A stretch of 49,477 bases of DNA from Deltaproteobacteria bacterium (GTDB lineage: Bacteria; Desulfobacterota; GWC2-55-46; JAJCZF01), in assembly GCA_029262475.1 (NCBI GenBank), contig JAJCZG010000030.1:1-49477 (forward strand), in the 5' to 3' direction. Within the stretch, counting starts at the first letter, position 1, and every line of letters begins with the position of its first letter. The notes under the pieces were generated by a model that was given only the letters and a program-made list of their open reading frames with translations, made no database searches and was not told the DNA's origin. Both the position numbers and the translations under genes were made by a program. Below are positions 1-49,477 of this stretch, one piece after another.

Positions 1-247
1 ATTAATTCGCGCAGCGAAACGCGGATGCTGCTTTAGCTCCCTTACCATGCGGAAATTGCAGGAACTGAAAAGCAAAGACACACACAGTCGTCGCGTACGC
101 AGAGCCTCCGTACGCCTCAGGCATCCGGTCGCGCGATATAAAACCGGACTGGTTCGGTAAAAACACTTTAATTTTATCTTCAGGCGTTATATCTTATGAG
201 GTGGTAAGGTTATTATAAATTCTGGAACTTAAGGGTGCCCGGAGGGG
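1..247. other. Left edge, no assignable gene
   Basis: No convincing coding frame, tRNA or repeat was recognised here. A minus-strand frame beginning with ATG at about 49 runs off the left edge after some 16 codons and could be the start of a gene, but it is too short to judge. Confidence 0.4.
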
Positions 248-361
248 TTACTTGGCGCCGGAGATGATATAGAGAAAGAGCAGGGCGAAGAGGATGGCAT
301 TCAGGATGGCTCCGCCTATTATTATGTAATCCACCTTCTTTAGTTTTCTTCTTTTATCCAT
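248..361 (-). CDS. Small single-helix membrane protein (37 aa), unknown
   Basis: This short frame encodes a basic N-terminus (MDKRRKLKK) followed by one hydrophobic helix (about residues 12-34), ending SGAK. The layout suggests a membrane peptide with its N-terminus in the cytoplasm. No Shine-Dalgarno sequence precedes the ATG. Instead a strong promoter places the expected transcription start at or within a base of the A of the ATG, which suggests a leaderless mRNA. It diverges from the cytochrome operon, so it could be a small subunit or assembly peptide of that complex, in the manner of the small helices that accompany terminal oxidases, but no family was recognised. It could also be a chance frame in a promoter region; the basic-then-hydrophobic composition and the promoter are what argue for it. 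Confidence 0.45.
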   Translation of the reverse strand: MDKRRKLKKVDYIIIGGAILNAILFALLFLYIISGAK

Positions 362-367
362 ATAGTA

Positions 368-396
368 AGCATATGTAAAAGCGTTTAACCTGTCAA
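368..396 (-). promoter_or_regulatory. Sigma-70-like promoter for the 37-aa peptide
   Basis: On the minus strand a perfect TTGACA (396-391) is followed by a 17-bp spacer and TATGCT (373-368). A start about seven bases downstream falls at 361-362, on the ATG of the small divergent gene. Confidence 0.55.
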
Positions 397-444
397 GTCG
401 TGAAGACAGAAGCAGAACGTACAATATTTTAAGGATTTATCATT

Positions 445-555
445 ATGAAGATCATAGTCTTTCTTGCCTCACTCTTCGTCTTATGCGGATTTTTTTTATT
501 GCTCGACAAAGGGTTCTTCGCCCTTCAGGGGCTTTCTTTCTTATTTAAGGGGTAA
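445..555 (+). CDS. Small membrane peptide (36 aa) leading the cytochrome operon
   Basis: An ATG at 445 is preceded by AAGGA at 431-435 (nine-base spacer). The 36-residue product is almost wholly hydrophobic: one helix near residues 2-20 (begins MKIIVFLASLF), a short DKG turn, then an amphipathic tail ending FLFKG. It ends 13 bases before the ATG chosen for the CydA-like gene. An overlapping long frame that would extend that gene back to 464 is explained by this peptide. By position it resembles the single-helix peptides that accompany bd and cbb3 oxidases (CydX, CcoQ), though no sequence match is claimed. It could instead be a leader peptide. Confidence 0.5.
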   Translation: MKIIVFLASLFVLCGFFLLLDKGFFALQGLSFLFKG

Positions 556-568
556 TAAAAGACCGTCT

Positions 569-2482
569 ATGAGACTTGCTCCATCAAAAAAGGCCGCCGC
601 ACTATTAGTTACGGTAATAATTACGGCATTAACACTCCTCCTTATCGCCCCGGATAGTAGTACCTATGCCGCTACCGAAAGAGAAGAGACGGAAGCTGCC
701 TTAACTCTTACTACTCCTGGTGAGACGACCGGCCTTTCTGGGATCAATTTAAAAGACGGGTCAAAGAAGGGCGAGATAGATAGAGCGATCCTCCTGGACC
801 GGACCGAAAGGAAGCAGGTAAAGCCCCCGGAGCTAACCGCTAAGGACTACCGGAGCCTCGGCCCGGTCAAAAGACGCACCACAGGCTGGTTCCTCGCTCA
901 GATCCATCTCTGGTTCGCGGCCTTCGTCTTAGCCGTACCGATCTTCGTCGTCATCTCAGAAGCGTTAGGCATGATAACAGGTAACGAACGCTACGACAGG
1001 ATGGCTTACGAATTCCTCCGTATCAGCATGACCGCTTACTCCTTTACGGCGATAAGCGGCATCCTCTTCGCCCTTGCACTATTCTTCTTCTACCCCGGGC
1101 TCATGAAATACATGACAAGGATATTCGAGGACAGCTACGTCTTCTACGTCCTCTTTATCTTCCTGGAGAACGCGGCGCTATATAGCTACTACTACGGGTG
1201 GAAGCGGATGAGGCGCGGCACGAAGAAGAAGCTCCACCTCGCCGTCGGCATCTGGCTAAATATCATGGGTACGCTCATAATGATAACCGCGAATGCGTGG
1301 GCGACCTTCATGATGACGCCGGGCGGCGTTGATATGGCAGGGATATTCCAGGGAGGGGTCTGGGCGGCGGTGCATAACCCGCTCTGGCATCCGATGAACC
1401 TCCACCGCTTTGTGGCGAATATCGCCTACGGCGGCTCCATAGTGGCGGCATACGCGGCCTATATGTTCCTCTCCGCGCAGACGAGGCGGGAGCGCGCCCA
1501 CTACGACTGGATGGGTTATATCGCAAGCTACATCGCCGTCATTGCGCTCCTGCCGCTACCGTTTGCGGGGTACTGGCTTACAGCCGAGATATACGCCTAC
1601 AGCCAGCAGATGGGCATAACCCTCATGGGCGGGCTCTTCGGCTGGATCTTCGTTATACAGGCCGTAATAATCGGCGCTCTCTTCCTCTCTATTAATTACT
1701 ACCTCTGGTGCGCCATGAAGAGAAACCCCGGAGGCGAGCGCTATACCGTCTATATCAAGTACCTGGGTCTTGTTATACTCGCATGTTTTCTCGTATGGTT
1801 TACACCACATACGCTGATACTTACGCAGGCCGAGCTTACGGCCCTAGGCGGGCCGTACCACCCTGTACTCGGCCCGCTCGGGCTCATGCCGGCAAAAAAT
1901 ATCGCCGTAAATATACTTATAATCGGAACGTTTTTAAGCTTTCTTCTATACCGGAGATCCGGACGGAGAGTCCCGGCAGGTACCGGTAGCGCCAATTACC
2001 TCGCCGCCGTACAGCTCGCGGTGATACTCTCCGGTGTGGTAAATATTATTATCGTCGGCGTCTACTACGGCTACTTCACCAACTCCGTATATAAGGTAGC
2101 CTCAAGCGTGCCGCAGGTGATGACGACTCTCGCTGTGATAGTGCTGACCTCGGGGATAGAATACTACCGCTACAAAGGCGTAAAGGCCGGGAGTCGTTCC
2201 CGGTGGGGAAGGGTTCCCGAGAGGAGCCAGTACGCGCTTATCTTGCTTGCGGTATCATTTACATGGCTAATGGGGCTTATGGGCTTTGTCCGTTCTGCGA
2301 TAAGGCAGCACTGGCACGTCTTCTCCGTCGTTCGAGACGCCTCTACCGAGGCCTATACCCCGACGATTTCTCATGCCGCCCAGGTCGTGAGTATCGCTAC
2401 CATTGTATTTCTCTCGTTTATGGTCTTAATATTTTGGCTTAACAGGGGCTGTGGAGAAGGAAACAGCGGGAGGCGCTTATGA
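569..2482 (+). CDS. CydA-like (bd-type) membrane oxidoreductase subunit
   Basis: This 637-residue polytopic membrane protein resembles subunit I of cytochrome bd. It has an N-terminal signal-anchor (about 8-26), a polar stretch to residue 105, then many helices. Matches to CydA are the first-helix histidine in QIHLWF (His113), the glutamate helix FIFLEN (Glu200) and ITANAWATFMMTPGG (about 239-253). By eye, the usual haem b558 histidine position falls on Ala283 in RFVANIAYG, while His274 and His279 lie just before it. The long quinol-binding Q-loop is not evident and no cydB follows. ATG 569 is preferred because it lies just after the upstream peptide and opens a good signal-anchor. Its stop overlaps the next start (ATGA). 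Related CydA homologues with c-type cytochromes and no CydB are annotated in nitrite oxidisers and other bacteria. Electron donor and acceptor are unknown; oxygen reduction is an inference. Confidence 0.75.
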   Translation: MRLAPSKKAAALLVTVIITALTLLLIAPDSSTYAATEREETEAALTLTTPGETTGLSGINLKDGSKKGEIDRAILLDRTERKQVKPPELTAKDYRSLGPVKRRTTGWFLAQIHLWFAAFVLAVPIFVVISEALGMITGNERYDRMAYEFLRISMTAYSFTAISGILFALALFFFYPGLMKYMTRIFEDSYVFYVLFIFLENAALYSYYYGWKRMRRGTKKKLHLAVGIWLNIMGTLIMITANAWATFMMTPGGVDMAGIFQGGVWAAVHNPLWHPMNLHRFVANIAYGGSIVAAYAAYMFLSAQTRRERAHYDWMGYIASYIAVIALLPLPFAGYWLTAEIYAYSQQMGITLMGGLFGWIFVIQAVIIGALFLSINYYLWCAMKRNPGGERYTVYIKYLGLVILACFLVWFTPHTLILTQAELTALGGPYHPVLGPLGLMPAKNIAVNILIIGTFLSFLLYRRSGRRVPAGTGSANYLAAVQLAVILSGVVNIIIVGVYYGYFTNSVYKVASSVPQVMTTLAVIVLTSGIEYYRYKGVKAGSRSRWGRVPERSQYALILLAVSFTWLMGLMGFVRSAIRQHWHVFSVVRDASTEAYTPTISHAAQVVSIATIVFLSFMVLIFWLNRGCGEGNSGRRL

Positions 2483-3051
2483 GCGTATTTCTAAAGACAG
2501 CTCTCTTCTGTGTCATAGTCGTCGCGGCCTTTACGCTATTTTCCGTATACTATATCCCGGACCTAAAGCCCGCTCCACCTCCGATGGAGACCAGGGCCGA
2601 TATTACTACAATGGATTTAGAAGAGATAACGGCCCTCGGGAGATACGTCTACGGCGTTAAGGGATCATGCAGCCGCTGCCACGGCAGTGTCGGCGGAAGG
2701 GCCCCGGAGCTTAAAGAAATTGCTCTCACTGCCGCCGGGCGCATAAAGGAGGATAGCTATAAGGGGAGCGCCATAACTGCCGCCGGGTATATCTACGAAT
2801 CAATGGTAGACCCATCGCTTTACGTCGTCCGGGGCTACGGCGTAAAGGGGACAAGCGACGCCGAGAGCCCGATGCCTGCGGCATCAAACAGGGCAGTTGG
2901 TCTTACAGAGACGGATATGAGGGCGGTGATAGCTTACCTCCAGGAGAACTCCGGGGTAACGCCGACGCCTTTCTTCAAGCTGCCTGAAGGGTACGGGGCG
3001 GATAAGGCCCACGGAAGAGCCGGTAAAGGGGAGGCAGCGTCCGAGAGATGA
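2479..3051 (+). CDS. Membrane-anchored monohaem cytochrome c
   Basis: The 190-residue product has an N-terminal uncleaved helix (about 5-27), a proline-rich linker (PAPPP) and one haem c motif CSRCH (Cys64, Cys67, His68). MPAAS around residue 130 may supply the distal methionine. The last 25 residues are charged and probably disordered. It should face the periplasm and pass electrons to or from the CydA-like protein. Start and stop overlap both neighbours by four bases (ATGA), so translational coupling within one operon is very likely. The family is broad (cytochrome c class I) and the specific partner is inferred from context only. Confidence 0.85.
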   Translation: MSVFLKTALFCVIVVAAFTLFSVYYIPDLKPAPPPMETRADITTMDLEEITALGRYVYGVKGSCSRCHGSVGGRAPELKEIALTAAGRIKEDSYKGSAITAAGYIYESMVDPSLYVVRGYGVKGTSDAESPMPAASNRAVGLTETDMRAVIAYLQENSGVTPTPFFKLPEGYGADKAHGRAGKGEAASER

Positions 3052-3809
3052 AGATACCCGCACTCTTAAAATTCGTGCTTCTTGTCGTTATAGCCTACCT
3101 CGTCTTCAAGGCCCCGGCGCTCCTAATGGGTAAACCCATACCCGCAAGCCTTGCAGGGGTATACCTCTTCTTTACCGTCGTGGTAATTCTACTCGTAATG
3201 ACCTCTACCGATAAGGGGGTAAGCGAGCTTACAGGGCCCATCTACAGGGTATCCTTCGAGCCGGGGCTAAGGCCCATAAGAAACGTAATCGTAGTAGCTT
3301 TGCCGATTATCGCTGTGGCGATTACTTATTTCTCGATTGCTGGCGGCGAGGTGTCGAGTGTTAAGCTTAGGACCGCTCACCCCGCTCCGCCAGAGACGTT
3401 TGCGGCCTACGGTAAGAGGGTTAAGACCGAAAAGCTTACAAACCCATACAGGGCGCTTGAGGAGAGCGACCCGAGGGTATTTGAGAGGGCTGTAAAAGAC
3501 GGAGGTAAAGTATATTTCAAGAACTGTTTTTTTTGCCACGGCGCAAAGCTAGACGGAGCGGGCCACTACGCACGCGCGCTGAAAAACCCCTTGCCCCAAC
3601 CCTTTAAGGGGCAGGACACGATAGCGCAGTTAAGTGAAGCGTACTTATTTTGGCGCATCACTACCGGCGGGCCGGGGCTTCCGGCTGAGAGCGCGCCGTG
3701 GGACTCTTCGATGCCCGCCTGGGAAAGTATCTTAAGTGAAGACGAAATATGGAAGGTAATCTTATTCGTCTACGACTACACCGGCAACAGGCCGAGGAGC
3801 TGGGAGTAG
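3048..3809 (+). CDS. Three-helix membrane protein with C-terminal cytochrome c domain
   Basis: This 253-residue protein has hydrophobic segments at about 5-25, 34-52 and 78-97, then a periplasmic domain with one haem c motif CFFCH (Cys160 to His164) and the conserved HGAKLDGAG that follows in class I cytochromes. SSMPAWESIL near residue 223 probably carries the distal Met ligand. It overlaps the preceding gene by four bases and is followed nine bases later by the next cytochrome. The fusion of three helices to a haem domain suggests a structural subunit that docks the soluble haem domains onto the membrane core. Confidence 0.85.
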   Translation: MKIPALLKFVLLVVIAYLVFKAPALLMGKPIPASLAGVYLFFTVVVILLVMTSTDKGVSELTGPIYRVSFEPGLRPIRNVIVVALPIIAVAITYFSIAGGEVSSVKLRTAHPAPPETFAAYGKRVKTEKLTNPYRALEESDPRVFERAVKDGGKVYFKNCFFCHGAKLDGAGHYARALKNPLPQPFKGQDTIAQLSEAYLFWRITTGGPGLPAESAPWDSSMPAWESILSEDEIWKVILFVYDYTGNRPRSWE

Positions 3810-3818
3810 ACTGCTGAC

Positions 3819-5432
3819 ATGAAACTATACAGAAAAATAATCCTCCTGGCGGCCTTACTTATGGCTTCACTCTCGCTGGCACTCTCCGGTGGGTCAGCCA
3901 CTGCCGCCGGCCCCGAGAGCGGTAAAGCGATATACGTTAAGCGCTGCGCCTGGTGCCACGGCGAGGACGGCGCTGGCGACGGCCCCGCCTCTGAGTACCT
4001 AAATCCCCCGCCGAGGGACTTTACCGAGGTGAGCTACAAGTATAAGAGCACCCCTTCGGAAGAGATGGTCCCAACCGACGAAGACCTCTTAAAGGTCATT
4101 CGTGGCCGCGACTTCGGTAACGGAGAAGGCCACGGGGCGGGGTGGACCGCCTCCATGCCCGGCTTCGGCGATATCGTCTCCGATGATGACGCAAGGAAGC
4201 TCATCGAATATATAAAATACATTTCAGATATTACCGATGAAGAAGTACCCGCCTCCATAAGCCTTGAAGGACGTATCCCAAGCTCGGAAGAGAGCATTCG
4301 GACGGGTAAGGAGCTATTCCTTGCTAAAGACCGCTGCACCGAGTGCCACGGCAAACTCGGTAGAGGGGACGGGCGAAAGAGGCTAAAGGACGACCTCGGG
4401 TACCGCACCTGGCCAAGGAACCTTACTAAGGGATTTAGCTTCAGGGGGGGTAACAAACCGGAAGATATCTATACGCGAGTGACCGTCGGCATTCCCGGCA
4501 CGCAGATGCCGTCTTTCGCCGACCCGGCGAGTAAAAGACGCCTTACCGAAGAAGAAAGGTGGCATGTGGCGAACTATGTCGCCTCCCTTAACAAACCCTA
4601 TAAAAAGCCCGGAGACTTTACGGCGATTCATGCTATTTATCTGGACGGGCCCCTGCCGGGCGGCCCCCTTGACGAGGGCTGGTCAAGAGCCCCGTATACG
4701 AGCCTCCACCTCTTCCCGCAGATAATAATGGAAACCCGCCTCTTTACCCCGTCCCTCGATACGCTCTCGGTAAAGGCCGTCTATAATGAAGACGCACTTA
4801 TGATACTCCTGGAGTGGGACGACAGGACCCTGAGCGATCCGGACGATAAGGTCTCAAGGGAGATAGCCGGGGGCGCTCACTACCCTGACGCTCTGGCAGT
4901 AGAGTTTCCAATGGCGAACCCCTCAACCGGCAAAAGCAGTACCCCTCCATTCTTCGGCGAGGGAGACCTGGAGCACCAGGTAAATATCTGGTACTGGCGC
5001 GGCACCGAAGGGGTAACGGAAGAGAGCGGAGGAGGAGAGGTAAAGCTCTACAACGCCGCCGGAATAACTAAGAGAAAAGAACGGAAACCTGAGATGGCAG
5101 GAGTCACGGCAAGAGGCGTTTACAAAGACGGCACATGGCGAGTAGTAATGAAGCGCCCCTTGAGGACGGATAACCCCGATACGGTTATACAGTTCGACGC
5201 TACTACCACCTTGCCAGTGGCCTTCGCCCTGTGGGACGGGTCTAACCTTGAGAGAGGGTCAAAACACGTACTTACCTCGTGGCATAAGATAAGTTTTAAG
5301 CAGAACTCCGGGTACGGGCGCCTTATATGGCCCGCAGTAGCCGGGGGCTTTATTATTATTTTGGAGCTGGTATGGCTCCGAAGCGGCACTGACGACCGTA
5401 AAACGAATGACCCACTTCACAAAAAACCGTAA
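3819..5432 (+). CDS. Dihaem cytochrome c with ethylbenzene dehydrogenase-like haem-binding domain
   Basis: The 537-residue protein has a signal peptide (cleavage likely near residue 29), two cytochrome c domains (CAWCH at 43-47 and CTECH at 173-177, with MPGFG and MPSFA as candidate distal Met segments), then from about 265 to 505 a beta-rich domain. Features such as LDEGW, ALMILLEWDD and DALAVEF resemble the haem b-binding gamma subunit family of ethylbenzene dehydrogenase and nitrite oxidoreductase. A C-terminal helix (about 508-526) anchors it. It closes the cytochrome operon and ends one base before the convergent kinase stop codon. If the C-terminal domain binds haem b, the protein holds three haems. 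The domain assignment is by pattern only. Confidence 0.8.
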   Translation: MKLYRKIILLAALLMASLSLALSGGSATAAGPESGKAIYVKRCAWCHGEDGAGDGPASEYLNPPPRDFTEVSYKYKSTPSEEMVPTDEDLLKVIRGRDFGNGEGHGAGWTASMPGFGDIVSDDDARKLIEYIKYISDITDEEVPASISLEGRIPSSEESIRTGKELFLAKDRCTECHGKLGRGDGRKRLKDDLGYRTWPRNLTKGFSFRGGNKPEDIYTRVTVGIPGTQMPSFADPASKRRLTEEERWHVANYVASLNKPYKKPGDFTAIHAIYLDGPLPGGPLDEGWSRAPYTSLHLFPQIIMETRLFTPSLDTLSVKAVYNEDALMILLEWDDRTLSDPDDKVSREIAGGAHYPDALAVEFPMANPSTGKSSTPPFFGEGDLEHQVNIWYWRGTEGVTEESGGGEVKLYNAAGITKRKERKPEMAGVTARGVYKDGTWRVVMKRPLRTDNPDTVIQFDATTTLPVAFALWDGSNLERGSKHVLTSWHKISFKQNSGYGRLIWPAVAGGFIIILELVWLRSGTDDRKTNDPLHKKP

Positions 5433-5433
5433 T

Positions 5434-7362
5434 TTATACATGAATTTTAGAGGAGAAGGCAGACTTCGCATTCTCCTTGGCCTCTTCATCGCTTGATATT
5501 GGAAAATAGGCCGGTATCCAGAAGTTGAAGGTCGTTCCCCGCTTCGGTGAGCTGTCCACATTTATCCAACCGTTGTGGCGTCTTATGACGCCGTATACGA
5601 CCGAGAGCCCGAGGCCGCTACCGTCCGGCCCCTTAGTCGTAAAGAAGGGGTCGAATATCCTGTCTGAGATGGTCTTCTCCATGCCTACGCCCGTATCAGT
5701 TACCGAGATACAGACATAGTCGCCGCTCCTTGCCTCCGTGATCATCTTTGCGTCTGACTCGTCAAGCTCGACATTCTCGCTCTTAATAGTGAGCATGCCG
5801 CCGTCCGGCATGGCGTCATTGGCATTTACAATAAGGTTCATAAGCACCTGTTCGATATTTCCCTTGTCGGCCCGGATCTTCCAGACATCGTTGCTTAGAC
5901 TATCCACCACCTTTATATCGCCCCTTATAAGGTGATTTATCAGCTTCAAGAGGCTCTCTATCGTCTCGTTAATATCCAGGACTGTAAAGTTGACGGGCTG
6001 TTTACGCCCGAAGATGAGGAGCTGATGGGTAATGTTGGAGCCCCTGTCCACGAGCTGTTGTATCTGCATGAGGTTCGCCCTGAGCGGATCGTCCTCCTTG
6101 ATCTTCTTCATGGTGACCCTGGTATACCCTTTAATGGAAAGGATGATATTGCTGAAGTCATGCGCCACGCCTACGATGAGGCGCCCTATCGCTTCGAGCT
6201 TCTGAGAATGAAGAAGCTGGTCGTGGATCATATCCTTCTCTTCCTCTATTTTCTTCCTGATGGTCAGGTCGCGTATTATACCGCTGAAACAGAGGCCCTT
6301 AGGAGTATTCCAGGTACCAATGGATAATTCGATGGGAAACTCGGTACCGTCCTTTTTGAGGCCGTCGAATTCCAGGGTTTTACCGATAACACTGCTCTTG
6401 GAGGTACGGTTCACACGCTCCAGGCCGTCATGGTGGTCCTTTATATACCGCTCCGGCATCAGCATCGTAAGCGGCTTACCTAACGCCTCTGTCTCTTCGT
6501 AGCCGAATATCTTCCTCGCCCCTTCGTTCCAGGAAATTATCTTTCCGGTCTTGTCTGCGGATATAATGGCGTCGCTGGCCGATTGGAGTACGCTCCTGAA
6601 CCTCAGCTCGTTCTCCCTGAAAGCCTCGCTCAGCAACTTGTGCTCGGTAAACTCCTTCTCCAACCTCAAATTCGCCGCGCTTAGCTCTCCGGTCCTCTCC
6701 TCTACACGCTTCTCAAGCTCTTCATGTCCCTTCCTGAGCGTCTCCTCTATGCGTTTTCTCTCTGTAATATCCCTCCCTGAACAGAGAACCGAAGCTTCGC
6801 TCCCCTCATCATCGCGGAGAAGGGCGTTATGCCAGGCGATAAGCTTCTCCTGACCCTTTTTTGTCACGACAGGGCATTCGAAATTATCCTCCAACCCGCC
6901 TTCACCTGCCAGGAACCGGTAGTAATTCACCCTCATCTCACCCCTCTGGGAAGCCGGAATAAAGGACGTAAACCAGTCCTTCCCAATAACTTCCCGGCTT
7001 GTGTATCCCAGGAGGCCAAGGCCGTACTTATTAATGAGGAGCACCTTCCCGTCAGCGTCGATGATCATAAGCAGTACTCCGGCGACGTCGATATACATCT
7101 GCGCATTCTCTTTTTCCCTGTTAAGCTTATTTTCAGTACGGCGCCTCTCTTCAATCTGTTGAACAAGAGGACGGAAGAGAAAGAGATAGAGAAGGGGAGA
7201 AAGGACCAATATCAGGAGCAGGGAATCAAGAATAGCTTCCTTCCAGAGAGAGATGGGCTCAATCGCCGAGAGGAAGATCATTACCAGTAATTCGGAAAGG
7301 AAGATACATACAGCTACTGTAAATAGCACCAGTAAGGCGCTTTTTCTGGGGGTCTTATCCAT
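5434..7362 (-). CDS. Membrane PAS-PAS sensor histidine kinase
   Basis: The 642-residue kinase has two N-terminal helices (about 9-31 and 42-63) with almost no periplasmic loop, a PAS domain (about 85-200), a coiled coil (205-245), a second PAS domain (250-370), a HisKA segment with His401 in VAHDFSNIILSI, and an HATPase domain with N box (NLIVNANDAMPDGG), DTGVGM and SGLGLSVVYG. There is no receiver domain and no adjacent response regulator, so it is an orphan. The family usually has HDFNN where this has HDFSN. AAGGA precedes the ATG. The stop lies one base from the stop of the convergent cytochrome operon. PAS sensing of redox state or a cytoplasmic ligand is plausible but cannot be specified. 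Confidence 0.9.
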   Translation of the reverse strand: MDKTPRKSALLVLFTVAVCIFLSELLVMIFLSAIEPISLWKEAILDSLLLILVLSPLLYLFLFRPLVQQIEERRRTENKLNREKENAQMYIDVAGVLLMIIDADGKVLLINKYGLGLLGYTSREVIGKDWFTSFIPASQRGEMRVNYYRFLAGEGGLEDNFECPVVTKKGQEKLIAWHNALLRDDEGSEASVLCSGRDITERKRIEETLRKGHEELEKRVEERTGELSAANLRLEKEFTEHKLLSEAFRENELRFRSVLQSASDAIISADKTGKIISWNEGARKIFGYEETEALGKPLTMLMPERYIKDHHDGLERVNRTSKSSVIGKTLEFDGLKKDGTEFPIELSIGTWNTPKGLCFSGIIRDLTIRKKIEEEKDMIHDQLLHSQKLEAIGRLIVGVAHDFSNIILSIKGYTRVTMKKIKEDDPLRANLMQIQQLVDRGSNITHQLLIFGRKQPVNFTVLDINETIESLLKLINHLIRGDIKVVDSLSNDVWKIRADKGNIEQVLMNLIVNANDAMPDGGMLTIKSENVELDESDAKMITEARSGDYVCISVTDTGVGMEKTISDRIFDPFFTTKGPDGSGLGLSVVYGVIRRHNGWINVDSSPKRGTTFNFWIPAYFPISSDEEAKENAKSAFSSKIHV

Positions 7363-7572
7363 AGAGAGCTTCCTTAAGAGGTCTGTTAAATATGTCTCAA
7401 ATAATCACGGGGTTATAATCTCTTGCAGGGGCAGCGGGTTTAAGCCACCCGAGAGCCAGCAATAAAATTATAACTGTAAAAAGGATTCATATAAAGCATT
7501 ACTTTTGCGCGATTAATTCATCCATATTACAGCTCTAATCTTTTCTTAATAATAAATCCGTATAATGGATAC

Positions 7573-7755
7573 TGTAAGATGAACGTAGAAATAATTTCAT
7601 TCAATGCAGTAAAAGGCCGGATAAGAATTTAAGAAAGTTTACTAAAGACCGATACAGTTTGCCACTGCGGGCGGAGATAGTTCCCCTCCTCCTTCTCCTT
7701 CTCCGTCCGCTCCTTTGTCTACCCGGCGTTCTTTTAAAGAACGCCGGGTTTTTTT
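7573..7755 (+). ncRNA. Candidate small RNA of about 180 nt
   Basis: A TATAAT hexamer at 7561-7566 would start a transcript near 7573, although no good -35 element is visible. The arm GCGGGCGGAGA (from about 7666) pairs with TCTCCGTCCGC (ending about 7711, one G-U pair). A perfect terminator hairpin with seven Ts closes the unit. No Rfam family was recognised; a 6S-like fold is not evident. It may instead be a leader or a decayed gene end. Confidence 0.35.
7721..7755 (+). terminator. Rho-independent terminator
   Basis: ACCCGGCGTTCTTT (7721-7734) is perfectly complementary to 7736-7749 and is followed by a run of Ts to 7755. Only the plus strand has the T tract. No gene on that strand ends just upstream, which is why a small RNA is suspected. 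Confidence 0.8.
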
Positions 7756-7925
7756 CGGGATATCGACCGAAAACTTTAACCCAGGTAGCCTCTATAACCG
7801 CTACCGCACTTAGCTCAAAAGACCCGCGCAGGAGCCGCTCCTAATTTACTACTTGAAATATCTTATCTTTTGACCGATAGTGTTTTTATAGGCTTTTTCA
7901 AACCTTAACGTCAAGAGAAGAGTTT

Positions 7926-9263
7926 ATGGGTAAACAAACGAGCTACATAAGAACCCTTGTCGATTACCTCGGCATAGGTATATGGCGTGTAAGGATCAAG
8001 GATATGCCCGCCAGAAGGTCCTTCATGGTACGGCAGCTCCGTATCTTCCTCCTGACTCTCAGGGGCTTTGACCAGGACAGGTGCCAGCTAAGGGCCTCGT
8101 CCCTTACCTTCTACACGCTCCTCTCCATAGTGCCTATCGTTGCCGTAGCCTTCGGCGTAGCAAAGGGTTTCGGCCTGGAGAAGATCCTTGAAGGCCAGAT
8201 AATAAAACAATTCGCCGGTCAGGAAGAGGTAATGGCCCGCGTTATCTTATTCTCTAAATCGCTCTTGCAGACCACGAAGGGAGGTGCGATGGCCGGTATC
8301 GGCGTCGTCATCCTCTTCTGGTCGGTTACAAAGGTCCTAAGGCATATCGAAGGGGCTTTTAACGATATCTGGGAGATTAAAAAAGCTCGCCCCCTTGGAA
8401 GACGTTTCAGTAACTACCTTACCATTATCCTCATTAGCCCGGTGATTCTCATCCTCTCCGGTAGCGCCACCGTCTTTATTACATCCGAACTTACCGGATT
8501 CGTCGAGAAAAATTATTTCCCCGAGACACTCGCCCCCCTCCTCTTCTTCTCACTAAAGATTCTCCCCTACTGCATGATATGGGGCCTTTTAACATTCGTC
8601 TATTTTATTTTGCCCAACACCAGAGTACATTTAAAGAGCGCCTTCATAGGGGGCGTGCTCGCCGGCACGGCATATCAGATCGTACAGCTCTTATATATAA
8701 GCTTCCAGATAGGCATAGCGAAATATAATGCCATCTACGGCAGCTTCGCCGCCCTTCCTATGTTCCTCATATGGCTCGAAGTGAGCTGGCTCATAATACT
8801 CTTCGGGGCCGAATTCTCCTTTGCGAACCAAAATGTTGATACCTATGAATACGAGCCCGACTGCCGGAACGTGAGCCATTCCCTTAAGACGCTCATAGCA
8901 CTCAATATTACGCACTCAGTAGTGAAAAACTTCTCCACCGGCGGCCGCCCCTATACGGCCTCAGATATAGGCGAGCGTTTTGAGATGCCAATAAGACTTA
9001 CAAGGGACCTCCTCTTCGACCTTGTCGAGAGCGGCATCCTCCTTGAGATCGTTACCGAGGACCGGTTGGAACCCTTCTATCAGCCGGCCATCGACATTGG
9101 GCTCCTTACCATAGAGTACGTATCCAGCGCCCTAGACGCGAGGGGCACGGATACCGTGCCCATAACCGACAATATGGAGTTCAGGGAGATAAAGGCTTCG
9201 CTTACGGGTTTTAGAGATACAATAACAAAGAGTACCTCCAATAAACTCCTCAAAAACATTTAA
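7926..9263 (+). CDS. YihY/BrkB-family inner membrane protein
   Basis: This 445-residue protein belongs to the family formerly called ribonuclease BN. The conserved family segments are visible: ASSLTFYTLLSIVPIVA near residue 59, the FWSVTKVLRHIEGAFNDIW stretch near 135, and the family-typical FAALPMFLIWLEVSWLI near 275. About six membrane helices span residues 55-310. A cytoplasmic C-terminal extension (about 320-445) looks like a winged-helix-type region (YTASDIGERFEM, LTRDLLFDLVESGIL), a common addition in this family. AGAAGAG upstream serves as ribosome site. The molecular role is not established; family members are suggested to act in envelope homeostasis or transport. It stands alone, between the terminator and the tandem repeat. 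Confidence 0.88.
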   Translation: MGKQTSYIRTLVDYLGIGIWRVRIKDMPARRSFMVRQLRIFLLTLRGFDQDRCQLRASSLTFYTLLSIVPIVAVAFGVAKGFGLEKILEGQIIKQFAGQEEVMARVILFSKSLLQTTKGGAMAGIGVVILFWSVTKVLRHIEGAFNDIWEIKKARPLGRRFSNYLTIILISPVILILSGSATVFITSELTGFVEKNYFPETLAPLLFFSLKILPYCMIWGLLTFVYFILPNTRVHLKSAFIGGVLAGTAYQIVQLLYISFQIGIAKYNAIYGSFAALPMFLIWLEVSWLIILFGAEFSFANQNVDTYEYEPDCRNVSHSLKTLIALNITHSVVKNFSTGGRPYTASDIGERFEMPIRLTRDLLFDLVESGILLEIVTEDRLEPFYQPAIDIGLLTIEYVSSALDARGTDTVPITDNMEFREIKASLTGFRDTITKSTSNKLLKNI

Positions 9264-9600
9264 TACCACGCAACTACCTGCCGGAGGGTTACGGGGCTCT
9301 TCCCTACGCGGGAAAGGCGTATGGTTAAACCAGTCACTGTGAGATATACCGCGCAACTACCTGCCGGAGGGTTACGGGGCTCTTCCCTACGCGGGAAAGG
9401 CATATGGTTAAACCAGTCACTGTGAGAGAAGTCGCGCTATTAGATTCTTCTAGTATGCTGATCTATACTACGTGTCGAAGGCCTTAAAATAATTTAAAGA
9501 TCTCAACCTAGAAACTTGCGCTCAAAATTGTGCGATTTAAACCCTGCTTAGCACTGTATACTAACCAGACCGGGACCGCATTCCTTGCAGGAAAACAGAT
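9264..9600. other. Intergenic region with tandem repeat
   Basis: Apart from the two-copy 83-bp repeat (9269-9427) the region is AT-rich and gene-free. A TATACT at 9557-9562 is a possible -10 element for the following two genes; no clear -35 was found. AGGA about eight bases before 9601 is the ribosome site of the next gene. Confidence 0.5.
9269..9427. repeat. Two-copy 83-bp tandem direct repeat
   Basis: The segment 9269-9344 recurs at 9352-9427 with a single substitution in the shared core (GGCGTATGG against GGCATATGG). Each unit contains the small inverted repeats TTCCC-TACGC-GGGAA, GGTT-A-AACC and TCAC-T-GTGA, so the transcript would fold. It lies directly after the YihY stop codon. It is not CRISPR: there are only two copies and no spacer. 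Confidence 0.85.
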
Positions 9601-10044
9601 ATGTCCATTTTTTCAAAGACAGGTAAGCGCGCATTCCTGGATAAACCTGATATAATAGACTCTCTAAGGGAATCTATTAACTATACACCCGACGAGGATC
9701 TGGCAAACGCTTCGGGCTTCATCCTCTTCGACTCCAAGCTCCGGAGGAGATGGCTTATTGCGACCAGGTACAGGCTATCTAGCGTAACAGACGATACCGG
9801 AAAGCGAGAGCCGGTCATTAACTGGTCCATATTCAGGTCACTGATAGTTAATCCGGGCGGCGCTCTGCTTCAGCTAAAGACATATGAGGATGGCAGGGGT
9901 AAACCCCTGATAGATATCGGTTACAGGCCGGGCAATAAGTACACCCCGGAGCTCTTCAACCATAGCGCTGAAGAGCTTAAAGAAAAGATACTAAGGCTCG
10001 TCGAAGATAAAGTCCTCAGTGGAACGGAGTATAAATTATCATGA
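9601..10044 (+). CDS. Hypothetical protein (147 aa)
   Basis: The product is not recognised. It is soluble, with no signal peptide or membrane helix. The middle is beta-strand-like (GFILFDSKLRRRWLIATRY, then SIFRSLIV and LLQLKTYEDGRG) and the C-terminus is a charged helix (about 119-140). There are no cysteines or obvious catalytic motifs. An AGGA about eight bases before the ATG supports the start. It runs into the following AhpD-like gene with a 57-base gap to the start chosen there, so the two are probably co-transcribed. Confidence 0.6.
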   Translation: MSIFSKTGKRAFLDKPDIIDSLRESINYTPDEDLANASGFILFDSKLRRRWLIATRYRLSSVTDDTGKREPVINWSIFRSLIVNPGGALLQLKTYEDGRGKPLIDIGYRPGNKYTPELFNHSAEELKEKILRLVEDKVLSGTEYKLS

Positions 10045-10100
10045 ACCTTAAGAGGCCGGAGGTAACCTGGTCTCTACGACAAGCCGTAAAAGGAGATAAG

Positions 10101-10646
10101 ATGCCAAGAATAAAACCGGTAGCAGAAAACGAAATAACCGGGGAAGTCAGGGAAATATTTAAAGAGATTGAGGGGGAATTCGGGATGGTCCCCTCATTAT
10201 TCTCAACCTACGCGCACCACCCTGCGGTCTTACGGGCCAACTGGAATAAGGTAAAAGCAGTGCTGCTTACAGGGCTCCTCAGCCGTAAAACAAAAGAAAC
10301 CATCGCCATGCTCGTCTCAAAGGAGAACGCATGCGACTATTGCTACAAATCCCACAGCTTTATGCTCATGAACTGCGGTATCTCCAGGGATGATATCGCA
10401 GTTTTGGAAGAGGACCTCGAAAAATCCGACTTCAGTGAAAAAGAAAAAGCCCTGATAGAGTTCGCCCGGATGGCCAACTCAGATCCACTGAGAATTCCGG
10501 ACGAAGCACTGGATAGAGCCCGCCTGGCCGGTGCGACAGAGGCGGAAATAATAGAGGCGCTCGCCACTATGGAGATATTTACCTCATTTAATAAATTTCT
10601 GGATTCACTGGAGATTACGCTGCCCGAAGGTTTCCCGGGGGAGTAG
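10101..10646 (+). CDS. AhpD/carboxymuconolactone decarboxylase-family protein
   Basis: The 181-residue product has the CMD/AhpD fold signature CDYCYKSHSFM: a CxxC pair with a histidine three residues after the second Cys, the redox-active motif of alkylhydroperoxidase-type proteins. The preceding helix ETIAMLVSKENA and the EKEKALIEFARMANSDP segment are typical of the peroxidase-related (YciW/Atu0492) subgroup. ATG 10101 is preferred over an upstream ATG at 10041 because AGGAG sits at 10091-10095 and family similarity begins there (MPRIKPVAENE). Likely role: disulfide-linked peroxide or radical defence; the substrate is unknown. It converges with sdhE across only 38 bases. Confidence 0.85.
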   Translation: MPRIKPVAENEITGEVREIFKEIEGEFGMVPSLFSTYAHHPAVLRANWNKVKAVLLTGLLSRKTKETIAMLVSKENACDYCYKSHSFMLMNCGISRDDIAVLEEDLEKSDFSEKEKALIEFARMANSDPLRIPDEALDRARLAGATEAEIIEALATMEIFTSFNKFLDSLEITLPEGFPGE

Positions 10647-10684
10647 GTATTAGAGGAATAGTAGTGCTGGAGTGGGGGTGCTCC

Positions 10685-11587
10685 CTATAAGATGCTTTCG
10701 GGAGAGACCATGTTACGCGTAAGCCCCAGGTCCTTCTCCTTTAGGCCAATGGCTAGCCCCACGAGCTGAGAGAGGTGAAATACCGGAAGAACGATCTTCC
10801 TGGAGAGGCGTTTCTCCGCAATCTCCTGGTAACTGTCCAGATTTACATGGCAGAGAGGACACGGGGTCACCATACAGTCGGCCCCCTTGATATTTATGTC
10901 GTCGATGCGGGAGACGAAGGTTTCGCCCTTAGCGTCGAGGAGCCTTTTGCCGGTCATATCGACGGCAAGATCCTCGTTTACGAGGTCAATTTGAAAGCCG
11001 CAACACTTGGTCTTGCCCGAGTAATCGACGGGTTCGGCTCCTATGGCCCTTATGGTATTTTCAAGAGAGACGGGTTTTTCCGGGTCGTCAAAGCCGAGCG
11101 CATCCGACGGCCTTAGAGAGTGGCACCCATAAAAGGGCGCTACCTTAAGCCTCGTAAGCGGGTTAACGACCTTCTCTTTCAGCTTTTTTAAGCCGTAGTC
11201 GTCGTTTAGCACCCAGAGGAGCTGCTTTATCTCAACCTTGCCGGAGTAATGAAGCCCGGCCTTGGCCAGGAGCTTATTCGTACGTTCGAGCTGCCCGGGG
11301 GTATTCCTTAGCTCGTGGTTTACTGTATTCATCACCATCAGGCACGTGGAGCATATCGTAAGTATGTCCATGCCCATCTCCTCGGCCTGGGCGAATATCC
11401 GGGCGTTTATGGCGAGCGTAAGCTGCTTGTCATAATCCGTAAGGAGCCCGGCGCCGCAGCATGTCGCCTTCGGCATGTCGTGGAGTTTTATCCCGAGGGC
11501 TTTTGCGAGTTTCCTGGTGGAGCGGTCGCTCTCCTTGGTTATCTCCTTGGAGGCGCATCCCGGGTAATATGCGTACTTTAAGGCCAT
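10685..11587 (-). CDS. sdhE: Type-E succinate dehydrogenase/fumarate reductase CCG subunit
   Basis: This 300-residue protein is related to HdrB and carries two cysteine-rich CCG domains: CCGAG near residue 43 with CSTC following, and CCGFQ near 195 with CPLCHVN. Such domains bind noncubane [4Fe-4S] clusters. In type-E complexes (SdhABE, MfrABE) this subunit replaces the cytochrome b anchors and passes electrons to a quinone or thiol acceptor. No transmembrane helix is evident. Its start lies one base from the sdhB stop, so sdhA-sdhB-sdhE is one operon. The symbol refers to the HdrB-like subunit and not to the flavinylation factor also called SdhE. Confidence 0.88.
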   Translation of the reverse strand: MALKYAYYPGCASKEITKESDRSTRKLAKALGIKLHDMPKATCCGAGLLTDYDKQLTLAINARIFAQAEEMGMDILTICSTCLMVMNTVNHELRNTPGQLERTNKLLAKAGLHYSGKVEIKQLLWVLNDDYGLKKLKEKVVNPLTRLKVAPFYGCHSLRPSDALGFDDPEKPVSLENTIRAIGAEPVDYSGKTKCCGFQIDLVNEDLAVDMTGKRLLDAKGETFVSRIDDINIKGADCMVTPCPLCHVNLDSYQEIAEKRLSRKIVLPVFHLSQLVGLAIGLKEKDLGLTRNMVSPESIL

Positions 11588-11588
11588 C

Positions 11589-12572
11589 TTATTTCTTCTT
11601 CTCTCTTTTAAGGCGTTCCTTTGCCTTCTCTTTTTCCCTCTCCTTACAAATCTTCCGTACCTCGTCTATACCGTCGATAGCAGGGAATAGAAGCGGACGG
11701 GGCATCTTGCCGTGCATCTGCATCTTGAAGCCGAAGGGTATCATTCCGAGCGAGCGAACGAAACCGAGAGTTTTAAAGGTCATCGCCGCCTCATCGAGTA
11801 TACCGACGCGTTTTATGGAATCCAGCATGGAGGTGACGTGCTTTGCTCCGTGGTTGTCGGTAATACCGGCCTCGACGGCCCTGTCCCTTAGTTTTTCTAT
11901 CGCCTCAAGGGGTTTTACGCCCTTCGGGCAGTACTGTGTGCAGTGGACGCAGCGGACGCATGTCCACATGCCGTGCTCGGTGCTAAGCTTATCAAGCCTC
12001 CTCGTGGAATTACCTTCTCTTACGTCTCCGACGAATCTCCACGACTTGGCGAGCGCTGCCGGAGCGATATAGTTGTCGTCAATCTCAAGGGCGTTACACG
12101 AGCCGTTGCAACAACCGCACATAATACATTTTTGCGAGTCGTCCACCGCTTCGGCGTCTTCCTTTGTGATACGCACCTCTTCTGTCGGTGACTCCTCCGG
12201 AGGGGTAAGGTACGGAGTGACCTTATTTAACTTCCCCCAGAAACTTGAAAAGTCTACGACGAGGTCCTTATATACCGTGTGGTTCTTTAAGGGCTCTATT
12301 ACTATTTCACCGTGTTTCTTAATTTGCGGGAGTATCTGCGTGTTGCAGGCGAGCTTCGAGAAGCCGTTTATCGTCATGGCGCATGAGCCGCAGATAGCCG
12401 ACCGGCAGGATTTCCTGAAGGCGAGTGAGGGGTCCAGCTGATCGCCTATCTTAAGTAACCCCTCCAGGACGCTCATCCCTTCGGCGGCTTCAATGTCGTA
12501 GGCCTGGACATAGCTCTTTCTCTTACCGCCTGCAGCCGGGTCGTGCCTTCTTATCTTAAACTTTACCCTCAT
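11589..12572 (-). CDS. sdhB: Succinate dehydrogenase/fumarate reductase iron-sulfur subunit
   Basis: The 327-residue protein has the N-terminal plant-type ferredoxin domain with CRSAICGSCAM and a later Cys (LACNT) for the [2Fe-2S] cluster, then CIMCGCCNGSC and CVRCVHCTQYCPKG for the two remaining clusters. About 70 residues beyond the last motif form a basic Lys/Arg-rich tail (EREKEKAKERLKREKKK), longer than in classical SdhB of about 240 residues, and could touch the membrane surface. It transfers electrons from SdhA to SdhE. Six bases separate it from sdhA. Confidence 0.92.
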   Translation of the reverse strand: MRVKFKIRRHDPAAGGKRKSYVQAYDIEAAEGMSVLEGLLKIGDQLDPSLAFRKSCRSAICGSCAMTINGFSKLACNTQILPQIKKHGEIVIEPLKNHTVYKDLVVDFSSFWGKLNKVTPYLTPPEESPTEEVRITKEDAEAVDDSQKCIMCGCCNGSCNALEIDDNYIAPAALAKSWRFVGDVREGNSTRRLDKLSTEHGMWTCVRCVHCTQYCPKGVKPLEAIEKLRDRAVEAGITDNHGAKHVTSMLDSIKRVGILDEAAMTFKTLGFVRSLGMIPFGFKMQMHGKMPRPLLFPAIDGIDEVRKICKEREKEKAKERLKREKKK

Positions 12573-12578
12573 AGGATA

Positions 12579-14264
12579 TCAGTACTTTCTCTCAGTCGGC
12601 TCGTACTTCGTAACACTTACGTCTTTATAACCTATCTCGAACTCTTCGCCTTTTTTATACATGAGCGTATGCTTCATCCAATTCTCGTCGTCCCTAGCGG
12701 GGAAGTCGAGCCTTGAGTGCGCCCCCCGGCTCTCCTCACGGTTAAGCGCCCCTTTTACTATGGATAGCGATATGTCGAGCATATGGCCTAGCTCCAGGTA
12801 GCTAACGATATCGGTATTATATTCGTCACCTTTGTAGGCGAGAGAGACACCGTGGTAGCGCTCCCTGAGTTCCTCTATCTTCGTGAGCGCTTCGGTGAGC
12901 TTGCCCTTCTCTCTGAAGACGGCGCAGTGGGTATGCATAATATTTTGCATCTCTTCTTTTATCTTGTAGACCGGCTCGCCGCCATCCCTGTCGAGTATAT
13001 CAGCGATCATGCGGGCAGCGGTCGAGAGTGCCGGGTCTATGTTGCATGAGATATATGCCGAAGCCTCGGCAAAATCGCTCGCAGCAGCGCCGGTGCGGCG
13101 ACCAAAGACTATCGTATCAAGGAGTGAGTTTCCACCGAGGCGGTTTGCTCCGTGTACGCTTACGCACGCGCTCTCACCTGCGGCGTAGAGCCCCTCTACC
13201 GGGGTTCTGCCGTCGAGGTCCACCATTATGCCGCCCATTGAATAGTGCGCACCGGGGTGTATGGGTATAGGCTCTACTATCGGGTCAACGCCTGCGAAGT
13301 TCATTGAAAGCTCACGTATCTGCGGCAGCCTTTCGTTTATCTTCTCCACACCCAGGTGCCTTAAATCAAGGTGAACGCATCCGTCTATGCCGCGCCCCTC
13401 GTCTATCTCGGTCTGTTCGGCGCGGGCTACGACGTCGCGGCTCGCAAGCTCAAGCTTATTCGGGGCGTACTTGGACATGAAACGCTCACCTTCGGAGTTA
13501 AGAAGGTAGCCTCCCTCCCCCCTTGCCCCCTCTGTAATGAGTATACCGGTCCTATCGAGGACCGTCGGGTGGAACTGAACGAATTCCATATCCATTAGTG
13601 GTGCGCCGACGTCGAGGACAAGCCCCATGCCGTCTCCCGTGGAGGTTAGAGCGTTGGTAGTCGTCCTATAAACCCTGCCGTAACCGCCGGTGGCCATGAT
13701 GACCGCCTTGGCGCAGAGCCTGTGGAGCTTACCCGTGGCCAGCTCAAGGGCAATTATACCCTTAATGGAATTTTCCTCGACTACGAGCTTTACAACCTGC
13801 CATTCTTCGTAGATATAGACGCCGTACTTAAGGACCTGTTCGTACATTACGTGGAGCATTGAGTGGCCTGTCCTGTCGGCCAGGTAGCATGTTCTCGGGT
13901 AACCGGCGCCGCCGAAGGGGCGCTGGGCAATTTGCCCGGTCTTGTCGCGGCTAAAAAGGGCACCCATGCGCTCAAGCTCCCTGATATCTTCCGGGGCCTC
14001 GCGGCACATAGTCTCTATCGCCTCCTGGTCGCCGATATAATCGCTTCCCTTGATGGTATCGAAGGCGTGGTCTTCCCAATTGTCGGTGATCTTCATGGCG
14101 GCGTTTATGCCGCCCTGGGCCGCTACCGAGTGGCTCCTTACGGGGTGGACTTTGCTTACGACAGCAACGTTAAGCCCTCTTTTGGATGCCTCAACAGCGG
14201 CTCTCATGCCTGAGAGCCCCGCGCCTATGATTATGATATCGTGAAAGACCAAGAAGTCACCCAT
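12579..14264 (-). CDS. sdhA: Succinate dehydrogenase/fumarate reductase flavoprotein
   Basis: The 561-residue flavoprotein has an N-terminal FAD fold ([13 protein letters not shown]), the covalent-flavin histidine His45 in [10 protein letters not shown], and the dicarboxylate site residues in [29 protein letters not shown] and [10 protein letters not shown]. There is no Tat signal, unlike periplasmic MfrA, so the complex faces the cytoplasm. The histidine suggests that it can oxidise succinate, in contrast to the second flavoprotein at 20014-21675. It is the first gene of sdhABE, and the kor terminator just upstream separates it from the previous unit. The start is not marked by a strong Shine-Dalgarno sequence. 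Confidence 0.93.
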
Positions 14265-14361
14265 TCCGGATACAAGTGAGTAAAGAAGTGTAGTGAATAT
14301 AAAAATTATATATTAATATAATCGGAATGTCCAAAGATATTCTTTAATAATTTTCTTTAAT

Positions 14362-14413
14362 AAAAAAAGGCCGCGCGAAATATTAATATTTTAATATTTC
14401 ACACGGCCTTTTC
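14362..14413 (-). terminator. Rho-independent terminator after korC
   Basis: Read on the minus strand, AAAAGGCCGTGTGAAATATT pairs imperfectly with the downstream arm ending GCGCGGCCTTTTTTT. The stem is long with an AT-rich tip and ends in a T run. It should end the suc/kor transcript before sdhA. Confidence 0.8.
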
Positions 14414-14442
14414 AGTATTCTGATGAGATTTTTCTGTGGCGG

Positions 14443-14997
14443 TCAGCCTGCCGCTTTGAGTTCGCTTGCGCGCTCGAAGCCAACCTGAAGGGCCTTCTTA
14501 TTTAGCTCAAGGAAGGCGGGTGGTACGCGTGAAAGCACCGCCTTCTCTATCGCCTCGTGCGTGACGATCCCCGTAAGCTCGGTTATCATGCCGAGAGAGA
14601 TGATATTGGCAGTAATGACCTTGCCGAGTTCATTTCTCGCAGTATCGATGATAGGGTAGCTGTAGAGCTTAAACGGCCCTTCCGGAATGTCCTTCACTTC
14701 GGTCGAGTCTATAAGGAGTATACCGTCCTTCTTGACGTCCTTATAGTACTTGGAGCATGACTCCTGGGTCATGGCGAGCATTGCGTCGATGCTGGTGGCC
14801 TTCGGATAGTCCACGGGCTCGTCGCTTATGATGACCTCGCTCTTGGAGGCCCCTCCCCTGGACTCGGGGCCGTATGACTGGCTCTGCGCCGCCTCCTTGC
14901 CACCGAAGATGCTTGCCGCCTCGGCCATGATTATGCCGGCCAGTATCATTCCCTGTCCGCCTGACCCGCTGAAACGCAGTTCATATCTGCTTGACAT
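14443..14997 (-). CDS. korC: 2-oxoglutarate:ferredoxin oxidoreductase gamma subunit
   Basis: The 184-residue protein matches the gamma domain of 2-oxoacid:ferredoxin oxidoreductases: ELRFSGSGGQGMILAGIIMA at the N-terminus and SYGPESRGGASKSEVIIS shortly after. The start at 14997 (second of two adjacent ATGs) is chosen because GGAGG lies five bases upstream; an upstream frame extension to 15075 overlaps korB and adds no conserved sequence. It is the last gene of korDABC and precedes a terminator. Assignment to 2-oxoglutarate over pyruvate rests on the adjacent sucCD. Confidence 0.9.
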   Translation of the reverse strand: MSSRYELRFSGSGGQGMILAGIIMAEAASIFGGKEAAQSQSYGPESRGGASKSEVIISDEPVDYPKATSIDAMLAMTQESCSKYYKDVKKDGILLIDSTEVKDIPEGPFKLYSYPIIDTARNELGKVITANIISLGMITELTGIVTHEAIEKAVLSRVPPAFLELNKKALQVGFERASELKAAG

Positions 14998-15025
14998 CAT
15001 TTCCTCCAAAAAATTTAATATGCCG

Positions 15026-15886
15026 TTATCCTGTGACCCTGTCCACGAGGTTCTTATAACCGTCGCAGTACTCAAGCCTCTCCGAACGATGCAGTATGCC
15101 TCTTAACTGTTTGCCTTCGAGCTTCTCCGGCGAGAGTTTTGCGGCCTGCGCTACGGATACGGTACCGTCCTTCTCGATCTTATCCATCATCTCGGCGACG
15201 TTCTTGTACTTGTTGAACCTGCCGTAGTAGGTCGGGCAGGAGTCCAATATGTCGATTACCGCCGTGCCACGGTGCATGAGCCCCTCGTAGAGCGTCTTCT
15301 CAAGCTCCTGGGCATGGTATGCGGTGCCCCTGGCGACGAATGTTGCCCCTGCGGTCTTGGCGAGCTCGCATATGTCGAATGCAGGCTCTATGCTGCCGTA
15401 ACGGGAGGTCGTCGATATCTTCTCCTCAGGAGTGGTAGGAGAAGCCTGACCGCTCGTCATGCCGTATATGTAGTTATTATAAACAAGGATTAGCATATCC
15501 ATGTTTCTTCTGCATGCGTGTATGAAATGGTTTCCACCGATGGCCATTGCGTCTCCGTCGCCAGTTGCGACTATGACCTTTAACCTAGGCTTGGCGAGCT
15601 TCAGGCCGGTGGCGAATGCCGTGGCCCTGCCGTGTAAGGTATGCATGGTGTTAAAGTCCACGTAGCCCGGCGTCCTCGATGAACAACCGATGCCTGAGAC
15701 CATCGCCAAATCGTCCTTTGCAATCCCCGTTGCGTCGACAGCACGCAGTAAACTCTTAAGCACTATGCCGTGACCGCACCCGGCGCACCAGATGTGCGGG
15801 AGCTTGCCCTTTCTGAGAAACGGGCTGTAGTCGAAGGGCTTCTTCTCCTTGTACGGAACCGTTCTGGCCGTTACCTGTGTCGTCAT
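15026..15886 (-). CDS. korB: 2-oxoglutarate:ferredoxin oxidoreductase beta subunit (TPP-binding)
   Basis: The 286-residue subunit carries WCAGCGHG near residue 33, the thiamine-pyrophosphate motif GDGDAMAIGGNHFIHACRRN (about 109-128), and NNYIYGMTSGQASPT with TTSRYG, typical of KorB. It forms the catalytic core with KorA: 2-oxoglutarate + CoA + oxidised ferredoxin gives succinyl-CoA + CO2 + reduced ferredoxin, reversible and used for carboxylation in the reductive TCA cycle. An imperfect hairpin lies between korA and korB. Confidence 0.93.
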   Translation of the reverse strand: MTTQVTARTVPYKEKKPFDYSPFLRKGKLPHIWCAGCGHGIVLKSLLRAVDATGIAKDDLAMVSGIGCSSRTPGYVDFNTMHTLHGRATAFATGLKLAKPRLKVIVATGDGDAMAIGGNHFIHACRRNMDMLILVYNNYIYGMTSGQASPTTPEEKISTTSRYGSIEPAFDICELAKTAGATFVARGTAYHAQELEKTLYEGLMHRGTAVIDILDSCPTYYGRFNKYKNVAEMMDKIEKDGTVSVAQAAKLSPEKLEGKQLRGILHRSERLEYCDGYKNLVDRVTG

Positions 15887-15916
15887 CTATATCCTCCTCT
15901 TTCTAAAAACCTCTGA

Positions 15917-15950
15917 GACCGCGCTTTCAGGGTAACCCCGAAACGCGGTC
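15917..15950 (-). promoter_or_regulatory. Intra-operon hairpin between korA and korB
   Basis: GACCGCGCTTTC pairs with GAAACGCGGTC across a short loop, with one bulged base. On the minus strand a five-T run follows about eight bases later, so it is a weak or partial terminator, or an mRNA-stabilising stem. Confidence 0.5.
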
Positions 15951-15968
15951 GGTTTTATCATCAACTAA

Positions 15969-17168
15969 TCAGCCGTCCATCGGGCGCTCGATGAGCACCT
16001 CATCCGGTATTACCGTGGGCTCGACTTGATGACCGAGTACGGCGCTCATTATCTGCTTCGGATGGATCGGCTCGGTATCGACCCTGAAGATTCCCTGCAC
16101 CTCGCACCTTCCTGCGACTACCTTCTGAACCTCGCCGTAGATCTGGCCAAGGTTCATCTCCGGTACGATTATCTTCTTTACATTACCGGCTGCAACAACC
16201 TTATCAAGTGCGTTTGAAGGGAAAGGCCATATAGTCTTGGGCCTCAGGAGACCGGCCTTTACGCCCCCGGCCCTAAGCTCCTTGACGGCGAATTTAGCGC
16301 TCTTGGAGGAGACTCCGTAGGCGAATACCACGACCTCTGCGTCGTCAAGGAAGAGTTCCTCGTTCTCGCAGATATCGTCCTGATTATGCTCGACCTTATT
16401 GACGAGCCTCATGCCCGTATCGTGAATGTACTGCTGGTTCGCTGTCGGAAAACCATCCTCGGCGTGGTAAAGCCCCGTTACGTGGAAACGGTAACCCTCG
16501 CCGAATGGCGCGAGAGGAGCTACCTCGCCGTTTTGAATCGCATACGGCCTGTAGTCTTCCGGAGGGCATGTAGGCTTCCTTCTCTCCAATACCTCCACTT
16601 CGCCAGGCTCTGGTATGGTTATAGCCTCTCTCATGTGCCCGATTACCTCATCAAAGAGTACAATTACCGGAGTACGGTACTTCTCGGAGAGGTTAAAGGC
16701 CCTTATCGTCTCATAAAAGAGCTCCTGCACGGAAGCCGGAACGAGTGTAATGGTCGGCTTATCGCCGTGAGAACCCCATTTGGTCTGCATTACGTCGGAC
16801 TGGCTCGGGCCGGTCGGATAACCGGTCGAAGGGCCTGAGCGCATTACGTTTACTATTACGAGCGGGACTTCAGTCATGCATGCCCAGCCGAGCGCCTCCT
16901 GCTTTAGCGAAAAGCCCGGGCCGCTTGTTCCGGTCATTGCCTTCTCACCTGCGAGAGCGCCGCCAATGGCTGCGCATATGCTACCGATCTCGTCTTCCAT
17001 CTGAATGAACTTACCGCCGACCTTCGGAAGGCTCAAGGCCATAAGCTCCATTACCTCTGTGGAAGGTGTAATCGGGTATCCGGCGTAGAACCTGCAACCG
17101 GCGTAAAGAGCGCCTTCGATACAGGCCTCGTTACCCTGTAAAAATTTTTTCTTCTTCTCAGTGGACAT
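15969..17168 (-). CDS. korA: 2-oxoglutarate:ferredoxin oxidoreductase alpha subunit
   Basis: The 399-residue subunit has the alpha-family N-terminus (QGNEACIEGALYAGCRFYAG followed by YPITPSTEVMELMA), the GTSGPGFSLKQEALGWA segment near residue 80, and the VVFAYGVSSKSAK domain that leads into the CoA-side region (PFPSNALDKV). It pairs with KorB. Sixteen bases separate it from korD. The length is that of the separate alpha subunit of four-subunit enzymes. Confidence 0.93.
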   Translation of the reverse strand: MSTEKKKKFLQGNEACIEGALYAGCRFYAGYPITPSTEVMELMALSLPKVGGKFIQMEDEIGSICAAIGGALAGEKAMTGTSGPGFSLKQEALGWACMTEVPLVIVNVMRSGPSTGYPTGPSQSDVMQTKWGSHGDKPTITLVPASVQELFYETIRAFNLSEKYRTPVIVLFDEVIGHMREAITIPEPGEVEVLERRKPTCPPEDYRPYAIQNGEVAPLAPFGEGYRFHVTGLYHAEDGFPTANQQYIHDTGMRLVNKVEHNQDDICENEELFLDDAEVVVFAYGVSSKSAKFAVKELRAGGVKAGLLRPKTIWPFPSNALDKVVAAGNVKKIIVPEMNLGQIYGEVQKVVAGRCEVQGIFRVDTEPIHPKQIMSAVLGHQVEPTVIPDEVLIERPMDG

Positions 17169-17184
17169 CTACTTTTTCCTCCCT

Positions 17185-17391
17185 CTATTTTGGAAAGACC
17201 TGTATAGCGAAGTCCGGACACCTGATGTCACAGAGCTGACAGCCTATGCAGGTGGAGAGATCTCTCACGGACATCGTGATACCTTTAATTTCCAGTGTCT
17301 TGGTTGGACAGAAATGAGCACAGATTTCACAGCCCTTACAAAGGCGCGCGTCTATCTCAATCCTCCACTCTTTCTTTGCCGCTTCTCCCAT
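17185..17391 (-). CDS. korD: 2-oxoglutarate:ferredoxin oxidoreductase delta (ferredoxin) subunit
   Basis: The 68-residue protein is a 2[4Fe-4S] ferredoxin with CKGCEICAHFCP and CIGCQLCDIRCP. A strong AGGAGG precedes the ATG. It is the first gene of korDABC and takes electrons between the TPP core and soluble ferredoxin. An upstream 7-bp inverted repeat (ACTGTCC/GGACAGT, about 17443-17491) lies in the gap to sucD. Confidence 0.92.
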   Translation of the reverse strand: MGEAAKKEWRIEIDARLCKGCEICAHFCPTKTLEIKGITMSVRDLSTCIGCQLCDIRCPDFAIQVFPK

Positions 17392-17545
17392 GGTTCCTCC
17401 TGTCTATCCTGTATGAGTATGTAAGTACAAGGAATCACTTTTATACTGTCCGGCTAAAACTCGCTCGAAGGCGGAGAGATATGGACAGTCTTATCCTGCG
17501 AAACGTGTCGCTAAACTACCCTGCTCCGTAGGCTAAACCCGGTAA

Positions 17546-18412
17546 TTAAAGTTGATCTTTTAGAGTTTGTCCGATAGTCGCCGTACTCTCGGTCACGGCT
17601 ATACCGGCCGACCTCATGGCGTCCATCTTCTCAGCCGCCGTACCCTTGCCGCCGGCTATTATAGCGCCGGCATGTCCCATGCGCTTTCCGGGAGGGGCGG
17701 CAACACCGGCTATGTAACCGACTACCGGCTTCTTCACGTTCTCCCTGATAAACGCCGCAGCCTCTTCCTCGGCCGAGCCGCCTATCTCTCCAATCATGAC
17801 TATCGCCTCGGTATCCGGGTCGCGGTTAAAGAGGTCTATGACGTCGATGAAGTTTGTGCCGTTAACCGGGTCTCCACCTATGCCTACGCATGTGGACTGC
17901 CCGAGTCCGAGGCGCGTTAGCTGACCAACGGCTTCGTATGTGAGCGTTCCGCTCCTCGATACGACGCCCACCTTTCCGGGCTTATGAATATGGCCCGGCA
18001 TGATGCCAATCTTACACTCTCCGGGGGTGATGACGCCCGGGCAGTTGGGCCCGACGAGGCGCGCAGTCTTTCCGTCGAGAAAACGCTTTACGCTCACCAT
18101 GTCGAGGACCGGTATACCCTCGGTTATGCATATTACAAGCTCGATTCCCGCGTCTACGGCCTCGACTATCGCGTCTCCGGCGAAGCCCGCCGGGACGTAT
18201 ATGACCGAGGCGTTAGCGCCGGTAGTTCTTACGGCCTCGTCAACGGTATTAAAGACCGGTATTCCGTCTACGTCTGTGCCGCCTTTTCCAGGCGTTACTC
18301 CCCCGACCATCTTGGTACCGTACTCGACCATCTGGCGGCTGTGGAAGGTCCCCTGCTCTCCGGTTATTCCCTGGCAGAGTACCTTTGTGTCTTTATTAAT
18401 AAGGATGCTCAT
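17546..18412 (-). CDS. sucD: Succinyl-CoA synthetase alpha subunit
   Basis: The 288-residue subunit has the CoA-binding Rossmann fold ([20 protein letters not shown]), [20 protein letters not shown], and the phospho-histidine segment [20 protein letters not shown]. It catalyses the reversible succinate + CoA + ATP reaction with SucC, 18 bases upstream. In the reductive direction it activates succinate for KorABCD, encoded next. Confidence 0.95.
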
Positions 18413-18430
18413 CCGGTTAGACCTCCGTCG

Positions 18431-19603
18431 CTAATTTGTTTTTGTGGCGGCGACTGCCTTCTCGGCGGCCTCGTCCATGTGTTCGGCTGATATGATATTA
18501 AGCCCTGACTTGGCGAGTATCTCCCTACCCTGGTCCACGTTAGTGCCCTGGAGCCTTACGATCAGCGGCACGGTAAGTCCCACGTCCTTTGCGGCCTGCA
18601 CTATTCCGTCTGCAATGATATCGCAGCGCATAATGCCGCCGAAGATATTAACGAGCATCGCCTTCACGTTTTCGTCGCTCATGATGAGCTTGAAGGCGGC
18701 GGTAACCTGCTCGCGACCCGCGCCGCCGCCGACATCCAGGAAATTAGCCGGGTTCCCGCCGTAGAGCTTTATTATATCCATCGTCGCCATGGCAAGACCG
18801 GCGCCGTTGACCATGCAGCCGATGTTTCCGTCAAGGGTAACGTAGTTTAAATTAAAACGCGCTGCGGCGATCTCCTTCGGGTCCTCCTCGTCCATATCCC
18901 TAAGCTCTTCGATATCCTTGTGCCTGTAAAGAGCGCTGTCGTCAAAGCCGATCTTTGCGTCAAGGGCGATGAGGTCTTCGTCTGCTGAGACGACTAGCGG
19001 GTTTATCTCGGCCATTGAGCAGTCAGAGGCAAGAAACGCATTATAGAGCCCCATTATGAACTTAACTGCCTTTCCAACCTGCTTTTTTTCAAGACCCAGA
19101 CCAAAGGCGAGCTTCCTTGCCTGGTATGGGAGCACTCCCACAGCCGGGTCTATATATTCTTTTAATATCTTCTCCGGAGTATTTGCGGCGACCTCTTCGA
19201 TCTCTACTCCGCCCTCGGTGGAGGCCATTATACAAACCCTCTGAGTACCCCTGTCTATGACTACGCCGAGGTAGAGCTCGCGGGCAATGTTACACCCCTC
19301 CTCAACGAGGAGTTTTTTTACTTCCTTACCTTCCGGGCCGGTCTGATGGGTTACCAGAATACTTCCGAGCAGGCTTCTCGCGTACTCCTCAGCCTCTTCG
19401 GTACTCTTGACAAGCTTTACCCCGCCTGCCTTACCTCTGCCTCCAGCGTGAATCTGGGCTTTTATGACGCAGACAGGCCCGTCAGCGAGGAACTCACCGG
19501 CTATATCACGCGCTTCCTGCGGCGAAAAAGCGACCTTTGATTTAGGAACGGTCACGCCAAATTTTGAGAGGAGTTCTTTTGCCTGATATTCATGAATATT
19601 CAT
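18431..19603 (-). CDS. sucC: Succinyl-CoA synthetase beta subunit
   Basis: The 390-residue subunit is an ATP-grasp protein with the typical start [34 protein letters not shown] near residue 46, [27 protein letters not shown] and [18 protein letters not shown] precedes the ATG, and directly before it lies a perfect 7-bp inverted repeat. It begins the sucCD-korDABC run. Confidence 0.95.
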
Positions 19604-19615
19604 TAAAGAGCCTCC

Positions 19616-19635
19616 CTTTTGCAGATTCGCAAAAG
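19616..19635 (-). promoter_or_regulatory. Inverted repeat upstream of sucC
   Basis: CTTTTGC (19616-19622) and GCAAAAG (19629-19635) form a perfect 7-bp inverted repeat separated by six bases. It abuts the sucC ribosome site, so it could be an operator or an RNA hairpin that limits translation. Confidence 0.45.
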
Positions 19636-19815
19636 TTTTAATGTTGGTAATTGGAGCTTCTTTTATAAGAAAGCGACAGCCACTGGAAAGTTGGCCGAAA
19701 CGCGATAAAATATCGTGGTTAAGGATTAAAAATTAACATGTTTCAAGCGACGAAACAAGTCTTTTCGGTAATGTTTATAGCTTTTTGCAGATTGCTTGCC
19801 GATTTAAGTCTATTA

Positions 19816-19843
19816 AGGCCGCTTTCCTTAAGGAAAGCGGCCT
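19816..19843. terminator. Perfect 28-bp palindrome downstream of frdA
   Basis: AGGCCGCTTTCCT and AGGAAAGCGGCCT flank a central TA. Neither strand has a clean T run behind it, so it may be a terminator or 3' stabilising stem for the frd/flx transcript, or a protein-binding site. Confidence 0.5.
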
Positions 19844-20013
19844 CGTAAAGCGATAAAAGCCCCTTGAAGGCCCTTTATAGAAAGCAAGCGACCCTTATTA
19901 GATCCCCTGGTTACGCCCTCTTACCTCGCCCCGGTTCAGGGGTGGCAGTTACTGGAATAAATCCCTGCTGTGAAAGGCCGGATTCTGCGCGGTACGGCTA
20001 AAGACCATCCCCC

Positions 20014-21675
20014 TCAAAGAGAGGTCCAGCGCCTGGACTTTACGTGGTCAGGGGTGTAGTCGGGGAGCACCACCGGCCCCACCATCGGATCGGTTATACC
20101 GGATTTTTTGAGCTCTTTTTCAAAATCTTCTATGTGCTTAAGCGTAAGAGTCGTATCCTTACCCTTCTTTGACTTCTTTGAGAGCTCGGCGGCCTTTAGA
20201 CCGGCCCTTCTGCCGAAGACCAGGACGTCGAGGAGCGAGTTACCCATCAAGCGGTTTCTTCCGTGAACGCCTCCGGCTACCTCTCCGGCGCTAAGAAGAC
20301 CTTCCACACCGGTCTCGCCGAACTCGTTTATAGCGAGCCCGCCGTTCTGGTAGTGGAGCGTAGGGTAGATGAGCATCGGCTCCTTGCTTATATCTATATC
20401 GTAACGCTTAAACTGTATGTACTTGGCCGGGAGCTCCTTCCTTACTGTGCCCTCTCCGTGGAGCATGTCGATCATCGGGCTGTCGAGCCACACGCCGGGG
20501 CGTCCTGTCGGGGTGGTAAAGCCCTTGCCAAGATCCAGGCACTCCCTTATGATGCACGCGCTCTCCACGTCCCTCGGTTCGAGCGGGAAGCAGAACTGTT
20601 CACCGTCTACGTTTAGTAGCTGCGCGCCCAAACCCCTTACCTTCTCGGTAATGAGGAGGCCGACATTTTGCTCCGGGTAGATTGCGCCCGTCGGGTGGTA
20701 CTGGGTGCTGTCGAGGTCAGTTAGCGAGACACCGGCCCTGTAGGCCATGACTATGCCGTCGGCGGTTGCGCCGTAGTGGTTCGTAGTCGGGAAACCCTGA
20801 ATATGGAGCCTTCCGAAGCCGCCGGTTGCTATTACGACAGAACCGGCTTTTACAACGTAATACTCGTGTGTCTCAAGGTTCTGGAGAACCGCGCCGGTTA
20901 CCGCGCCTTCTTTATTTGTAAGGAGTTCGACGGCAGGCGAGAACTCAAGGACGTTTATGCTCTTTGTCCGGTTGCGCGCCTCGTCCTTAACGACCCTCAT
21001 AATCTCAGCGCCGGTCATGTCCCCTGCCGAGTGCATTCTCTTTCTGGAGGTTCCCCCGCCGTGGCGCACCTTCATACGGCCATCGGGGAGTTTATCGAAC
21101 ATCATGCCCATCTTCTCAAGCCAGTGGATTATGAGTGGAGCGTCGTTGGTCATAGCCCCGGCGAGCGCGGTTTTGTTAGTAAAATGTCCGCCGCCGATTA
21201 CGTCAAGGTAATGGTAGTAAGGCGAGTCGCCCTCCTGGTCCGCGCCCTGGATGCCGCCTTCGGCCATTACGGTATTGGAATCGCCGTGGCGGAGCTTGGT
21301 TGAGACGAGCACGTTTAAACCCTCGTCGGATGCCGCAAGGGCTGCTGCCGTACCGGCGCCTCCGGCGCCGATAACCAGAACGTCGGTCTCGTAATCAGGA
21401 TTATCGAGGTTTACCTCCACATCCGTAAGCATGCTCTTCGACTCAAGGAGAACCGAGACCTCTTCCGGGAATACATCACCCTTATTCGGGCCAACCTCGA
21501 CGGCCCTCCTACCGTCCGACTTATAGTCGGGATGGTATTTGCCGAGCCATATCTCGCGCTCCTTCATGGTCAGAGCCGGAAAGCTCTCCCCGCGTCTGGA
21601 CGCCTCTACCCTCGCAGGCCGAGTGGCCACGACTTTTTTTATAAGCTCTTGAAATTCCGGTCCGTATCCGCTCAT
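20014..21675 (-). CDS. frdA: Fumarate reductase-type flavoprotein with predicted noncovalent FAD
   Basis: The 553-residue flavoprotein has an unusual N-terminal extension of about 95 residues before the FAD fold (VLVIGAGGAGTAAALAASDE). The active-site segments QYHPTG, ITEKVRGLGA, EPRDVES, HYQNGG and NRLMGNSLLDVLVFGRRAG are present. The position that carries the flavin-linking histidine in SdhA/FrdA is Asn134 (GDSNTVMAEGG), so FAD is probably noncovalent. In E. coli FrdA, loss of that histidine leaves fumarate reduction but abolishes succinate oxidation, so this enzyme is likely a one-way fumarate reductase. It follows the frdB-like and flx genes on the same strand, and no membrane anchor is encoded nearby. 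Confidence 0.85.
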   Translation of the reverse strand: MSGYGPEFQELIKKVVATRPARVEASRRGESFPALTMKEREIWLGKYHPDYKSDGRRAVEVGPNKGDVFPEEVSVLLESKSMLTDVEVNLDNPDYETDVLVIGAGGAGTAAALAASDEGLNVLVSTKLRHGDSNTVMAEGGIQGADQEGDSPYYHYLDVIGGGHFTNKTALAGAMTNDAPLIIHWLEKMGMMFDKLPDGRMKVRHGGGTSRKRMHSAGDMTGAEIMRVVKDEARNRTKSINVLEFSPAVELLTNKEGAVTGAVLQNLETHEYYVVKAGSVVIATGGFGRLHIQGFPTTNHYGATADGIVMAYRAGVSLTDLDSTQYHPTGAIYPEQNVGLLITEKVRGLGAQLLNVDGEQFCFPLEPRDVESACIIRECLDLGKGFTTPTGRPGVWLDSPMIDMLHGEGTVRKELPAKYIQFKRYDIDISKEPMLIYPTLHYQNGGLAINEFGETGVEGLLSAGEVAGGVHGRNRLMGNSLLDVLVFGRRAGLKAAELSKKSKKGKDTTLTLKHIEDFEKELKKSGITDPMVGPVVLPDYTPDHVKSRRWTSL

Positions 21676-21780
21676 GGTTCCTCCAAATTAGTATGCTAAG
21701 CCGCCGCCGACTCACTCTTTAGGATGGGTACACAATTTCTATCTCCCGATAACCACCCTGCCTCCGGCTACAGGCACATA

Positions 21781-22569
21781 CTACAGGTGTTCTTTGTCCT
21801 CGGGCATCCATTTGCCCAGCTCGCTCATATCGGGCTCGCGTTCTCTCTCGACGTAGAGCTTCTTTATATCATCTTGCTTCATCTTGGCGAGTTCTTTATG
21901 CATGCGCTCGTATTTTCCGTTCTTTACATCCTCTACTCGGCTTTCGAGGTGCGCGGCCTTCGGCACCTCGTGCCTGGCATGGAGACGCCTTACATACATC
22001 GCCGCAGTAAACTGAGATATCTGCGCCGGGCATCTTGAAGCGCAAAGACCGCACAAAACGCAGTCAAAGCTCTTATGGGCGGCCCCCTTAAGGTCGCCGC
22101 GCTTCATAAGGGCGATATAGTCCATTACGTCGATATCCATTGGACAGGTTCGCGTACACGTACCGCATCCAACGCATTTAAAGACCTCGGGGTACAGGCG
22201 CCTAAGCTCTTCGTGCGGAGAACTCTCAAGACCTTCAAGGTTATAGTCCGGCCTGTTCGACGGGAAGAACGGCAACTGCGCAAGCACCATATCGGGCCCG
22301 ACGACCGTCTGGCACGCAAGCCCCGTATGAAGCTTATAGTCTCCGAGGTAGCGATAGAAGGTTGCGCAAGCCCCGCATATGCCTCCTCGGCATCCGCAAC
22401 CCCTGACGTATTTGAAACCGGAATACTCGACCGCCTTCATGATAGTCAGCGTCTCCGGCACCAGGTACTCCTTGCCCATTATATAAATGGGTATCATCTT
22501 CGCGCCCTTAGGCGGAATAGTCTTATCACCTGTCGCCAGCGGCTTTATCTCTTTCTTTTTCCCGGCCAT
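21781..22569 (-). CDS. frdB: FrdB-like iron-sulfur protein
   Basis: The 262-residue protein has a ferredoxin-like domain with CGCRGGICGAC and a later LACQT for [2Fe-2S], then CVGCGTCTRTCP (about residue 130) and CVLCGLCASRCP (about 170) for two [4Fe-4S] clusters. Unlike classical FrdB the third motif is a full CxxCxxCxxxCP, so the usual [3Fe-4S] centre is probably [4Fe-4S]. The C-terminal 80 residues are charged and helical. It is encoded between flxA and frdA and most simply links those proteins electronically. It could alternatively be described as a HdrC/SdhB hybrid. Confidence 0.82.
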   Translation of the reverse strand: MAGKKKEIKPLATGDKTIPPKGAKMIPIYIMGKEYLVPETLTIMKAVEYSGFKYVRGCGCRGGICGACATFYRYLGDYKLHTGLACQTVVGPDMVLAQLPFFPSNRPDYNLEGLESSPHEELRRLYPEVFKCVGCGTCTRTCPMDIDVMDYIALMKRGDLKGAAHKSFDCVLCGLCASRCPAQISQFTAAMYVRRLHARHEVPKAAHLESRVEDVKNGKYERMHKELAKMKQDDIKKLYVEREREPDMSELGKWMPEDKEHL

Positions 22570-22690
22570 GACAGCCCTCCCGTAGATTCTTCTCTTGAAA
22601 TACTTTATATATTATTAATACGTCCCTCTAAAAGGGGTAATCCAGATTCAAAGTTAATTAAGGCGCGCGGCGTCTTCGCCACCAGGAAAA

Positions 22691-23524
22691 TTAAAAATCG
22701 TCGTACATCTTCTTTACTTCGGCAGCGCTATATACCGGGCCTTCCTTACAGACGTATATGTCGCCGACATTACATCTTCCGCACTTTCCGACGCCGCACT
22801 TCATCTTGTTCTCTAAGGTCGTGTAGACCTGTTCGTCGTTAAAACCGAGTTTATCAAGGGCGCTCAGACAGAACTTTATCATAATCGGAGGCCCGCAGAT
22901 GATGGCTATCGTATTATCCGCAGACGGTGCGGCCTCTTCAAGCACGGTAGGCACAAACCCTACCTTCCCCTTCCAGTCTTCAGTCTCTCCACCCGGGTCT
23001 ACCGTCTGTATGCAGTTTATGTCGGCGCGCTCGTCCCAGTGCGCGAGTTCGTTCTTGTAGACGAGATCCGCTACCGACTTGGAACCGTATACGATGGTGA
23101 TGTCGCCAAAATCCTCACGCCTGTCAAGGGCGTACCTTATAACCGACCTTACCGGCGGAAGCCCAATGCCTCCGGCGATAAAGACCATATTCTTACCCTT
23201 CCACTCCTCTACGGGAAAGCTATTGCCGTAGGGGCCGCGAAAGCCCATCGTATCGCCTATGGAGAGGGCCGATAGCGCGTTCGTCACCCTGCCGCTGGCG
23301 CGGAATGTGCACTGGATAAAACCCTTTTGTGTCGGGCTAGACGCTATACAGAACGTGGACTCTCCGTAACCGAAGGCCGAATAGAGGCCAAACTGCCCCG
23401 TCTCGAACTTAAACGAGTCCCGAAGCTCCTCGTCCTGAAAGACCAGGCGGAAGCTCTTAACATCCGGGGCCTCTTCCACTACATCTTCAATACGTACAAG
23501 TTTTGGAATATACAGATCACTCAT
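22691..23524 (-). CDS. flxA: Flx/Hdr-associated NAD(P)H:flavin oxidoreductase subunit
   Basis: The 277-residue protein has a ferredoxin-reductase-type FAD domain (STFCIASSP near residue 56), an NAD-binding half (VFIAGGIGLPPVRSVI, and ICGPPIMIKFC) and a C-terminal [2Fe-2S] binding motif CGVGKCGRCNVGDIYVC. Homologues are the FlxA/hydrogenase gamma/sulfite reductase B-type diaphorases. It should bring NADH electrons into the complex. Sixteen bases separate it from flxB upstream. Confidence 0.85.
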   Translation of the reverse strand: MSDLYIPKLVRIEDVVEEAPDVKSFRLVFQDEELRDSFKFETGQFGLYSAFGYGESTFCIASSPTQKGFIQCTFRASGRVTNALSALSIGDTMGFRGPYGNSFPVEEWKGKNMVFIAGGIGLPPVRSVIRYALDRREDFGDITIVYGSKSVADLVYKNELAHWDERADINCIQTVDPGGETEDWKGKVGFVPTVLEEAAPSADNTIAIICGPPIMIKFCLSALDKLGFNDEQVYTTLENKMKCGVGKCGRCNVGDIYVCKEGPVYSAAEVKKMYDDF

Positions 23525-23540
23525 ATCTAATAATCTTCTC

Positions 23541-24554
23541 CTACTTAGAGAACTCCGCCATCACCTCTGTGATATCGAGCCTTACCGGGCAGACGCGCAC
23601 GCATCTGCCGCAGCCGACGCAACCCTTGGTCGTAAACTTCTTAGGGTAGATGTGGAACTTGCACATAAAACGGTTTCTCCAACGCTTGGTCTGTGTGTCG
23701 CGCGGGTTATGGCCGCTCGCGTGCAGTGTGAAATTATCTATCTGGCAGGCGTCCCAGTTCTTCTTCCTCTCGGTAGAGAATACGTCGCCCTCGTCGGTGA
23801 TATCGAAGCAGTGGCACGTTGGGCACGAGAAGGTGCACGCCCCGCAGCCAAAGCACTTTCTGGCGAGTTCCGGCCAGACAGGGTCCGCGTAGTGGGCCGG
23901 GTCAGCGAGCCGCTCCTTTATCTTCTCTATATCCACGCCGCCGGGTATCTCGTCGGGCGTAAATATCGCCTTGGTATCGGCTGAGCCATCATCAAAGACG
24001 TCGCTGAATTTTTTTACGAACTCTTTTCCCTTATCGGTAAGCGCCTCGACGACGAAGCTACCGCCGTCGGTCGTCTCCTTAAGCTGCAAGTCGGAGCCGT
24101 CGGTGGTATCGGGCTTGAGCCCGACGGATGTGCAAAAGCATCCTTCGTCGCCTTTGGTGCAGGCGACACTCAGCACAATGCTCTTATCCTCGCGCTTGGT
24201 ATACGACTCGTCTATAAAATCCCATGTGAAGACCGACCGAAGTGAAGCGAATGCCGCCGCGTCGCAGGGTCTCACACCGAAGAGCACCGTCTCCGGGGCA
24301 TCGGGTTCGACCGCACTGAGCTTCACCTTGTTCTTTTCTATCTCCACCACCGCTATAGTTTCGGTCTGCGGGAAGAGATACTCCTTTGCGGAGTTCGCCG
24401 TTATGACGTAGTCGAAGCTTATCTCATCGGCGACATTAACGGACTTCATGACGACCTGTCCGCCGTCTACCGCCGGGGCGGCGAAGAGAGCTCCCGAAAT
24501 CTTTACCTGCTCTACCAGAGCGCCAAGTTTTTCTTTGCTAAGTATCATGCCCAT
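23541..24554 (-). CDS. flxB: Flx iron-sulfur subunit B (4Fe-4S dicluster protein)
   Basis: The 337-residue protein resembles hydrogenase beta/AsrA-type subunits: VLFGVRPCDAAAFASL near residue 90, CFCTSVG near 140, and two ferredoxin motifs CFGCGACTFSCPTC (about 236) and CVGCGRCVRVCP (about 316). It passes electrons between the diaphorase and the Hdr module. A four-base gap separates it from flxC. Two ATGs are close together at the start; the first is used. Confidence 0.82.
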   Translation of the reverse strand: MGMILSKEKLGALVEQVKISGALFAAPAVDGGQVVMKSVNVADEISFDYVITANSAKEYLFPQTETIAVVEIEKNKVKLSAVEPDAPETVLFGVRPCDAAAFASLRSVFTWDFIDESYTKREDKSIVLSVACTKGDEGCFCTSVGLKPDTTDGSDLQLKETTDGGSFVVEALTDKGKEFVKKFSDVFDDGSADTKAIFTPDEIPGGVDIEKIKERLADPAHYADPVWPELARKCFGCGACTFSCPTCHCFDITDEGDVFSTERKKNWDACQIDNFTLHASGHNPRDTQTKRWRNRFMCKFHIYPKKFTTKGCVGCGRCVRVCPVRLDITEVMAEFSK

Positions 24555-24558
24555 TGAC

Positions 24559-25452
24559 CTATTTTATAAAATCGTCTTTGTCTTCCGGCTTGTAGACTAT
24601 CATCGGAGGATGCTCCTCCATATCAAAACCGGACTTATACCCGAAGCTCTCTTTAACAATGAGAGCCTGCTTGGAGTTAACGAGGTTAAGTGGAATATTT
24701 GCCGGACAAGCCCTCTCGCACTCGCCGCACTCCGTGCACCTGCCTGTTAAGTGCTGGGCGCGTATCAGGTTCCATGCAAGATTGCCCCTCTCATGCGCGC
24801 TCGTCTCTATCCACTGCGGCTGGTTCTTATCGGTAATACACCTCTCGCAGTAACAAAGAGAGCATGCCTGGCGGCATGCGTAGCACTTTATACACCTGTT
24901 GAAATGGTCTATCCAGAAGTCCCAGCGTTCTTTGGGCGTCTTCCGGTCGAATTCGCGAATTTTATCGAATACCATACCCGTCGGCTCTTCGGGGGGAGTA
25001 AAGTCCACCTTATCGCCTATTACAATGTCGGTCACATGCGGGTTACGAACCTCGCAGTTATGGCATTTCGTCGGCATGATATTATCTGTTAGCTCGCCCT
25101 GCCAGAGCTCCTGCTTGTAGACGACCCCTGTGCAGCTCATGCCGATTATGTATACGTTATCCCTCGCGACCTGCCCCTCGCTTACGCATATTACGATATT
25201 TTTTATGTCACAGCCCTTGGCGACGATAGCTGGTTTACCAAGGGCCTTTATATCCTTATACTTGCGCGTAAGGTATATTGAGAGGTTATTTACGCAGAGC
25301 GCGTTGAAGACGAGCTTATCCGCGTCATCGGGGTTAGTTATAAAGACAGGAGTTACCCTCGTCTTCCGGCTGTTCCAGCCGTATCCGATTACGACGGCTA
25401 CTTCGCCTTCGGTCAGTAACCTTCTGGCCTCTTTTCTAAGTTGCTCTTCCAT
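24559..25452 (-). CDS. flxC: Flx iron-sulfur subunit C
   Basis: The 297-residue protein has an N-terminal half similar to the F420-hydrogenase beta/FrhB-like family (AKGCDIKNIVICVSEGQ, IIGMSCTGVV) and a cysteine-rich C-terminal half with CIKCYACRQACSLCYCERC and CTECGECERACP. The dense cysteine cluster supports at least two [4Fe-4S] centres. In flx-hdr gene sets a protein of this type lies between FlxB and the MvhD-like subunit, as here. Confidence 0.8.
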   Translation of the reverse strand: MEEQLRKEARRLLTEGEVAVVIGYGWNSRKTRVTPVFITNPDDADKLVFNALCVNNLSIYLTRKYKDIKALGKPAIVAKGCDIKNIVICVSEGQVARDNVYIIGMSCTGVVYKQELWQGELTDNIMPTKCHNCEVRNPHVTDIVIGDKVDFTPPEEPTGMVFDKIREFDRKTPKERWDFWIDHFNRCIKCYACRQACSLCYCERCITDKNQPQWIETSAHERGNLAWNLIRAQHLTGRCTECGECERACPANIPLNLVNSKQALIVKESFGYKSGFDMEEHPPMIVYKPEDKDDFIK

Positions 25453-25479
25453 ATCTCTTTTATCTCTACCAGTAACTGT

Positions 25480-25659
25480 CTAATGAACTACGTTAGAGTC
25501 TAACTCCTCGAACTGCCTATCCAAAACATCGCGGAAATTATTTATCGCCTCTTCGCTATCCGACCCTCTGGCATAGATGTCGAACTCCTCGCAGTAGACG
25601 GCGTATCCGCCCTCGTCGTCCCTTATAAGCTCCGCTCGTATAATTATCTCTTTGGTCAT
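25480..25659 (-). CDS. HicB-like small protein inside the flx gene set
   Basis: This 59-residue acidic protein starts at ATG 25659 with AGAGG upstream. The sequence pattern (IIIRAELIRDDEGGYAVYC, then ARGSDSEEAINNFRDVL) is that of the partial RNase H-like fold of HicB antitoxins: a beta strand, a DDEGGY turn, a strand, then an S-x-EEA helix start. No HicA-type toxin gene lies beside it. It sits between flxC and flxD with 27 and 60 bases to spare, so it is probably co-transcribed. Possible roles are a regulator of the operon or a small bound subunit; neither is shown. Confidence 0.65.
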   Translation of the reverse strand: MTKEIIIRAELIRDDEGGYAVYCEEFDIYARGSDSEEAINNFRDVLDRQFEELDSNVVH

Positions 25660-25719
25660 GGCAAAAACTACCTCTGCTAAATATACGCGCGGGCCTTGAG
25701 CGTCTATATATTGTAAATA

Positions 25720-26169
25720 CTATTCGTTAATCTGCTGATAGTCCGTAAAGGGACCTAACGCCTTTACCTCGTCGGTAACGTTATTTATAAGGTCCACCCA
25801 CTTTATCGCTTCGGAGGCCGATATCCAGGAGAAATGAAGTCTCCTCATATCAATACCTGTAAACTCCATTAAGCCCTTAAAACCTACCCAGCGGCGTCTT
25901 GAGTGGTAATTGCCCGCAGTATAGTGACAGTCGCCCGGGTGACAACCGGAGACGAGCACGCCGTCCGCGCCCTTTTCAAAGGCTTTTATAATAAAGAGCG
26001 GGTCTATCCTCCCGGTGCACGGGAGCTTGACGATCCTTACATTCGGGCGGTACTCCATGCGGCTTGTGCCCGCAAGATCCGCTCCTGCGTATGTACACCA
26101 GTTGCATACTAGAGCCGTAATCTTCGGCTCGAAGCCGCCCGGTGCCGTTGCTTGTGACTTTTCAGACAT
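25720..26169 (-). CDS. flxD: MvhD/FlxD-like electron-transfer protein
   Basis: The 149-residue protein is the [2Fe-2S] MvhD/HdrD-delta type: LVCNWCTYAGADLAGTSRM near residue 20, VKLPCTGRIDP near 48, and the GCHPGDCHYTAGNYHSRRR stretch near 82. MvhD joins a hydrogenase or Flx module to HdrA. It is separated from hdrA by a 373-bp gap with repeats. Some Flx sets carry this domain fused to HdrA; here it is separate. Confidence 0.88.
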   Translation of the reverse strand: MSEKSQATAPGGFEPKITALVCNWCTYAGADLAGTSRMEYRPNVRIVKLPCTGRIDPLFIIKAFEKGADGVLVSGCHPGDCHYTAGNYHSRRRWVGFKGLMEFTGIDMRRLHFSWISASEAIKWVDLINNVTDEVKALGPFTDYQQINE

Positions 26170-26277
26170 AGTCTCTATTCACCCTGGAAAATACTTTGAT
26201 AAATACTTTTAGTAATACGTTTACCGTAGGTAGCTGCGGCCCTTAACCGCGTCCTGGCATGTGATGCATTAAACTAC

Positions 26278-26327
26278 CGGCCAGACAACCAACCCCCGGT
26301 GACGCCGACTCCATTAAAAAGCTTTTA
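26278..26327 (-). repeat. Degenerate intergenic repeat, copy 1
   Basis: On the minus strand this reads CTTTTTAATGG, then a GC-rich CACCGGGGGTTGG. It is a diverged relative of the copies at 26433-26477 and 29915-29949. Confidence 0.35.
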
Positions 26328-26355
26328 GCCTAACCATAAAGCATCTTAAAAGACA

Positions 26356-26385
26356 CGCCCCGAATAACCTTCACACGGTGGGGCG
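26356..26385 (-). terminator. Possible terminator downstream of hdrA
   Basis: CGCCCC (26356-26361) pairs with GGGGCG (26380-26385). On the minus strand TGTCTTTT follows. The stem is short and the T run imperfect, so attenuation between hdrA and flxD is possible but weakly supported. Confidence 0.35.
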
Positions 26386-26432
26386 GATTTTAAAATACGT
26401 TTGTCTAACCATATGCGGCCGAATAAGCAACG

Positions 26433-26477
26433 CGCGCCCGCTGACCACCACCGATGGTACGGATATTAAAAAGTTTA
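26433..26477 (-). repeat. Intergenic repeat, copy 2
   Basis: The 20-base core at 26452-26471 recurs exactly at 26529-26548, across the hdrA stop codon. The adjoining CCACCACCGATG and a GC-rich end are shared with the copy at 29915-29949. Confidence 0.5.
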
Positions 26478-26528
26478 GGTAACTATCTAACTTGTTGTAG
26501 AAGCACCTTCCGAGCAACACTCTCTACA

Positions 26529-26548
26529 CGATGGTACGGATATTAAAA
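26529..26548 (-). repeat. 20-base repeat overlapping the hdrA stop codon
   Basis: CGATGGTACGGATATTAAAA here is identical to 26452-26471. It includes the hdrA stop (26543-26545), so the spacer may contain a partial duplication of the hdrA 3' end. A third, looser match lies at 26390-26407. Confidence 0.65.
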
Positions 26549-28516
26549 TGCGTTTAGGGCGGCGTAGACCTGCTCGTCGGTGTAGCCGGCGAGGTCGATG
26601 GTCTTGCTTCTACATGCTGCGACACATGTGCCGCAGCCGGTACATAGCCCTTTATTCACCCTCGCGACCATGCTAACTACCTCGCCTTTTCTGTTCTTTA
26701 TCTCTGTCCTGTCTATCGCCGTATACGGGCAGGCGGTAACACAGTCCCAGCAGGCATTGCAGGTCGCTTCAGCTACCTCAGCTGTTATTGGTTCTCTATC
26801 GAGCATATCGGCGCTGAAGAGCGCCTGAACCTTACTCGCCGCCGCACTCCCCATGCTTACAGACTCGGGTATATCCATCGGCCCGACGCAGGTTCCGGCG
26901 AGATATATTCCACCGGTGACCGTCTCTACGGGTTTTAGCTTCGGGTGGTACTCGCTGAAGAACTTGTGCTTATCGTAACCGACGCCGAGCTTCTGGGCCA
27001 GGTCAGCTGCGTTATCCCTTGAGACGAGCGCTGTGGCGAGCACTACCATATCCGCTTCTATAACTACCTGGCTGCCGCTAAGGGTATCTGCGCCCTGAAC
27101 AACCAACTTGCCATTCTTCTCGTATACCCTGGAGACACGGCCCCTTAGATACATCGCGCCGTCTTCTTCAATGGCCTTTCTCGTAAACTCTTCGTATCTC
27201 TTTCCTCCGGCGCGAATATCCATGTAGAAGACATAGGACTGGCCGTCGTGGACCTTGTGCTTATAGAGCATCGTATGTTTCGCCGTATACATGCAGCAAA
27301 TTTTAGAGCAGTAGGATACGCCCTTCTCTTCGTTCCTCGAACCGACACACTGGATAAAGACGATGCTTTGTGGAACTTTACCGTCCGAGGGGCGCTGTAT
27401 CTCGCCGGCCGTTGGGCCGGAGGCGCTCGCCAGACGCTCGAACTGGAGGCCGTTTATGACGTCCTTGTACTTGCCGTAGCCGTACTCGGCGAATTTAGAA
27501 TTCTTCATCAGGTCAAAGCCGGTTGCGATTACTATCGCGCCGACGTCTTCGGTTACTATCTTATCTTCCTGCGTAAAGTCTATGCACTCAGGGCCGCAGA
27601 CGAGCGCGCAGGCCCCGCACTTGTCCTTTTGTATCTTCGGACAATTCTCCTTGTCGATAACCGGGATATTCGGGACGGCCTGCGGGAAGGGCGTATATAT
27701 GACCTTTCTTTTCGTTAGGCCGTGCTCGAACTCGCTGTCTATCTTGAAGGGGCATTTATTCCAGCAGTCGCCGCAGCCGGTGCAGAGGTCTTCATCGACA
27801 AAACGCGCCTTCTTCCTTATCGTAACGGTAAAATTGCCTATATAGCCGTCGACCTTTTCGACCTCGGAGTATGTATAGAGCGTAATTCTATCGTGGAGCT
27901 CGACCTCGACCATCTTCGGCGTCATGATGCACTGCGAGCAGTCCATCGTCGGGAATGTCTCCGAGAGCTTTGCCATGTTGCCGCCAAGAGACGGCTCTTT
28001 TTCGACAAGGATTACATCCCTGCCGCCGTCGGCGATATCAAGGGCCGCCTGGATGCCAGCTACCCCGCCGCCTATGACGAGCGCCCGCTTGGTAATCGGT
28101 ATGCTTATCTTTGTAAGATCTTTATTGCGCTTTAGCCTCTCGAGCGTCATGCGCGTGAGGTCGATGCTCTTTATGGTGCCGGTCTTCTTTGTCTCGTCAT
28201 GGTGGACCCAGGAACACTGTTCCCTGATATTGGCTATCTCGCACTTGTACGGGTTAAGGCCGGCCTTTTCGCAGGCCTTCCTGAAGGTCTTCTCGTGCAT
28301 GTGCGGCGAACACGCGGCGACGACTATGCCGTCGAGCTTGTGCTCCTTTACCGTCTCCTTAAGGCTCTCCTGCCCCGGAGACGAGCACATGAACTTATAG
28401 TCGGCGGTATAAACAACCCCCGGCATATCCTTCATCTCTTCGGCGACCTTCGCAGTATCGACCGTAGAGGCAATGTTATTTCCGCATTGGCAGACAAAAA
28501 CGCCGATTCTAGGCAT
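26543..28516 (-). CDS. hdrA: Heterodisulfide reductase subunit A-like flavoprotein
   Basis: The 657-residue protein has the length and domain order of stand-alone HdrA: an N-terminal domain with VFVCQCG and FMCSSPGQ, an FAD fold (VIGGGVAGIQAALDIADGG near 148), the FPTMDCSQCI cluster-binding segment near 190, an inserted ferredoxin domain with CTGCGDCWNKCP (about 244), the second FAD half (IVIATGFDL), and C-terminal clusters CNACWDCVTACP and CTGCGTCVAAC. HdrA houses the bifurcating FAD in HdrABC complexes. Here there is no methanogenesis context, and it belongs with FlxABCD. Eleven bases separate it from hdrB. Confidence 0.92.
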   Translation of the reverse strand: MPRIGVFVCQCGNNIASTVDTAKVAEEMKDMPGVVYTADYKFMCSSPGQESLKETVKEHKLDGIVVAACSPHMHEKTFRKACEKAGLNPYKCEIANIREQCSWVHHDETKKTGTIKSIDLTRMTLERLKRNKDLTKISIPITKRALVIGGGVAGIQAALDIADGGRDVILVEKEPSLGGNMAKLSETFPTMDCSQCIMTPKMVEVELHDRITLYTYSEVEKVDGYIGNFTVTIRKKARFVDEDLCTGCGDCWNKCPFKIDSEFEHGLTKRKVIYTPFPQAVPNIPVIDKENCPKIQKDKCGACALVCGPECIDFTQEDKIVTEDVGAIVIATGFDLMKNSKFAEYGYGKYKDVINGLQFERLASASGPTAGEIQRPSDGKVPQSIVFIQCVGSRNEEKGVSYCSKICCMYTAKHTMLYKHKVHDGQSYVFYMDIRAGGKRYEEFTRKAIEEDGAMYLRGRVSRVYEKNGKLVVQGADTLSGSQVVIEADMVVLATALVSRDNAADLAQKLGVGYDKHKFFSEYHPKLKPVETVTGGIYLAGTCVGPMDIPESVSMGSAAASKVQALFSADMLDREPITAEVAEATCNACWDCVTACPYTAIDRTEIKNRKGEVVSMVARVNKGLCTGCGTCVAACRSKTIDLAGYTDEQVYAALNAF

Positions 28517-28527
28517 TTTATTACTCC

Positions 28528-29415
28528 TTACACTTCCCGCTCTTTAAGGAGCGGTCTGGCATCCCAGACGTTCTTCTCGAAACCGAGTTTGGCCTCGTCC
28601 TGACCGAGCGCCAGCCCCAGAAGCTGCGTAAAATAGACTATCGGCACGGCATTATAGCCCGACACTTCTTTTACGGCCTTCTCCTGGCTCTGCTCCAGGT
28701 TATACTGGCAAAGCGGGCAACTCGTAACGATAAGCTCCACGCCGGAACCGACGGCGGAGCGCATTACGCATGTCGAGAGCTGTTTAACTACATCGTCGCC
28801 TTCTTTACCCCCGACGGCCAGGTGCGCGCCGCAACACTCAATCTTATTTGGGAAGTCCACGGGCTTGGCGCCGAGCGCCTTAAAGAGGTCTTCAATGATT
28901 GTCGGCGCCTCGTGGTCGTCAATACCCACATCCTCAAAGGGCCTAAGCAGCATACAGCCGTAGTAGGCGCCTATTTTTATATCCTTAAGAGGCCTTGTTA
29001 CAGACTCCTTAACCTTTGAAAAGCCTACGGTATCCCTAAGTATCTCCAGGTAATGGGTAACCTCAAGGCTTCCGTCGTAATCGGCCTCGATAAAGGTAGA
29101 GATCGTCTCGCGCTTTTCCTTATCGTCATGCACGGTCTTATTGGTGCGCTTTAAAACATTGTAACAGACTGAGCATAAGGTCGTAACACTCTCGCCGGCC
29201 TTGCTCGCTTCAAAGAGGACTTTGGCCGGGCCGGTTAGCCCCATGATATTATCCGGTGAGAGCGGGTAGCTCGCCCCGCAGCAGTTCCACTGCTCCAGTT
29301 CGGAGAGTGTAAACCCTAAGGTCTCGGCACTCTCCTTGGCGCTATCCTCAAAGTGCTTTGCGACCGTATTTAGCGTACAGCCGGGGTAGTATGGTATATT
29401 TTTCAACTCAGACAT
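28528..29415 (-). CDS. hdrB: Heterodisulfide reductase subunit B-like CCG protein
   Basis: The 295-residue protein has two complete CCG domains: YYPGC and CCGASYP with CSVCYN in the first, YYGC and CCGAHL with CPLCQYN in the second. They bind two noncubane [4Fe-4S] clusters that reduce a disulfide or an equivalent acceptor. It lies one base after hdrC. The natural acceptor in bacteria with Flx-Hdr is debated (DsrC-type trisulfides have been proposed in sulfate reducers); no dsrC is in this window, and fumarate via FrdAB is the local alternative. Confidence 0.9.
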   Translation of the reverse strand: MSELKNIPYYPGCTLNTVAKHFEDSAKESAETLGFTLSELEQWNCCGASYPLSPDNIMGLTGPAKVLFEASKAGESVTTLCSVCYNVLKRTNKTVHDDKEKRETISTFIEADYDGSLEVTHYLEILRDTVGFSKVKESVTRPLKDIKIGAYYGCMLLRPFEDVGIDDHEAPTIIEDLFKALGAKPVDFPNKIECCGAHLAVGGKEGDDVVKQLSTCVMRSAVGSGVELIVTSCPLCQYNLEQSQEKAVKEVSGYNAVPIVYFTQLLGLALGQDEAKLGFEKNVWDARPLLKEREV

Positions 29416-29416
29416 A

Positions 29417-29824
29417 TCAGCTAACGAACTTTCTGAAACCGCATACGAGCGCCTGTTGAGGCGCGCCCTTAAGGAGCGGCATCGGGATATCTTCTATCTC
29501 CTGATGGTCCTCGCCCTTGCGGAGGACAACCTGCCTTAACCCCTCGAATATATTGGCGGCACTTACGCCCTGCGGGCACCTTGAGTAACACTGCATGCAC
29601 CCGACGCATACCCACATCGAATTGGCTTCCTGAACGGCTTCGTCCTGGCCCATCTGCATGAGCCTTATTATCTGGCACGGCCCGTGGTCCATCTTGAAGG
29701 AGACGGGGCAGCCGCCGGTGCAGTTACCGCACTGGTAGCACCGCTTGGCATTCTCACCCGTTATCTTCTCAATATGGGCTACGAACTCGCTTGCAATATT
29801 CTCATTTTTAAGCTTAAACTTCAT
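29417..29824 (-). CDS. hdrC: Heterodisulfide reductase subunit C-like ferredoxin protein
   Basis: The 135-residue protein has CYQCGNCTGGCP and CVGCMQCYSRCPQG, the two [4Fe-4S] motifs of HdrC, which wires HdrA to HdrB. It is the first of hdrC-hdrB-hdrA. No clear ribosome site is visible just before its ATG. The 192-bp gap to fumB carries a repeat copy. Confidence 0.9.
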   Translation of the reverse strand: MKFKLKNENIASEFVAHIEKITGENAKRCYQCGNCTGGCPVSFKMDHGPCQIIRLMQMGQDEAVQEANSMWVCVGCMQCYSRCPQGVSAANIFEGLRQVVLRKGEDHQEIEDIPMPLLKGAPQQALVCGFRKFVS

Positions 29825-29914
29825 AAATGAGTTCCTCTGCCTTAATGTGAAAACTTAACCAGTGACCGACCGGCACCCGAATTGACACGGTCCGCATAAT
29901 TTCAAAATCTTTTT

Positions 29915-29949
29915 CCGCCCGCCAACCACCGATGCCACTAAAAACTTCC
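29915..29949 (-). repeat. Intergenic repeat, copy 3
   Basis: On the minus strand GTTTTTAGTGGCATCGGTGG followed by TTGGCGGGCGG resembles the copy at 26433-26477. Thus related repeats lie on both sides of hdrCBA. Confidence 0.4.
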
Positions 29950-30016
29950 GTTCCAGCAAAAGCCCGCCACATCAACAAAAAGCCCCGCTTTACCAGATGC
30001 CCCGATTACGCCTGGG

Positions 30017-30580
30017 TTAGCTGGCCTTTTTTCTATACTTTTCAACGCCGGCTTTAAAGAGATCGCCGCCGTGCGCGTCGTTAACGACTATCGCCGGGAA
30101 GTCCTCTACTTCGAGCCTTCTTATGGCTTCGGGGCCGAGATCTTCATAAGCGATGACTTCGGCCTTTTTTATGGATTTGGCGATTAACGCCGCAGCCCCG
30201 CCGACCGCCGCAAGGTAGACGGCGTTATTTTTTTCAAGCGAGTCTATCACCTCCGGCGAACGCTGCCCCTTGCCAATCGTACCCTTGAGGCCGAGGTCAA
30301 AGAGCCGTGGAGCGAATATGTCCATCCTGCCGCTCGTAGTCGGCCCTGCCGAGCCTATTACCTGCCCCGGCTTCGGCGGAGTCGGCCCGACGTAGTATAT
30401 GAGCTGACCCTTTATGTCGAAGGGGAGCTCCTTACCGCTATCCAGGAGTTCGATCAGGCGTTTATGCGCCGAATCCCTCGCCGTGTAGAGAACGCCGCTA
30501 ATAAGGACTCTGTCGCCGGCCTTTAGGCCTGCCGTATCCTCGTCACTGAGCGGCGGAGTAAGTCTTATCGTATCCGTCAT
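30017..30580 (-). CDS. fumB: Class I fumarate hydratase, beta subunit
   Basis: The 187-residue protein corresponds to the C-terminal half of class I fumarases (TtdB-like): GDRVLISGVLYTARDSAH near residue 22, YVGPTPPKPGQVIGSAGPTT, GKGQRSPEV and the final VNDAHGGDLF. Start and stop overlap with the alpha gene (TAATG), which suggests coupled translation. It completes the active site with the alpha subunit for malate-fumarate interconversion. The symbol denotes the beta subunit of the two-subunit enzyme. Confidence 0.93.
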   Translation of the reverse strand: MTDTIRLTPPLSDEDTAGLKAGDRVLISGVLYTARDSAHKRLIELLDSGKELPFDIKGQLIYYVGPTPPKPGQVIGSAGPTTSGRMDIFAPRLFDLGLKGTIGKGQRSPEVIDSLEKNNAVYLAAVGGAAALIAKSIKKAEVIAYEDLGPEAIRRLEVEDFPAIVVNDAHGGDLFKAGVEKYRKKAS

Positions 30581-31419
30581 TAGAATGTTACCTCTTTATG
30601 TCTGTCTGCGTGGCACTGAATATTTACCGCCACGGGAAAGCTTGCAATGTGGCAGGGGTGCTTTTCTATGTGGACCCCTATCGCCGTTGTCGTCCCACCG
30701 AAACCCATAGGACCTACACCGAGAGCGTTTACCTCTTCGAGGAGTTCTGCCTCCAGGGCCGCGAGCTCTGCGTCCTCGCTAACCGAGCCAACTGGTCTGA
30801 AGAGGGCTTTTTTCGATAATATTGCCGATTTTTCGAAGTCTCCGCCGATCCCGATCCCTACGACAATCGGAGGACACGGGTTGCCGCCGCTCTCCCTTAT
30901 CGTCTTAAGAACAAAGTCCTTAAGGCCAGGGATTCCCTGCGCGGGCTTAAGCATCGCAATACCGCTCATATTTTCGCTGCCGCCGCCCTTTGCGGCTATC
31001 ATTATCTTTACCTTATCGCCCGGCACGGTAGAGAGGTGTATTATGGCCGGGGTATTATCTCCTGTATTCTTCCTCGTAATAGGGTCGCAGACGGATTTTC
31101 TGAGATAACCGTCCTCGTAGCCACGGCGTACCCCCTCGTTTACCGCATCCTCCACGGTGCCGCCCTCGATATAGACATCGCTACCTAGTTCGACAAAGAA
31201 TATCGCGAGCCCGGTATCCTGACACATCGGTTGGTCGCCGGCTTCTGCGATCTTATAGTTCTCGACTATCTGCGAGAGGACGTCCTTACCGAGCGGGCTC
31301 TCCTCGGTCTTGAGCGCGCCTTCAAGCGCGCACTTGACGTCGTCGCCCAGTTTGGTCGCCGCATCAAGGCAAAGAGTCCTTACCTTATCTGTTATCTCTT
31401 CCGCTTTAACTGTCCTCAA
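30580..31419 (-). CDS. fumA: Class I fumarate hydratase, alpha subunit
   Basis: The 279-residue protein has the oxygen-sensitive [4Fe-4S] fumarase signature: QPMCQDTGLAIFFVELGSDV near residue 61, RKNTGDNTPAIIH near 112, AKGGGSENMSG, GIGIGGDFEKSA and the C-terminal CHADRH. The start is TTG at 31419 with AAGAGGG upstream; no better ATG is available. It lies 46 bases after mdh, in line with use in the same pathway. Confidence 0.93.
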   Translation of the reverse strand: MRTVKAEEITDKVRTLCLDAATKLGDDVKCALEGALKTEESPLGKDVLSQIVENYKIAEAGDQPMCQDTGLAIFFVELGSDVYIEGGTVEDAVNEGVRRGYEDGYLRKSVCDPITRKNTGDNTPAIIHLSTVPGDKVKIMIAAKGGGSENMSGIAMLKPAQGIPGLKDFVLKTIRESGGNPCPPIVVGIGIGGDFEKSAILSKKALFRPVGSVSEDAELAALEAELLEEVNALGVGPMGFGGTTTAIGVHIEKHPCHIASFPVAVNIQCHADRHKEVTF

Positions 31420-31465
31420 AAATACCCTCTTGTATGATTACGGATTTAAGACGCCAGGATACCTA

Positions 31466-32395
31466 CTAGATATCCAGATGGCCCAAAAGCACCTTAATCG
31501 CTTTTACCGACGCTTTGAATTCCTTCTTCTCATCGGCGCTAAGCTTTAGCTTAATGATATCCTCTACGCCATTTGAACCGAGCACGGCCGGAAGACCTAT
31601 GAACATGTTCTTTACGCCGTATATTCCGTCAGCGTAGACAGCCGACGGGATGACCCTCTTCTGGTCCCTTATAATCGACTCGGCCATCTCTGAAACGGCT
31701 CTCGACGGGGCGTAGTAGGCGCTTCCGGTCTTCAGGAAGGCCACTATCTCGGCACCGGCGTGTTTGGTCCTGTGGGCTATCGCCTTTATCTTACTCTTGG
31801 AAAGGAGCTGGGTAATCGGCACCCCGGAGACGGTGGAGAAGTCCGGGAGCGGCACCATCGTGTCGGCATGCCCGCCTATGACCATCGTCCGCACGTCTTT
31901 AACGGATACGCCGAGCTCCATCGCTATAAAGGCCCTCATCCTTGCGCCGTCAAGCGCGCCGGACAGGCCCATCACCCTCTCGGGCGGTAGACCTGAGTGC
32001 TTCCAGGCCGCATAGACCATTACATCGAGCGGGTTAGTAACTATTAAAAGTATCGTATTCGGCGAGTATTTTACGATCTCTTTGACGACGCTCTTTATTA
32101 TCCCCGAGTTCGTCTTTATGAGGTCGGCGCGGTCCATGCCGGGCTTTCTCGGTAGGCCGGCGGTGATGATGACGACATCCGAACCGGCTGTGTCTTTATA
32201 GTCGTTTGTGCCGGTTATAGTGGAGTCAAAACCCTCAACGGGCGCAGCCTCCATCATGTCGAGGGCTTTACCCTGCGGCACCCCCTCTACTATATCCACA
32301 AGGACTACGTCGCCAAGCTCTTTTCTCGCAACCCACAGAGCCGTAGTCGCCCCGACGTGACCTGCACCTACGACAGTGATCTTTTTACGAGCCAT
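31466..32395 (-). CDS. mdh: Malate dehydrogenase (LDH-like type)
   Basis: The 309-residue protein has the dinucleotide fold VVGAGHVGATTALWVA, an acidic residue in VLVDIVEG that predicts NAD use, the mobile-loop segment GLPRKPGMDRADLI with the substrate arginines, TNPLDVMVY, and the catalytic GGHADTMVPL. The usual GVLDSARFR is GALDGARMR here, a mild variant. AAGGAG precedes the ATG. It is the first gene of the 22-kb minus-strand island and interconverts malate and oxaloacetate. Confidence 0.94.
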   Translation of the reverse strand: MARKKITVVGAGHVGATTALWVARKELGDVVLVDIVEGVPQGKALDMMEAAPVEGFDSTITGTNDYKDTAGSDVVIITAGLPRKPGMDRADLIKTNSGIIKSVVKEIVKYSPNTILLIVTNPLDVMVYAAWKHSGLPPERVMGLSGALDGARMRAFIAMELGVSVKDVRTMVIGGHADTMVPLPDFSTVSGVPITQLLSKSKIKAIAHRTKHAGAEIVAFLKTGSAYYAPSRAVSEMAESIIRDQKRVIPSAVYADGIYGVKNMFIGLPAVLGSNGVEDIIKLKLSADEKKEFKASVKAIKVLLGHLDI

Positions 32396-32770
32396 TAAGA
32401 TCTCCTTAAATTAAAATGCCTTTACGTATTATAATACCTAATATAACTGTCAAAGCGTCCCGCGAACTCACGGGAGAAGACTACATAAACATTATAAGAT
32501 TGTATGAAATTTGAAGGTTGCCGGAAACGAGCCGCAAAAAACTAAAGATACATTATAGTATCGTTGCCGGTTAATTATATGGTTATTTAGAAAAAGAATC
32601 AAGCAGGTTCTGCCCCAATACTTCGGGGAGGAGAAAAATTCTCCATCTTGCACTTTGTATACTGTATCCAAAGAGGCCGTCCCTTGTCAAGAGAATTCGT
32701 CGGCCTCTAAACCCTGTAAAACTAACCTATCCACCGCTTATGAGGCCTCCGTGCCGCACTATGATTTCTC

Positions 32771-32800
32771 TTGACATAATATAGATTCCTCTGGTACTTT
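32771..32800 (+). promoter_or_regulatory. Possible promoter upstream of the aminotransferase-serA unit
   Basis: TTGACA (32771-32776), an 18-bp spacer and TACTTT (32795-32800) form a sigma-70-like pair. A TATAAT hexamer also occurs at 32818-32823. The distance to the gene (about 200 bases) leaves a leader that includes the hairpin at 32847-32877. Confidence 0.4.
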
Positions 32801-32846
32801 AGTCTTCTTGCGTGTGTTATAATAGAACAGAATAAATCCATACAGC

Positions 32847-32877
32847 ATCCCGTCATAGCGAACTCCGATGACGGGAT
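32847..32877 (+). promoter_or_regulatory. Leader hairpin, possible attenuator
   Basis: ATCCCGTCAT (32847-32856) and ATGACGGGAT (32868-32877) form a perfect 10-bp stem, followed by TATTTGCTCTT. The T-rich tail is interrupted, so termination would be partial at best. Confidence 0.45.
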
Positions 32878-33006
32878 TATTTGCTCTTGACGGTATCGTT
32901 CCCGTCCGGAATAGTAAGAGAAGACCAACTATAAAAAATAGTTTTTTAATATATAAAATACTACTATAGTTACTATCTACTCAAGTTGAAGGAGGAAATT
33001 TATACC

Positions 33007-34152
33007 ATGCAGAAGACATACCTTTTAGCACCCGGCCCGACACAGGTACCGGATAGCTCTCTCCTGGCGATGGCCAGGCCGATGATCCATCACCGCACAC
33101 CCGAGTTCTCACAGACCTTTAAAGAGACGGCAGAGCTTTTACAGTACGTCTTCCAGACAGATAACGACGTTTTAATGCTGGCCGCTTCCGGCACCGGCGC
33201 GATGGAGAGCTCTATCACGAACCTCTTTAGCCCCGGTGACGAGGTAATCGTGGTAAACGGCGGTAAATTCGGCGAGCGCTGGGGACAAATTTCAGAGACC
33301 TACGGCTTAAAGGTCCACTGGATAAAAGTCGAGTGGGGCACTGCCGTAGACCCGGCAGCGATAGAGGCAATACTAACCGAAAACCCTGCCGTAAAGGGCG
33401 TCCTTACGCAGGCGAGCGAGACGAGCACCACCGTAACGCATCCGATAAGCGAAATAGCAAAGCTTACGAAGGACCGCGACACTCTCCTGATAGTGGACGG
33501 CATCACGGCAGTGGGTGTTGTGCCGCTACCGATGGACGAAATCGGCATCGACGTACTCGTCTCCGGCTCGCAAAAGGCGTTTATGCTCCCTCCGGGGCTC
33601 GCTTTCATAGCACTTAGTGGCAAGGCATGGAAGTTCCAGGAGACGGCTACCTGCCCGAGGTATTACTTCGACCTCGCCAAGGAGCGTAAAAACCTCAAGA
33701 AGGACACCACCGCATATACCCCGGCCGTAAGCCTCATTAACGGCCTCAAAGAAGCCCTCCTCCTTATAAAGGAAGAGGGTATAGATAATACCCACGCCCG
33801 CCACGACAGGCTGGCGCGTGCCACCAGGGCCGCGGCCACGGCATTAGGCCTAAAACTTCTGGCCCCGGATAGCCCGTCTTCGGCGGCTACCGGCATCTAC
33901 GTGCCCGAGGGCGTTGACGGCGGAAAGCTCGTAAAGTACCTGAGGGACTCGATGGGTGTAACCATCGCAGGCGGTCAGGACCACCTGAAGGGCAAGATCA
34001 TCAGGCTCGCGCACCTGGGCTACGTAAACACCTTCGATGTGATAATCGCAATATCTGCCGTCGAGATGGCGCTCGTGAAGCTCGGCCATAACGTCGAGCT
34101 CGGCACTGGTGTAGGCGCGGCGCAAAAGGTCCTCCTCGAAGGATACGAATAG
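33007..34152 (+). CDS. Class V aminotransferase (serine/alanine-glyoxylate type)
   Basis: The 381-residue PLP enzyme has LLAPGPTQVP at the start, ASGTGAMESSI near 60, the PLP-binding Asp164 in VDGITAVG and the Schiff-base Lys190 in SGSQKAFMLPPG. ATG 33007 is chosen because AAGGAGG (32989-32995) lies 11 bases upstream; the TTG 21 bases before it would start at this very site. The family includes serine-pyruvate and alanine-glyoxylate aminotransferases. The neighbouring serA suggests that it may serve serine synthesis, possibly in place of SerC, which is an inference from context. Confidence 0.88.
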   Translation: MQKTYLLAPGPTQVPDSSLLAMARPMIHHRTPEFSQTFKETAELLQYVFQTDNDVLMLAASGTGAMESSITNLFSPGDEVIVVNGGKFGERWGQISETYGLKVHWIKVEWGTAVDPAAIEAILTENPAVKGVLTQASETSTTVTHPISEIAKLTKDRDTLLIVDGITAVGVVPLPMDEIGIDVLVSGSQKAFMLPPGLAFIALSGKAWKFQETATCPRYYFDLAKERKNLKKDTTAYTPAVSLINGLKEALLLIKEEGIDNTHARHDRLARATRAAATALGLKLLAPDSPSSAATGIYVPEGVDGGKLVKYLRDSMGVTIAGGQDHLKGKIIRLAHLGYVNTFDVIIAISAVEMALVKLGHNVELGTGVGAAQKVLLEGYE

Positions 34153-34215
34153 GGTTTAACCGGAATAGCTATCTTAAACTGAAAACTTGCAGCACATAAA
34201 AGGACATTACAGAAG

Positions 34216-35799
34216 ATGAAGATACTTATAAGCGACTCCATGAGCAGCAAGGCTGCGGAGATCTTTGAAAATACCGAAGGGCTCGAGGTCGATGTCGATA
34301 CCGGGCTAAGCCCCGAAGAATTAAAGGCCAAGATCAAGGACTATCACGGCCTTGTCATCAGAAGCGCCACCAAAGTTACCAAGGAGATACTCGACGCCGC
34401 CGACAATTTGAAGGTCATAGGACGCGCCGGAACCGGCGTTGATAACGTCGATACGCAGTACGCCTCCCAGAAGGGCGTAATAGTAATGAATACGCCGGGG
34501 GGGAATACCGTCACCACAGCCGAGCACGCGATAGCCATGATAGTAGCGCTCGCGAGGAAGATCCCGCAGGCTACCGCCTCCATGAAGGCCGGCAAGTGGG
34601 AGAAGAAGAAGTTTCAGGGTACCGAGCTCACAGGAAAAACACTCGGCATCCTTGGTGTAGGAAATATCGGATCGGTCGTCGCCTCGCGCGCTCAAGGGCT
34701 AAAGATGAAGGTCATAAGCTACGACCCGTTCATCTCGGACGAGCTCGCCGAAAAGCTCGGCATTACACTCGTCACACTCGACGAACTCTTTGCCAAGAGC
34801 GACTTCCTCTCCATTCACGTGCCACTCACAAACGACACCAAGAATATCATAAACGCAGAAGCGATAGCCAAGATGAAGGACGGCATGAGCCTTATTAACT
34901 GCGCAAGGGGCGGCATAGTGGACGAGACAGCAGTTGCCGAAGCCGTAGAGAGCGGTAAGCTCGCGGGAGCTGCCTTCGACGTATACTCAACCGAGCCGCC
35001 CGAGGCTGATAACCCGCTACTGGCAGTAGACGGCATAATACTTACCCCGCACCTCGGAGCATCGACCCACGAGGCGCAGGAGAATGTGGCGGTAGCCGTA
35101 GCCGATCAGATAGCCGACTACCTGACGACCGGCACTATACGTAACGCAATTAACGTCCCGAGCGTGCCGGCAGAGCTACTGAGCTCGCTCGACCCGTACA
35201 TAAAGCTCGGCGAGAAGCTCGGAAGCCTCCAGGGGCAGATTCTCTCCGGCGGAATAGAAGAGATCGTAATCGACTATAACGGAGAGGTAGTTGACCTTGA
35301 TGTAGCCCCCGTTACGATTGCCTGCATAAAAGGCGTCTTATCGAAGCTGATGGACGAGAACGTGAACTTTGTAAACGCACCGTATGTTGCAAAGGAGCGC
35401 GGCATAAAGATAACCGAAGTAAAGAGTTCGCGCCCGATAGACTTCGCAAGCTCGGTAACTATAACCGTCAAGACCAAGGACTCGGAGCGAGCCGTAGAGG
35501 GAGCAATCTTCGGTAAAAACGACCCGAGGATAGTAAGGATAGACAAGTTCCTGCTTGATATCGTTCCAGACGGTTATATAATACTAATCCATAATGAGGA
35601 CACCCCCGGCGTCATCGGCAGGGTCGGCACACTCCTCGGAGAAAATAATGTCAACATCGCACGCCTTCATCTCGGCATAGAGACCGTCGCAAACGAAGCG
35701 GCCTCCGCCTGGAAGGTGGACTCTCGCCCCGGCGAAGACGTAATGGAGAAGTTATTAAACCTTCCGAATATCATCTCGGCAAGGATTGTTGAGTTTTAG
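34216..35799 (+). CDS. serA: D-3-phosphoglycerate dehydrogenase
   Basis: The 527-residue enzyme is the long bacterial form: substrate domain (LVIRSATKVTKEILDAA), NAD fold (LGILGVGNIGSVVASRAQG), catalytic segments NCARGGIVDE and LTPHLGAST, an allosteric substrate-binding domain (about 315-445) and a C-terminal ACT domain (about 453-527; HNEDTPGVIGRVGTLL). It makes 3-phosphohydroxypyruvate for serine synthesis, and the ACT domain suggests feedback by serine. It follows the aminotransferase by 63 bases. Confidence 0.95.
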   Translation: MKILISDSMSSKAAEIFENTEGLEVDVDTGLSPEELKAKIKDYHGLVIRSATKVTKEILDAADNLKVIGRAGTGVDNVDTQYASQKGVIVMNTPGGNTVTTAEHAIAMIVALARKIPQATASMKAGKWEKKKFQGTELTGKTLGILGVGNIGSVVASRAQGLKMKVISYDPFISDELAEKLGITLVTLDELFAKSDFLSIHVPLTNDTKNIINAEAIAKMKDGMSLINCARGGIVDETAVAEAVESGKLAGAAFDVYSTEPPEADNPLLAVDGIILTPHLGASTHEAQENVAVAVADQIADYLTTGTIRNAINVPSVPAELLSSLDPYIKLGEKLGSLQGQILSGGIEEIVIDYNGEVVDLDVAPVTIACIKGVLSKLMDENVNFVNAPYVAKERGIKITEVKSSRPIDFASSVTITVKTKDSERAVEGAIFGKNDPRIVRIDKFLLDIVPDGYIILIHNEDTPGVIGRVGTLLGENNVNIARLHLGIETVANEAASAWKVDSRPGEDVMEKLLNLPNIISARIVEF

Positions 35800-35818
35800 T
35801 CTGAAAGAACTTGAGTTA

Positions 35819-35846
35819 CCCGGCGGCCCACACCTGGGCTGCCGGG
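35819..35846 (+). terminator. GC hairpin after serA
   Basis: CCCGGCGGCCCA pairs with TGGGCTGCCGGG around a CACC loop (one G-U pair). A run of As, not Ts, follows on the plus strand, so it is a stable 3' stem or a weak terminator between serA and hisZ. Confidence 0.45.
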
Positions 35847-35886
35847 CAAAAAATGTATTCCCACGCAGTTGCCGGACAGAGCGCCT

Positions 35887-36879
35887 ATGAAGACAACACC
35901 CGCCATATCGCTTCCCCAGGGGGTAAGGGACATTTTGCCCGACGAGGCGCAAAAGATCACCTCTCTGGAGAATTCCATACTTTCCGTATTTGCTTCTTTC
36001 GGCTTCAAGAAGGTCGAAACCCCTTTACTCGAATTCCTCGACGTCCTTGATATCGGTCTGGACAGCTACCTGAAGGATAAGGTCTTAAAGTTCATAGACC
36101 CTAATACCGGACGCGTCGTAGCGATAAGGCCTGATATCACACCGCAGATAGCGCGTATGGCTGCTACGAGGCTAAAGGACGCGCCGAAGCCGCTTAAGCT
36201 CTGCTACAATCAGAGCGTAATCCGCTACCACGAAAGTAACGGCGGCAACGCTGCCGAATTTCTACAGGCCGGGGCAGAGTACATATCCAAAGAAGCATCA
36301 CCTGAGATAGATGCCGAGATGATCGTAATGGCGATAGAGTCGATTAAGGGGCTCGGTATTAAGGATTTCAAGATCGACATAGGCGACGTAGGGTTCGTAA
36401 AGTCCATATTCGACCGTCTAATCCTCTCCGATAAGGAGCTTAAAGCGCTTAAAAACGCCATCGCCAAGAAGGACGCCGAGGGGGTAAGTCGCGCAATCGA
36501 TACGACCACCGAGAGGATAAACGACTCGGACAGGAAGCTTTTATCCGCCTTGACCACCTTTTACGGCGAGGATGAAATACTTGATATCGCGGGCTCCTTT
36601 AAGGGCGCAGACGCCGGAGTACTCGCATACCTCACAAAAATCATTGAAATTATCTCCAAAAAAGGTTATCACGAATACGTGACCATCGACCTTGGCGAGG
36701 TGCGCGGCTTTGATTACTACACCGGCGTTATCATCGAAGGTTTCGCCTCGGGTATAGGAAAGCCCATACTCTACGGCGGCAGGTACGATTCACTCGCCGG
36801 GAGATACGGAATGGAAGCGGCCTCAACGGGCTTCGCCTTTGACATTAATCGCCTGCAATCGGCTATCGATAATATTTAA
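35887..36879 (+). CDS. hisZ: ATP phosphoribosyltransferase regulatory subunit
   Basis: The 330-residue product is a histidyl-tRNA synthetase-like protein without the catalytic anticodon domain: SLPQGVRDILPDEA at the start, RPDITPQIARMAATRL (motif 2 region), GEVRGFDYYTGVIIEGF and YGGRYDSLAGRYG. HisZ is needed by short HisG enzymes; no hisG is in the window. ATG 35887 is preferred over a TTG 18 bases upstream because family similarity begins here; neither start has a strong ribosome site. Confidence 0.9.
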   Translation: MKTTPAISLPQGVRDILPDEAQKITSLENSILSVFASFGFKKVETPLLEFLDVLDIGLDSYLKDKVLKFIDPNTGRVVAIRPDITPQIARMAATRLKDAPKPLKLCYNQSVIRYHESNGGNAAEFLQAGAEYISKEASPEIDAEMIVMAIESIKGLGIKDFKIDIGDVGFVKSIFDRLILSDKELKALKNAIAKKDAEGVSRAIDTTTERINDSDRKLLSALTTFYGEDEILDIAGSFKGADAGVLAYLTKIIEIISKKGYHEYVTIDLGEVRGFDYYTGVIIEGFASGIGKPILYGGRYDSLAGRYGMEAASTGFAFDINRLQSAIDNI

Positions 36880-37008
36880 TCACCAAAAGTTTTGGCATGA
36901 CAATGCGCCTCCGGGGCTCTCTGACATGGAGTAAAGGGAGAAGAGCGGTCTACTTCCTCCACGTGCGCGGAGACCGCCAGAGGAATTGCCGCTACGGCAT
37001 TATTATAA

Positions 37009-38322
<1,314 letters not shown>

Positions 38323-38354
38323 ATTCGTAGGATTATTATATATGAGAAATAAAG

Positions 38355-38387
38355 ACGCCCCTTCCACCGTAACGGTGGAAGGGGCGT
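38355..38387. terminator. Bidirectional terminator between purA and the chemoreceptor gene
   Basis: ACGCCCCTTCCACCG (38355-38369) pairs perfectly with 38373-38387 around TAA. The genes on either side converge. T-rich stretches are present on both sides but are interrupted. Confidence 0.7.
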
Positions 38388-38418
38388 TCTACTTTAAAAC
38401 CTTTTAGAAAGACAACTT

Positions 38419-40188
38419 CTAGCTCGCCTTCATCTCTTCTTCATCAAAGCCCGTATCTTCGCTTGAGATTTGATAGGGAAGCGCTTTGGCCTGAAAGCCG
38501 CTAGAGAGCCCTTCAGAGCTAACCCCTTCAGTGACCTTGAAGCGCTCGACCGTTGCCTTAAGGGAGCTTGCGAGTTCGTCTATCTCGCTCCCGAGACGCT
38601 CTATGTGACCTGCGCTGGAGGCGGTCTCTGAGATGACGTTTGCGACCGTCTCAATATCGCCGCTTATCTGATCGGTTGCCTCACTCTGCTGCCTTGAAGC
38701 GGTAGAAATCTGGTTGACCATAGCGGTTACAAGCTCCACCTTCTCGACGATCTCGCGGAGAGATTCCCCGGCCCCGGTGGCGAGATTTACCCCGTCAGAT
38801 ACGGCGCTTACCTCACTTTCCATGGATCTTATGGCATCAGCGGTCTTCTCCTGCATGGATGTTATCATCCCGCCAATCTCCTTTGTGGCGTTAACGGTCT
38901 TCTCGGCGAGCTTCCTTACCTCGTCGGCGACTACGGCGAAGCCGCGCCCCTGCTCCCCGGCCCTTGCGGCCTCGATGGCTGCGTTTAAGGCCAGAAGGTT
39001 CGTCTGGTCGGCGATGTCGTTAATGACTCTTATGATATTGCCTATCTCGTGAGAACTGTTTCCGAGCATGCTTATTATTTCGCTCGACTCCCTTGCGGAT
39101 GTGGCGATACCGTTCATGCTCTCTATGGTATCGGTTACGATCTTTCCGCCCTCTCTGGCAACGGAGGCGGCGTCTTCTGCGACATCGACCGCGCTCGTTA
39201 CGTTCCTTACTATCTCGGTTATCGTCGAGCTAAGCTCCTGGGTAGCCGTAGCCACCTGTGTCGCCCTAAGAGTCTGGGCCTCCGAGCCTTCTGATATCTG
39301 AGACGAAGAACTGGTAAGCTCCTTTGAATTCTCAGCCAGGGCGCTGGAATTAACCGCAAGCCCCGCTATTATCTGCTGAAGCTTCTCCACAAAGTTATTA
39401 AACCATTTGGACAGCTCCCCGAGTTCATCGTGCATGGATTCGTCAAGGCGCTTGGTAAGGTCTCCCTCTCCCTCGGCGATATCGCGTATCCTCTCGGTCA
39501 CCATATTTATAGGTTGTATTATGCCGCGCTTCGTAAAGTATCCCGCTATGAATACGCCGACGACCGCAAAGATGAGTACACCCATCATCACAGTGCTCGT
39601 CTTCTTGGCCGTACCGGCGGAGTTATTAGCGACCCCTTTGATCTCTTCGGTAACGACGCTACCTTTGCTCGCAAGAGCGCCAAAACTTATAAGGTTGTCG
39701 CGCAGGGAATCGACGGTGGTCGCCATGCGTTTCCCCTCCTCGGAGGTCTCGGTTATTTCTTTTGCGATACCGCGAACAAGCGGTTTCCACTCCCTTTGGA
39801 CATTCTCGTATATATTCTCAATCTCTAAGAGCAGAAGCGTTCCGTCCTCCTCCTCGCTCTCTATAATAGTAGCGAGCGAAGAAGATAGGTCATCGAATGT
39901 CCTCTGCAGGTCGGTCATATCCGCCGCGTTAGTCCTGAGCCTCTTTACAAGCCTTTTGTCCATATTGGCCTTGAGCGTTTCGGCCTCATTACCGGCCGCC
40001 TCTGAAGCCTGCTTCAACTTCGTAAGTTCAGAGCTGACCACATTGGAGCCCTCTGCTACTTCATCAAGGGAACTCACAATCGTGCCCATGCTGACCATGC
40101 CGAAGACACCGATTATTACAGCGAGGGTTACGGCCATTGCAAATCCTAACGTGATGAGGGTGCCTATGCCAAATTTTCGTGACTTCAT
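38419..40188 (-). CDS. Methyl-accepting chemotaxis protein
   Basis: The 589-residue receptor has a first helix (about 9-34), a helical periplasmic domain of about 165 residues, a second helix (about 199-218), a HAMP domain (to about 275), and a signalling domain whose tip contains [20 protein letters not shown] followed by [13 protein letters not shown]. The periplasmic domain is a helical-bundle type and is not identified. It follows a secreted PilJ-domain protein by 68 bases, so the two may form a binding protein/receptor pair. No methyltransferase-tethering pentapeptide is seen at the C-terminus. Confidence 0.93.
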
Positions 40189-40243
40189 TCCCCAGCCTTT
40201 CTTGAATTTATTTCAGCCAATAACACTTATTCCGTTTCAAAGT

Positions 40244-40271
40244 AAAAAGGCCCGTTTTACTGGGCCTTTTC
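40244..40271 (-). terminator. Terminator at the end of the PilJ-domain gene
   Basis: On the minus strand AAAAGGCCC and GGGCCTTTTT pair around an eight-base loop. The stem overlaps the stop codon of the PilJ-domain gene and should reduce read-through into the chemoreceptor gene. Confidence 0.75.
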
Positions 40272-41120
40272 ATACATCTTTACCGCCTTGTTCATCTCCT
40301 TTAGTAGAGGCAAGTTCAGCTTCGCCATCTTCTCTATATCAGCCTTTGCCGGGCTTCCGGAGTCTATATCCGAGACCTTATCGACGAGAGGCTTGAACTC
40401 CTTCCAGAGCCCGGAGACCGTATCTAGCTGGGCGTTTATAGCAGCGTCGGTCGTAGCCGGTAGCCCTAAGTCCTCATCCCCGCTCTTAAGCCCCTTAAGC
40501 GTACGGTCAAAGAGTGAACCCGACTTCTTGAGGTTAATCTTATTCTCATCCACATTGTGGCCAAGTGCAACCAGGAGCAGTTCCTTGCTCATCTTCTGCG
40601 TGAGCATTCTCTGCTTTCCGGCGAGGTTGATGACGGCGCCTGCGGCCATACTAACTTCCTTCTTGGCGGCCTTCTCATAGAGCCTTACGGCGGTATTCAT
40701 ATTCTTAAGGAGCGGCAGGTTCAACTCGGCAACCTTCGCTACAGGTACGCTCCCACCGGAGACGACACTGTCGGCCAATGTTTTAAACTCGGCCCAGAGC
40801 CCCTCTACCTTACCCATCTGACGAAGCTCGCCCTTGCCGATCGTGGCCGGTATTCCAAGCGCTTTGTCACCCTTTATAAGCCCCTTCAAGGTGGTATCGA
40901 ACAGCGCTATGGTCTTCTTAAGCGCTTCCCTGTTATTAGCCACCTCAACGCCGTTAGCTACAAGGAACATCTCCTTACTCATCTTCTGGGTGAGCATCCT
41001 CTGCCTTCCGGCGAGGTTAATAATTACCGCGTATTCCTTTACCGTAGTTGCAAGCGATTCGCCAACAAACCCGAGACAAAGCATCGCCGCAATTACAAAG
41101 CCTAAAATAACCCTCCTCAT
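40257..41120 (-). CDS. Secreted protein with two PilJ-type sensor domains
   Basis: The 287-residue protein has a signal peptide (about 1-24, ending ESLA) and two homologous halves, each opening with the same motif: LAGRQRMLTQKMSKE (about 37-50) and LAGKQRMLTQKMSKE (about 167-180), each followed by FDxTLKGL and a PLLKxMNxAVxxYEKA end. This is the PilJ N-terminal/NarX-type sensing fold normally found inside chemoreceptors and nitrate sensors. Here it stands free in the periplasm upstream of a chemoreceptor gene. Nitrate or nitrite binding is conceivable from the NarX relation but unproven. Confidence 0.85.
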   Translation of the reverse strand: MRRVILGFVIAAMLCLGFVGESLATTVKEYAVIINLAGRQRMLTQKMSKEMFLVANGVEVANNREALKKTIALFDTTLKGLIKGDKALGIPATIGKGELRQMGKVEGLWAEFKTLADSVVSGGSVPVAKVAELNLPLLKNMNTAVRLYEKAAKKEVSMAAGAVINLAGKQRMLTQKMSKELLLVALGHNVDENKINLKKSGSLFDRTLKGLKSGDEDLGLPATTDAAINAQLDTVSGLWKEFKPLVDKVSDIDSGSPAKADIEKMAKLNLPLLKEMNKAVKMYEKAQ

Positions 41121-41477
41121 AAAAATTCTCCTTTTCAGTCCTTTTGCCAGTTAGTAAATATTAGTGCATCGATTATAAACTGTCTTTATTTACAACTTAA
41201 GATCTCTATATCGACTATATCGGCGACTGGTTTCTTTACTTTAGAAAATTTTATGTGGACAGGGTATTGTAAGTAGGCTAAAAATAAAGGCTTATGAAAA
41301 CTGATTATGACAAACAGAGGGACCTGGAGGTCTAAATGGACCATGAGAAAACAACGGGATTACAAGAATGGTGTAGATTTGGAGGACTGGGAAAGGAAGA
41401 TTGAAATCAGCCTTAATCTCCGGTTTACAAAAGGCGGCTAGTAAAATGCGTCAAAGGTATCTTAATATGGGAGACGG
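41121..41477. other. Intergenic region without clear gene
   Basis: The stretch is AT-rich on the left. A plus-strand frame at 41343-41441 (32 codons, charged, begins MRKQRDYKNG) lacks a good ribosome site and has no recognisable similarity. Nothing else was seen. Confidence 0.4.
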
Positions 41478-42488
41478 TCAGCCGTGATCCCTTGCCGAAA
41501 GAGCCATAAGGGCCGCAGTCTCTATGGCCGAGACCATCGAGGCATGGCTTGCCGCACCCTGCCAGGCCAGATCGTATGCGGTACCGTGGTCCACGCTCGT
41601 TCTTATTACGGGAAGGCCCAGGGTGGCGTTTATGCCGTCATCGAAGTGGAGGAGTTTAAGCGGACCGAGCCCCTGGTCGTGGTACATGCAGACGAGTACG
41701 TCGAACTCCCCTTTGACGGACCTGATAAAGGCCGTATCAGGGACGACCGGGCCGATCGCCTCTATCCCGGAGCGCCTGGCGCTTTTAATAGCCGGGGCTA
41801 TTATGCTCCTCTCCTCGTCGCCGAAGAGCCCGCCTTCACCTGCGTGCGGGTTAAGCCCGAGCACCCCTATCCTCGGCCTATCCACGGCGAAAAAACGCCT
41901 GAAGGCCAGGTCCGTAACCTTTATGGTCTTTAGTATCTTCTCTTTGGTAATAAGCGATGGAACCCTCTTCAAGGGTTCATGGATGGTAACGAGCGCGACC
42001 TTAAGGTCTTTTCCGCCGAGCATCATGACGTAGTCTTTGGTACCGGTAAGGTGGGCGAGGAATTCCGTATGTCCGGGAAATGAAAAACCGGCCTTTCTAA
42101 GAGCGCCTTTATTTATAGGAGCGGTGACGATGGCCTCCGAGTCTCCGGAGGTAACAAGCCTTACGGCTTCTTCAATATAGCTAGGCACTTCTCTCGCCCA
42201 CGGCAGGGGCAGGAAGCCCGGGCGAAGCGTACCGAGCGCCGGCGGTTTATCGGATGGATTTATAATCTGAACGTAGCGGGGGATAGAGATGCCGGTCTTC
42301 GCGGCGATAACTTCCAGCACGCGCCTGTCGCCTACTATCACAGGCGTTGCTACTCGCCTTACCCTTCCGGAGCGGAGCGCCTTTAAGAGCACCTCCGGGC
42401 CTATGCCCGCCGGGTCGCCCATCGTAACCGCCACCCTCGGCTTTAGCCCATTAAAGGCTACGTGCTTCTTTCCCGAGATGATCGACAC
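41478..42488 (-). CDS. pdxA: 4-hydroxythreonine-4-phosphate dehydrogenase
   Basis: The 336-residue enzyme has VTMGDPAGIGPEVLLKAL, the metal-ligand histidines in GHTEFLAHLTG and MYHDQGLGPLKLLHF, LNPHAGEGGLFGDEE, GPVVPDTAF and VDHGTAYDLAWQGAA. It acts in DXP-independent-serine-type pyridoxal phosphate synthesis together with PdxJ. The start is GTG at 42488, two bases from the surA stop, so the genes are coupled. The surA-pdxA order is common in proteobacteria. Confidence 0.93.
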   Translation of the reverse strand: MSIISGKKHVAFNGLKPRVAVTMGDPAGIGPEVLLKALRSGRVRRVATPVIVGDRRVLEVIAAKTGISIPRYVQIINPSDKPPALGTLRPGFLPLPWAREVPSYIEEAVRLVTSGDSEAIVTAPINKGALRKAGFSFPGHTEFLAHLTGTKDYVMMLGGKDLKVALVTIHEPLKRVPSLITKEKILKTIKVTDLAFRRFFAVDRPRIGVLGLNPHAGEGGLFGDEERSIIAPAIKSARRSGIEAIGPVVPDTAFIRSVKGEFDVLVCMYHDQGLGPLKLLHFDDGINATLGLPVIRTSVDHGTAYDLAWQGAASHASMVSAIETAALMALSARDHG

Positions 42489-42490
42489 CT

Positions 42491-43507
42491 CTAAAGCCTT
42501 ACCTCTATATGGGAGAAGGTTCTGCTCTCTTTAAGCCAGTTTGAAAATTTTTTTTCAAGGACCTTAGAGTAGAGTTCCTGGTATATCTCGCCCTTTAACT
42601 CTTCTAAGGGACGTGGCTCTTCGAGTCTCTTCTCTATAACCTTTATAAATGTTACTCCCCCCTCTCCGCGTACCGGCCCGCTCACATCCCCCTCGCCAAG
42701 CTTCTCGGCAGCCTCGACTATTACGCTATCGAACTCATCGATATTCACAAGCCCGAGGTCGCCGCCCTCCTCGGTAGCAGGCCCCTCGGAGTAGTCCCTG
42801 GCTAGTGTAGCGAAATCCTCTCCGGCGAGAAGGGCGCTCCGGACGATCTCAACCCTCTTCTCCATTAGCTCTTCATCGGAGTTCGAGAAGAAGATTATCG
42901 CGAGCCTCAAAGCGGGCGGTCCGATGAATCTTTCCAGGTTCTGGGTATAGTATTCTTCTATCTCTTCAGGGGAGAGGACGACCTTTGAGCGAAACTGGGA
43001 ATTTATGAACTTTTGCTCCCGGAGCCTCTCTCTTAGCTGCTCTCTGTATTCACTTAATGTAAGACCACTCTCGGCGAGAGCCACAAGAAGGGCATCCTTG
43101 GCAATGCGGTTCTTCTCAAGGACAGAGTTAATGGCCTTGTCTATCTCTATTTCGCTTATCTCTATACCAGCCTTGTCGGAGGCCTGCTTTACGAGCTTCT
43201 GCTCGATAAGGTTATCGAGGACGCGGCTTCTTAGCTCCACATCGGTTAGGAGTAGCTCAGCTCCTTCGTCTCCGGCTTCGTCACGAGCAAGCGCCATCGC
43301 CGCCTTTAGCTCGGATAACGTTATCACACTGTCGTTTACGACTGCCACTATACGGTCCACGACCTCAGCGGAGGCGGGGCAGGGGGCAAGCGTAAATACG
43401 GCGAATAAGACCACTAGCAGAGAAAAGACCCATAACCTCTTCTTAAGGGGGTCTATAAATCCTCCAAAGCCTCTATCTTCGTCTTTTCCTTTAATTCTAA
43501 AATCCAT
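42491..43507 (-). CDS. surA: SurA-like periplasmic peptidyl-prolyl isomerase/chaperone
   Basis: The 338-residue protein has a long N-region, a signal helix (about 26-45, ending PASA), the SurA N-domain (VVDRIVAVVNDSVITLSEL), then one parvulin domain (about 190-295: IFFSNSDEE, ARDYSEGPATEEGGDLGLV). Classical SurA has two parvulin domains and about 430 residues, so this is the single-domain form. Its start overlaps the end of the preceding ppiC-type gene by 55 bases, in a different frame. Confidence 0.87.
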   Translation of the reverse strand: MDFRIKGKDEDRGFGGFIDPLKKRLWVFSLLVVLFAVFTLAPCPASAEVVDRIVAVVNDSVITLSELKAAMALARDEAGDEGAELLLTDVELRSRVLDNLIEQKLVKQASDKAGIEISEIEIDKAINSVLEKNRIAKDALLVALAESGLTLSEYREQLRERLREQKFINSQFRSKVVLSPEEIEEYYTQNLERFIGPPALRLAIIFFSNSDEELMEKRVEIVRSALLAGEDFATLARDYSEGPATEEGGDLGLVNIDEFDSVIVEAAEKLGEGDVSGPVRGEGGVTFIKVIEKRLEEPRPLEELKGEIYQELYSKVLEKKFSNWLKESRTFSHIEVRL

Positions 43508-44403
43508 TTTCTGTACTCCATTTCGGCCCTATCGCGCCACAGGGCCTCTTTGATATCCTCTTTCACATCCTCGAACGAGAGCTTCCTGCCCTTCATCCTG
43601 GAGTTAAGTTTAAAAATATGGAAGCCGAATGGTGAGCTTACCGGCTCGCTTATCTCGCCTTCCTTTAGAGAAAAGACGACCACCTCGAACTCTTCGGGCA
43701 TGTCTCCGCGCCCGAAGGTGCCGAGCTCTCCGCCGAGCTCCGCCTCGGGGCCGTTTGAATGGGCTTTAGCGACCTCCGCGAAATCAGAGCTTACGAGTAA
43801 GGCTTTTATCTTCTCCGCCTCTGCCTTCGTTTCAACGAAGATCATGGCTGCACTCACCTGTTCGGGGACATCGTAACTGTCGTGGTTTTTTTCGTAATAC
43901 TCCCTGGCCTCGACGTCGCTCACTTCCACGCCTAAGCCGCGCACCTCGCCGATGACTTTCTTAATAAGGAGCTTTCTCCTCACGTCATCCTTCCACGCGC
44001 TTATCGAGCCATACCTCGGTATTACGGCCTCGGCAAAACCCTTCTCGTCGTAATCTTTCTTAAAGAAGGCAATCTCGATCGAAAGCTCCTCTTCGTTTAA
44101 GGTAAGGCCCTTATTAGCGGCCTCCTTAAGGATTAACTCTTCGTCTATTATTTCCTTTAAAAGGCTACTTCTAAGCTCGCTTAGTTCGTCTTCGGTAAAC
44201 TCGCCTGCGCCTTCAGGTAAAATCACCTTCAAGGCTTTATCGAGGCGTCCGAGGGTGATGGCTGTTCCGTCCACCCTTGCGACTATCTTGGACTGATCCT
44301 TAATACCGGAATCATCCTCCTTACCGCAGCCAGAGGGCAGAAATAAAAGGAGGGCCATAATTAATGCGCCAAGAAGGCTTTCTTTTCTGTAAATTACCGG
44401 CAA
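43453..44403 (-). CDS. Parvulin-type peptidyl-prolyl isomerase lipoprotein
   Basis: The product has a hydrophobic signal with lipobox LPSGC, a linker, an N-terminal SurA-like helical region (VARVDGTAITLGRLDKAL) and a parvulin domain (AAMIFVETKAEAEKIK, AKAHSNGPEAELGGELGTF, PFGFHIFKLNSRMKG). It should be a membrane-tethered folding factor. I place the start at TTG 44403, seven bases after AGAGGA, giving a short basic n-region; an in-frame TTG at 44430 is the alternative. It forms a block with mfd upstream and surA-pdxA downstream. Confidence 0.82.
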   Translation of the reverse strand: MPVIYRKESLLGALIMALLLFLPSGCGKEDDSGIKDQSKIVARVDGTAITLGRLDKALKVILPEGAGEFTEDELSELRSSLLKEIIDEELILKEAANKGLTLNEEELSIEIAFFKKDYDEKGFAEAVIPRYGSISAWKDDVRRKLLIKKVIGEVRGLGVEVSDVEAREYYEKNHDSYDVPEQVSAAMIFVETKAEAEKIKALLVSSDFAEVAKAHSNGPEAELGGELGTFGRGDMPEEFEVVVFSLKEGEISEPVSSPFGFHIFKLNSRMKGRKLSFEDVKEDIKEALWRDRAEMEYRKWILELKEKTKIEALEDL

Positions 44404-44501
44404 TCCAAATCCTCTATCATTAAGTGACAAGCCCTATATAATAGAACGCCTCTTTCACTCGCAGTGTGACGCCCCGCCTGGCCCTCCGGGCCGAAACCAT
44501 A

Positions 44502-47500
44502 TTAGCACTTCTTCAGGAGCCCTTTCAACAGTATTATCGCCTCTCTTATCACCCCTTCGCCGTCCTCCGGGTGCTCTTCCTTCATTAGACAGACGAGCTT
44601 CGAGTCCGGGGTGAGCCTGTAGCGCGCGGGGCTGTCTCTAACAAGGGTCATGACGTTAGCTAAGGTCTCCTCGTTAAATAACGGGTCGCCGCCGTGATAA
44701 AAACGGAGGTAAAGCCTTTTGCCGAGCTGCTTTAGCTCCACGCCTCCGGCCCTCTTAAGGAGTATCCTCACCTCGGCTGCCTTTATAAGGTTAGTAACAA
44801 GCGCCGGGATCTTGCCGTAACGGTCTTCGAGCTCGTCGCAGATGTCGTATAGCTCCTCTTCGCTCCCGGCAGCGGATAAGCCCTTATAGAGCCCGAGCCT
44901 CTGGCGGGTATCCGGGATATAGTCTTCAGGGATGTAACGCGATACCCTTAATGTCACCTCGGGGGCCGGCTCGTCTACGACGGGCTGCCCCTTTAATTCG
45001 GCGACCGCCTCCTCAAGGAGCGTTATATACATCTCAAAACCTACCTCGGCTATGCGCCCGGACTGCGAAGTGCCTAAAAGCTCTCCCGCCCCCCTTATCT
45101 CGAGATCGTGTGAGGCGACGCGAAACCCCGCACCCGGCTCGGTAAGGGCCGCAATAGCCTCAAGGCGCTTATGGGCGTCGGCGGAGAGGAGTTCGTTCGG
45201 GCATATAAGGTACGCGTACGCACGGTGGCTGCTCCTGCCGACCCTGCCCCGGAGCTGGTAGAGTTCGGCGAGACCGAAACGGTCGGCGCGGTTTATGATT
45301 ATGGTATTCGCGCTCGGGATATCGAGCCCGGACTCTATGATGGTCGTACTTAGTAAGATATCGTAATCGTGTTCGATGAAGCCTAACATCTTTTTTTCAA
45401 GCTCGTGCTCGCCCATCTGGCCGTGGGCGACGACGCATCTAGCCTCGGGGACGAGGCGCTCTATGAACTCGGCTATCGCGCCTATGGAGCTTATCCTGTT
45501 ATGTACGAAAAATACCTGCCCGCCTCTTTTAATCTCCCTTACGATGGCGTCCTTCAGTATCTTCTCGTTAAAGCCGGTTATGACGGTCTTAATGGCCCGG
45601 CGGTCTTCGGGAGGGGTGCTTATGATACTAAGCCCCCTTACGTCGGCGATAGACATCTGAAGGGTTCTCGGGATTGGTGTCGCCGTAAGGGTGAGGAGGT
45701 CCACCTGCTTTCTAATCTCGCGGAGGCGTTCTTTTTGCTTTACACCGAAGCGGTGCTCCTCGTCTATAATAACGAGCCCTAAATCCTTAAAGGCGACGTC
45801 GCGGCCTAAAATTCTATGCGTTCCGATGACGATATCGACCTCGCCCGTAGCGAGCTTCCTTAGAGTCTCTTTCTGTTCCTTTGCCGAACGGAAACGGCTA
45901 AGGAGATCTATAGAGCACGGGTACGCGGCAAAGCGCTCGTTAAATGTCATGAAATGCTGCTGCGCGAGTATAGTCGTAGGCACGAGGACGGCCACCTGCT
46001 TACCGTCGAGGACGGCCTTAAAGGCCGCGCGCATCGCTACCTCGGTCTTGCCGTAACCGACGTCGCCGCATACGAGGCGGTCCATCGGCCTTACCCCCTC
46101 CATATCCGCTAGAGTATCGTCAATGGCGCGAGCCTGGTCCGGGGTCTCTTCGTACTCGAAGGCGGCGGCGAACTCGTCGTATAGGTGGCTCGGCCCGGAG
46201 AAGGCAAAACCCTCGCGCGCCTCCCTCTCGGCGTAGAGCTTAAGGAGCTCTGCGGCAATCTTCTCTACCGCCTTTCTCGCCTTGCCCGTCTTCTTGGCCC
46301 AGCCCGTGCCGCCTAGCTTATCGACATCAAAGGCGCGCCCCTCCACGCCGTGATACTTTGTCACGGTGTCCATTTTCTCAACCGGCAGGTAGAGCTTATC
46401 CGAGTCCTTGTATTCGAGGACAAGGAATTCATTCTCGATGGAGTCCACCTCCATCCTCTTAAGCCCCCTGTAGACGGCTATGCCGTGGACCCGGTGGACT
46501 ATCGCCTCGCCGACCGAAAGGTCTTCCAGGCGTGCAAGGAAACTCTCTAACCTGCCCTTGGCCGGGGTTCTCCTCTTATGCCTTTTACCAAAAATATCCT
46601 CCTCGGAGACTATCGCAAGGCCGCCACCTGGGAGCCTGAATCCGGAGCAAAGGGAACCTTTAACAATACCGACGCCTCCGGTGGCGCGCTTGCCGCTATC
46701 CAGGATATCTCCGGCAGGTCTTATGGCGGCACTGATGCCGTATCCTTCGAGGAGCTCAATAGTACGCTCGGCCTGCCCCGCGTTATGGGCGGTGAGAAAA
46801 ACCCTGAAATCCCCTTTAAGCCACGTACTTATCCTTTCGGCGAGCGGGGTAAAAAACTCCTCCCCCCTGGCACCCTTGCCCCCTCTGGCCGTAGCAAGGT
46901 CCTGGCGGAGATCCATATTAAGGAGCGCTCCAAAGTCCGTACCCTCCCCGGCACCTTCGCCTGCCGTAGTGGAGCTACTTAACTCCAGCACCGGAAACCC
47001 TTTGAGGGCCTCATCTATGGCCTCCCCTCCGAGGCAGACGGAGTCTGGCTTCAGGTAAAAAGCCCCTTCCCCGGAAAGCCTCTCGGCACTTGCCTGAAGA
47101 CCTTCGGTAAGGGCGTTAAGCTCGCGCTCTACCTTATCCGGCTCTATTATGCTTACTAAAGTTTCTTCTAAGAGATAATCGAAGAGGCTTGATAGATGCT
47201 CGTGAATAATTGGAAGGAGTGAGAGGGCAGACTCCATATCAACGCCCGAGTTGATGGCGCTTAGGAGTGGAGCAAAGCTTCCGTGCTCGCACTCTAACGC
47301 GTCTGCCCTGAGAAGGAGTCTGTCGCGCGCTCCGGGCCTTATCTCATCTGTCATGACCGCCTCCCGAGCCGGGAGTATCAACGCGCTCTCACGCTCATCG
47401 ACACTTCGCTGGGTGAGGGGGTCGAAGCTCCTTATAGATTCGACCTCGTCGCCGAAGAACTCTATTCTAAGCGGCAGCTTTTCCCCGGTAGGAAAGATAT

Positions 47501-48047
47501 CTATTATCGCCCCTCTAACACTCACTTCACCCCTGTCCTCCACCATCTCCATACGGCGGTAACCGGCGTTCGTGAGCTTAAGGAGCAGTTCGTCATGTGG
47601 GTACTCGCCGGCGAACTCTACTTTAAAGGCCGACTCTTTGAGCTTATCCGGCGAAATGGTCAGGAGCGAGAGGTTGGCTGCGGAGGTTACGGTTATGATC
47701 TTTTCTCTTCGGGTGAGCCTATGGAGGTGAGCGAGCCGGGCGGCGGTAATCTCGGGGTCCTCCACCGAGGGTTCCACCGTAAGCTGTTCGCGTTCGGGAA
47801 GCAGAAAGACCTCGCCTTCTCCGAGGAAGAACTTCAGGTCGGAGACGAATTCCTCGGCCTCTTCTCCTGTAGGGAGAACCGCCAGGTGAGCGCTCGCTCC
47901 GGCTGCGAAGAGCTTTGAGAGGAGGTATGCCTTGCTTGACCCGGCAAGCCCGCCAAGGGCGCACCTCTCCCCCGAAGCAGCAGCAGCCGCTACCCCTGTA
48001 ATACCGTCTACGGTACGGTCGTATAGTGAGGTTTCTTTCAACTTCAT
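44502..48047 (-). CDS. mfd: Transcription-repair coupling factor
   Basis: The 1181-residue protein has the UvrB-like N-terminal domains, the RNA-polymerase interaction domain (GEAIVHRVHGIAVYRGL and LYLPVEKMDTVTKYHG), the translocase with Walker A region DRLVCGDVGYGKTEVAMRAA, DEEHRFGV, and the TRG motif region (SGLDIPSANTIIINRADRFG, QLRGRVGRS), then the C-terminal D7 domain. It removes RNA polymerase stalled at lesions and recruits UvrA. ATG 48047 is chosen over a frame that extends upstream by 42 codons of unconserved sequence. An extended -10 (TGCTATACT) lies so close that the mRNA leader would be only a few bases. Confidence 0.95.
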   Translation of the reverse strand: MKLKETSLYDRTVDGITGVAAAAASGERCALGGLAGSSKAYLLSKLFAAGASAHLAVLPTGEEAEEFVSDLKFFLGEGEVFLLPEREQLTVEPSVEDPEITAARLAHLHRLTRREKIITVTSAANLSLLTISPDKLKESAFKVEFAGEYPHDELLLKLTNAGYRRMEMVEDRGEVSVRGAIIDIFPTGEKLPLRIEFFGDEVESIRSFDPLTQRSVDERESALILPAREAVMTDEIRPGARDRLLLRADALECEHGSFAPLLSAINSGVDMESALSLLPIIHEHLSSLFDYLLEETLVSIIEPDKVERELNALTEGLQASAERLSGEGAFYLKPDSVCLGGEAIDEALKGFPVLELSSSTTAGEGAGEGTDFGALLNMDLRQDLATARGGKGARGEEFFTPLAERISTWLKGDFRVFLTAHNAGQAERTIELLEGYGISAAIRPAGDILDSGKRATGGVGIVKGSLCSGFRLPGGGLAIVSEEDIFGKRHKRRTPAKGRLESFLARLEDLSVGEAIVHRVHGIAVYRGLKRMEVDSIENEFLVLEYKDSDKLYLPVEKMDTVTKYHGVEGRAFDVDKLGGTGWAKKTGKARKAVEKIAAELLKLYAEREAREGFAFSGPSHLYDEFAAAFEYEETPDQARAIDDTLADMEGVRPMDRLVCGDVGYGKTEVAMRAAFKAVLDGKQVAVLVPTTILAQQHFMTFNERFAAYPCSIDLLSRFRSAKEQKETLRKLATGEVDIVIGTHRILGRDVAFKDLGLVIIDEEHRFGVKQKERLREIRKQVDLLTLTATPIPRTLQMSIADVRGLSIISTPPEDRRAIKTVITGFNEKILKDAIVREIKRGGQVFFVHNRISSIGAIAEFIERLVPEARCVVAHGQMGEHELEKKMLGFIEHDYDILLSTTIIESGLDIPSANTIIINRADRFGLAELYQLRGRVGRSSHRAYAYLICPNELLSADAHKRLEAIAALTEPGAGFRVASHDLEIRGAGELLGTSQSGRIAEVGFEMYITLLEEAVAELKGQPVVDEPAPEVTLRVSRYIPEDYIPDTRQRLGLYKGLSAAGSEEELYDICDELEDRYGKIPALVTNLIKAAEVRILLKRAGGVELKQLGKRLYLRFYHGGDPLFNEETLANVMTLVRDSPARYRLTPDSKLVCLMKEEHPEDGEGVIREAIILLKGLLKKC

Positions 48048-48057
48048 AGAATAAAAT

Positions 48058-48066
48058 AGTATAGCA
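48058..48066 (-). promoter_or_regulatory. Extended -10 promoter of mfd
   Basis: On the minus strand TGCTATACT has a TG dinucleotide one base before TATACT. The start would be about four bases before the mfd ATG, a nearly leaderless transcript. No good -35 hexamer was found. Confidence 0.45.
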
Positions 48067-48143
48067 TAAAAGACGATTTTGAGGAGCAATAAAGGACGGC
48101 TCGCAAAAAAGGCGAAAGTGCGCTTTTTTTGAGCGACAAACCC

Positions 48144-48173
48144 TTGACTAGGCACCCCAACTCTGTGTATCAT
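48144..48173 (+). promoter_or_regulatory. Sigma-70-like promoter
   Basis: TTGACT (48144-48149), an 18-bp spacer and TATCAT (48168-48173). Transcription would begin near 48180 and reach the hairpin at 48266-48303 after about 90 bases, then ppdK. Confidence 0.6.
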
Positions 48174-48265
48174 AAAGGTGCCTGAACCGTAACATTAACG
48201 GACATAATTAAGGCTATATCAAAAAATGAAAATCCAAATCATATTTTCTCGATTTTGAAGTATCA

Positions 48266-48303
48266 AAAGGGCAGCTTTCTCCTCTGTGGGGCTGCCCTTT
48301 ATC
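48266..48303 (+). terminator. Terminator-like hairpin in the ppdK leader
   Basis: AAAGGGCAGC pairs with GCTGCCCTTT (48291-48300) around a pyrimidine-rich loop; the second arm ends in TTT followed by AT. It may attenuate ppdK or end a small RNA that starts near 48180. Confidence 0.6.
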
Positions 48304-48368
48304 AATTTGCAGGCGGCTGTGCCTAACTGCCACCGGCTTTCAGTCGGTTGAAGAGTGATGGACGTTGG

Positions 48369-48488
48369 GTGCCGTCTGAGATTAACGATTCGTGCGCGTA
48401 TCAGAAGCACATTGGTGTGCCGCGTAGTACGGAGTGCCGTTTGCAATTAGCACTTTGATGCGCGTATTAAAAGCACACTAGTGTGCCG
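48369..48488. repeat. Two diverged 66-bp direct repeats with palindromes
   Basis: Units begin GTGCCGT at 48369 and 48434 and share GCGCGTAT and AAGCACA. They end in the palindromes GCACATTGGTGTGC (48407-48420) and GCACACTAGTGTGC (48473-48486, perfect). The palindromes are 66 bp apart. Confidence 0.65.
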
Positions 48489-48644
48489 GTGCCGCCGGGC
48501 TCTACAGCAGGGCGTTAAAGGTTCGCCTCTATCGTAAAGAGCAGGATCTATTGAAATTGATTAACCCTTTGCCTCTACGGCAGAGGTCTTCGAATATATA
48601 AGTCGGCAATAATTATAAATTACAATCCGGAGGGTGTTAAGGAA

Positions 48645-49477
48645 ATGGCTAAAGAAAAATTTGTATATTTCTACGGCAATGGACAGAGCGAAGGTAACGG
48701 TACCATGAAGGAACTCCTCGGCGGCAAGGGTGCTGGGCTTGCCGAGATGACGAGCATCGGACTTCCGGTGCCGGGAGGATTTACCATCACCACCGAGGTA
48801 TGCGACTACTATTATAAGAACAAGAAGAAGTACCCGAAGGGGCTCGCCAAAGAGGTCTTACAACACCTAAAGAAGCTTGAGAGAGCGACAGGCAAGAAGC
48901 TAGGCGATCCGAAGGATCCTCTCCTGGTATCCGTAAGGAGCGGAGCGGCGATGAGCATGCCCGGCATGATGGAGACGATTCTGAACCTCGGGCTAAACGA
49001 CATATCGGTTGAAGGGCTCGCCACCAAGACCTCTAACCGGCGCTTTGCGCTCGACGCATACCGACGCTTTATAAACATGTACGCCGCTACGGCAAAAGGT
49101 GTCGATAAGGATCGCTTCGAAGAGGCATTCGACGAAATAAAGCAGCGCATCTCCAGGCCGAGGCTAAAGATCAGAACCCGTCCCATACTCGATACCGAGG
49201 TGAATGAAAATGAACTCAACGAGCTTATACCGCTTCTCAAGAAGATATACAAGGAAGAGACCGGAGAGGACTTCCCGCAGGATCCGATGGATCAGCTCTG
49301 GGGCGCAATAGACGCAGTTGAGGACTCCTGGATGGCCGATAAGGCGATAAAGTACCGTGAAGTCGAGAAGATTACCGGTCTCCTCGGCACAGGGATAAAC
49401 ATAGTTCAGATGGTCTACGGCAACAAGGGAGACGACTCCGGCACAGGGGTCTGCTTCACGCGCGACCCGAATACCGG
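48645..49477 (+). CDS. ppdK: Pyruvate, phosphate dikinase (5' part, cut by window end)
   Basis: The reading frame is open from ATG 48645 to the window edge (277 codons). It has the ATP-grasp N-domain of PPDK: YGNGQSEGNG, LLGGKGAGLAEMTSIGLPVP, PGGFTITTE, LVSVRSGAAMSMPGMMETIL, NLGLND, FPQDPMDQLWGAIDAVEDSW, GDDSGTGVCFTRDPNTG. The phospho-histidine and PEP/pyruvate domains lie beyond the edge. GGAGG at 48629-48633 is the ribosome site. The enzyme interconverts pyruvate + ATP + phosphate and PEP + AMP + PPi and would supply PEP for carboxylation next to the reductive TCA genes, or run toward pyruvate. Confidence 0.95.
   Translation, partial: MAKEKFVYFYGNGQSEGNGTMKELLGGKGAGLAEMTSIGLPVPGGFTITTEVCDYYYKNKKKYPKGLAKEVLQHLKKLERATGKKLGDPKDPLLVSVRSGAAMSMPGMMETILNLGLNDISVEGLATKTSNRRFALDAYRRFINMYAATAKGVDKDRFEEAFDEIKQRISRPRLKIRTRPILDTEVNENELNELIPLLKKIYKEETGEDFPQDPMDQLWGAIDAVEDSWMADKAIKYREVEKITGLLGTGINIVQMVYGNKGDDSGTGVCFTRDPNT

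Follow-up and report, generated by a model that had tools for sequence, protein, structure and literature searches.

What does a CydA-like protein do in a genome that has no CydB and encodes it together with three cytochromes? Complexes of this type first came to light in nitrite oxidisers and anammox bacteria and represent a known but unproven respiratory membrane complex. Nitrospira and its relatives drive nitrite oxidation worldwide, and the enzyme that delivers their electrons to O2, or returns them to quinone, is still unproven. The window, the whole stretch of 49,477 nucleotides of deltaproteobacterial DNA analysed here, holds a minimal version of the complex: one CydA-like protein and four c haems, in a small genome without nitrite oxidoreductase (NXR). 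An earlier note on this DNA considered either a cytochrome c-fed oxidase or a quinone/cytochrome c oxidoreductase. These two hypotheses are the right ones and match the literature, where both were already proposed for the cluster (PMC3578206, PMC6606698, PMC10839748), but one argument offered in support, a missing b558 histidine, does not hold.

The gene block and its CydA-like subunit

The region contains the following features:

248 to 361, minus strand: s1, divergent 37-aa single-helix ORF MDKRRKLKKVDYIIIGGAILNAILFALLFLYIISGAK, candidate small subunit
445 to 555, plus strand: s3, 36-aa single-helix ORF MKIIVFLASLFVLCGFFLLLDKGFFALQGLSFLFKG ending 13 bp ahead of cydA, a candidate small subunit of CydX type
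569 to 2482, plus strand: cydA-like, 637 aa (PF01654, AF2 model with Foldseek, alignments)
2479 to 3051, plus strand: cytA, monohaem cytochrome c with an N-terminal anchor, CxxCH at 2668-2682 (PF00034, conservation, haem counts)
3048 to 3809, plus strand: cytB, cytochrome c whose N-terminal part has three hydrophobic segments, CxxCH at 3525-3539 (PF13442)
3819 to 5432, plus strand: cytC, signal peptide, CxxCH at 3945-3959 and 4335-4349, C-terminal anchor (PF09459)

The four genes of the block lie on the plus strand in the order and place first described, although cydA begins at 569 and not at 445, which opens a separate conserved 36-aa gene. The proposed four c-type haem motifs are present, with one CxxCH in cytA, one in cytB and two in cytC. 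The homologues of cytA mostly carry two haems, while cytA of the window has one. CytC is a homologue of alt_NxrC. It has a predicted haem-b domain, whose NXR-gamma-like character the earlier note had recognised: it matches PF09459 (ethylbenzene-dehydrogenase/NXR-gamma domain) with 93 bits and, in the PDB, 6h5l_B (E 2e-39), 7b04_C, "Nitrite oxidoreductase subunit C" (E 1e-5), and 2ivf_C (E 2e-5).

The assignment of the first gene to bd-type subunit I is confirmed by both profile and fold. PF01654 matches with 7e-19 and 68 bits (cut-off 26), covering profile positions 9-245 of 418 only, and the ten best Foldseek matches of the AlphaFold model (pLDDT 83) are PDB CydA chains. The C-terminal half does not superpose closely on CydA (query TM 0.32-0.42) and cannot be aligned to canonical CydA, so that a counterpart of M393 was not placed. 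The model predicts 14 long membrane helices after an N-terminal segment.

The alanine read by eye at the b558 histidine position proves to be an alignment slip. HMMER (against 9r2g_A and 5doq_A), MAFFT and profile-profile alignment agree in pairing H279 with E. coli H186, and 61/61 sequences keep this histidine. H113 and E200, corresponding to H19 and E107 in E. coli numbering, are likewise retained according to MAFFT and profile-profile alignment. Two canonical haem ligands are lost, E99 being replaced by the invariant Y193 and E445 by S576. The Q-loop, which the earlier note could not recognise, has no alignable counterpart in the profile-profile alignment, and its region is helical in the model. 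Full restoration of the canonical ligands and the Q-loop, named in advance as counter-evidence, is thus found only in part: as far as alignments can tell, the CydA-like protein keeps H19 and the b558 histidine and is devoid of the quinol loop, E99 and E445.

The predicted absence of cydB extends to the whole genome, which is 100% complete and has no PF02322 match; the same search was positive in 10/14 controls. A hidden CydB is therefore rejected. A cydB in the operon of relatives, the other counter-evidence named, is absent from the block in the neighbourhoods listed in detail. Similarly, the genome has a single PF01654 match and hence no second CydA-family gene, although other genomes of the class did yield the paralogue type. 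This rules out a CydA' partner outside the block, and the CydAA' heterodimer proposed for OR-N1/OR-N2 cannot exist in this genome. An NxrA-type alpha subunit is also missing from the genome: the best TIGR03479 match is NarG (1381 bits, over the cut-off) and the other match is weak. The idea that the block anchors an NXR was therefore dropped. This genome without second CydA paralogue and without NXR is new here.

The same gene block is present in hundreds of genomes. Gene content and order are kept in nearly all of 80 homologous loci from several phyla, and also in Nitrospira-type genomes, which argues against a chance arrangement. Relatives often carry small membrane proteins and, besides the first, another CydA-like paralogue accompanied by cytochromes of its own. 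Plasmids are almost devoid of the family, with 1 weak match. In the tree, the window protein groups with other cytABC-linked CydA-like proteins, split from canonical CydA with support of 100/100; its common group with Nitrospira proteins has moderate support (80/97). The block is the already described bd-like_3/alt_NxrC_2 cluster and is not unique to the window.

Small membrane proteins and associated putative haem-chemistry genes

Homologues of s3 are found immediately 5' of cydA in 72/72 usable loci (68 loci and 4 with an over-extended cydA ORF), and also in Nitrospira loci. The ORF is under purifying selection, with pN/pS of 0.30/0.65 in frame and at least 1 in other frames, and has no Pfam or NCBIfam match. 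The s1 family occurs in 75 loci including Nitrospira. In many loci, phmmer finds mostly weak matches to s1 at the corresponding position upstream (best E 0.003), the family profile score is 13.7 bits, and there is no significant Pfam or NCBIfam match. A role as small subunit is less certain for s1 than for s3. That these unannotated ORFs accompany the bd-like block is new here, and an incomplete literature search returned no paper linking small subunits to bd-like oxidases. Judged by its coding sequences, the locus combines a CydA-fold subunit, a periplasmic relay made up of four c haems plus a predicted b haem, and a conserved 36-aa membrane protein.

Two genes co-occur with the block and are often syntenic with it: one for a NirJ/AhbD-like radical-SAM enzyme (rSAM), the other for a Usp protein, each with a PCP_red domain at the C-terminus. 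In Nitrospirota, rSAM-PCP_red is found in 76/85 genomes with the CydA-like gene and 1/113 without (76/9/1/112), counted at phylum level since the class of G060 comprises 6 genomes only. In the class of the window genome, 40 genomes have both genes, 9 the CydA-like gene only, 2 rSAM only and 8 neither. Across both sets, rSAM without the CydA-like gene thus occurs in 3/119 rSAM-positive genomes; these co-occurrence statistics ignore shared ancestry and use a score cut chosen after seeing the scores. The rSAM gene is syntenic with the block in 25/35 loci. Synteny is seen in groups as far apart as groundwater deltaproteobacterial MAGs, Alphaproteobacteria, Gallionella and Mariprofundus. The rSAM and Usp genes of the window genome are sited away from the block, whereas in many relatives they lie beside it.

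The families scoring best with the linked rSAM are NirJ2 (314 bits) and AhbD (302 bits); it differs from both in scoring below the cut-off (500) and in its C-terminal PCP_red domain. It is not the ordinary haem b synthase, as a separate true AhbD (511 bits) is encoded among the hem genes of the window genome. Service to haem d1 was also considered: PF02239 matches only a propeller of 326-332 aa, which is too short for cd1 nitrite reductase, with other haem d1 users not exhaustively covered. The incomplete literature search found no paper linking PCP_red or the linked rSAM to the bd-like enzyme.

Co-occurrence and synteny suggest a dedicated haem-tailoring or maturation system for the block, and its inheritance together with such a gene set is new here. 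The radical-SAM/Usp/PCP_red genes might instead serve haem supply in general or some other enzyme and be mere passengers of the same lineages, to which we assign a probability somewhat short of even. Inflation of the counts by shared ancestry, the 9 Nitrospirota and 9 own-class genomes with a CydA-like gene but no detected rSAM, and the lack of adjacency to the block in Nitrospira fit passenger genes; synteny in such distant groups, the separate AhbD and the near absence of rSAM without the CydA-like gene do not. A broader proposal is less likely than not. In nitrifiers, anammox bacteria and relatives, the bd-like complexes could be multi-subunit, with previously unseen small membrane subunits s1, s2 and s3 and a dedicated modified haem, made or inserted by the PCP_red-bearing NirJ/AhbD-like rSAM with Usp-PCP_red and, in Proteobacteria, a protoporphyrinogen-oxidase homologue, by a route distinct from canonical haem d formation. 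The candidate maturation system tracks the enzyme across phyla, and the identity of the haem would go far towards settling the enzyme's function.

Function of the complex

We favour, at evenly balanced confidence, a cytochrome c-linked O2 reductase. This reading draws on the CydA fold, the kept H19, E107 and H186, the absence of quinol loop and CydB, and the cytochrome relay; the conserved block, the tree placement, the constant presence of s3, the rSAM co-occurrence and synteny and the OR-N literature add to it. The electron donor would be periplasmic, most likely cytochrome c in its reduced form, and dock on CytC; the c haems of CytC, CytB and CytA would pass electrons to the membrane haems of the CydA-like subunit, where cytoplasmic protons would be used in reducing O2 to water. 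CydX-like structural roles might fall to s3 and s1, and the PCP_red-bearing radical-SAM and Usp proteins might supply or insert the haem cofactor. That no purified member of the family was found in the literature counts against an O2 reductase, as does the lack of the CydA' partner expected by the CydAA' model in its published outline.

A strong rival, although we consider it unlikely on balance, is reverse electron transport, in which electrons of periplasmic cytochrome c are pushed uphill to the quinone pool, like a reversed alternative complex III, and proton motive force is spent to gain reductant for CO2 fixation. Carriers of the block include Gallionella, Mariprofundus and Nitrospirota, lineages known as lithotrophs using high-potential donors. 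For Nitrospina and Nitrospira, published work has put forward reverse transport by this cluster (PMC3578206, PMC6606698). The canonical O2-reducing site has its ligands E99 and E445 replaced, and the cluster is reported from anaerobic anammox bacteria (PMC3578206); both points speak for reverse transport and against an O2 reductase. The host also encodes two aa3-type oxidases, and hence the complex need not be its oxidase. However, neither the canonical Q-loop nor any other quinone site could be recognised; descent from CydA and the conservation of H19/H186 suit an oxidase, and the host is not established as an autotroph.

It is improbable that the complex reduces another small molecule such as NO, or protects oxygen-sensitive enzymes, outside main respiration. 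The host does encode narGHJI and a NOR-like COX1 protein, and L-NosZ adjoins the block in 7/80 loci, but the L-NosZ link is limited to these few. The block could also be a canonical cytochrome bd quinol oxidase that has decayed or been misread, with which the CydA fold and the retained H19, E107 and H186 would agree. This is largely refuted and highly improbable given the genome-wide lack of PF02322 against its detection in most controls, the CydA match ending about halfway, the cytochromes in place of CydB in relatives and the 14 helices.

Comparison with known systems

The closest known system is the cluster of bd-like_3, two c-type cytochromes and alt_NxrC_2 in Nitrospira moscoviensis (PMC6606698), which is conserved in Nitrospina and Kuenenia (PMC3578206). 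The window shares with the Nitrospira, Nitrospina and anammox clusters a cydA-like gene followed by genes for two c-type cytochromes and for an NxrC-like protein that has a membrane helix and two CxxCH motifs. The window protein, which lacks the Q-loop, also has the 14 transmembrane helices published for the bd-like protein of the cluster (PMC3578206). Its identity to the N. moscoviensis protein is ~48%; the window genome differs in having one CydA paralogue, no NXR and a cytA with one haem instead of two.

OR-N enzymes are putative cytochrome c-oxidising O2 reductases (PMC10839748, PMC12342949), and a CydAA' heterodimer was proposed for OR-N1/OR-N2 (Murali 2021, as related in PMC10839748 and PMC12342949). 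So far as these accounts describe the OR-N/OR-C families, the absence of a quinol site and of CydB and the putative cytochrome c donor are shared. The block may well be the single-paralogue form of such a bd-like (OR-N/OR-C-type) oxidoreductase complex, a proposal we regard as balanced for and against.

With canonical cytochrome bd, the complex has in common the subunit I fold, H19, E107 and H186; it differs in the absence of CydB and the Q-loop, the loss of E99/E445 and the added cytochromes c. As in CydAB-X, the operon also encodes a single-helix protein of ~37 aa, comparable to CydX, and the candidate small subunits are concrete targets for any purification or cryo-EM.

Gene block and CydA-like subunit

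The four genes proposed in the earlier note are present in the order cydA-like, cytA, cytB and cytC, and two small ORFs precede them:

248-361, minus strand (divergent): s1, 37-aa ORF
445-555, plus strand: s3, 36-aa ORF
569-2482, plus strand: cydA-like, with ATG start at 569
2479-3051, plus strand: cytA, c-type cytochrome (Pfam)
3048-3809, plus strand: cytB, c-type cytochrome (Pfam)
3819-5432, plus strand: cytC, two cytochrome c domains and an ethylbenzene-dehydrogenase-type haem-b domain (Pfam)

Starting instead at a TTG at 464 would lengthen this ORF but bring it into overlap with another gene. The junctions cydA-like/cytA and cytA/cytB each overlap by 4 bp, and 9 bp separate cytB from cytC. 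The four c-type haem motifs previously counted are confirmed as one, one and two CxxCH in cytA, cytB and cytC. In the PDB, cytC resembles the diheme cytochrome 6h5l_B from Kuenenia (E 2e-39) and the NXR subunit 7b04_C, which together with its haem-b domain bears out the proposed likeness to nitrite oxidoreductase gamma. In some lineages cytB and cytC are fused into a single protein of ~750 aa (L062:11325-13571, L199:2628-4877, L200:1021-3318), supporting a physical association of the two.

Pfam Cyt_bd_oxida_I covers only the N-terminal half of the cydA-like protein (68 bits, cut-off 26.2), and an NCBIfam search returned no model for the protein. Its b558 histidine had been read by eye as Ala. 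This reading is wrong: H279 (H186 in E. coli numbering; 'MNLHRFVAN') pairs with the b558 His of M. smegmatis 9r2g and Geobacillus 5doq (HMMER), of E. coli CydA (MAFFT) and of nine canonical CydAs (profile-profile alignment), and is invariant among 61 diverse sequences. H19 is likewise kept as H113, invariant except in one paralogue, and E107 is retained as E200. The positions that do differ are two others, E99, replaced by an invariant Tyr193, and E445, replaced by Ser576. M393 has no assignable counterpart, since no alignment could be made over the C-terminal half. An AlphaFold model (pLDDT 83, pTM 0.83) predicts 14 long helices after an N-terminal segment, and CydA chains fill the top ten places among its PDB matches.

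Small membrane proteins and linked haem-chemistry genes

Genomes of 84,980 species were scanned with the cydA-like protein, giving at least 572 homologues. The best 80 (53-66% identity) belong to groundwater 'Deltaproteobacteria', marine Alpha- and Gammaproteobacteria, Gallionella, Mariprofundus and Nitrospirota, with the order cydA-cytA-cytB-cytC in essentially all loci having enough sequence.

Position 445, where the earlier note began the block, is the start of s3, which ends 13 bp before cydA. By profile search, all 72 loci in which 300 bp or more precede cydA have an s3 homologue directly before that gene (in four, the mechanically called cydA ORF had been drawn too long and ran across s3), as do seven Nitrospirota loci, of which three are Nitrospira-type; the profile matched no other position within the 80 loci. 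Its pN/pS is 0.30/0.65 in its own frame and at least 1 in both others, variation is greatest at third codon positions, and Asp and Gly are invariant in the motif 'LD......QGLS'. Counterparts of s1 occur in about 75 loci, the assignment of the window copy being less certain since its individual matches are weak. A further family, s2 ('WAGPALF...FFWWF'), occurs in 62 loci and was not found in the window, and d2 (two helices, ~70 aa) follows cytC or adjoins the radical-SAM gene described below in 58 loci, including the host's own (L151). The window's s3 and s1 and examples of s2 and d2 have no significant match in Pfam or NCBIfam. Gene position and analogy with CydX suggest that these proteins, new for this kind of complex, may be its subunits.

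Of the 35 loci with full flanks, 25 encode a radical SAM/SPASM protein (rSAM), a Usp protein or both at a distance of up to ~10 kb from the block. Each of these proteins terminates in PCP_red, a domain that also forms the C-terminus of protochlorophyllide reductase subunit BchB. In 12 of these loci there is also a homologue of protoporphyrinogen oxidase (one example scores 258 bits against a cut-off of 98). The rSAM scores best against NirJ2 and AhbD, both below cut-off. In the window's class, rSAM and cydA share a contig in 23 genomes (median distance 5.1 kb).

Co-occurrence of the CydA-like protein and rSAM (genomes; p-values overstate the case, as they ignore shared ancestry and the rSAM cut of E < 1e-80 was picked after two score groups were seen)
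Window's class: 40 both, 9 CydA only, 2 rSAM only, 8 neither; p = 3e-4
198 Nitrospirota: 76 both, 9 CydA only, 1 rSAM only, 112 neither; p = 3e-43

Some 'CydA only' genomes (G131, G035, G050) reflect contig ends or damaged genes. PCP_red is itself rare elsewhere, occurring in one of 14 control genomes; thus E. coli and Bacillus, which have canonical CydAB, are without it. The host's own rSAM gene is broken across the ends of two contigs, C121 (L150:3-2284) and C62 (L151:8774-9435), adjoining the Usp-PCP_red gene on one side and d2 on the other; a separate AhbD lies in the hem cluster (511 bits, above cut-off). This newly recognized linkage suggests that the module produces, alters or inserts a cofactor, most simply haem, for the complex.

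Host genome and possible reactions

The host genome (2.4 Mb, scored 100% complete), of which the window forms contig C30, contains no other CydA-family gene, and the absence of cydB noted for the window extends to the whole genome. Hence, the complex cannot pair two CydA paralogues as a heterodimer here. No NxrA-type molybdoenzyme was found in the genome either, so the complex is not tied to nitrite oxidation in this organism. The genome encodes two aa3-type cytochrome oxidases, a COX1 protein that we read as NOR-like, and narGHJI (NarG 1381 bits, above cut-off). A multihaem cytochrome run (L151:341-5789; 4, 11, 4 and 6 CxxCH motifs) possibly serves extracellular electron transfer. Window positions 10685-32395 hold a dense run of apparent central-metabolism genes, assigned by eye (fumarate reductase/succinate dehydrogenase, 2-oxoacid:ferredoxin oxidoreductase, succinyl-CoA synthetase, Hdr-like, fumarase, malate dehydrogenase) and compatible with a reductive TCA cycle.

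The block encodes a relay along which electrons would enter from the periplasm through cytC, cytB and cytA and then reach the CydA-like haems. We give cytochrome c:O2 reduction about an even chance and rate it no higher because E99 and E445 are lost, the cluster is reported in anaerobic anammox bacteria (PMC3578206) and the host has other oxidases. Reverse electron transport to quinone is less likely but a strong rival, and another acceptor or a protective role is improbable. The small membrane proteins and co-inherited haem-chemistry genes raise the interest of the system, as they make the questions of cofactor and reaction directly testable.

Relation to known bd-like clusters

In 30 of the 80 loci, another block of four paralogous genes, with a CydA' of ~720 aa, closely precedes this one. 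Nitrospira-type genomes carry the same block with a second CydA paralogue upstream, an arrangement corresponding to the bd-like_3/alt_NxrC_2 cluster, whose duplication has been described (PMC6606698). In one such genome (L197:11146-17082), the gene directly after a bd-like gene encodes an exported molybdoenzyme of the type-II DMSO-reductase family, 1179 aa long and probably NxrA (280 bits to TIGR03479, below cut-off). Seven of the 80 loci (L079, L041, L053, L056, L066, L069, L081) have a nitrous-oxide reductase of the clade III lactonase type, L-NosZ (L079:14147-15982; NF052460, 770 bits, cut-off 700), near the block.

In the tree, the window protein groups with deltaproteobacterial block-1 proteins, within a wider group that includes the Nitrospira cytABC-linked proteins (support 80/97), and canonical CydA is separated at 100/100. 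The block belongs to a known but uncharacterised kind, of which it is a single-paralogue variant. The predicted fold of its CydA-like subunit agrees with the Nitrospina homologue, which is reported to have 14 helices, with three helices where the Q-loop would be, and to lack quinol-binding residues (PMC3578206).
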